The notes beneath the pieces were generated by a model, which had not been told where the DNA came from, searched no databases, and saw only the letters and a list, made by a program, of their open reading frames with translations. Positions 1-64,000 of a stretch of DNA of 64,000 bases are shown piece by piece; position 1 is the stretch's first letter; every line of letters begins with the position of its first letter. A program made the translations under genes and the position numbers. Source of the stretch: Nannobrachium achirus (taxonomy: Eukaryota > Chordata > Actinopteri > Myctophiformes > Myctophidae). The stretch spans positions 33,828,891 through 33,892,890 of the forward strand of contig OY997657.1 in NCBI GenBank assembly GCA_963921795.1, written 5' to 3'.

Positions 1-35
1 ATTGGGCATGCATAGTCAATTTGGATTGTATTTGG

Positions 36-38
<3 letters not shown>

Positions 39-124
<86 letters not shown>
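39..124. repeat. (GT)n microsatellite
   Basis: Uninterrupted dinucleotide tract of 43 units. Confidence 0.98.
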
Positions 125-125
<1 letters not shown>

Positions 126-1043
126 TCATAATAATGATCAGATTTATTTGTAAAGCACTAATAATAATCAGATTTATTTGTGAAGCACTTTTCAAATGTT
201 CTTCTTACACAAGTTTGTGAGAATACTGCAGGGGGGGGGTTTCATCTTTTATTATTGTTTTCATCTTTTATTATCCTGGAGGCAGGAAAACGATGACAGC
301 AGCTCCCAAAGCTATGTGCCGTCTTCTTGTGTAGCTTGATCATAATCGAAAGTGTCACCTGTTTAGGATGTGGGATCTGACAGTGGGGGATTGAATGATG
401 GAGAGGAGAGGCTGCCAATAGCAACAAAGCTTAAGGCAAACAAGAACAATATGCGGCTCAGATGTGTCCTCAAACACACTCTGAGTCTCACAAGCCTGCT
501 CCAAACCGTGCACTCTAAAAACCTGAGTAGGCCCATTCAATTAACTCAGAGGGTGAACACATGTAAGGGTCTATTTGGTTCCATCTGCTCACTCTCTGAG
601 TTACAAATAGATAAGTTAACACCAAAGAGGTTTCTGAACACAGTAAGAGTTCATCGGTTCATCTCACAGCTGGAGAAAATCACAGATCAGTGTGACTTCA
701 AATTATTTTAATGGGCCATTCTCAATTGCAGGAGAGACAGGACTCGGATCAAGCACGCCTGTCTCGCGTGTGTCATAATCTTGGATTCTTGGCCTATGTG
801 CAACTTACTGCAACAGTTTTAAATATGGCTTGCAGATCTCAAAACAGTATGATAAAAATTGTCAGAAGGAAATAAACTCTTCTTGTAGTCTCTGCCAAAC
901 TCATCTTTGATTCCATTCCATTCATCAGCGAGATGCACAAACCACAGGTTATTTTTCATTTCCACCCTTGTAATCAGCCCATCTCCATATCTCTCTAGGC
1001 AAGGACTGCATGTGACTGGAGAGACAGCCATGTGGCCAGGTGC

Positions 1044-1044
<1 letters not shown>
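125..1044. other. non-coding stretch, no gene recognised
   Basis: No exon with family resemblance on either strand. It contains one copy of a dispersed motif near 577-612 (a CTCTGAGTTA-type core) that recurs across the window, suggesting old MITE debris. Confidence 0.5.
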
Positions 1045-1111
<67 letters not shown>

Positions 1112-1120
1112 TGTGTGTGT

Positions 1121-1175
<55 letters not shown>
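1045..1175. repeat. (GT)n microsatellite with GTCT interruptions
   Basis: Long GT tract with two TCTG interruptions, followed to about 1225 by a GCGT/GCAT-rich variant tail. Confidence 0.98.
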
Positions 1176-1176
<1 letters not shown>

Positions 1177-1562
1177 TTGCGTGCGTCTGTGCGTGCATGC
1201 ATGCGTGTGTGCGTCCGTGTGTGCATGAGTTGGAGACAGGGAAATGATGCAGCCACTTATGTGGGACAGCGAGTTCCTACAAACTCTACCCACTCTCTGG
1301 GTCTTTCATCCTTTCACATTCCCGCTCTTTTTCCATCCTTCTCTCTAATTCTCTTTCGCTCCTCTTTCACTGCCTCACCGACTCTCTTTCATACCCTCTG
1401 TTGCTCTCACACACGCACTTGCAGTTGCACGCACTCTTATCTTGCACCAATATGTTAAGGCAAAGCCAGGCTCAGCATTGAACCCATTTGCTCTTTGTCT
1501 CTCTCAAATGGAATCCATAAGTGGTGGTTCAGACCTCTGTCTCTCTGGAACCAATTGTACTA

Positions 1563-1585
1563 CCCCCCCCCCCCCCCCCCCCCCC
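1563..1585. repeat. poly-C tract (23 C)
   Basis: Homopolymer run, a likely site of assembly or sequencing length error. Confidence 0.95.
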
Positions 1586-2370
1586 ATCCCTAGAGCCTTC
1601 CCCCTGTGCCTCCCTTACTGTCTTAATTTCTTTCAGCTTTCTTACTAATCTGTCTGTAGCCTATATGACAGGGACTGCCCTCTCTAATTTAGATAAAGAA
1701 GACTTATCTGACTGTTGGCTGGAGTCCTCATATAGGCCTGAAGGTCTGCCAAACAGAGTTTGTGTGAGCTTTGGCCCCTAATCCTGCAGTCCAGAATTAG
1801 CCACTTTCCATACTACACTGACTTTAAATTCCAAAATCTATGACGCACATCAATAGCAGTTTTAGTGTAATTGTGTTTTAAATGCGTGAAGTTAACATTG
1901 GAATGTTAATTTATTCTGTGCGATAGGGGGTTTCCAGAGGTCTCGCGGTTAATGAGACCACCCGCACCTGAATGTTCACATGCGTGAGCCAGCCAGGTGT
2001 CCTCGAGCACGAGGCTTATCTGCTCACTCGTTTTAAACTGCTCTGCATAACAGCATCATGATGCATGACGCATCAAGATGCTCTACCTCAGTGTTTCCCA
2101 AACAACATTTTCATGGGTTGTGAACTCGTGATTAAATAACCCAAGGGGCTATTTAACCTTTCCTACCCAAAAAGAAATGTATAGCTTTTCTACTTTTTTA
2201 TTTTTAGAAATGAGAGCCCAGTTTGTGGGGCACAGACTGAAGTAAGGTTCCTGCCCATGCACCACTGCAGAGACCACGGCTTTGAATCATTCACTGTTCA
2301 TCTGGCTTGGCCGGGCGTCCCAACAGACACCATCGCCCGTGTTGGAGGGTATGAACTGTGAAGCCAGGTG
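1586..2370. other. non-coding stretch, no gene recognised
   Basis: I see no exon, RNA gene or clear repeat boundary here. Confidence 0.4.
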
Positions 2371-2632
2371 CAGGGGTGTCGCACCAAATTCTGGGCCCTG
2401 GGTACAAGGATTCACTGCGGGGCCCCTGTGCTTTAACTATTGAAAAATAGCAGATATACAAGCTCACAGCGCTGCGAGCTTGTTGATCTGCTATTATTGA
2501 AAAGTCATGAAAATCTTTGAATATCTTTTTTTAAAACCTATGTTTCTAACGGAACCCCATCTCAAAATATTTAGTTCCAGGGACCACCCAGAAGCAAAAT
2601 TTGAGTTACAAATGTTTGCATAAAAAGGTTGG
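2371..2632. mobile_element. hAT-like MITE, family A (CAGGGGYGTC), partial copy
   Basis: Starts CAGGGGTGTCGCACC and continues with the same GGGCCCTGGGTACAAGGATT segment, a palindrome at 2446-2498 and a CAAAATTTGAGTTACAAATG segment as the complete copies at 19738, 21700 and 48216. The right half and second terminus are missing. Confidence 0.75.
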
Positions 2633-3144
2633 TCAAGGAACCTGTTCAGTGGGGTGTCACATGTATCAGAGGAGACACACCCAAGACCAACGAGTAGTAG
2701 GGGATAGCAGCTATAAGGAACTACAGAACCTAATACTGCAGCGGGGAAATTCATTACATCTTCAACCAGCTGATGGCCACTCAGTACAAAGCGGTCTTTG
2801 GAATTGATAGAATGACTCAATTCTGAGACAAAGTGGAAAAGCAGGTAAAAAATTGTGAGGAAAAAATAAATGAGGCCCGCCGTTGGGCAAAGCTCTGCCT
2901 CATTATCCAAGCCAGTGCAGAGGCGTCCTCCTGGGGTCTGGAGCCACTGATGGATCCCCTCTCTGTGGTTTTTAAGGAAGCTGTCTGGCTGCCATACAGA
3001 TGCTTATGGCAGCAGCTTACAAGGGGCAAAGCCTCTTCTCTCCACTTTACTCCACCCTTATTAGCAATTACACATCTGCTGAGACGGACTGAACACTGAA
3101 AACAGATGCCCCTCTGGAATCATCCAGATCCTGTCTGTATAGAA
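2633..3144. other. non-coding stretch, no gene recognised
   Basis: Open frames of 70-138 codons exist on both strands, but none has a recognisable domain and they overlap one another. Possibly transposon interior. Confidence 0.35.
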
Positions 3145-3515
3145 CAGTGGTTTTCAACCAGTGGTCTGGGGACCACCAGTGGTCCTTGAGGGGGTTCCAG
3201 GTGGTCCCCAGCTAAATGATAGAGAGTTGGTAACCAAATAGACCATTATAGATCTTTAACTTTTAAGAGTGTAAAATGAAACATTATGGGTCCATTTGGT
3301 TTCATGTTACACTCTCAAGAGTTAAATTATGTTAATCTTCATGACTTCATTTAAAAGAAGCCAACACAATTTGAGAATGTAGAAGAGTTGTTATTTTGAT
3401 CAATGTTGTTCAAAAATATTCGTAGGTTTTGGAGGCTAAATCTCATCAAATGGTGGTCCGTGGCTCACATGCCGAATAAATAATGGACCTTGATATGAAA
3501 AAGGTTGAAAACTAT
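3145..3515. mobile_element. hAT-like MITE, family C (CAGTGGTTTTCAACC), degraded copy
   Basis: Begins CAGTGGTTTTCAACC and ends AAAAAGGTTGAAAACTATA. Nearly colinear with the copy at 56413-56796 that has an intact TSD. The right terminus and TSD are degraded here. Confidence 0.75.
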
Positions 3516-3971
3516 ACTCGCATGGAAGACAGGATGGAACGAGAGAGAAAAACAGGGATGGATGGAGAGAGGGAGGACAGATAGACAGAACAAAGGGGGA
3601 GACAAAGGATGTACGGTGGGAGAGAAAGATTGAGTGGGAGGCAATCTGGCTAGCATCGTCAAAGAAAAGTTCCTTTTCCTTAGTCTGTTCTTGAGAGATT
3701 AAGTGGGAGGTAATAAAGAAGAGGATAGAAAGATGGTAGAAGGAGGAACTGTAGGGACAGGATTGATGGGAGGGTGGAACAGTTGGGAAGGCCGGAGCAG
3801 AGTGGAACATGAAGGGTGGATGGAGAATGAGAGAGAGATGGAGAGGGATGCACAGACGAGATGAATGTGGAGGAGTTGCTGAACAAAGCATGCATAGACA
3901 AGTACAGAAATAATAAGGACCAGATTCTAAACAGTAACACGCATGCATGCGCACAGCCACGCACGTGTGTG

Positions 3972-4092
<121 letters not shown>

Positions 4093-4317
4093 CCCCCACA
4101 TGCTTGAGCATCTGAATTGAAACGTTCAGTGAGATTCACTTCCAGTAGGGTCACTGGGGAATATTTCATAGGGGTTGCAGTCAGTCCCAGTGTTGCCATT
4201 TCTCAAGACCAAATTTCACATAAGACACGATTCTGGATTTCATGCTGCACCGTGCTTCATTTGACCCCGGCGTGGACAAACGGTGATGAAAGGGTGATAA
4301 ACTAGATACAGTACATG

Positions 4318-4735
4318 TACGCTGTTAAGAATTTCCTCTGTGCTGTCTGGTGGCAACCTCTGATGGACAGTTCCCTCCCCCTTGTTGACTCATTACATTA
4401 TCCAATGACAGTCCGGGTGTGCCCCTATATAAACACAGCTCTCACTCCATGCACACTGCATAGCAGTCCCTGGGTTCACAGCACCCACTTCCACTTCTCC
4501 AGCCAACAGCCATGCGTCCATGACTCTTGTAAGCATTGTTCTGTAATGACTTGGATGTATTGTTATACGCTGCTGTATTGTTATACCGGTACGTTGCTAT
4601 ATATACCTTGCATTATAATTGTATATACTGTATGTATGAATGCCAGTCATTAATGTATACTATTTGTTTCTATTGTAGAAACCATGGCATTGTTGGAGGA
4701 ATAAATCTGTCAAATATACTTTGGTGTCATATCAT
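4318..4735 (+). mobile_element. possible solo LTR or retroelement promoter module
   Basis: Contains CCTATATAAACACAGCTCTC (a TATA-box context) at about 4424-4443 and GAATAAATCTGTC about 265 bp later, the promoter and poly(A) arrangement of an LTR. I could not define TG/CA ends or a TSD, so this is tentative. Confidence 0.25.
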
Positions 4736-6298
4736 TCTCTTTAACTTGAGAAACTTGGGTGGTCAGCATATCCAGAACAAAACAGCAATAAGATTTAATA
4801 TACACTTATGCAGGAACAGATGGAGGTTGTTATTGTTTTTTTTTACCTTGATGTCACTAAGCTGACTGCTGTACACAATGTACTGTACATTACCTAGTGA
4901 CACATTTCTTTTTTCTTTTTTTTCTTTTTTTGCGAATGTCTGACATCACTACACGGTGTCAACAGCTTTTCCTAGTACCTCCCTACCTCCCTATCAAAAC
5001 TAGACCGGTGCCGGTTGGGCTACCTGCTGTACTAATGATGCAAGTTAATTGGAAATACATGCCCCACGACGCCCTCCCCCCCTCATCCCCCAAGGACAGG
5101 GCAGGTGCTTCTACTGTCTGAAGGAGGCCTATGGCTTCCTACACACAGTAAAAGCACCTCTCCTCTATTTTCAGCAAAGAGGTTTGGAGGGTTAGGAGGC
5201 GACGAGTAAAGACCATATACATCTACAGTCTCCCAACAGTTAATAATACTGTATATGAATGCACAGTACATCTACCGCCAATGAATATATTGTAGCTACA
5301 GTCTATCAACCATTCATTCAATGATGAATGGCTACACCACGTTGGAATTTGCAAGCCTGCTTTCTTTTATGATAAATTCTAACTTGATGTTTTTTGTGCA
5401 TCAGTTCAAAGTGTTCTCTATGATACTCAGGATATTAAATAGGTTTCCCAGGTCTCCAGCGGTCATATGGTGTACAGTCAGTTATTTTCCATTTTACTGC
5501 AGGAACTTAAGAAATATCCTGTCATAAAAGCAGGGTAGGACAGACTGCATGTCTGCTTGCTGTGGTAATATATATCACACTCTTTAGGCTATCATGATCT
5601 TCTTATTCATAATCTCTTAAGGGGACAGCAACTAATTTAGTTTAATAGTTCCTGGGCCTTGTGATTTGTTGCCATAACACAACGCTTAATTTACATGTGA
5701 GGCATTTAGCTGATCCAGGAAGTAGTATTATTCAGGGAAGTAATGGTAGAAGTGGTACAAATTCCTATCTCAACAGCTGAACAGTCTATGCAACCAAAAG
5801 GGTAAACAGAGCTCTTATAATAGCCTATTACTTTGGCCCAGAATTGATCATGCATGATAGCACAAAGTAAAGAAATAACTGGGGACTGACGGCCATTGAC
5901 TCCATAACAATTTCCTCTTAAACAAGACAGGAGCATAATTTTCCATGCAAATAGAGGAGGTGCAATTCAAAGAACAATAAAGATGCAAGCAAATCACACT
6001 GCAGACAAGGTAAATCACACCAAATTGAAGCCCCATCCTCTTCCAGCTCTCTATATGAGTTATAATAGCTGGAAGACACTGCACCCTAATTTTCCACCAT
6101 TAATAGTTTTATGGGGCTCATTTTTACAGCTTCATGGCAGAGGGTGAACTGATTCATGCTGATGCAGCAAAACCTGGTTGGTAAATCAATCAGACTTTCC
6201 GACCTTAATCCTGAACAGGAAAAAAATGGATACTTATGCAGAACTACTTATGCAGAACTATCACTTCAGGAATGTCTATGTGCCTTATTATCACATAA
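4736..6298. other. non-coding stretch, no gene recognised
   Basis: AT-rich sequence without exon-like frames, RNA genes or clear repeat ends. Confidence 0.4.
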
Positions 6299-6556
6299 TT
6301 AACCACTTAAACCCTAATGTAATTTGTTGACCGGCATCCCCCAGAGATCTACACTTAACCCCCAAATTATTTCCTCCCTCTACACCAACTCTATTAGCAG
6401 ACAATATCCGATCTAGAAGCTCACACATCATCGCTTCATGTTGTGACTGACGCGTTGTGTGCTTGTAGATCTTCTATTTTTGCATAATGATTGCCTATGT
6501 TTGCCAAATGTTCACCTTATGTCATGCCCAGAATACGGACACAGTTCAAATGGTAA
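6299..6556. mobile_element. TTAACCACTT element with internal palindrome
   Basis: Begins TTAACCACTTAAACCC and ends near AGTTCAAATGGTAA, the inverted terminus. The interior carries a diverged copy of the recurrent palindrome (CCGATCTAGAAGCTCACA to TGTGTGCTTGTAGATC) at 6407-6480. Confidence 0.55.
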
Positions 6557-7015
6557 CTGCAATTAAATATGTGCATGATGTTGCATTATTACTATACATG
6601 CACTACATTACACTGCATTTTGTGTGACTGTTTTGATATTGCTATCCGCTATTAGAGATTGTGATAATATTTTCAAATAAAAAATACATGATGTGATTCA
6701 TCTTTGAACTAGGAAGCAGTGCTCTTACCAGCACAAGTCTCTGCCTGGTCAGGTATAGGTTATTGTGGCCTCCTGGTGGTGCTATTTTCCAATATCGGGA
6801 TGGAATATGAATATATATAAAATATAATAATATATTGGACAAATTAGTCTTTCTTTTTTAAATTTATTTTTTTATCCCATGATTTTGTAACCCATTTTTA
6901 ACCCGGTGTCAATTATTGTCTAATGTAATCCTGGGCTCTACACTCCCTCTGCCAACCATGGGAGACAACGGACTGACCTCATGCTTCCTTCATGCATGCA
7001 TGAGTCCAAGTCGCT

Positions 7016-7417
7016 TCATTTCACCTGACAGGGGGGAGTTTCCCCAGTTGGACGTAGCGCGTGGAAGGAACACGTTATTCCAACCAGTTCATGATGTGAG
7101 GCATTTTGTTCAAAACAGGGCAATCCTGCAAACCTTGGAAACCAATCTTTGCCAATCAGGATGGAATATGGTAAATTGGACAGATTCATGATGATCACAT
7201 GACTGTAGAGATAGTGTCTATCATGATTTTTGGACGAAATCTGTAGGAGTACTGTCCACAAATGTGTTTTGCAAAAATCTGCCTCATGGTGGCGCTAGAA
7301 AATGTTGGGCAGAGGTTCTGAATTGGCATCCAGGGAGTGTGTGTGCACAGTTTGGCAGTGACCGGGCCAGCGGCCCCGGAGATTAGCTGGTATAACAGAC
7401 GGACGGAGGCACGCACG

Positions 7418-7461
<44 letters not shown>

Positions 7462-7766
7462 GGGAGCAAAACATACTGTAGTCTCCCCATGCCATGCCTT
7501 TGGCCAGGAGGAGACATTACATGGGAACACTACCCAACAGCAGAAATGTCTGGACATTTTGTTGTTCATTGAACGGGTTAAAAACTGGGGGGGTAGCCAT
7601 TAAATGAAACGGGTATTTCTTACATTGATGCTCCTACATATTATCATGCAAGCACCAGTTAAAGTTACTTTCCATCCCTCATATACTGTATGCACAGTGC
7701 ACATCCCATAACCCACACACTGCACATCATTTTGGAGCTCATATCTTTGAACGGGGGAAGGGCTAG
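7016..7766. mobile_element. Helitron-like element with (GACA)n, ending CTAG
   Basis: The segment 7603-7766 is nearly identical to 28263-28424; both end AAGGGCTAG followed by T, like a Helitron CTRR|T 3' end. The part 7260-7400 matches, in reverse, the element at 32740-32900. The left border is uncertain. Confidence 0.45.
7419..7460. repeat. (GACA)n tetranucleotide repeat
   Basis: About ten GACA units inside a Helitron-like element. Confidence 0.95.
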
Positions 7767-8706
7767 TCAGACTGAATATCTAAAAACAAAGAAATGTAGG
7801 CTACTATGTAAAAACTCTCTACAGCTAGCTCCAGCTGTCTGAAGTTCCCTTCCAAGTCCCTCAAATTGGAACCACGTTCTTTTCTACAGTTTGACAGTTG
7901 ACCAGTTGGCGCAGAATACAATCCAGTACAGTTTAACACTCCAAACCACAGCTTCAAGTCCATTTGCTTGTTTACTTTAAATGATCTATCTAGGCAGACA
8001 TACTGTACATACTGTATGCACATTACCATTAAGGAATGGAAAGTCCCATTCTAAAACGTCCAGTTTCAGCTTCTGGCTGATTGCTGCTCAGATGGTGTTG
8101 ATCAGTGCTTGGAAGGGGGGGGGGGGCTGTTATGAAGGTTGAGGATTATTTATAACACAAAATCAAAACAAATGATGGCACTTTTGACCAGTGTTTCTCT
8201 AAATTATTTTACAGCTATTTTTGGAGGAAATGAAAGATCTTCTCTTATGGCAGGGGTGTCTAAAGTGCGGCTTATTCTCCCAGAGTCTAATACAGGATTC
8301 CTTGTTTCATGTTCTCTCATTCTGAAGGGGTCAAAGAAAGGCTATTTTATTATATTTCTTTACCTTACACGTCTGGTTACATTTGGTAATGTGAAATAAG
8401 GCTGACACACCTGACAAAAGATCATCGATATTAAATATTGATGACGTAGTTAAATAAAATCATTTAGATGTAATGAATAGGCATGTGACTCTATTATGGT
8501 TGACGATACATTATGATTAGTCGGCCCTTGGATGTTCTAATATTTTCTAATGTGACCCCCTTTGAAAAAGGTTTGGACAACAGTCTTATGGGGTCCCTGT
8601 CTCAAAATCTTCTCAAATGGCGTTCAGCGTACAATGTACAATCTACGCTATTGTATCTATTTGAAAGAATTTGACAAGAGGAGCTCCATGATCAGACACA
8701 TTAACT

Positions 8707-9129
8707 CAGGGGTCTTCAACATTTTCAGGCCAAGGACCCCTTTGTTGAGAGAGAGATGAAGCAGGGACCCCCACAACCTTATCATAGATTCCATATACCG
8801 GTAGTTTCATTGTTTGACAGCACAATCGTCAGTGTATTTTGGATTCATATGTTAATTTGTGTTTTCAGATATTTAACCACTTGAACCGTCAATACTTAAT
8901 AAACTTGACCTTTCACTCTGTACTTAGTCTGCTCTTTCTCCCCTCTACACCAAAGCTCTTTGCCGAAAATAGCCGATCTATAAGCTTGTAGATCTGCTAT
9001 TTTTGGCTAACCCTCTCAGAATATGGACACTAAGGTTCAAGTGGTTAATATAAAAAAAGAGAAAATTTTTTTTTTCCAAAGATTTGGAGGAATCTGTAGT
9101 AACTCTGGACCCCCTGTTGAAGACCCCTG
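8707..9129. mobile_element. hAT-like MITE, family B (CAGGGGTCTTCAAC)
   Basis: Inverted termini CAGGGGTCTTCAAC and GTTGAAGACCCCTG, flanked by 8-bp near-duplicates cattaact and cattaagt. It contains internal TTAACCACTTGAACC / GGTTCAAGTGGTTAA inverted repeats and the recurrent palindrome at 8962-9007. No transposase is present. Confidence 0.85.
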
Positions 9130-9489
9130 CATTAAGTAGCATGTGGAGTTGCAGAGTGAAGAGATGGTAGGAGCGATGCACTGCTGCTCAGACCAGTCAG
9201 CTGGACATGTGCCTTGGTGTCAGGGTCTGTTTGGTGCACATTCTGTGTGACAGTGGAGCTCTTTGTTGGAGAGAAGCGGGCGAGGGAGAGAGAGAGAGAA
9301 GGGCTGGGTCCCGAGTGCGAGCAACACCGGGTGTCTGTTGGGTCCTGTTTGTGTCTGTTGCCATGGGAACCGTGGCCCTGCGACGGCAGAGGCGTAGAGG
9401 AAGGCTGCTGCCGATGGTCCGCCGCATGCGTATGAGGCTGTGTGCGTGTGCAGGTGTGTGTGTGTGTGCTACTCGCCAATTCTTGGCCA

Positions 9490-9850
9490 TCTGGCCGGTG
9501 AGGTATATCGGACCAGTTACCCATATATGGAAACCCCTGGTACCCATATATGGAGATCCATGTACTGTATATGGAGATATGCTGTGAGAGCCGAAACATG
9601 CTTACTCAGTTTTTCGTTATGTGAAAGTCCTATGATGTCTATGACATCTGACATCATAGACTTTTATGCCCATATATGGAGATCCCCTTCTGTAGAACCA
9701 GCCACACATATATGGATTCTGTTAGTGTGGTATGTGGCTGATGTGGCCTCCATATATGGGCATTCCCATATGAAGTCCTGTTAGATATGGGCTTAATATT
9801 GATGACATCAGGGAACTCCATATATGGGCATAAAAGGGATTCTGTTAGTA
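9490..9850. repeat. CCATATATGG repeat block 1
   Basis: Five perfect CCATATATGG palindromes plus variants, interspersed with TGATGTCA-like segments, matching blocks at 35085, 39430 and 44640. The borders of the parent element are not resolved. Confidence 0.7.
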
Positions 9851-11087
9851 TGACATCACAGTGAATCCTGAGCGTGATGAGCGTGATGTCAGGTTTTCAA
9901 AGGTGTAAATAACAGATCTACATACGTTGCGACGCATTTTGAGCTTGTAGATTGGCTATTTTCAAATGGCCAAAATGTACTGTACAGTTATAAAGTAGGA
10001 CGGTAATGTGTGTAGGAGGGGTGTCATATGCTCTGGGTGTGCTCATGCATGTGCGTGTGTGTGTGCGTGCGCATGGGTCTATGTACATCTTACGATGAGG
10101 CTCTGCAGGACCATGTGGTCCAGTGGGAACGGAAGTCACAGAGCCTGCCCGGTCCGGCAGGAAGGATCTGGAGATCTGATCTATCTCTGACCTGGCACTT
10201 TTTCACTCCCGTTTCCCAATACCGTCTCCCACGCTGCACACTCCACCGTTCCACTGTCGTGTTTCAGAAACTGTTATAGCACTTGAGCTGTAACCTATTG
10301 TACTACTGTAGATCCATTTCTGTGCGGAATTATTTGTGTGTGGGTGGGTGTGTGTGTGTTTATGTGCGAGCTTGTGTCTATATCCATTATATCCATTAAT
10401 GCTGAGGAAAAGGTCAACATTTTCTGGTTAAAGTGACATTGTTTCGGTTTTCAACATTATTTCTGCATATATTGTTGTAGGTGCTTTTATGAGCAGTTGT
10501 CTGTGTCCCTGAAATTCCAATTAACCACTTAACCCTATATTCCGTCACGGCCCTCTCCTCAACCTTTGGACTTTGTCTATGTTCGTCAACTTGGACATTT
10601 ATTTCCCTGTTTGGTTTTTTAGGGTTGTAGTTTTGTTTGCCTGATTTAGGTTTACTTGTTTAGTTCTGTAGCTCTGTGTTTTGTATGTTCTGTGTCTAGG
10701 TCTGAGTTTTGTTAGCCTGTTCATTCCCCAGGTGTTTCTTGTGCATCTTATTTTGTAATTAATGTCCCTGTACTTCCTGTTTGCCCTTGTAGCCTGCCTT
10801 GTCTATGGTTAACCCTTGTTTGCCCAAGTCTATCCCTGTGTTGATAGTGTTTTACTTCACCTGTGTCAAGTTAGGTTTTTGGTCTATATATACCAGCTTG
10901 TATTGTTGTTGAGTGTTTCTGTTATTTTATACAGACTATGATAACCAGAAACAATTAACTGAAATGCCCATAAAAAGTGTGCTCTGTTCAGATAACAGAC
11001 ATGTTTAAGGTACATACATTAAAAGTAAAAATCAAAAGAAGTCACATAACTCATAGCCACAGTATACATACATTAAATGTGACAGAT
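9851..11087. other. non-coding stretch; possible LTR-retroelement remnant
   Basis: A diverged copy of the recurrent palindrome lies at 9920-9965. From about 10535 to 10925 the sequence is T/GTTTT-rich with CATTCCCCAGGTGTTTCTTG, reminiscent of fish Gypsy LTRs, but no ends are defined. Confidence 0.3.
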
Positions 11088-11091
11088 GTGT

Positions 11092-11162
<71 letters not shown>

Positions 11163-11164
11163 TG
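11088..11164. repeat. (GT)n then (GCGT)n microsatellite
   Basis: GT tract followed by GCGT units; potential Z-DNA-forming sequence. Confidence 0.95.
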
Positions 11165-11836
11165 TGTATGTGTAAGGATTACAATATGATTAACCACTTA
11201 AGCCCTATACTCAACGAATAGTGAAAATGGGTCATATACAAGCTCACAAGTCACATCCCTTGTACATCTGCAATTATTTGCCCAAATAGGGTCACGTGGT
11301 CAATGTGTTTAATGTGTTATTACCCTTTATGAAGCCTTTACAACACCCATGGGATTATTTAAGATTAGATAGAGGTGGAGAATGTTTGCCCTAATTGCTG
11401 AGAAGTGGCCAATTTGGAGGTATGTTGTTATGGTTATGCAATATACCGTATATGTGGTTGGGAATTGAAGAACAGCTTCAAAATAATAGTCTGCAATTTT
11501 AAGGGGATTTAATGTCATGAATTCGTAAAGGAGGCTACCAAAGTGTTTGACATGTTGAGCAATCCAGGCAAATTTGGAACATTTTCAAATGTTACTTTCA
11601 TTCAAATGTATGTGGTTTATTCACAATGGTTTAAACACGTACTGTAGCCTCGTTGACTATAGGCTAATGTTAACGGGGGGATTAAAGGGGGATTGTGTGT
11701 TCCACCTAGGTTCACATATTCCGTGCTCCTACGTGGATTCGAGAATCCTTGATTCAGTAACACATCATGCCAAGGTATGTAGGCACAAACAATGTAATTG
11801 ACTTGCGCAACATCACTTAAAGGAATTCTTCTAGCC

Positions 11837-11950
<114 letters not shown>

Positions 11951-12029
11951 TTTGTTTCCTTACTGTCTTGCCAAAGAACATTTTGTGCGTCACAGGTAGG
12001 ATTAAAGTAACAACAATAAAACAACAATG

Positions 12030-12430
12030 ATGCAAACTTAAAAAATAGTTTAATTAGAATGTCAGCCTATACAGGAAGATTGGAATGGACAATCATTCTA
12101 CCACTAGTGGGGAACACATAGCATTGTTATTTATCACGTCTTCGGACTAGTATGTACTCTGAAAAATCAAACAAAATAACAAAATGTACTTCTGGAGGAG
12201 GACGTTATTTGGTTGCAGTTACTGGGTTGTGTGAACGTTGGCTTCTTGATTGTATTGGTCGGGCATGTACCCCATTTCTTTGTGTGGACAGTTAACCTGA
12301 AAACAGAGTGCAACACACATGAATGTACAGCACCCATATCTATTTGCATTATGAACAGACAGTTGAAATGAATGAAATGGAAGAATGTAAGCAAATGAAC
12401 AAAGGGGCCAGGGCTCACCTATGTTTTTAT
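12030..12430 (-). other. crip1: probable crip1 3' UTR and poly(A) site
   Basis: The minus strand after the stop has no further coding sequence. ATTAAA at 12054-12049 is followed on that strand by a TG/T-rich stretch (TTGTTGTTTTATTGTTG), the usual layout of a cleavage site, which would place the mRNA end near 12030. The earlier AATAAA at 12431-12426 is an alternative. This is inference from signals only. Confidence 0.45.
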
Positions 12431-23469
<11,039 letters not shown>

Positions 23470-23590
23470 TTTGCAGTTTTATGTGTGGTAAATGTCCAGA
23501 AGAGAAATAATGATCCTTGTTAAAATGAACAAAGTAGCGACCCTGCTATCTATCCCACCTGTTGTAATGACCACGCCTTGTTCTGAAGAA
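23470..23590 (-). other. crip1: probable crip1 5' UTR
   Basis: Stretch between the start codon and a transcription start expected about 30 bp downstream of the TATA box at 23616-23623. It has no upstream splice signal that I can recognise, so the 5' UTR may be continuous with coding exon 1. The inferred length is about 120 nt. Confidence 0.45.
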
Positions 23591-23615
23591 GTGCAGATGT
23601 GCGCGCGGCTTCTCC

Positions 23616-23623
23616 TATTTATA
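23616..23623 (-). promoter_or_regulatory. crip1: TATA box of crip1 (TATAAATA)
   Basis: On the minus strand the sequence reads gtgg-TATAAATA-ggag, 147 bp upstream of the ATG. It is a consensus TATA box in the right orientation and distance for a tissue-restricted gene. The surrounding 10-mer also resembles an imperfect MEF2 site (9 of 10 positions). Confidence 0.6.
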
Positions 23624-23701
23624 CCACTCAGGAAATAGTCGCTCAGTCAAAGTTTTTTTTTTCTCCCTTTTTCTGAATAGAGGGAGAGGCGTGACCCCGC
23701 T

Positions 23702-23703
23702 TG

Positions 23704-23708
<5 letters not shown>
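23702..23708. promoter_or_regulatory. AP-1 (TRE) motif upstream of crip1
   Basis: Perfect TGACTCA about 80 bp upstream of the TATA box, directly beside a (GA)n repeat. Fos/Jun-type factors are known to bind this heptamer. Function here is inferred from position only. Confidence 0.35.

Positions 23709-23747
<39 letters not shown>
23709..23747. repeat. (GA)n microsatellite upstream of crip1
   Basis: About 19 units, about 85 bp upstream of the TATA box. GA tracts near promoters can bind GAGA-type factors; no evidence here beyond position. Confidence 0.96.
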
Positions 23748-23751
<4 letters not shown>

Positions 23752-24149
23752 CGTGTGCATGCGTGCGTGCGTGTGTGTGTGTGTGTGCACAGAGGAACTG
23801 AAGACAGGCAGACTACACTAGCCTACACCAAAACACCACAGAGTCGAGTGAAAGCACATCTGTCTGTAATTTAAGAACTTCTATCATTCATTCACTATCA
23901 GTCACGGTATGGGTCCATTTTACACTCTCTGAGTTCCATTAACACTGTTTTGCTGTGTAGGCTAGCTGTCTGCCAAAATTTGCTTTACAGGACATGTGAA
24001 ACTTCTAAATAATTAGGCTAGTGTGGTGCATTTCACACTCTGCTCTACCCTACCCCTTAATCTTAATAAGTTGTTTTGTAAAATGTCACCAAGGGGAAAT
24101 ACTGCATTATTAATTATTATTTTGTTGAAAGCCTTTATTTTCTTTACGC

Positions 24150-24345
24150 CTCTACTTTCCTTTGGAGACTTGAATTCAATAATATTTTTTGTTTTTTGTT
24201 GCATTCCTAAGACAATAATTTGATTACAATAAATGTAGGCCTACCCCCATTGATTACGGATGGGGACCCAAATGCATTCGGGTCCCCATCCGTAATCAGT
24301 GGGAGTAAATTTACTATAATCATATTTTTTGTCTTGGTCACAGGA
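24150..24345. mobile_element. foldback element fragment related to 19164-19440
   Basis: Shares GGAGACTTGAATTCAATAAT, CATTCCTAAGAC and the GGTCCCCATCCGTAATCA centre with the complete element. The outer arms are lost. Confidence 0.6.
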
Positions 24346-25041
24346 ATATTTTGTTACCTATATAGTGACGTAGCACCCTGTCTCAGGCCCTTGCAGTTGT
24401 TTTGTATCCGTGGCTTGTAGGTATCCGGGAATCTAACTTATTGTAATGTTGCAATAAACGTAATGCAGTATTTATTTGCACTGTAAACGCCTATAAAAGA
24501 TGCTGTTCTTTTCGTGAAAGCACAGCAGTGTATGTATTACCTGGATTGCCCCCAGCTAGAAATTGACACAAGCAGAGGCAGCTCCCCTTTAGCTCTGCAA
24601 TTATTTGTTTGAAATATGATCATATGCAGGTCGAAGAAATGTTTTTTTAACTTAAGTATAAAGTAAGAAATATATAAAAAATACTCTTCCACAGGTAAAA
24701 TGCCTGTATTCCAAAATGTAACTTGTTAATTTATCCATTTGTAACTCAGTGAGTTTACAGCTTATACTGTTAACCTTTAGGCTTGGCCATGGGTCAGATG
24801 GAAAGGCTCATAACGTCAGTGAACAGCCTAGTAACCATACATCCACCCATGTGATACTGTAACAAACATGGCATGATGTCATCATACGTGATGCGTTTGG
24901 CAAACACAGTGTTTTGACTCCCAGCTCACTCAATCTGAGTCCCGCCCCTTTATGCAATTATTGCACCGCTAGCTGATCACACCCAAGTCCAGGGAACACA
25001 CTCTATCAATGCACAGTTCAAAGGGCAAGCTTAGGTAATAC

Positions 25042-25049
25042 TGTGTGTG

Positions 25050-25127
<78 letters not shown>
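25042..25127. repeat. (GT)n microsatellite
   Basis: GT tract with one GCGT interruption, then a variant tail to about 25175. Confidence 0.97.
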
Positions 25128-25130
<3 letters not shown>

Positions 25131-25681
25131 TAGTGTGCGTGTGTGTGTGTGTGTTAGTGTGCATGCGTGCGTGCGTGCACAGGTTTGTGTATTGTGTTTG
25201 TGATGTTTTTCACAGAGACAGCTTGTCTTAGTGATGTGATCATGGTGTAAACACGTATTTGTTGTTTTAGTAAGTGAGCAGAGCACACACAGATACATAC
25301 GATACATGCCTCAGGTTCAGGTTTCAGTTCAGGTAAACTTTATTATGTATGGAAATTAAGTTGGTCGGAAGGTGCTGTCACTCACGGCACACCCCAAACA
25401 CAGGGAGTTCAATGTTATTATATGATGTCAACACTCGTTGCTATGGGCTTCCAGATATTTTGACTGTGTATAAGACTCATTTAGCGGTCAGACTGATAGT
25501 GAATGACCAGTTCATTGCTCTCCATGGCACCAATCCAATGTGGGCCAGCACGATGTTCATGGTCCAACACTTCCTTTGCAGTGCATTTGTTTACATAGAA
25601 GATTAAGACAATAACTGAAACAAAACTTGAGGGGAAAAGGGAAATGTATCATCTTTTGTGTGTGTGTGGGGTTGGGTTCTA

Positions 25682-25905
25682 GCCTTTATTCAATAGTCAG
25701 TGGAGAGTAATCTGGGAACCCATCTGCAAAGAAAAAAAGTATTTGCTGTCTGCTTAATCTGTTTTGAGAGATTAGTGGAGAGAGACAGGAAACAGGAGAG
25801 AGAGTAGGGAGAGTAGGGGAGTAACATGCAGCAAGTGGTCCGGTCAGCCAGGTATCGAACCAGCGAGTTGCTGTCAGGCATCAGAGTATACGTAGGTCGC
25901 CCACA
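25682..25905 (-). mobile_element. SINE-like element, minus strand
   Basis: Reads in reverse as a tRNA-like head (GCTGGTTCGATACCTGGCTG, B-box like) and a CTCTCTCCACTAATCTC body ending in GAATAAAGGC. Related in layout to copies at 31385 and 33285. Confidence 0.5.
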
Positions 25906-26029
25906 GGAAAACCATTATCTGTCTGCTCTAGCGACTAGCGGTCGCATGATCATAACAGTAAAGCAGTAAAGATCATAACATAAAGCTTTCGACACTTTAT
26001 GTTTTATTTATCTTTTTTTGTGCTTGCTC

Positions 26030-26155
26030 TTTGGACTGTATACTACAGTACTCTTTTTCTTTTTCTTACTTCTCTGTAACTTGTAACCTTAACTGCTGTG
26101 CTGCCTCTGGGCAACTGAATTTCCCCTGTGGGATAATAAAGGTATCTATCTAACA
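26030..26155 (+). mobile_element. LINE-like 3' tail
   Basis: CTGGGCAACTGAATTTCCCC followed by GGGATAATAAAGGTATCTAT is the type of 3' end seen in fish LINEs. Only the tail is present and no reverse transcriptase is seen. Confidence 0.4.
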
Positions 26156-27806
26156 GTTCCTTCCATATTTCTCCACTGTGGCACTTCCTTTATGTTACTA
26201 CTGTTTATACTACTGTTATATAGCATTTAAAGAGCCATTGAGTCTGTTACTGTCCTTCTCCTTCACCTTTGTATCCATCGCTCAATTTCTGGCATCACAG
26301 CTGAGGTGAATGTTCTTAATCACTCATATCGCAGAGTCCTAATCAAAATAACCATAAAACAGATATACATTACATACGACTACTTTCACCATGTGACACC
26401 TATGATGAAGTATAAAATAGGGTTTAAGTCGTTGAATTGCTGAAGGAACAAAAGACTTGCTAAACCTGGCTGTTCTTATTTTCTTTGCAGAACCCTTCCT
26501 TTGCCCCAATGGCGTAGTTGGAACCTGTTGTGTAGAGGGTGAGTAAGGTCACTGATGATGCAATAAGCCATATTCAGAATGAAGTCTTTGCACAGCTGTG
26601 AAGCTGACATCTGGTCACACCCAATGACCCTACACGCCATCCTGATAATGTGCATTGTAAGGATGGTGCATTATCAGGACTTTCTTAGTGGCAACCTATC
26701 TTGTCTTGGTTGCATATGTTACCAAACATACAAAGCAGGTCAAAGTACAGATTGCTCTGTAGTTACAAGATGATATAACGATCAACATAAAAACTGTGCA
26801 ATTTCGATAACAGATAACATTAGCTGTTGTAGTTTTTTTTTTTTTTTTTTTTACTTCCAAGTAGTATATTCTTTGAACTTCAGCTGGACATTTTAATCTC
26901 GTCACAGATGTAAACGCAATCACATCCAACTTAGCTCAAATACCATCACCAGGACACCACCATCCTTTAATGTTATTGCCATGGGAACCAAACAAAGACC
27001 TCTCAATAGGCCATTGTATGATGATAAAACACAGACCTTTTGGTCCTTTATGTCCTCTGTGGTGTGGAAGAGAGCAGCCTGAGAATATACCAGCCTCACT
27101 TTACTGGTCCCTTGCCTTTTGTTGTCTGAAAGTTATGCTTTTACGTGTTTCAAATTGCTGGACTTATTTCTGCTTCTATTTCGTGGGGGGAACTGAATGA
27201 TAGTTTAAGACCACAAATACCAAAGCAGTGGCTCCCATAACAGTCCATCTGTACACTGTCCAAGTTGAGGATGTGTGAATGAAAGGTCTCAAGAAAATCT
27301 AGTTGGGTGAAAAGCACGCTGATTGCTCCAGAAAGCCTTGGCTGAACAGCCTGAACAGGGCACCTCCCACTCTGTGTGAACGTGTGGAAGTGATGAGTGC
27401 AGATTAGACTAGACTAGAGTATTGCTGCATCCATGTTCATTAAATGTATGAGCGTGTGGAATTGTATGAGTGCAGATTTGAGCGTTGCTGCATCCATGCA
27501 TGTTCACTCAATTTCAAAACGTGTGAGGTTGGTAATAACTGATTTAAGTATAGAGAGTCACACTTGTCCTGAGACAACTAATTAGACTCACAGCTAAGTT
27601 GTGACTGTGATTACACAGTTACACACACCAAAGGATAAATCAGCCATCCGGACTATCCAGACAGTACATTACATCTGCTCCCTGTAGCAGTTTTCTGTGT
27701 AGCGATACAGTTTCTACAGTTTCCTCGGCATGGCAAGCAGCATAAAAAATGAATACTGTGTTGTGTGTTAACTACATAAACCCTATCAAACATATAATTT
27801 TCCAAA

Positions 27807-27807
<1 letters not shown>
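26156..27807. other. intergenic stretch, no gene recognised
   Basis: Includes a poly-T tract near 26826-26850 and a duplicated GCATCCATG/GTTCA segment at 27425-27510. No exon seen. Confidence 0.4.
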
Positions 27808-27859
<52 letters not shown>

Positions 27860-28094
27860 GAGTGTCTGTCTGTCTGAAACAGCGTTTCTCCTCAGTGGCT
27901 GGAGCAATTGATCTGAAATGGCATCACCATTAGCATATGAACACACCTAACATAACTGTGAAGCCCGTTTGTCACTTTCACAAATCGTATGCTGTATATT
28001 AGCATTTTTATGGTGCATCTACTATCTATTCTGCATCTAGCATGAGGCCTATCTATTCTGCATCTAGCATGAGGCAACATGTTTAACCAGCTCT

Positions 28095-28183
<89 letters not shown>

Positions 28184-28424
28184 CGCGCGCGCAGGCGCGG
28201 GGGGTGGGGGGGTGGGGGGGGGAGTGCAGATCAGTAGTAGTACACAGTATCTCTATAGCCAAACGAAACGGGTATTTCTTACATTGATGCTCCTACATAT
28301 TATCATGTAAGCACCAGTTAAAGTTACTTTCCATCCTTCATATACTGTGTACCCACAGTGCACCCCATAACCCACACACTGCACATCATTTCAGAGCTCA
28401 CATCTTTGAACGGGTAAGGGCTAG
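27808..28424. mobile_element. Helitron-like element with (CTGT)n and CTAG end
   Basis: Tetranucleotide repeat at 27808-27860, a (GT)n at 28098-28181, and a terminal 162 bp (28263-28424) nearly identical to 7603-7766, ending GGGCTAG|T. The left end is not defined, and the microsatellites may be unrelated insert sequence. Confidence 0.4.
28098..28181. repeat. (GT)n microsatellite with G-rich flank
   Basis: GT tract followed by GCGCGCGC and a run of GGGGTGGGGGG-type sequence to about 28223 that could form G-quadruplex. Confidence 0.97.
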
Positions 28425-28597
28425 TATACTTAGTGGACCAGAGTCCCCCAGGGCTCTAGACCAGACCCCCTGCTTTTGCCCTTCTACATAAAATATCTTA
28501 AAAAAAATATGTCTCACAACATCTTGTAGATTTGCTGTTTTCGCTGAATGTGTGCCCCAGGGATGCTAGTGTTCATGTGGTTAATTCGAGAACCGTG

Positions 28598-28847
28598 CTA
28601 TGGGGCTTTTAAGCCGTGACATCATTTTGTAGGCAGAGGAGAATCTGCCCCCAGAGCATTTTCTGTCCCTCGCTATTTCAAAAAACGACTAAAAAATAAC
28701 GACTAAAGTATAATTCTAACACTTTCCTTTCAACAACAAAGAGAAGAAAAATGTGTAAATAGTAAAAATAGTAAAAAGATTCACGGAAACTGGGGGCAGA
28801 AATTCTCCTCTGCCTACAAAATTATGTCATACTTAACAGCCCCATAG
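28598..28847. mobile_element. foldback element (250 bp)
   Basis: CTATGGGGCTTTTAAG...GTAGGCAGAGGAGAAT at the left is mirrored by ATTCTCCTCTGCCTAC...AGCCCCATAG at the right, with GCCCCCAG/CTGGGGGC inside. No coding capacity. Confidence 0.8.
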
Positions 28848-29376
28848 TCTGTCCCATGCAAGTGAGCACTTGCTATACTAGGTTTCTTTCTACTGTCATT
28901 ACCAACCGGCCTTTTCTGACTGAGGGAGTCTCCAGAGTTCACTGGGATGGTTAAACTGCCTCAGTACATGAGCAGCTCAGCCAAAGTGCTCATCTATCCC
29001 AGTGCCACCCAGGTGGTTATAAGGTCACACAGTGCCAATGCCATGCTCTCCCCTCAGATCTGGGGTTTTGTCTGGGCTCTCTTCCAGGCAGAGTGGTTGC
29101 CACCTGTTTTATCACCACTCTCTCCCTGTAATTAGATCTCTGAATGATCAGTCCTATACAGTATACCGCCCTTCAGTTGAAGATGGCAATGGATGGAGGT
29201 TTGAGGTGTGTGTTGTGCGTCACCCTGGAAAGCATAGATATACAAGTGTCTTGATTACAAACACGTACATACTGTACGTACATATTGTATTGTATAGTCC
29301 ATCTCTATTACACTCACAAACAGTACAGTATGTGTACAGTATATGTACGCTATTGTGTCAACTTTATGCACGCGCG

Positions 29377-29486
<110 letters not shown>

Positions 29487-29511
29487 CCTCCTCCTCTTTG
29501 ACTTGTTTAAA

Positions 29512-29620
29512 GCCTGATTTATATTTATAGTTGCACACTGTGAAAATACTTGCAACCCGCTGTGAGCTTGTAGTTTGTCTATTTCTGGTGCGCGACAGTG
29601 TGTAACCAAGCATAAATCAG
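29512..29620. mobile_element. GCCTGATTTATA MITE
   Basis: GCCTGATTTATA at the left and GCATAAATCAG at the right are inverted termini. The interior contains half of the recurrent palindrome (GTGAGCTTGTAG). Confidence 0.6.
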
Positions 29621-31058
29621 ACAAAAATAAGTCCTACACAGCAGTAGTGGACCCAGACATGTTTTGTTTTTTTGCTCATAGCCGCCATCCATTCTACAGG
29701 GACTGTCATCCTGTTCACACCACGTCTTTATCTGATCCCCCACCCTGCACGGGGACTTCCTGTGAGAAAGAAAGCCACGCCATCCATGGCTGCAGCTGCC
29801 AGGGCAGAAGACAGACAGACAGACAGACAGCACAGTCATAGAGAAGGCAGACAGGGAACACATCATCCCAGTCAGAGAGACTAGGCAGGGACAGAGAAGA
29901 CATCATCACAGACACAGAGAGACAGGGCTGGGACAGAGCCAATAACATCACATACAGACAAATCTGGCTTACCATCGTCAAAGAAAAGTTCCTCTGTAGC
30001 AAAGAGTCTGTTCTTGAGAGACTATACAGACAGACAGACAGACAGGGTGGAGTGAAAGAGATGAGCAAGATGGGGTGAGATAGCACCGAACTTGTGCAAA
30101 CTTGTTCCTGTTACTTCTTAAAGTCATGATAACAAGAGAGACCACTGTGATATAATAACATTCATGTATTCTCAAATCCTGAAAATAGTATATATTTTTT
30201 TCTTTTCTTTTTCTGGTGAACTCTGAAGGCATACACTGTAGCCTCGTTAATTTCTGTGGGAAGAAAATCAGAGTCAATAAGCATGAAAATTACAGTACGC
30301 AGTATAGCATCACACACAGACTTGCTAATGTCTGATACTAATACATTTCATGCATATGAAAATAACCTCTGTGTGCTGTGCTTGTTTTAGCTGAACCAGT
30401 ACTGTCTGGGGTTGTGGTGTTCTGTGTTCATGTTGGAACTGCAATTATCCACACTGATGGATCGCACTCTGTGCAGAGGAATGAGAGAGCAGAACCCAAA
30501 ACAAACAAACATGAACTCTGTGATTAAGTAATGAGGGAGTGAATTAAAACAAGCTGTGGCAGGGTGTAGGTCATCGGCCTTACAAATCTGTTGTTGACAG
30601 AAAAGAATAATGACTGACAGGCATTGGGGCCTGGGAATCCAACATGGTTGACATACGCAGACCATGCAGCCATAAAATAAAGGGGGGAAAAAGTTTTAGA
30701 AATATATAAAATAGATTTTTGGTTTAACAATATGTCCCAAACATATTTGTGATTATCTATTTCCAATGTCTACAACATGTTTTTGGGATACCGGTATTTT
30801 CTTTTCTCTATGGGATAGGTCATCAGTCACACATAAATATACAAATGATGGGAACAGTGTGAGGAGGAGAGGCTGAAAGAAGGACATGATGCAGTCAGAC
30901 CATTACCTCAGAGATGGTGGCAGTTGTAAGCGTGGGACATGGTGTCTTTCATGTTGAGATACATGCTGTCACCAGTGGCGAGTGGGAAGAGATAGGCAAA
31001 GAGGAAGTGTCTCAGTTTCACAAGTTACACATGCTTGTACACATGCGCATGCACGGAT

Positions 31059-31059
<1 letters not shown>

Positions 31060-31107
<48 letters not shown>
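31060..31107. repeat. (AC)n microsatellite
   Basis: About 24 units. Confidence 0.97.
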
Positions 31108-31108
<1 letters not shown>

Positions 31109-31384
31109 CATCTGAACAGAAACCATTTTCAGTTTCACATTTCACACACCCTACCTATATCTTTGCGTGGCCCTTATGCATAAGGGCACCAAACACATTG
31201 AGGTGAACAGATGTCCCTAGTGCCCAGTCTGCCCACTTGACCTGGCTGTAGCCATGCATGCACATGGATACATAATGCATGCACACATAATGTACAGATT
31301 CATATACACATACCAAACCACAGAAATGTGTTTATGCATATGCACACATTGATGTGTCTCAAATTTATTGTAAGTTGTCACAGT

Positions 31385-31581
31385 CTTTTATTTTTACGAT
31401 ACTTTTGGGGCTTTTCTGCCTTTATTAACAGTAAAGTGGGGGTTTGACCTGGAACTGGGAAGGTGACACGCAGCAAGGGTCAGCCGGGCTCAGGAATCGA
31501 ACCCCAGACTCAACTATCACTGTCAGGCTGCATCAGGGCCCATACGGTACTTGCCTTAACCACTAGGCCATCGGTGCCCCC
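31385..31581 (-). mobile_element. tRNA-derived SINE, minus strand
   Basis: In reverse reads GGGGCACCGATGGCCTAGTG (A-box region), GGGGTTCGATTCCTGAGCCC (B box), a CTTGCTGCGTGTCACCTTCC body and a 3' GGCAGAAAAGCCCC end. Confidence 0.75.
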
Positions 31582-32066
31582 ATTGTATTGCAGTTGATAG
31601 GAGAATTCATCGTTTGAGCAGCAGTCAGTACATTTATGGCTGTTGTTACTAGATTGGCATTAGCAGGTGGCCTGATTAAAGCAGATCAGCTCCAGCTGGC
31701 CAGGTTGACTCAATGGAATTCAGACAGACACTACCAGACTGTGTGTGTAATGATGCATAAGTGCCTTAGGAACATGAGACCTCAAGTTGCGGACAACTAA
31801 TGTGATATTCGGACAATTTCCTCCTTTCATTCTGGATTACTTATATTCTACCAAAAACAATGAACTCTTTTCCAAGATCGTCAGTTTGCAGTTGGAAAGT
31901 AGACCTATGACTTGTTCTGGTCCAGTGAAGCCATCACAGGAAGCGTGACCCATGCCAACAGACTGCGGCCTACAGGTAATCACGCTGGTAAAAGCACCTG
32001 TTATGCTACTGTACATGTGCTGAGTCTGCTGACGGTTGAATAATCTGTTCACTGCTGGAGGTTGCA

Positions 32067-32069
<3 letters not shown>

Positions 32070-32154
<85 letters not shown>
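32070..32154. repeat. (AC)n microsatellite
   Basis: About 42 units. Confidence 0.98.
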
Positions 32155-32155
<1 letters not shown>

Positions 32156-32639
32156 TTTACAAAGGTTTCGTTTCCCTCTGTTACTTATCTCTGTTCTCCT
32201 TTGATGTCCCATTATAGTACCTCACACTCCAGATCAGTTTCCTACATGTCATTTCCTGTGTGATGTCATTTGAGTGGGAAACACTGGAGAAACGTGTTTA
32301 ATGTGGTTGCTGGGTTGGGTTCATACTTGGCAGTGAGATTACCAATTGAGTCTACATCTGAAGAAATCACTGTTCAACCTGACACACCTGGGTTGTCAAT
32401 AAGTACTATAACACTACTCTGTCATGGTACAAAGAATACATTATAGCTGAACTAATTAAGTAAAGAGAACACAAGGAATTAGAGATGATCTTGTGTAGCT
32501 GAAAGGTTACAGGCTTTATTCCCCCAAAGGTATTGAGTCGGTCAGTAGAACCCCTGATTCATAGAGCACACTGGTAGTTGACTGCTTAGTCTGTGTTGAT
32601 AACAGCAACATCACCAGTTTGTTTCATTGTAACCTACTG

Positions 32640-33084
32640 TAGGCTACTATGAAAAGCTCCACCGGCTGTCTGTCCCTCCGCCTGTCTGTCTGTCTGTCTG
32701 TCACGCCACGCCACGCCACGTCACGTCACGTCACGTCACGTCACGTCACACTTTTGCTCCTACTCTTATCTCGGCCACCGTTGCCCCATCCATGCCAAAC
32801 TTTGTACTCACACTCCTTGGATGGCAAATCACAACCTCCGCCCCTGATTTCTCACATGGCCCTTTTCTAGCACCACCATCAGGACGATTTTTGCAAAACA
32901 CATTTTTGGACAATGCTCCTTTTGGCCTAAAATCATGTAAAGTGGTACACATCTCTAAAGTCATGTCATCAACATGGATCTGTCCCATTCCCCATATTCC
33001 CTCCTGATTGGCTACGATTGCCTTCTAAAGTCTGTGTATGCAACGTGGCGGTCGCTTATCTCCCGATTAGGGAGTTTTACTGGT
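32640..33084. mobile_element. Helitron-like or unclassified element, copy with (ACGTC)n
   Basis: 5' part TATGAAAAGCTCCACCGGC with CTGT and GTCAC repeats, and 3' part CGGTCGCTTATCTCCCGATT with AGGGAG and TTACTGGTT, both shared with 39210-40144. Internal 32760-32900 matches 7260-7400 in reverse. Confidence 0.55.
32702..32750. repeat. (GTCAC)n pentanucleotide repeat
   Basis: CACGC units grading into CGTCA units. Each unit contains a TGACG half-site (reverse strand) of CRE type. Confidence 0.93.
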
Positions 33085-33284
33085 TCAAGCTGCAGGCTTG
33101 TGTTTTCTGTCTCTCTCTCAACCAAATTGAGTGTCAATACCTAAAAAAAATCTATGTACCGTATGCTCACTCATTGATAGTCAGTCTGTTATAGTGTGAG
33201 AAACTCCCCAAAACATCCAGTATCCAAAAGTATCCAGTCAACGAAGGTTGACAGACAGAAATACTGTATTATTATGCAGGTTGT

Positions 33285-33540
33285 TATTATTATTAAGCCC
33301 TTATTTGAACGTGACAGTGGAGAGAGAGTAGGGGAAATACATTCAGCAAATGAGAATCCAACCGGGGACGTGATCACGGCATTGCAGCCATGCGGTAGCC
33401 TATGCGCCCCAATCTGGCTAACCATGTTCAAATAAAAGAGAACGCCCTCTCTGTTTTGTTCCTTTTCATCTGACTTGCGTAGCATCAGAGTCTGTCTTGA
33501 GAGATGAATAACCTTAACCACTTGGCTATCAGATTGGCCC
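33285..33540 (-). mobile_element. SINE-like element, minus strand
   Basis: Contains CCACTGTCACGTTCAAATAA and, in reverse, a degraded tRNA-like B box (GGTTGGATTCTCA). Shares the CAATCTGGCTAACCAT and GTCTTGAGAGAT segments with 29950-30025 and 3640-3700. Confidence 0.4.
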
Positions 33541-34051
33541 CATTGTGAGGGTTATCCTATGGTTGGCAATGGCATACATAAAGACTTCCTTAATTGCCTT
33601 AATCATAATGTTACTTCTCTTGCTCACATACCTGTAGAGTCATTATTGTAACATTACATCATCAGAGGAGCTAGAGTTCGTGCAGCTTTCATCACGTTGT
33701 GTGCCACGGGCGTACCGGTAGATACACTTATAGTTTGCTCTCAGATTTGTGAACAGATCTTCTGAGCTTCACCACTTATGCCAGCACACGCCCAAGTCTT
33801 TTTATACGTGTTAATAGCGAGTGAATGAGGTGACTACAACAAGTATTGTTGGAGTCGTGGAGTCGTTTTTGGATGCTCATGTCTTGAGTTGGACAAACAA
33901 ATACTTTTCTTGCATAGTCTCATCTAAAACATCCCAGAGCCCTTCTGCAAGAAGGCAGAGAAGCCAGACTAGTTCTATTTGTGTTTGATTTGGACTGTTA
34001 GATCTGCGTTTCACATATGGCACACATTCAAAACAAATACACATGTCATAT

Positions 34052-34155
<104 letters not shown>

Positions 34156-34951
34156 TTGCTGTAGCTGTAAGAACAGGTCAAACATATACATTTGAATCAT
34201 GGGAATTACATTATCGTTAAAAGGGAAAAAGTCCCAAATGGCCATTATCGACTACATTCAAAGCAAAACATCCTGCAGACATTTCCCATTAAAAGAATGC
34301 TATGAAAACCATTTAGAGTAAGCTAGATATAGTTCAAAGCATCCCACCCTGCTCCACTAAACTATTGTCATTAAGTCCCATTTAACGGCTCAGACCTGGC
34401 AGGGACACAAGTATGTGTTGCAACAACAAAACAAAAAAAGAAAGCTTGAACAAATAAACATTGCAGTGAAACTGCAATTTCCTTAGCAACTGGCAAGTAT
34501 TTGTTTGCATCCTCTTGCCATGGCAACCAGTTTCCTCAATAACAGGAAATGAAAAAGCTGTGTGTTTTTGAGGATTCTCTGTCGCCACTTCCTTTTAAAG
34601 TCTTTCTCGCTTCTTTAAAGTCAATGAACTCAAATATGCTTGTAAAGAACTTGCGTGCTTTCCAATGTGACGAAGACAGAAAGAGTGTTATCTATATCAA
34701 ATCCAAATAACTGTTTGATATTTTGTCTCCCTGTATGAAAAGTTATGCAAATAAAGATTGTCCTGACTTGACAAACGGCAATAATACTTAGTGAGATATC
34801 CCCAAAGCAAGAAGCAAGAGAAAGGAAATTAAAATGATATAAGGTTTTGTAATTGACAGTGTGCCTTCTATAAATAGTAAAAATATATTTTTTAACACTT
34901 AAGCCCTATAGCATCCCTATTATGGGAATATCTAACTCTTAATTTACTGAA

Positions 34952-35667
34952 CTAGAAGCTGGGCCGCCCAAAGGGCGGCCCAGCGTCTAGTCGGCGACCT
35001 GGCCAACTCGGGAACGATGTAAATAGGGAATGAATGCCTACCTGTTGTCATAGGACCCGTTTTGACCATCTGTTTGCCTGTGTCCATTTATGCCCATATA
35101 TGGAGATATCTGTATCTGTCTGTCTGTCGGCGTCCATTTTATGTCCATATATGGAGATCACTGCAGATATAGTTCTGGGTCCATTTTATGCCCATGCCCA
35201 TATATGGAGATATTTGTCTATTTGCGTCCATTTTATGCCCATATATGGAGATCTCTGTATCTGTCTGTCTGTGTCCCTTTATGCCCGTATATGGAGATAT
35301 CTGTTTATCTGCGTCCATTTTATGCCCATATATGAGATCTCTGTCGCTTTTTGTTTGTTTCTTCTTTAAGCAGAATACACAGCCTGCTTAAATCTGCATC
35401 ATTCAAGTCATTCTCCCAGTCCCACGCTTTGTTGCTTGTCTTATGTTTGTCTTTGTCTCTTTTATTTTCTTTTTTGGAGCGGACCCCATGAATGCCCCAC
35501 CCTTTAATGCAAACCCCAATATACCTGTTGTCATAGGACACGTTTTGACCATCTGTTTGCCTTTGTCCCCACCCTTTAATGCAAACCCCAATATACCTGT
35601 TGTCATAGGACCCGTTTTGACCATCTGTTTGCCTTTGTCCCCTTATGCCCATATATGGAGATCTCAA
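34952..35667 (-). mobile_element. non-autonomous Helitron-like element with CCATATATGG repeats, copy 2
   Basis: On the minus strand it ends in the hairpin GGGCCGCCC/GGGCGGCCC and then TTCTAG|T, the CTRR|T layout of Helitron 3' ends. The last 100 bp match the end of 44329-45823 in the opposite orientation. Internal part: five perfect CCATATATGG palindromes and a tandem of about 75 bp (35495-35640). The 5' end is not recognised. Confidence 0.7.
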
Positions 35668-36174
35668 CGGGCACCGGTCTATATAGAAAATAGCAGATCT
35701 ACAAGCTACAACACTATGCAGATAGTACAGACCCGGCTAGTACCGAACCGACCCTGAGCAAGTTTATTATGTGTGTAGAAGTGGTTAAAAAGTAGACTGT
35801 TCAGTCAGACATGCCTATAGTAGATTGTCTAAGAAAACTTTATCCATAATAAATCGGCAAATAAATTCTCCAACAAAAAGAATTAGCCTGCCACTTGGAT
35901 ACTTGAGGAAAAATATCTTGCCCAAAGTGTCCATATATCACTGACATGTGGTTTTGGAAGGCAGCTAGCCTAGTATCCAGTCTCACAGACTCCCCTTGAG
36001 CACTCACTGTGTTCACATTTAGAGAGATATATTTGTCTGTAGATGAATGCTTTTCCATTGTACTGTAACCTACTGCACATAACTTTACCAACATTTGGTA
36101 TATGTTGGAGACTGAAGATTCATAATTCACCCTTAACTCCATGGATATAGATCTTTACAACAGCTATGTGTAAG

Positions 36175-36183
36175 CCCCCCCCC

Positions 36184-36237
<54 letters not shown>
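36175..36237. repeat. poly-C then (AC)n tract
   Basis: About 26 C followed by about 18 AC units. Confidence 0.95.
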
Positions 36238-36240
<3 letters not shown>

Positions 36241-36599
36241 TTTATTGTTAACAGAACATGCCTTGCGATAACCTAAACTCTTTGTCAACATACTTGTGTC
36301 AACATTGCTGAACTCTTGCCGTGCTTAAAATGCTGTGATGTTTGTGAAGCTTTAAACCACACAAAGCTGTGCTGACAGAAGATTGAACATCACCTGGTCA
36401 TCACTCAGGCTAAGACTAGACCTTGAACAATACACAGCAACAACACACAAGAGGTCATTGACATTCTTTATTGTGATTATGGATATAACCATGATGTAAT
36501 AGGCAGAAGAATGACCAAAATGAATTGCATATCTGGTTAGCATAAGAGTTGACAAAGAGTTGATTGATTGATTGAATGTGACATAGCTCTGTTTACACA

Positions 36600-36777
36600 A
36601 TGCTCTGAATGCTGTACCCCCTCCAACTGTATTATGTTCCCCATTTTCAACTGTTTTAATAATATTTAATATTTATTTAATATTTTGCTTTGGCAATGTT
36701 TTCTCATGCCAATAAAGCTCAATTGAATTGAATTGAATTGAATTGAATTGAATTGAATTGAATTGAATTGAATTGAA
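36600..36777 (+). mobile_element. LINE-like 3' end with (AATTG)n tail
   Basis: GCTTTGGCAATG, then TCATGCCAATAAAGC, then about twelve AATTG units. An AATAAA plus microsatellite tail is typical of non-LTR retroelement 3' ends in fish. Only the tail is present. Confidence 0.55.
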
Positions 36778-39209
36778 TACTTTATAAACAGTGCAGGTGG
36801 TACAGCCAAATGTTATGTTGGAAGGATAACACATAAAGCCCCAGGCGGCTTGTTTCCATTGTGGTCCATTGTACTCAATTCCTCAGTAAAACATAATGCA
36901 ATATGATAGCGGTAGAAAACTCAGTAGCATCAAAAGGTATATTTATAGAGAAAGGAGGGGTGGGGTGGAGAGGATGTTACTACCAAGGTGTTCATGGAGT
37001 TAAACTATGCTATGCCAAATTGTATTTTAAGGTTACCCATTCTTTTAGGTTAGTTTTGAGTTTGGATAGGCAGTCAAGATCTTTAATGGGTTTTGGCTGG
37101 GTCTTTAACAAAGTGCAGACACGGTTAGCTTTGCGGGAACTGTAAGCGCCATCGGGCTGCATCTTTGTCCAATCCAATTGCCTGCCTGAAGCTGTTCGTT
37201 CAACACTATTCTTTATGGTCTATGGTTTAACAGAGCATCCTAGAACACCAACAGCTCCATTGTGGCTTCCTTGTTGTCTGCTGCAACCCACTTCAGCTTT
37301 TTACTATACCACATAAACCTTAGATTCTGAAGTAGCAGTGCTGGAAGTCATTAGCTAAATGGGCAACCAGCTTTTTGAAAAACGCCAACCTTGAAATTAT
37401 GGCGTTTTCATTCGTTAAGTAGATGACTGCAATCTTCCACAATCACACAAAGTGCTATAAAAATAGCTAGCTCTGTGGCTATCTGTGGGAGACCCAGAAT
37501 CAATGGGAACTCTGAACACTGAATCACAAGTAGGGCACAATAATAATAAATATTCTTCACATATTTATGTTTTGTTTGGGGAGGGAGCTTCTGCCATGAT
37601 CATCACACAAGTAATTAAAAACGCACAATTCTTCTTTTATTTGACGGCCTACAGGACTTGAGTTGCATACGAGCCGGTAATTCAACTCTCAGCCCCGCAG
37701 GTGTTTCCAGTTCACTGTAAACAGAAACCACAAGCGCGTGCACAGTTCTTCCATAAACCCAGATCTTTATAGATCAACTATCGTTCCCTCAGAGGTGTCA
37801 GATATCTTCTGACCGCGAACCCTGTGATTTAGCACTTGCCAACAGTCTTTCAATTGTCAAGGCGTTCCCTTCGGTACCCCAAAAACCTCAACGCTTTAAG
37901 ATATCTGGACATTATTATGAGCATATTTTTGGCCAAGATACCAACTCACGCTGCTTTATAACAGTGTTAAGATCCTGTTAGAGGTTTGAGAAAATCTTTT
38001 GTGAGGTCATATGTATTTTGTTTAACATAAATGTCAATACTGTACATTCATGTAAACACAGGATTTTCTTCATTCAAAAGTAATTTGTCAGGTTTAACGA
38101 CTGAATGGGCCTGTCTCACCCCATTGACGCCTTCTTTGACTTGATCAACAAAATGTGGACCGTAAATCCTCCTTGTACAATGTTTGAGCTACACAGCCTG
38201 AGAGCCAAGCTGTATCTGCAGCGTGCCAATTGGCTTGAGGCTGAGATAGGCTATATTTCAGGGCCAGACTCTCGGGGGGCAGACTTTGATCTGTCGTTTT
38301 TGGTTTCCAATGTTTGAAACAGAATGTTTTGAAGAGTGTTTCAACGATGACATCAGCAGGCTTCTGTTTTGGAGACCACTGCCTTGACCGTTTAGTTTGT
38401 TTTGTCGTAGATTCGCAACAAATCCTGTGGTTGTCAATGGCCTGCAAAATGCCTGTCTAGGTCTGTGCCACGCCTATGATTTGGCTAATGATTACATATA
38501 TTTTTCTTAGAACTTTACCAAACGGATTGAATTTACAAACAGTTGAGAGTAAGAAGTAACCAATGTAATTTGTAAAACACAAAATGATCATAATATCAAA
38601 TGATACAACAAAATAATAGCATAGGAGAAAGGCTTAGTGCCAGGCAGAAAGGGTAGATTTGTGCAGGAGATACAGCTTTTTTTATCCACTACTGAAGAGA
38701 GCGTCATTTTATTTTCATTAACCAATAGGAGATGTTCTCTGTGTGACTTACTGCACCATAAGGAGGGGTTCATACAGTATGCTCACAAGGCCAGTGGTCC
38801 CCTCGAACAGGCCTGGAAACCGCTCCTTGCTTTGCAGAAAACCAATTTTTGGAATGGCTTGTCCTGCCCACTACTCCTAACAGGCAATTTACATTAATGC
38901 GTCATGGTTTTCTTTTGATTCTTTAAAAAGCTTCATGGTTCGTTTCAATCTCAGCTAAGATGTGCATTTAAGTCTTGAATCTTGTAAGTAATCATCAAAT
39001 GTAAGCTTTGTAAGGTTACATTTTTAGTCCATATGCCACAGAAAATCCCACTGCAAATCAGTCACTGTTAATGGTTCACTAACTGCAGGAAATTACATGC
39101 TTTTCTTGTACTTCTCCTCGTAACTTAAGTCATGCAAGGGACAGCCAGTAGCAATGGTGACCAACCGTGCAGTAGAAAACATACACAGGCACACATCATG
39201 GTGGTTATT
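36778..39209. other. intergenic stretch, no gene recognised
   Basis: Several chance open frames under 110 codons without domain resemblance. No RNA gene or repeat ends seen. Confidence 0.4.
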
Positions 39210-40144
39210 GCGACCGTAAGGTCGCAGTTTAGTATGAAAACCTCCACCGGCCGTCCGTCCGTCCGTCCGTCCGTCCGTCCGTCACACACGTCACACCTTT
39301 GCCCTGCTCAATGTATACGTGTAACGCCTGATACTGAGGTGATGTGTCACTGTGACATCACAGATACTGAGGTGATGTGTCACTGTGACATCACAGGTGA
39401 GATCGCAGTGATGTCAGATACTCAGAGCAGGGATCTCCATATTTAGGCATAAACAGGTGACATCACAGTGATGTCAGATACTCAGAGCAGGTATCTCCAT
39501 ATATGGGCATAAAATGGATTCTGTTAGGGATCTCCATACTGTATATGGGCATAAAAGGGATTAGTGATGTCAGATACTCAGAGCAGGGATCTCCATATAT
39601 GGGCATAAAAGGGATTAGTGATGTCAGATACTCAGAGCAGGGATCTCCATATATGGGCATAAAAGGGATTCAGATGGAGATTCAACTTCAATGAGTAACA
39701 ATGGCAAACTGTCAACTGCCCGTATTTTCTTGATAATTGGTAAAACAAACTTTTGGCCTATTTGTGGCTTATCATCACATCCAACCATCTTAAGATACTC
39801 AGCTAGTGGGGAATGCTCTCTTCCCTGGTGAGAATTGCCCCTTTATATAGGGCTTGTTTGTGTATTGTATGACATCACGCCACATCATCAGCTGTGGACT
39901 CTGTGATGTCATCGTATCTCCATATATGGCCATCTCCGTATATGGAGATATAAGTCGTCCATGCCCAGGTATGGGCTGGTGAGGTCAGACTTTGTGTGAT
40001 GGGTAGGTTATCTCCATATATGGAGATTCAACATTCCAGGTGTAACTATGGCTGCCCGTATGACGTGAGAGGTGGAGGCTGTGATATTTGTGGAGATAAG
40101 CGACCAACGGTCGCTTATCTCCCGATTAGGGAGTCTTACTGGTT
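39210..40144. mobile_element. Helitron-like or unclassified element with CCATATATGG block 3
   Basis: Starts at hairpin GCGACC-gtaa-GGTCGC, then CTCCACCGGCCG with CCGT repeats, a tandem section (GATGTCAGATACTCAGAGCA units, 39410-39630) carrying CCATATATGG, and a perfect 14-bp-stem hairpin at 40092-40122 followed by CGATTAGGGAGTCTTACTGG. Start and end sequences are shared with 32640-33084. Confidence 0.6.
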
Positions 40145-41590
40145 AATGATTAATTAAATCATACATATGTATGACTCGCAAAAATAAAGGAAGAGGTTGG
40201 CATGTTTGACTTATGATGTTATGTCATACAGTATGTAAATCCTAAGATAGATCTGTTTGAGTCTGTTAGTGGAGTGTGATGTAATTTACCCGATGGCACA
40301 GGAAGTCATACTTTAGGCTACATTACCTACCTAATGATGTATATTCTCTGATATTTAGGGACAACCATTAATGTCACTCGACCATCACATTATTTCGTAA
40401 AATAATGCTTAGATGTACTTTCATGTTTTGTATTCTCTCTACTCCTTATCAACATTGTTTGATCTACTATACATCGTACTCACATGTTTATTTGGTCCAT
40501 TTTGGCATATACTGTATAAGTGGGCCAAAATGATTGAAAGCTTGTATTTGGCAATTAGCCCACTGCAGTACGCTCTGTGCAATAGGGGAATTCTGAGCCA
40601 ATGGAAAAAAGGGAACTTAAATAGGTCTCGTGGTATTTCTGCCACAAAGACACCGTGTTCCTGGAGAAGCAATCAGTCTTTCGTCTGGACAAAATCTGTG
40701 AATGGCGCCAAGCCAAAGTGACCCAACATTATACTGAGGTCTGAGACTCGCTCCTCATTCTTGTTAGACACTGGATGTGAGTGACAGACTGCACAATACT
40801 ACAGGATCAACCTCATGCAAATAATGATGGATATGCTGTGTAGAGATAACAGTTGCATAGGATGATGATCTTGACAGGATGGAATCGTGGCAGAACCTTT
40901 ATTTTGACAGCTCGTTCCTCTGGCAGGTCATAAATGATGGCCCCCTGGATTGTCTTTTGCAACCAAATCAAACACACAATTTCAGTGGTTTTGTGGAAAC
41001 GTCAAGAGGTGATTTTAGTTCAGTGATGAATATGATAATCTGAATATCTTTGTTTGCTGTTGCTGGAGTTGCTATCACTACGAACATGGCCGGTGGCCAC
41101 CTATGCGGGATGCGGTCTCCTGTTTACGATGGCAGTTGGCTCTCCATAAATGCAACTCATTTAGTGTGGCAGACCTCCGGAAAAGGGCTGGTGAATTTGA
41201 AGAGGGCTACGAATTGTGGGATTATGACACAGTAATGGGAAACATACACAAGATGATTATGACTAATGAAAAGCATGCAGAGCAAACATGCTGTCGCTCC
41301 CACTCACTGGAGTTTCAGTACGACTCCTTGAGAAAGTGTGTTGACTTAACTGTCAGGACACTGTTAGGACAGACATACAACAGTTAAGACATCAGTCTTA
41401 CAGTACCCAGACCTCTGTGGTTCACCTATTACCAGCCAAAAACGTTTCTCCTACTCTGTACTTTCCCTGTCCTTTCAGGTCCAACTGAATAGAGATATCA
41501 TTATTTCAAAGTCAGTGTGCTGGAGACCAGGGACATGCAGAGAATGTTAGAGAGGCAGGGGCCGACATTTCTAAAAGGGCCTTTAAGTGA
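40145..41590. other. intergenic stretch, no gene recognised
   Basis: A 94-codon open frame at 41103-41387 has no recognisable domain or splice context. Nothing else is supported. Confidence 0.35.
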
Positions 41591-41596
41591 AAATAT

Positions 41597-41673
41597 CGAA
41601 AATAGCAGACCTCCAAGCTCACAATGCGTTGCAGCGCGACACGTTGTGAGCTTGGAGGTCGGCTATTTTCGAT
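41597..41673. repeat. recurrent palindrome, variant with compensated arms
   Basis: TCGAAAATAGCAGACCTCCA faces TGGAGGTCGGCTATTTTCGA. Compared with the common arm (GATCTACAAG) two bases changed in one arm and the partner bases changed in the other. Confidence 0.85.
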
Positions 41674-42219
41674 CAAGTCAATACTGGAGATGTGGCGTAC
41701 GGCATGGATTTCTACACCGAGAGGGCAATTCTTTCAACCTAAGATGCTGCATTCAAGTTCAGGAGAGTTTGGACAAGGCAGTTCTCTTGCCTTCAGGTAT
41801 GGCATGGAAAGAGGGCATTTGCATTTCTTTCACCATGGCAAAAACTGCATTCATGGTCTTGAGAGGGCACTTTTTGGAGGCGGATAATAGGGCAGGGGCT
41901 CAAGCCCCCTTTGATGTCTATGTGTGCACGTGCCTGCGAGAGACATTGTAATTGCTGTGGTTTCTGGCAGCCCAACAGCAGTGCTCCTGTGTAGGTTCTA
42001 TCTCAGAGGAACCAGGAAGTTGACTCATGGCAGTGGGATGGAGTCAGACACTGAACAGAGCTCCAGATAGCGAAGAGGTGCTTTCAAAATGAGTGAGGAT
42101 GAAAACGGGTTTGGACACAACGTCAGCTTGCAACCTCAAGCTTTAGCATGTTGCTCAGCAACCACTGAAGCACACAGCCGCTCAAACCTTTATACCAAAA
42201 ATACACCAATCTTATACAA

Positions 42220-42656
42220 CAGGGGTCTTCAACGCTTTCAGGCCAAGGACCCCTTAGTTGAGAGAGAGATGAAGCGGGGACCCCCGCGATCTTTTCATAG
42301 ATTCCATATAGTTTCATCGTTTGACAGCACAATCATCAGTGTATTTTTCATGTCAATTTGTGTTTTCAGATGTTTAACCACTTGAACCGTCAATACTTAG
42401 GCCTAATAAACTTGACCTTTCACTCTGTACTTAGTGTGCTCTTTTTTCCCCTCTACACCAAACCTCTTTGCCAAAAATAGCCGATCTACAAGCTCACAAC
42501 GCCTTGCAGCGTGAGGCGTTGTGAGCTTGTAGAGCTGCTATTTTTGGCTAAAGTTCTCAGAATATGGACGTTAGGATTCAAGTGGTTAATATAAAAAAGG
42601 AGAAAAAAAGTTTCTATCTCACAAAGATTTGGAGGACCCCCTGTAGAAGGCCACTG
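42220..42656. mobile_element. hAT-like MITE, family B, second copy
   Basis: Begins CAGGGGTCTTCAACGC and ends GTAGAAGGCCACTG, with near-perfect 8-bp flanks ttatacaa and ctatacaa. Colinear with 8707-9129, including the inner TTAACCACTTGAACC repeats and the palindrome at 42469-42549. Confidence 0.87.
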
Positions 42657-44328
42657 CTATACAATAATAGAAACTGAATCGATCCCTGGATAATATCGGT
42701 GAAGATGGGTTCAGTTGCCGTGAAAAGACTTTCATGAGGCTGTCAGTGTATTTTTAAGCAAAGCAGCATTCTTTTATTTTGGAGCCATATATTGCTGTGG
42801 TTTCCCATTGGCTTGAATCAAGTGGTTTGTTTCCCATTGGCTTGAATCAAGTGATGTTTCTTGTGGTGGGGGGATTTTGAGCCACAGTTCTGGCAACGCA
42901 CCGCTGCCTGTCCTGTCGTGCTCTGGCAGCTCACAAGGCATCCCATAATCTAGTGCTAATAACATGTTTTTCTCATGAGAGGTCAGGATCTTCTGAACAT
43001 GTTTTGGATGCAGTATCAGCGTTCATATACTGTAAACTAAATGTGATTCTAATCTAGTTTCTTCAACGTTCTGAGACTTTCTTCACTACTGAGACTAGGA
43101 GGAAAACCTTTCAGCGTTAGGAGGCTAACTACTTCTACAAGATTATTATTTATGATACAAATGATAAAAGAGAAAGGTTAGAAATAACTTTACCATAGAC
43201 TGAGAAACTTTGGTCTCCTTGGTAACCGTCTCCTCAAAAAAACAAAAACAAACCCTGATCCTCTCTCCAGGCAAAAAGGAAAAAAGAAAAAGAAAGAAAA
43301 AAAAGAGCACAGAGAAAATGTTTTCCCAAGTGATAGGCTAGCCCTCCAAGCTATGGTGGGCTTGTATGTGGGAATAGAGCTCTGACCGCTCAAGAATCCT
43401 GTGAAATAATATCACAGCAACAGCTGGGGATCTTTACATGCTGGTGTGCAGCATTGTAATTTTGTCTGTGCCCCCTTTTTCTCTCTTTGAGATGTGTCCT
43501 GGTTTATGTCCTGTTGGTTTCTTTTGCTGGCATAATACTATGTTGCAGTGAATGCTGTTAACCTACAGCAAAGAGAAACCATGTGCAGTCACTTCAAGGA
43601 ATGAGTTTTTTGTTTTGTTCTATTTTTATGCACCATTTTATGACCGAAGACTTGAGTTTTGGGGACTAATATGGGAAGCTTCACAAACATGCCTGGCTGC
43701 AATAAATTGTCTTGTCATTTTGGTTCCTCTATCAATCTGTCGTTGACATTCCAGTCATCTCTCTCCCTCCTCCGTGATTGACTGGAAACTGCCTCCAACA
43801 CTACAGCTAAGCTCCCCGCCTCAGCAGTTTTCCATGTCAGTTCTGTAGTGTGCACACTGGGTCCATTGTATGGAGAAATGGGCCTTGCCTGTGTGGTGGG
43901 TACAGAACGACAGTACGGAAGGGGCTGTGACATCACTAGGTGTGGCTTTGGATTCTCACAATAATTTCCGTCCGGTTCTGTTCTTTGGAATTGGGCATCA
44001 AGTGTTGGGTTGAAAAAGGACCTTGAAGCAAATAAAATCCTAGGGTGAATGCCACATTTAAAGACTTCTGGGGTCATAAGATGTCATTCATGTATATATT
44101 AATTCAAACACATGTCCCTGCATGGTAACTGATATTGTCCTTGAATGGTGAGTTCTTCCTTTTTGATGAGTTATTTCATTATGTTAAATGACTTTATGTT
44201 AAATTTCATTATGTTAATTAAAATGAATCTTTTAAATTGTTATTGTTAATAAGTCTTGGATTGTAGCTTTAACGGAAGACGAGTTTGAAGTATCTACCGA
44301 AACATCGGGTCTGGTGTTATGACATTTA
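42657..44328. other. intergenic stretch, no gene recognised
   Basis: No exon-like sequence. Short A-rich and pyrimidine-rich tracts occur (43220-43310). Confidence 0.4.
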
Positions 44329-45823
44329 TCTATCTATAAATGCGAGAAGTCTCTGCGTGTGTGTTTGTAATCCGCGTATCTCGAGAACCGTTCGTCCCAC
44401 CGGCTTCAGATTCGGCACGCGCGTTCCCCGCCGCGGCACGGAGTGCAGTGCCGGGCCTCGACCCGACCCGACGCGCGGTTTTCCCTAACCGGCGCGAAAC
44501 GTTCGGAATCTCCTTATGCGGAAATCGGTGCAAAATCGGCGCACGCGCTGACTCATTGTGACATCACTGCAGTGCCGGGCGCAAGCGCTGAGTCATTGTG
44601 ACATCACTGCAGGCAGATACAGGGGCCTAGCCTCGACCCGACAGACTGAGATCTCCATATATGGGCATATGGGCAGATACAGAGATCTCCATATATGGGC
44701 AATACAGGGGCCTTGCCTCGACCCGACAGATATCTCCGTATATGGGCATAAAAGGGACACAGACAGATATATCTCCGTATATGGGCATAAAAGGGACACA
44801 GACAGATATATGGGCATAAAAGGGACACAGACTGAGATCTCCATGACAGATATCTCTGTATATGGGCATAAAAGGGACACAGACTGATACAGAGAATGGG
44901 CATATGGGCAGATACAGAGATCTCCATATATGGGCATATGGGCATAAAATGGACGCAGATATATGGGCATAAAAGGGACACAGACTGAGATCTCCATATA
45001 TGGGCATATGGGCAGATACAGAGATCTCCATATATGGGCATATGGGCATAAAAGATGGACACAGATAGAGTATATGGGCATAAAAGGGACACAGACAGAT
45101 ACAGAGATCTCCATATAATGGGGTTTGCATCCGTATATGGGCATAAAAGGGACACAGACAGATATATAGGCATAAAAGGGACACAGACTGAAATCTCCAT
45201 GACAGATATCTCCGTATATGGGCATAAAAGGGACACAGACTGATACAGAGAATGGGCATATGGGCAGATACAGAGATCTCCATATATGGGCATATGGGCA
45301 TAAAATGGACGCAGATATATGGGCATAAAAGGGACACAGACTGAGATCTCCATATATGGGCATATGGGCAGATACAGAGATCTCCATATATGGGCATATG
45401 GGCATAAAAGATGGACACAGATAGAGTATATGGGCATAAAAGGGACACAGACAGATACAGAGATCTCCATATAATGGGATTTGCATTAAAGGGTGGGGCA
45501 TTCATTCCCTATTTACATCGTTCCCGAGTTGGCCAGGTCGCAAACTCCATATATGGGCATAAATGGGCACAGGCAAACAGATGGTCAAACCAGGTACAGA
45601 GATCTCCATATATGGGCAGAAAATGGACGTAGACAGACATATCTCTCCATATATGGGCATAAATGGACACACGCAAACAGATGGTCAAAACGGATCCTAT
45701 GACAACAGGTATAATGGGGTTTGCATTAAAGGGCGGGGCATTCATTCCCTATTTACATTGTTCCCGAGTTGGCCAGGTCGCCGACTAGACGCTCGGCCGC
45801 CCGAAGGGCGGCCGAGCTTCTAG
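44329..45823 (+). mobile_element. non-autonomous Helitron-like element with CCATATATGG array, full copy
   Basis: 5' end A|TCTATCTATAAATGCGAGAA; 3' end has the hairpin CGGCCGCCC-gaa-GGGCGGCCG then AGCTTCTAG|T. Insertion between A and T without duplication fits Helitrons. The interior is a minisatellite of GGGCATAAAAGGGACACAGA and GATCTCCATATATGGGCATA modules with 11 perfect CCATATATGG by my count. A 360-bp direct duplication (44880-45127 repeated at 45240-45487) is included. No helicase or Rep domain. Long minus-strand open frames over 44593-45505 arise from the repeat and I do not call them genes. Confidence 0.75.
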
Positions 45824-46263
45824 TTTATATAATAATACAACGTTTTAATATAGATACTGTGTGCACCTGAAATCTAATCTTTTACTTTAACCACTAAAAT
45901 AACGTCATGCTCTTCCAATGGCGAAAACAACCACTTGTACACTTGGACTAAATTGCATCAGAGTTGCAGTTCTGTCAAGACCAGCAATGCAGTTGAACTG
46001 GATCTTCATCGGGAGTTCGGGACCAACTGAATGGTGTCTCCAAGCCTTTCAATTCACATCCTATCTCTCAGATTAGTCACAGATTAGAAATAGATGGAGT
46101 GGACACCAGGTCAGATAAATAGTGCCTTTCACACGCCCCCGCAGGCCTATAAGGCCTAGTGGACTGTTAAGCAGCCTACACACCAGACCTTGTCCTGGCT
46201 AAAAGCTGGATAGTTGGGGATGCTCTTAAACACCAAGGAACTCTTGTTCACTACCATCTACAG

Positions 46264-46549
46264 GGGAATACCACTCATTTTCAACTTTGAACCATGTCAT
46301 TAATATACCTTAGAGTTGTTGTGTGGAAAAAAGAAAAAGGTCCCCCCCCCTCCCTCTGTGTTGCCTTGAACTGGAGTATTGATTGTGGTGTCATGTGATC
46401 AGTGACATCATGAAGATGTTCTTTGGCTTGCAGAGTACATCTTAATGAACACAGAACATAGAAGGGGGCAACTTTTTTCTTATTTCCACACAACAGCTCT
46501 AAGGTATATTAATGACATAGTTCAAAGTTGAAAATGAGTGGTATTCCCA
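46264..46549. mobile_element. foldback element (286 bp)
   Basis: GGGAATACCACTCATTTTCA with following AACTTTGAAC and TTAATATACCTTAGAG is mirrored at the right end, ending GTGGTATTCCC. The arms are about 70 bp. Confidence 0.85.
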
Positions 46550-46975
46550 TTAAATTTGAGCATGATGTTTAGCCTGCTGTGTGGAAAATAACACTGGAAC
46601 TGCTTTTTATGAGCATTATGACCATTCATTATGAGATGGAGACACTTTTAAATTATAATTATATTCTGTGAAAAACGCTGCCATTGGATTCCACATTTTG
46701 GATCCTTTTAATCATTATATAATTATATACCAGGGTTCTGAAGTATAGCCTGCAGAATAGCGAAAATACAGGTATGCGTAATTAGATTATGACGTGCACT
46801 GAAGTGTACAATGTGGACCTGTAATAAGTACAGAAAAACAGGAAACTGTGACAAAAGAGGGAAAAGACTCGGGGCAGACGTAATGATGCGGGTCAAGCTG
46901 TTCCACGTAGTCAATTCAGCAGCTGTTTCCTGATGTCTGAGGGGTGTGGCAGAACACATTGAACATGATCTGATC

Positions 46976-47186
46976 GGGGCGCCCGGTGGCCTACTGGTCA
47001 GGGCGCATACCATATAGGCATTGCCATTTCGGCATCAATGCCTGCGGCGTCGCCGGTTCGATTCCCGATCCGGACGACCTTTGTCGCATGTCACTCCCCA
47101 TCTCTCTCTCCCCATTTCCTGTCAGTCTACTGTACTATAAAATAAAGGCAAAAAAAAGCCCCCCCAAAAATAAAAAAAATAAAAAA
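46976..47186 (+). mobile_element. tRNA-derived SINE with intact 11-bp TSD
   Basis: A box TGGCCTACTGG at 46987 and B box GGTTCGATTCC at 47055, a body with TGTCACTCCCCATCTCTCTC and an A-rich tail. Perfect direct repeats atgatctgatc at 46965-46975 and 47187-47197 mark target-primed insertion. It is not a functional tRNA gene. Confidence 0.93.
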
Positions 47187-48215
47187 ATGATCTGATCACC
47201 TAAAACTCACACAGCATTTTCTCTTAGTGTCTTTTTGTTGTTGAAGCTAATTTCGTGCTGGTATGTAATCGAAATATACAGATAATCGTTACATTAACGT
47301 AAGTGCAAGGCAAGCCATAGAGATGCACCCTTCATGTTGAGGCCTGACATGAACCAGCGTAGGCTGGGTGGTTTAGTTCAGGCAATTAATGGGCAATTAA
47401 CCAACACCTGTGTTGGTCCTCAACATGGCCGTGATGAGTCATCACTTTTCACAGTTTTATGGGGCCGTTTTAGCCCAAGGAATGTTTTTCCTGCAAAACA
47501 AATGCTTGCAATGGATTCAGAATCATGAAAAACCCCTAGTTTGACCCCTCACATGGTACTTAAAGCAGATTTTAGCTTTTTTATTTTCTTGTATAGTGGA
47601 GTCAATGTTCCAGTGAATATACAAATGGTCATAACTTTTTTCCACAATGTTTCCGGCAGAGCAGGCGTCTCATTCTGTGGACCTTAATGACCAAACTAAT
47701 AGATAAAACAGAAATAAAAAGTACGGCATGACATCACGTTCAACCCTATTCCTTGAGCTTTCGGGCCTGTGGGTCCCTGACTACTGTACAACTTGGACAG
47801 TTTTTCGCCCATTACTTCAACCAACACTTCAGAAGCATGAAACCTCTTGAATACCAGTTTCTAAATCAGCCGCCTGAGATCTCTGCAAGAATGCCATGTC
47901 TAGCCACAGGGTTGTAGAAACAAAGCAGCTCCACATTATCGCTCCCTGGCTGCATCCACCTCTGTGCAGACCAGATAAAACAGGAGAGGAGAAAGAAAGC
48001 CTCGCTGTTGCTCTTGGAAGTCAAACCAAAGTGAGCTTCTCTGTTTTCAGTGCCTCGCTGACTAATCTACCAGACGATGTGCATTCCTGGCATGTATAAA
48101 CCAGTATCTCTGCCAGGACGGCACTTAACCGCACCCCCCCTTGTCTCCCTCTGCCCACTGACCCCCCTCACCCCTGACTCATGTTTGATCGCAGCTGTGA
48201 CACAATAGGTGTGAG

Positions 48216-48692
48216 CAGGGGCGTCACAAGGGGGGGGGAAGTGGGACTGAGTTACTAGGGCCCAAGGTGGAGGGGCCCTAGTAACTTTAGCTATTGAAAA
48301 ATAGCAGATATAGATCTGCTATTTTTGAAAAGTCGTGGAAATGTGTGAAAATCTTTGAATATATGTATTTTTTAAGCAAACATTTGTAACTCAAATTTTG
48401 CTTCTGGGGGGTCCCTGGAAATAGATATTTTGAGATGGGGGTCCGTGGCCAAATACACATCATCTTGGGGGTCCTTGACATGAAACAGTTTGAGCACCAC
48501 TGACATGGAAACATAGATTTCTTGTACACATTTTCATGATTTTTCAAAAATAGCAGATATACAAGCTCGCAGCGCGGCACTCGACGCCGCGCTGTGAGCT
48601 TGTAGATCTGCTATTTTTCAATAGTTAACATTCATGGGGGGCCCGCAGTGAATCCTTGTACCCAGGGCCCAGAATTTGGTGTGACGCCCCTG
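48216..48692. mobile_element. hAT-like MITE, family A, full copy
   Basis: Termini CAGGGGCGTCACA and TGTGACGCCCCTG (13-bp perfect inverted repeats) with perfect 8-bp duplications ggtgtgag (48208-48215 and 48693-48700). Contains one full palindrome (48543-48620) and one shortened palindrome that has lost its centre (48294-48328). Confidence 0.95.
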
Positions 48693-48700
48693 GGTGTGAG

Positions 48701-51700
48701 ATAACCTGGAGAAGCAGCTGGTCTCTTTTCGCTGCCGATCTCAATGCATAAAAGAATCCCTTAAAACCAAAGCATGAAAATCCCCTCATAGTAGGCTGGG
48801 CAGACCCAGAGGGACCCAGTGGGAGAGAAAGCGAGATGGGGGGAACAGTACTGTTACTGTAAGTGTAGGTGTAAAAAGCAAGGGGAGGGCCTGTTGGCTC
48901 AACAGCCTCAACAGGGGCACGGCGCCATGGTCTCATGTCTCTCTGCTACTCTCTCATCAGTTTGAAATGCTGGCCAGTCCACCTGTGCCATGCGATTACA
49001 GTACTGTATGTGCTGATTGCGTGACGGGCGGTAGGAGAAGATGACCTTTGGCCGCGCAGAAGAGGGAAGAATGAGAGCTTGGAGGCTGGTGTCTGGGCCA
49101 TGGGGGGTCACGAGGAGGTTCCCGGAGGAGGTCTCGACTCAACAGTTATCCCATAAACATACAGAATTTATAGATGCATCTGTTTTGTTGTGTCCAGCCT
49201 GGTCTGGCCAGAAGAAGCCAAAAGGGGAGAGGATTCTCATTTCTCACTGACCAAGACGTCGTTCTGTGAACCAGCTCTTCCAAACTATAACAAACTATGG
49301 AGCTTGCACAAAATATATAATTTCACTCACTGTTTTATAGCTTCAAACCTGCGATGTGACGATTACGTTGATTCTGGTTCTCAAATCTGGATTTGCACAC
49401 AATCACAAGTGTCTTGTGACTTGCAAATAAGATTTTTTTAGTGTGCTTTTCAGAGAGTGTTGTAAGTGTGTTTGTGGGTCAGATTCCTGTCTGTGTGTCA
49501 GAGGAAACTCTGTGGGAAGGTGTAACCCGAATCCCTGATGCACAATCATCAATGAAATGAAGACATCACTGATAGCATTTGCACATGTCATTAAACTGGG
49601 ATGAGTGCCTACATGGAAATGTGGGATGGGCGACGGCATGGAGTTGTTAGACAAGTGGACACACAGTAAATTCCAAAGTGTTAATTTAACACTCAGGACA
49701 TTGCTGTGTATCTCCCATCACAGATGTTCCGTTAAAATAGCAGCATGACGGAAACAATGGTTTCTGGAAAAACCATTACCCCGCGGCCAATGCATTTTTG
49801 CTATGGTTAACATCCAGGCCTTATAATAACTGTGGATCAGTGAGCTTTGGGAAGTGTGGAGTCTAATTACTGGGATGTGCCTTGATATTTCATTCAGCCC
49901 TGCTATTGCTAACTGAATAGGAAAAACAGTTTGGCTGTTTGGTCAGTCAGCCTGTCAGTGAATGGGAGTTAGATACCAGAGTGAATTTAATCTTGAGATT
50001 TGCATCCTGCTGCCAATGTGACCCTGGGCGTACAACAAACTTTGGGCGCTTTGTGCAAAGATGTAGGCCAGATGAAAGGTGGCCTAAAGATGTTAACATT
50101 TTCAGATAACAGATAAATTACTTTATCTGATGTTATTACATTACCCAGGGTTACGTGTGCTTGCTCAAGGGTACCTTGAGTGTAGGGGCTAATGTAACTC
50201 ATCCCATTTCCCTGTCTGAACTTTCACGGACAAATATGTGTATGTGAGATTGTGTTATTAAATTATAAATCACCCACCAATTCCTTGTGTTTTATCTTAC
50301 TGAAGAAATAATGCATTGATGATCTCTATTGATTTCCACTGCGGACATATGTGACGTACTGCAACACAGGTTACAAATAACTCAGAGAGTGTACAAATGC
50401 ATTTTGTACACTCTCAGAAATGCATTTGTACACTGAGTCTCAGAGTTAAATACACAGATTACTATTTGGCATAGTGGCCGGAGTGTAGTGCAGTGTACAG
50501 TACAAACTTATGTTGCCTTGTATAGCCTACTTCTCATATGATGAATTAGCCAATCTCCTATTTTTTCTATTTTGGAAATGTTTGTGTTTTCTGTATGGAG
50601 CTGGACTGATATAGAATTGAGAACCTATAGGCAGACAGTGGTTTTGTGCAAAAACGTTTAAGACTTTTAGCTTACCTCCAAACAGAAAAGGCCTAAGCCT
50701 CCTATGATGTTTGGGCCCAGGCCTCAGGTTTGGAACCACGTTGTAGTGGGTCGGCGTCAGCCTGCCTCCTGACTGTAAAAAGTTTAAAGTTATGTTTTAA
50801 TGGGAGAGTAAATGGTCCCATTGTTAATTTAACATGTTAAATTACTATACTTAGTGAGCTATTACTTGGTTGATTGTGGTTGGCTTGAATCCTCCCTCGA
50901 CTCATTTTAGCTCACATTTCTCATGGTGCTAAAAAAGACCACCTCTCTTTGATGAGATAATGTCACCATTCCTCTCAGAATGGAGTGACTGATTTGTCTG
51001 TTTCCCGTCTTTGTAACATGACCCAACTTCAAATCTACCACGCCGGAAGTGTTTACACTTGAAACAGGGCCTGGAACGTAGGGAAAAGTGACTAAGTGAT
51101 CCATCGAGACTTGTCCCCGTTCCATAAGTGACCCATACACTCCTCCCTCCTCGCCAGTAAGGTTGCTTTGGCTGCGTTACAAAGGCTTTTTGGGCCATAT
51201 GGTAGAAGACTTGAGTCCATGGAACTTTCACAGCCCTGGAATATAAGTTCTATTTAGGGAATTACTGTAGATGATGGAAATATAGTTTTATGATGCGAGA
51301 CATAATTTTGCTCTCCTCAGTGAAGGCTAAGTTGTCCATTTAGGAAAAGACATAGAGGAGTAGATTTCTGTCAGCTGAAAGAACATTACAGTTCATAATA
51401 TACTGTAGTAGAAGGTTTATCGCCCAAGTTCAGCAAATGTACATAATATTTTCCTTGGTGGCCGTGTGCAGGCCAATATAAAATGTACACATAAACTGAG
51501 TACACACTGACACACCCAATAGTGGTACAGCTGGACCTATAACAGTGTATGCACAGCACAAATACAGTGTAGGGGTTCTCAAACACTGGGACAGGACCCA
51601 TTTGTAATATAATAATAATAGTTACCTACTTCTCCCGCAAGGTAAATTCAGTATTTTCAGTCCAACCCAACTGATTCGCTGCCCACAAGGAGCGCATGAG

Positions 51701-52554
51701 CAATTACGGGTTAAGAGTCTTGCTCAGGGGGACACAATGACATTGCTGGCCTGGTCTGGAATCGAACCTGGGACGACTAGGGGCTCTGCCCTTTAGGGCG
51801 AGGTCGCATGTCGCCCTGAGGCGTCTTACTAGTAGTTGGGAATCAAATGGTGGACAGGTCTCTGAGAGTGTACAAAAAAATTGTCCTGTTTGTACACCAT
51901 TAGAGTTAAATTAACAAGGATGATCTTACGGTGCAGAGTGGGGTCCCAGAGATAGGCTACAGTTGAAAATAGTATCAAATGGAGTTTCATGGCCTATTGA
52001 ATATCAAACAGGTGGTCCTTAAAAAAGAAAAAAAAAAAAAGATGAGAATCACACACAGATTTTGGGTTGATCAAGTCCGAACCCAAAAAATCAAGAGATA
52101 ATATGAAATAATGTTCGCTTGTCTTTATTCACAATCCTGTCAGAACAAGGTGCTTCTAACAGTTAAGCCTTTTGAGCCTTAGGCCTGAACCTTTGGCTGA
52201 GAAACAGTGCTGTAGATGTCAAATGATACATGTTATTCTACAAACATTCTACACATACTGTATAATGTACATGCTGGGACGGTCACATGGGTGTGAATAT
52301 AGGGGCTGATGATTCTCCATCTATTTTTAAGTTCATACACGCGCACACACACAGGCACGCAGGCATGCACACACACACACACGCGCGCGCGCACACACAC
52401 ACGTATACGCACAACACTAAGGACATTTGTTCAACCCTAACCATGTCTGAGTTGTACCAGTGTCGTGCACCGAAAAGGAAAACCTTTCCTCATAAATGTA
52501 TCTATCAATTGTACTTGTGTGGACATTTGACCCCCACAAGTATAATACAAGTAC
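48701..52554. other. intergenic stretch, no gene recognised
   Basis: Contains palindromic copies of a GTACACTCTCAGA motif at 50382-50450 and another at 51862-51913, but no exon. A possible degenerate hAT-like repeat spans 51575-52215. Confidence 0.4.
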
Positions 52555-52615
52555 ACACCCACCCACCCACCCACACACACACCCACCCCACACACACACA
52601 CACACACACACCCAC

Positions 52616-52671
<56 letters not shown>
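52555..52671. repeat. (CCCA)n/(AC)n compound microsatellite
   Basis: CCCA units then AC tracts with CCCCAC interruptions. Confidence 0.97.
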
Positions 52672-52673
<2 letters not shown>

Positions 52674-52762
52674 GAGAACTAGACTTTACAGTGCTGTCTA
52701 ATTTTGCCCTTAACACATTGTTTTATTTGGCAACCTCTATCATCAAGGTCGGCCAAGTGTAT

Positions 52763-53989
<1,227 letters not shown>

Positions 53990-54009
53990 ACTAATACCAC
54001 AGAGCAGTG

Positions 54010-54015
54010 TTTATT
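54010..54015 (-). promoter_or_regulatory. crip2: crip2 poly(A) signal AATAAA
   Basis: The first AATAAA on the minus strand after the crip2 stop codon. The sequence beyond it (GAGTTTGTTTTCATTTGC) is GT/T-rich, as expected for a downstream element, so cleavage is expected near 53990. Confidence 0.6.
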
Positions 54016-55479
54016 GCAAGTCCAAAATAAAAACAACAACAGTGGGAAAATATATTTATCAAGGTTAAATAAGACAAATTCAGCAGGTGCTTAGGTGCAG
54101 CGTGTAATATTTGGCCCTGCAAGGTTGAGAGCTCAGCTACATAGAATAGAAAAGAAATAAACACAGTAACAGTCGCAATAATACTAGAATGCACATTCTT
54201 ACATGAATGACTTGTCTGCAGTGTCTTGCTCTTTTTACAGGTTAGAAATCCGCTAATGGCAAATAAAAGATACAATACTTTCAAATAGCATGTCGTCATC
54301 ATAATATCACAAGGAAAAATAACAGCAGGGTTATTTACTAGAAAATAACCAAAAAATGTCAGATTCATTGAATTATACAGTTTATGTTGCCTATGTGTCC
54401 CCTCCTTTATAATGTGTCCCACATGGGAAGTAGTACAAAGCCTAATGCAATTTTAAAAGGACTTGGATTAAGAAATCAATAAATACCACCCTATCCCCTG
54501 GCACGAGTTAGAACCTATTTTCCACAGCCCCCTTACCCTCCCATATTTTAACCCACTCAACATTAAAAAGAACATGTCACTTAAAACATGTACATGTGTC
54601 TAGCTTGAGACAAGGCCGACATGAGTGGCTTTTCAAAGTTAAAAACACATTGACACATTTTCTGACATTGTGCTGAAAAGTAATACACACGCATGCCCGC
54701 CCAAACTAGACCCAGAAACATGAAAATGATTACATCCTTTTTAAGTGCCTTTCTGCCTATTCAACTTGTAACAGAACCCCTAAGAAAGAAATACGCTGGC
54801 CTAAAGCATCAGCTGTGCCATCTTTAGACAATAATCTGAACATCTTTGTAACTGAGTCCCACTTAGTTTTTCTGTCTTCTTCTTCTTCCAAACCCATTTG
54901 ATCTGGAATGTTGTCATGCAGCCAAACGGTAGATAGTGCAGTCTTCAAACAGAACAAAAAAGAGAATAGAAAAGAAAAGAAAAGGAAAGAAAATCCTTTT
55001 GGCAACATGCTCCTGAGGAACACTTGTGTGTGCTTCAGCCACCTCCGAGGTGACATTCCTCCGGCTATCAGCACATGAACGTGAATGCACTGTATCACCA
55101 CCCACCCATAATGCACCACTCCACACCTGAGAATCACTTTCGGCCAGTTAAGTAGATGGTTTTTCACTTTGCATCATATCAAACACCCCCACCCACCCCA
55201 CCACCTTGCCACACATGCTTTCAATCGCGATGTTACAAGGGTGCAGAAATTGAAATTATATAGAGCACATTCCTATCTTCTTGCAGCTCTCAAGGTGAAA
55301 TGTAATACGTGTGGTTGTGGGTGGTGGGGGTGAATAACATGAATCATTAAAGTGAAGCAGGGGAAGGCAGCCATCAAACAGAGAGGCCAGTAGTACAGTA
55401 CATGCAGTAAAACACTAATGAATGAATCATTACCCCCGGTGGGGAGTCTAGACCTGGGAACCATGTATCGTGAATAAAA

Positions 55480-55616
55480 CCTGATTTATACTCAGTTGCA
55501 CGCCAGTGCCGCGCACCGAAAACAGCCGATCTATATGCTCACAACGCGTCCCAGCGTGACACGCTTTGAGCTCGAAGATCTGCTATCGTTGACGCACAAC
55601 CAAGTACACATTAGGC
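55480..55616. mobile_element. CTGATTTATA MITE inside crip2 3' UTR
   Basis: Begins CTGATTTATACTCAGTTGCA and ends near GACGCACAACCAAGTAC. The interior is a diverged recurrent palindrome (CCGATCTATATGCTCACAAC to GAGCTCGAAGATCTGC). Confidence 0.6.
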
Positions 55617-55797
55617 GTAAGGGAGGGGCTCAGAGTTGAGGAGAACAGCAGAGACGAAGGAGAAGATCTAGGTGAGCAACAGGGTTGTGTTTTCAGGTCA
55701 GTATATACATGGGGAGAGAGAGGGGCTACAAATAATACTGTGGTGGATGGTAGAGAGTGTTGCGGAGCAGAGAGGGATGAGGCTGGGGACGGAAGGC

Positions 55798-55865
55798 TCA
55801 GGGCTGGGTCACGGCACTGGGCTCCTTGTCATAGATGTAGCTGCCCACACCACCAGTGTTCACCC
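55798..55865 (-). CDS. crip2: crip2 coding exon 8 (C-terminus and stop)
   Basis: Encodes [19 protein letters not shown] and TQP, then TGA at 55800-55798. The acceptor is gctcttccag. The [12 protein letters not shown] segment matches the conserved end of CRIP2 proteins. The same exon continues into a long 3' UTR. Confidence 0.94.
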
Positions 55866-58800
55866 CTGGAAGAGCACAAGACCACAGGCACAGTGGGTAT
55901 CACGGGTTGAGATGCGGGGTAATGAGAAACGCATCAGTTTTGAGCACATGTTTAAAATGTTTGCGAAAGACTTCCTGACTGTGACCGGATTCTCACAGGA
56001 CCGTTTCGATGCTGACAATACATTTTGCAACCGCTCTTCATTGTAATACTTCCTGTACATACGGTACTAACATGTGCAGCATGGATCCAGTGCTTGAATG
56101 TAACAACAATCTGTGTCAAGTGTAGCTGATATGTGGTGGGTTGATAGCACCCCCTAGCGGTTACCTTTGGGCCCAAACAGAACAGCATAGCATGGCTTGT
56201 GGCAGTATGGCTGGCCGTCATGCTGTAAGAAAACAAGACAAAGCATGAACACAAGTAAGACAAGTCATATTCCTGTCCCCCACTGTGTATGTCCTCTCTT
56301 CCCTTCCCTACATACTCTGTAGTTTTGGGCTGTGTTTGTTTGTTTTTTACTTTCCCTTTTCTGTATCATTCTACTTCGTTCGTTTACCTTTACATCCTTT
56401 GTTCCCTTAAATCAGTGGTTCTCAAACAGTGGTCCGGGGACCACCAGTGGTCCTTGAGGGGTTTCCAGGTGGTCCCAAGCTAAATGATTGGTAACCAAAT
56501 TGACCCTTATAGATCTTTAACTCTTGAGTGTAAAATTAAACAAAACGGACCTTAACGGGTAAGGGTCCATTTTGTTTCATTTTACAATCTCAAGACTTAA
56601 GTTAAACATCTGCCTTACTTTGTTAATTTACAAGAAGTCTACACAATTAGATAATATAGAAGAATTGTTATTTTGACCAACGCTTGCCTGTTATCTCGCT
56701 ATTGGGTCTGAGAGCCTGAATCTCATGATATGGTGTTCGTGGCTCAAGTGCCGAATAAATAATGGACCTTGATATGAAAAAGGTTGAAAACCACTGCCTT
56801 AAATTCGGACTTTTTCTCCTTCATTATTTGTCTGTCTATCTGTCTGCCTGCCTTCCTCCCTCTCTCCCCCTCCTCTCTTACCTCTGCATGGCTGCCAGCA
56901 GACAGGGTCTTGCTGCACCTTTCACAGCGCAGACAGGGGCGATGCCAGTCCTTGCCCAGTGATGTCACCTTCTCAGCTATTAACACACACACACACACAC
57001 GCACACGCACACGCACACACACACAGAAGAAAAGCATCTCAGACACCATGGCAACCATTTTTCCAACCCGTTTTATCACTCTGTGTGTAGGCGGTGTCTG
57101 GGATTACTTACCAAAGTATACTTTTTTGCTGCATCTGGGACACAGGTTGGCTTCACCGGAGAACGTGGTGATGCTGCCAGCTGCAAACACATTGCAAACA
57201 CATTACAGTATTGGTAACGGCTCCTCCGTCTTCCTTAAACTCTTAGAAGTGACTCAGTTCATTTCCTCCATGGTACAGTATAGTGCTAGTAGGTTATATG
57301 ATACTTTAACTACTGAAATTAGATTGATAAAGATATCCAGCAATCTGGAAAAGCAATTCAATATCCAAAATATTTTCTGCCAAGTGCGATGTTGGTTGCC
57401 AAGGCAGATACAGTAATCGTATTCAGTTGCCTTTACTCCAAAAATCCCCTTTGCTTTCATCCCACTTGCTAATGCAAGTGGCAGACATGCAATGCTGTAA
57501 CAGAAACTGTAGGTGGAGCCAAAGGACAAAGATTACAGATGACTTTTGTAAATGCTAAACTGCACATGCATATATTCAGTAAACAGGAAAACAACATAAG
57601 TATGACTTAATGGCTAGTTTCTCCTTTAAATCGCACATGCTGACAGAGACCATCTCTTTCGATGTCCCCAGAGTCTTCCTGTATCAGGGTCTTTATCAGA
57701 GTCAGCAACAGAAAAGACTTGGTGTGCACATACAGAGAACATGCATACCACACACACATAATGCTGATGGGTTCCCAAATTTATCAGATTTTTCACATTC
57801 CATTCCAATTGACCATGACTGGCTTCCAAAGCTTGTACACTCTCAATAGTTATAATAACACTGAGGTATTATACAGTGCACAACATGCCATGTACCTTTT
57901 GCGGGTGCCTTGGGTACAAAGACTCTCTTCTCCTCAGTCTTGGGTGCCGAGTCCACAGCAGTGGTGTTGTTGTTGTTGACAGGAGCATCATAAACATAGG
58001 AGCCCGCCCCTCCAATATTCACACCTGTGAGTGCAACGAGAGATGGAAATAAGTGTTATTTACGTTTAAGTATTACGAGGTGTACTGTACTAGTTTATTT
58101 ACTGTTTGCTTCTCTTCACAAAATTGTTTGTACATGGGTAGCAAATTAATCAATTTCATTTTCAATTTACATTTTTCATTGTATGACGTCTGTAGGGATA
58201 CTGTATGTGAGTGACAGTGAAGAGTGAAATGATGCACTATACCTTTTGGTCCAAAGAGGGCAGCATAGCATGGTTTGTGGCAGTAAGGCCTTCCACCGTG
58301 CTGTGGGACAAGTAAGAAAAACAAGGAGACAGAAGGTAAATATTAAATATTTAGCTATTTAACATCACCTGGTTAATTACCACAGCCGTGTAATTTCCTG
58401 CTAATACCCTGCCTGTAGACAGACAAAACACATTGATGTTACATTATCATGCCTTGTGCTCTGTTTGTTATCGTGTGGATTTCATTTCTATTTTGGCGTG
58501 AGAGTAAAGTACAGTAGGGAGGAAAGGACAGAGCGTGTCTAAAAAGGGGAATCCCGCGTTCCTCTGTGATTTCCACCTCAACCTCGTCTGGTGACATTGT
58601 CACTTTCAACACATAATAATGACATCAACGGTATCCAGGAAACAGAAGAATTTATTTACGTGCAGCCGTGTGCACGCACACACACATCCCTGAAAGGTAT
58701 GAGAGTTTGATGCGAGCAGCACGTCCCTGCCTGTGTTTTCAGTCTGGTCTAAAAGACACGGATGGCCTGCTGCTCCTGCAGGTGCATGCTGGGAAACTGG

Positions 58801-61800
58801 CGGTCATGTAAGGGCATCATGCAGTCATCGGTCAGCGAGGGCAGAACAGGCCTGGGTAGTCATTGGTCCAGATCCCAATGCCCATAGTTGAGAAGAACCA
58901 AGCGGATGGCAGCGACGCCACGGGCACAGCGCCAGCGCCCAAGTGGCGAGAGGAACAAATTAAAATAAAAACCTGGTATGAAACAAGCCGCGCACACACG
59001 CACGCTGCTCCACCATGTGCCAGCTTTACAATGAACCCCACAAGCTCTTCTCTTGGAACACGGCAAGAAACAGAAAAGCCTGTTCCCTCAATAATGCATT
59101 AGCCACAACAGGATGTGCTACTGTTAAAGGCACACATGCACACACACACACATGTGCAACTGCACATACACAGGCACAAAGAAATACAGTATATTTCACA
59201 TTCACACACCAGTCACACACACAAAAAACACAGTCAGACAGATAGACATCCTGTGTGACATTTATGAGTTCCGCACAGATTTGGCCGCTAACGCTGAGCC
59301 TGGGCCGTGACTGGCCACTGATGACTTTCTCAGAACCGATCCAACTGACACACAGGCCCCTATTGTCCAGTCTGGCTCTGGTACTTTGCACAGCCTCGCG
59401 CAGTCAGCCCTGCCTCTGGATCTATTTTATGCCAGTGGCAGGGGGACCCTAAAGATGGATTAACCATCCCCCCGACCACGGCCCCCTCACTTCCCAGCCT
59501 CTCACATCCCACATCCTGACATATGAGAACGTCCTCTCCCCCTGCCATCCTTCTACGGCTAGTTATCGCTACAATGGTAATACCATGCTAGATCAATTGA
59601 ACACAATAATTAATTACTTTTGTTAGTGATTATTTGAGTCGGGGACGTTTTGGCATCTTATGCCACTGTGTTCGATTTCAATTACGAGGGGTATTCTAAA
59701 TGCAAATATATCCTAAATCCTGGTTCAGACCAAAGATTTGTGATCAGATTAAGAGAACCGATTAAGAGTCATTTTAAGCCCAATTTATACTTCATTGTGT
59801 GATGTGTCGCAAAATAGACAACCTACTAACTCACACCGATTTGAGTTGCGAGCTAGTAGCTTTGTTATTTTCGGCATGCAACACCATTGGACATACATTT
59901 AAGTATTAGAACGTTGAGGAGAAAAACCACAACGGTTTGAAATACCCAGAAAGTCATGATATACCATTCCTACAAATCTCTGCATCTATCCATTCATCCA
60001 TCTTTAACCGAATACTGCCCGACTTTGCTGGGTCCAGGCCCTGTTTAACAGACCACATCGAGGTGGATTAGTGAAGTCATGATCTTGTAAGCTGTGGACA
60101 GTGGAGACTTGTGACCTTCTCCATGGAAGCTTGGCCATCTGCCATCAAGCCTCCGGGAGCTGCCGTCCTCTGTTTGGCCCACGGATGAGGGGCTACGGCA
60201 GGCTTCATCTCCCCGCCAAGGCCCCAAGGCTCCCCTTTTTAAAGAGAGATCTGAGGTCGCCTAACCTTCTGTACACAGGCCCCGGGATAACATCAAACAT
60301 ACCCTCCCGCGACCCAAAAAAAATCCCTTTTACATTCCTGCATTTTATACAATTATGTCTCCCAAGGACCCTGAACCTGAAACCCCCCTGTCCACCCCCT
60401 GTTTCCATGACAATGAAAGGGGCACAAAAGTTCCCCCGACTAAAGCCAGGCTCCTGTCATCGTGGCAGTGCTGCCTCAGGCGGGATTTGGAAGCCGTCCA
60501 TTGAGAGAGGACGGAGGCGGAGAGATGAGAGAGCGAGAGAAATAATAAAGCGAGGGACGCGTACTGTGGGCTACATGTTACAGTAATCATATAGAGATTA
60601 AACATCAGGACAGCATCCTCTGGGGTCTGCAGGGAAATTGCTTTTGTGTACTACAGACCCAGATCATATCCTTCCTGTGCGGACCGGGGGAAGTGTTCTG
60701 CCTCTGACACTGACGTAATCAGAGCGGAGGCTGGAGGGGTCAGCATATTCTGTCATGTCCAGAGAGAGGGACATGGAATTGGTAGCTGGGTCATGACAGC
60801 GAGAAGGGGATGAGGATGATAAGTAAGTGCTTGGGTCAAAGCTAGACGTACAGGGAACAGCACTTTGCTGCGGCCCGCAGTTGGAGGGAAATATGCTGAG
60901 GGGTGATACAGCTGTAATTACATAACAGAGGACAAGAGAACAGACACCAAGTGATCCTGTCTGTAGGGCTAGAGAAGTTCAAGTCCCATCCGAGGCATGT
61001 TACAGGCTTACAGTAAGGTAGGGGGGAGTTTCAATTAGAAATGAATGGGCCTAGTTTTAACGCCATCATGTAATAATAGCAATTGTGAGCTTCTCAGTGT
61101 TTGAGGACAGCAGACTTTGTGTGTGTGTGTGTGTGTAGTGTGTACATTTTTGGGGGGGGGGGGGGGGGGACTTTATTGATAGGACAGTAGACTGACAGGC
61201 AATGGGGAGTGACCGCAGCAAAGGTCGTCGGGAACTGGACTCGAAACCACGAAAAGCTGTCAGGTATCAGAGTCTATGTGGTATGCGCCTGGACCGCTAG
61301 GCCAACAGACACCCCTCCACATGTGTTTTTGCCCCGCTGTCAATCTCCTGTCATCACGCCCACTCATTGTCTCACTACATTCTAACCAGTCAGAGCAGAC
61401 TATCACGCCTTCGCTCCATTATGCTAATCACATTCACTGTTATTTAAACCTGCTTTCACTAGAGAGACCAAGCATCAGACAAAATATAGGGTTAAGGTTA
61501 TTTATTATAAGACCGAGAGCCTGGTCGTTTATGGGCGCATCGCATGCGTGGCATGAGATGTGCGGCATAAACGGCCAAGAATGCAGAGTGCTAATGGTCA
61601 TCTAAGGTCAGCACTACACACAAGCGTGCAGTGTGCAGCTTAGATGGTCAAGGGCACGAACAACATTTAGGTTTTGGTGTATGGTCGTTTATGGGCGTAT
61701 CGCATGCGTGGCATGGGACATGCAGCATAAACGGCCAAGATGCTGAGTGCGAAGTAGTCATCTAAGGACATCACAACACGCAAGCATGCTGTGTGCGGCT

Positions 61801-63384
61801 TAGATGGCTATGACTCCCGATCAGCATGAGGGAGACGGCACGGTCATCGGGGCATGAATGACGTAGGTGCCGGCTTGGTCATCGGGGCATGGATGACATG
61901 GGGGTGCCAGCATGGTCATCTAAGGTCACGCACCATGCGAGCATGGTGTGTGCAGCTTGGATGGCCAAGGGCGTGAAATGACACTCTGAGTGCGTGGTCA
62001 TCTAAGGTCAGCACCACACGCAAGCGTGTAGTGTGCAGCTTAGATGGCCATGGGCAAGAGAATTACATTTGGGGTGCTGGCATGATCATCGAAGGTCATC
62101 ACCTCACGCAAGCGTGTAGTGTGCAGCTTAGATGGTCAGGAGCACGGATGGAGGATGGCAGGCATGAGGGGGGAGGTTCCGGGGGTCGCAGACCCAGGTA
62201 CTTTGGCTTAGGGGTCAAGAGCACGCGTCCGTGCTGAAGTATGTAGAGAGACCCCACCTGGAACCTGTAGAAGAGGATAGGGGTAGAAAAGAAAAGAAGA
62301 GGGAGGGAGGGTGGGTTACTGGAAACTATGCACGCCGCCATTTTTTCAAGTCGGGTTTATATATCACTGTGATGGGTGGAGGAGGAGTTGTCGGCTTGAT
62401 AGGAGATGGGTGAGTGGTTGGCACAGGGTGGCATGGGTGGAGTTACCAGTGGCTGGTTAGAGGTGGTTGATTGTCCTCTGCTTGGCCACATCTCCTCCCG
62501 AACTTAAGTTGTTCCAACTCCATTTAGCCTGTGTTGCGCTGTGTCTCTGTCTTTGCCTTATAAGCACATTATCATGTGCTTGTCCTTATAATGACAAAAT
62601 CAACCTATTTCTTTATACCAATCACAAGTATCTAGAAAATAAATCTTGAGGATTTCTGAATGATTCCATCCTAAGATTTACAAACCACTGCAATCCCAGA
62701 ACCATAAACCCTACTGTTGTTACCAGAGTTTTAGCTTTTTTCTTTTTAGTCTTTTTAAGCTGTTAAAAGTATTGCTTCGTATTTCAATTACTTTTCTGTG
62801 TTTTGACAATGATGGATTACGTAGATGGAACCAAATGTGAAAAATAAATCAGGGGAAAAACACCAGGTATTCTTTAAAGAAGCATGAAACCATAGGCTGA
62901 TTTTGTCATTTGTTTTCCAGTTTAGGTTCAAAACTACAGATGCAAAACGTGGCAGGCTAGTAAACAAAAGCGTACTACTTGTGTATGGTCAGTCTTATAT
63001 TGCCATGTTTACCTGCTGTGTGTTTTTTCTTTTAAAGATTAGTTTTGGGGCTTTTATGCCTTTATTCAAAGGACAGTAGACTGACAGGCAATGGGGAGAG
63101 AGATGGGGAGTGACACGCAGCAAAGGTCGTCGGGATCGGGACTCGAACCCACGACACGCTGCCTGCCAGGCATCAGAGCCCATTTCCCTGGACCGTTAGG
63201 TCAGTGGACACCCCACCTGCTGTAGTGTTTAACCTGAACTGGAGAACAAACTACAGTATAGGGTTTTGTGCTTGGGGTTTCCCACTCACCTCAGCATGGC
63301 CCCCTGTAGTCAGAAGCTTGTTGCAGCGGTCACACTTCAGGCACATCTTGTGCCAGTCTTTGCCCAGTGATGACACCTTCTCAG
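55798..63384 (-). CDS. crip2: crip2: cysteine-rich protein 2, two LIM domains (5'-partial, 7 exons visible)
   Basis: Minus-strand gene with coding exons 63384-63290, 58300-58243, 58024-57896, 57180-57112, 56976-56882, 56222-56165 and 55865-55798. These encode 190 residues; with the missing first exon of about 14 residues the total is about 204, close to human CRIP2 (208). Order: rest of LIM1 ([16 protein letters not shown], then [17 protein letters not shown]), a [12 protein letters not shown] motif, a linker with four consecutive Asn and a basic stretch, then a complete LIM2 ([43 protein letters not shown]) and the tail [13 protein letters not shown] ending VTQP-stop. The GVNxGG.GSYIYD signature after each LIM is typical of CRIP2. 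CRIP3 is the alternative but has a different C-terminus. Family knowledge: a LIM adaptor of smooth muscle, endothelium and heart that scaffolds transcription factors. No sequence resembling exon 1 is seen up to 64000, so it lies outside. Confidence 0.95.
56165..56222 (-). CDS. crip2: crip2 coding exon 7 (end of LIM2)
   Basis: 58 bp encoding [19 protein letters not shown], which closes zinc site 2 of LIM2. The acceptor is ttttcttacag and the donor AAAG|gtaacc. The upstream intron carries a hAT-like MITE (56413-56796) with a perfect 8-bp TSD. Confidence 0.95.
56413..56796. mobile_element. hAT-like MITE, family C, in the last-but-one crip2 intron
   Basis: Termini CAGTGGTTCTCAAAC and GGTTGAAAACCACTG with perfect 8-bp duplications ccttaaat (56405-56412 and 56797-56804). 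Its inner GGTCCGGGGACCACC and GGTGGTCC segments match the copy at 3145-3515. Confidence 0.92.
56882..56976 (-). CDS. crip2: crip2 coding exon 6 (LIM2 core)
   Basis: 95 bp encoding [18 protein letters not shown] through TLSAGSHAE. The acceptor is gttaatag, preceded directly by a (TG)n-type repeat rather than a normal pyrimidine tract. The donor is GAG|gtaaga. Skipping this exon would shift the frame, because 95 is not a multiple of three. Confidence 0.95.
56977..57024. repeat. (CA)n/(CGCA)n repeat at crip2 exon 6 acceptor
   Basis: On the transcript strand this is a (TG)n tract with GCGTGT variants ending about 10 nt before the acceptor TTAATAG of exon 6. Confidence 0.95.
57112..57180 (-). CDS. 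crip2: crip2 coding exon 5 (start of LIM2)
   Basis: 69 bp encoding [17 protein letters not shown] and SKKVYF. The TTFSGE motif corresponds to TTFTGE of mammalian CRIP2 just before the second LIM. It provides the first CxxC zinc pair of LIM2. The acceptor is gtgtttgcag and the donor TTTG|gtaagt. Confidence 0.95.
57896..58024 (-). CDS. crip2: crip2 coding exon 4 (inter-LIM linker)
   Basis: 129 bp beginning [16 protein letters not shown], then four Asn codons (AAC repeat), TTAVDSAPK and an [13 protein letters not shown] basic segment. This is the flexible linker between the LIM domains. The AAC run is a short coding trinucleotide repeat that could vary in length. The acceptor is actcacag and the donor AAAAG|gtacat. 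Confidence 0.94.
58243..58300 (-). CDS. crip2: crip2 coding exon 3 (end of LIM1)
   Basis: 58 bp encoding [19 protein letters not shown]. It has Gly where the paralogous exons have Asp (HGG for HDG). The acceptor is gtcccacag. The donor AAAAG|gtatag is weaker than the other donors in this gene. The preceding intron is 5.0 kb and contains one copy of the hairpin-array repeat. Confidence 0.95.
58301..61149. other. crip2 intron 2 sequence, no further exon recognised
   Basis: CA-rich stretch at 59130-59225 and a possible degraded CAATTTATAC element at 59778-59903. No LIM-like or other exon seen. Confidence 0.4.
61154..61316 (-). mobile_element. tRNA-derived SINE, minus strand, with poly-G
   Basis: In reverse: tRNA-like head with GGTTTCGAGTCCAGTTCCC (B-box like), CTTTGCTGCGGTCACTCCCC body and CTGTCAGTCTACTGTCC end, followed by a run of about 18 C (poly-G on plus). 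Confidence 0.75.
61564..62524. repeat. hairpin-array repeat, copy 2 (961 bp)
   Basis: Near-identical to 18199-19155. Hairpin units with ~54-nt span start at 61523 (outside the shared part), 61596, 61683, 61756, 61914, 61996 and 62084; a less regular stretch lies at 61843-61910. After the units come the same AGCACGCGTCCGTG and TAGAAGAGGATAGGGGTAGA segments and the terminus CCAACTCCATT. Lies in crip2 intron 2. No coding potential recognised. Confidence 0.9.
63020..63214 (-). mobile_element. tRNA-derived SINE, minus strand, with TSD
   Basis: Reverse reading: GGGGTGTCCACTGACCTAAC head, B box GGGTTCGAGTCCC, body TGTCACTCCCCATCTCTCTC, then GAATAAAGGC and a T/A-rich end. Direct repeats acctgctgt flank it (63011-63019 and 63215-63223). 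Confidence 0.85.
63290..63384 (-). CDS. crip2: crip2 coding exon 2 (LIM1 core)
   Basis: 95 bp encoding [18 protein letters not shown] through LLTTGGHAE. The acceptor is catgtgcag and the donor GAG|gtgagt. It supplies H and C of zinc site 1 and the CxxC opening site 2. The first CxxC of LIM1 must be in the exon beyond the window edge. Confidence 0.95.
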
Positions 63385-64000
63385 CTGCACATGAAAGAGA
63401 GAAAGGGGAGGGAGATGAGAAAATATTGTGAGTGAAAACAGTCAAATAAAAGGAGCATTTATACGAGTTACCATCAACAACGGCCTTTATTTATTCACCC
63501 ATTGTATCGAGCTTTGTGCGGCTTATAATGCCCCCGTTCAACATCCCCAAAAAGGAGGGGAATTACGTTCCTCATTGCTTCAGTATACAGAATAATGATG
63601 AGCCTGTTAGCTCGGTGCCACTGCACCATCGAATCCTGGGGGGGAAAAAAAGAAAAAGATGCTGTCACACCAAAGATTTAACTGTGGGGGGAGAGGGGGC
63701 AACTGAGTCCGCCTGTGTACCACACAGGATGCCCTGGTGATGTCATCTCAGGGATAGGCAGACGGTGGCATGAGCACTCGTGCAGATGGAACGGTGGGGG
63801 TCGACTGCAGCTAACCCAGATAGATCTCTTTGTGTTAACACCCCACACACACACACACACACACACAGACACCCCGCCCCCGTTTCCACCCCTCAAGTCT
63901 ACCGGGCCGATAGAAGGACTGCTTCCCCTAGACTGGCGAGAGACAGGCCCTAATTATACACTTTCCAATTATAAATCTCACTCAGCTTCCAGACAATGGG
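63385..64000. other. crip2 intron 1 (partial), no exon recognised
   Basis: No MxxKCPKC or VYF-donor signature is present on the minus strand, so crip2 exon 1 is beyond 64000. A short (CA)n lies at 63843-63867. Confidence 0.5.

Follow-up and report, generated by a model that had tools for sequence, protein, structure and literature searches.

The window, that is, the whole stretch of 64,000 nucleotides of the Nannobrachium achirus genome analysed here, carries two copies of a repeat of about 1 kb in which palindromes follow one another in an array, and the question raised by this locus is whether such regular hairpins belong to a structured non-coding RNA or a foldback replicon, the two possibilities raised by the earlier note, or to an element of another kind. 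Alignment of the two copies confirmed the repeat: copy 1 is colinear with copy 2 and shows 95.75% identity over 965 alignment columns, so that the two have diverged by about 4%. The limits first given to the repeat (61523..62524) held approximately at the right end but not at the left, and comparison with loci fetched from the genome indicated that the true unit extends from 61456 to 62523. Copy 1 has no left end; its alignment with copy 2 and the genome loci showed that it is missing up to the equivalent of 61563.

A search of the genome (1,658,514,493 bases) with the ~1 kb repeat returned at least 86 matches, a lower bound based on the scoring of 40 of 172 candidates, and 20 places were fetched for reading. 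Comparison of the junctions in these loci revealed common ends of the units, TTCACTAG on the left and CCAT on the right as read in the orientation of the earlier note. Eight of the 20 places (L058-L065) contain the unit, then a head-to-tail second copy of its first 965 bases followed by a longer internal part, of about 2.5 kb in L060; this gives the order B2-A2-B1-internal or, on the opposite strand, ORFs-B1-A2-B2. The final ~209 bases of the unit, designated A, appear again beyond the internal part as A1. Seven of these eight loci contain A1: it is complete in L060-L065 and interrupted by the locus boundary in L058, while the L059 locus stops before A1. Split direct repeats in the order A1 - ORFs - B1 - A2 - B2, full and near-identical, were found in L060 and L062-L065, and with a shorter B2 in L061. 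The same layout with a truncated outer unit occurs in L066 and L068, the outer unit is absent from L067, L069, L070 and the divergent L075-L077, and L071-L074 are isolated solo units of about 1230 bp. Loci L067, L069 and L070, which consist of A1-ORF-B without A2-B2 and have exactly the same ends, represent a third form found in this genome, in addition to full elements and solo units. In this family A is about 209 bp long and carries a TATA-like box, while B is about 800-965 bp long, contains the hairpin array and has an AATAAA close to its end.

The coding strand of the full elements corresponds to the minus strand of the window, opposite to the strand on which the earlier note had read the repeat, and the window copies and their parts are as follows.

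61456..62523, minus strand: copy 2, a complete solo A-B unit of 1068 bp, with ends TTCACTAG.. and ..CCAT as in the units of other fetched loci
18199..19154, minus strand: copy 1, an A-B unit truncated inside the first hairpin and without the AATAAA end of B (alignment and comparison of loci)
61456..62256, minus strand: B repeat (3' UTR-like) with the hairpin array, equivalent to the block repeated as B1 and B2 in L058-L065
62257..62315, minus strand: link between A and B, lying outside the A1 and B1 matches in full elements
62316..62523, minus strand: A repeat, equivalent to the 209-bp block at both ends of the internal part in L060-L065
62356..62363, minus strand: putative TATA-like box in A, TATATAAA on the coding strand (motif position)
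61501..61506, minus strand: putative AATAAA near the end of B (motif position)
62211..62255, minus strand: GGGGTC..GACCCC at the start of B on the coding strand, able to pair, with folding no better than that of shuffles in the window-repeat family (L060, z -0.7; L075, z 0.3)

The unit of copy 2 is about one hairpin dimer (160 bp) shorter than that of L059, which has one extra dimer. Motif reading of the link 62257..62315 identified a polypyrimidine tract ending in CAG on the coding strand, like a 3' splice site, and, on the plus strand, a purine tract that includes GGGAGGGAGGG. A polypyrimidine tract followed by YAG, often with CTAAC upstream, was also found between A2 and B2 in L079, L080, L082, L084, L086, L089, L090 and L091, and from these motifs it would appear as if a 3' splice site were kept there across families.

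Other small repeats lie close to both copies. A MITE with inverted ends and TTAA on both sides (19164-19440) is separated by a few bases from copy 1 at its right end, and a pair of 19-nt inverted repeats 283 nt apart (62590-62608 and 62892-62910), possibly the ends of a small transposon, is located just right of copy 2. Three mutually related pieces, presumably tRNA-SINE-like, flank copy 2 on both sides (61171-61318 and 63060-63217) and occur elsewhere in the window (47049-47162).

The internal part was characterised in L075 (C9), a member of a related subfamily whose B is about 91% identical, and it is from this subfamily, not from the window copies themselves, that the genes are known. An ORF of 483 codons (357-1805 on the coding strand) matched the reverse transcriptase (RT) domain RVT_1 with 6.1e-07 and 29.8 bits against a curated cut-off of 29.6. 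A second ORF of 357 codons (1706-2776) overlaps the first and gave a match to Phage_integrase (1.3e-4) below the cut-off and a match to the Tre/Cre recombinase (1.4e-4) over residues 66-342. Residues R190, K228, H306, R309, W332 and Y340 of this ORF were invariant in 10 of 10 aligned sequences, the query included, and this set (R, K, H-x-x-R, W, Y) is what we take to be the catalytic set of tyrosine recombinases (YR). No room is left between the overlapping RT and YR ORFs of L075 for a methyltransferase domain, this interval being the one looked at. B begins about 20 bases past the YR ORF. The YR protein has 681 relatives at E <= 1e-5; among the best 120 of these, many named ones are from fishes (Anoplopoma, Astyanax, Sparus, Labeo) and others from molluscs and hemichordates, and no name shown among these 120 says Ngaro. 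Locus L060 contains an ORF of 544 codons with a Cys/His motif and no Pfam match, and retains only a C-terminal remnant of YR; from its sequence it may be read as non-autonomous.

These data indicate that both window copies are very probably solo A-B terminal repeats of a Ngaro-like YR retrotransposon family, a class assignment made by the repeat layout and the RT and YR genes of related copies. The original description of Ngaro is reportedly that of Goodwin and Poulter in 2004. In YR retrotransposons the RNA made from A is reverse-transcribed and circularised, and the circle is inserted by the YR without target duplication. In the present family, transcription would proceed from A, a putative promoter with the TATA-like box, and reverse transcription would be followed by closure of a circle at B|A and by its YR-mediated insertion with no target duplication. 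If A1 and A2 then recombined, the internal part would be lost and a solo A-B repeat would remain. Identity between A1 and A2 and between B1 and B2 was 99.5-100% in the 10 elements with a comparable pair; those insertions are therefore recent, and the source element family is recently active.

Target duplications were not seen by eye in 13 flank pairs, and the joined flanks of copy 2, searched in the genome, matched only themselves and one partial sequence with 74% identity, so that the search gave no empty site. The 6-mer AGCCTG occurs at 61518 and 62526, is the sole 6-mer common to the two flanks compared and, together with the TATA-like box and the purine tract, would fit a fragment of an LTR element, a LINE or a DNA transposon flanked by a 6-bp target duplication. 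This is highly improbable, however: given the true left end, the AGCCTG at 61518 lies inside the element, the terminal repeats are split instead of forming equal LTRs, and the linked gene encodes a recombinase of the YR type. An LTR retrotransposon or TRIM was likewise rejected on the presence of A alone at one end and B-A-B at the other, with no equal LTRs and no target duplication seen. A LINE with 5' truncation, a Helitron and a transposon with the AGCCTG duplication were suggested by the window alone and fell with the true ends obtained from the genome. A DIRS1-like element was rejected on the terminal repeats being direct and split, not inverted with an internal complementary region.

Solo A-B repeats of a Ngaro-like element and split repeats are objects of a known kind; what is unusual here is the size of B and the hairpins in it. 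The Xenopus Ngaro-like element DIRS-53_XT (PMC9210276) has split repeats A1 and B1-A2-B2, with an A of 236 bp, a B of 152 bp and an SGNH hydrolase ORF. The layout agrees with that observed here, A1 being at one end, B1, A2 and B2 at the other, and RT and YR genes being present (PMC9210276, in part). In our family, however, the lengths are about 209 bp for A and about 800-965 bp for B, which contains a hairpin minisatellite, and no hydrolase was noticed among the ORFs examined. Isolated Ngaro AB repeats scattered in the genome of Cafeteria burkhardae have been likened to solo LTRs and resemble our solo A-B units in a different host (PMC8547959, in part); the words hairpin, tandem repeat and palindrom are absent from the main text of that paper. 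DIRS1-like elements have inverted terminal repeats with internal complementary regions and insert via a circular junction without target duplication, while PAT-like elements have split direct repeats, and both DIRS and PAT carry a methyltransferase domain (available portions of PMC3266345 and PMC4157794). All of these are YR-encoding retrotransposons, and the split direct repeats are shared with the PAT-like group; the present elements differ in the combination of direct, split repeats with overlapping RT and YR ORFs (PMC3266345, PMC4157794, in part). The word hairpin has 0 occurrences in each of the available texts of PMC9210276, PMC4157794, PMC8547959 and PMC6681497.

Analysis of the array itself recovered the seven palindromes at the starts given by the earlier note (61523, 61596, 61683, 61756, 61914, 61996 and 62084), each of 53-54 nt and folding at -22.3 to -38.0 kcal/mol. 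Unit alignment showed that the two stem types are real, as is the difference in the outer pair, A-T at 61756 and G-C at 61996. The tandem spacing of 73-88 bp was also recovered, but the double gap described in it is not a gap, being filled by two units that lost the hairpin, at 61842-61876 and 61877-61912. The units are listed below; all hairpins were identified by folding and unit alignment.

61523..61576, plus strand: hairpin A1 (type A)
61596..61649, plus strand: hairpin B1 (type B)
61683..61736, plus strand: hairpin A2 (type A)
61756..61809, plus strand: hairpin B2 (type B)
61842..61912, plus strand: two units of 35-36 bp without hairpin (unit alignment, direct repeat D5)
61914..61966, plus strand: hairpin B3 (type B)
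61996..62049, plus strand: hairpin B4 (type B)
62084..62137, plus strand: hairpin B5 (type B)

The array (61518-62145) folds with a z of -15.2 against dinucleotide shuffles, 0 of 20 of which were as good, and its opposite strand with a z of -11.4 (40 shuffles), while the tail (62146-62524) folds like its own shuffles (z -0.85; 17 of 100 as good). Summed over the units, folding amounts to -329 kcal/mol on the plus strand against -275 on the minus strand, the plus strand also being G-richer, and G-U and A-C events were about equal (5 and 4), so that the comparison led to no strand preference. Strong folding on both strands could be expected of an independent gene for a structured non-coding RNA, or of a foldback replicon. 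This origin is very hard to sustain, since the unit matches the repeats of full elements end for end, and since a search against the covariance models of Rfam 15 gave no match at gathering scores anywhere in the window and none at E up to 1 within 61400-62600. The RNA or replicon proposed by the earlier note thus gives way to the A-B repeat of a YR retrotransposon, in which the genome places the ~1 kb unit, while its remark that regular hairpin units are unlike a plain MITE was borne out. The note had named identification as a known catalogued element as refuting its proposal; a known kind of element was found here, which largely amounts to that refutation, although no match to a named catalogue entry was made. 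What was a candidate structured RNA is replaced by a precise element with defined ends, repeats, unit variation and young full copies.

Further searches with the array and the tail were negative. Patterns for the whole hairpin and the tail had 0 matches in viral_contigs and genome_contigs; a 15-base motif had one match in each of 27 viral_contigs stretches, taken as chance. No protein relatives were found for the minus-strand ORF of the tail, and Pfam searches with 40 ORFs of the window yielded nothing above the curated cut-off, the two weak matches being to PF22812 (0.013) and ORMDL (0.0032). miRNA-type hairpins were considered and dropped because of the short stems, the tiny loops and the position inside a retrotransposon repeat.

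The hairpins of 54 nt make up a palindromic minisatellite within B and are not a separate RNA gene. Array length differs inside one element, the two B repeats of L029 having 7 and 9 hairpins, and in hairpin B3 the loop reads CTCG in one window copy and CGAG in the other, an inversion such as hairpin flipping would produce. The minisatellite in B would grow and shrink by unit duplication and hairpin deletion.

The earlier note had further claimed covariation between units. Pairing is indeed mostly kept between the unit types, but much of the change is one split between types A and B, with few independent events. A covariance model of 13 window units found 342 matches in 36 sources, which are not all of the loci examined. 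Among the best 300 of the 342 matches, all were in the window or in loci of the window-repeat family, and the 16 loci that represent other YR-defined copies (L079-L094) had none. The best 150 matches were aligned and gave 85 distinct units, in which 95.9% of cells pair. Cells with two-sided change numbered 132 against 35.7 in shuffles and exceeded all 500 shuffles, which is what would be expected if the array were a selected part of the retrotransposon, either as a fold of the RNA in the 3' UTR or as a structure formed by the DNA of the cDNA or circle, which would aid export, packaging, reverse transcription or recombination during the active period of the source elements. Many of the 132 cells, however, reflect the single split between unit types, and the pairs with two-sided change (9 of 19, against 8.4 in shuffles) were not above shuffles, 227 of 500 reaching 9. 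Minimum spanning trees within types contained only 3 compensated doubles against 50 single changes by which a pair was broken or made; in 19 further changes the pair was kept via G-U, 1 double was not paired in both and 1 change was between two unpaired states. Across the family, paired columns (38 of 55) took ~78 of 141 changes (P 0.0003, computed with 77/140), a hint of constraint in the active lineage and a further point for selection, to which the choice of the 150 best matches may have contributed.

Between copies 1 and 2 the hairpins changed at 17 of 332 positions and the tail at 6 of 352 (P 0.018), while the P values were 0.079 for array against tail and 0.086 for hairpins against spacers (6/269). 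Twelve of the 17 hairpin changes lie in paired columns (P 0.64), and no compensated pair was found among these 12 in the unit alignments. The window copies evolve as if unconstrained, which argues against selection on their arrays, and the minisatellite in these two copies is most likely without function.

The B of sister families bears on the same point. The YR protein had at least 117 matches in its own genome (114 of 746 candidates scored), and the stretch after YR was read in 16 of these places, L079-L094. L080 (54% YR identity) carries in B three tandem copies of a 55-bp hairpin unrelated in sequence to the window hairpins, and the same hairpin is present as a single copy in L085; such an unrelated hairpin in B again favours selection. 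Against it, L079 (61% YR identity) has no strong hairpin or array in B, and the start of B folds with a z of -2.4 or lower in just 7 of 18 loci, none of the window-repeat family, so that a start-of-B hairpin is not universal. Taken with the counts above, a selected array is possible but rather unlikely, and the best-supported reading is a palindromic minisatellite tolerated in a 3' UTR-like repeat.

Junctions between B and A were folded one by one because MAFFT left the two most distant, L081 and L092, unaligned. All 11 sequences of the final set place the B|A junction (CTAGTGAA|ATG or equivalent) inside a dyad of ~60 nt (z -2.6 to -6.7). This set leaves out L090 and L094, near-identical to L086, from 13 junctions, of which one (L080, z 0.2) failed in a narrower window; the stretches fetched for L083, L085, L087 and L093 show no B|A junction. 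Individual folds showed that the outer arms of the dyad differ between families yet remain paired. Since a circular intermediate would carry the B|A sequence, we infer that the junction dyad is the recombinase site; if so, it offers a sequence-level handle on the circularisation and insertion of vertebrate YR retrotransposons. Neither hairpin arrays, of the window type or of the 55-bp type of L080, nor junction dyads were found for Ngaro elements in any paper of the literature searched, which covers a minority of subscription journals. A broader proposal would be that the Ngaro-like elements here carry cis structures absent from the searched papers, namely a ~60-nt dyad at B|A (the circle junction), with arms that vary while pairing is kept, acting as recombination site, together with B hairpins amplified into tandem arrays independently in at least two families because they help the element RNA or cDNA. 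This is speculative and, as a whole, we consider it unlikely; the hairpin arrays in two families do pose a testable question on structure in a 3' UTR-like repeat.

Other repeats with palindromes or minisatellites are present in the window. Two inverted copies of another repeat, at 34951-35661 and 44612-45825, contain a minisatellite of the ATATGGGCATAAAAGGGACACAG type unrelated to the hairpin array, and a strong hairpin, GGGCCGCCC/GGGCGGCCC, is located at the ends 34951 and 45825 of this pair. Near-perfect palindromes of ~60 nt, of the type AGATCTACAAGCTCACAGCGC.., are dispersed in 60-base windows starting at 19831, 20077, 21763, 22021, 41605, 42475 and 48553; several of them fold better than the array hairpins, and they look like short foldback MITEs.
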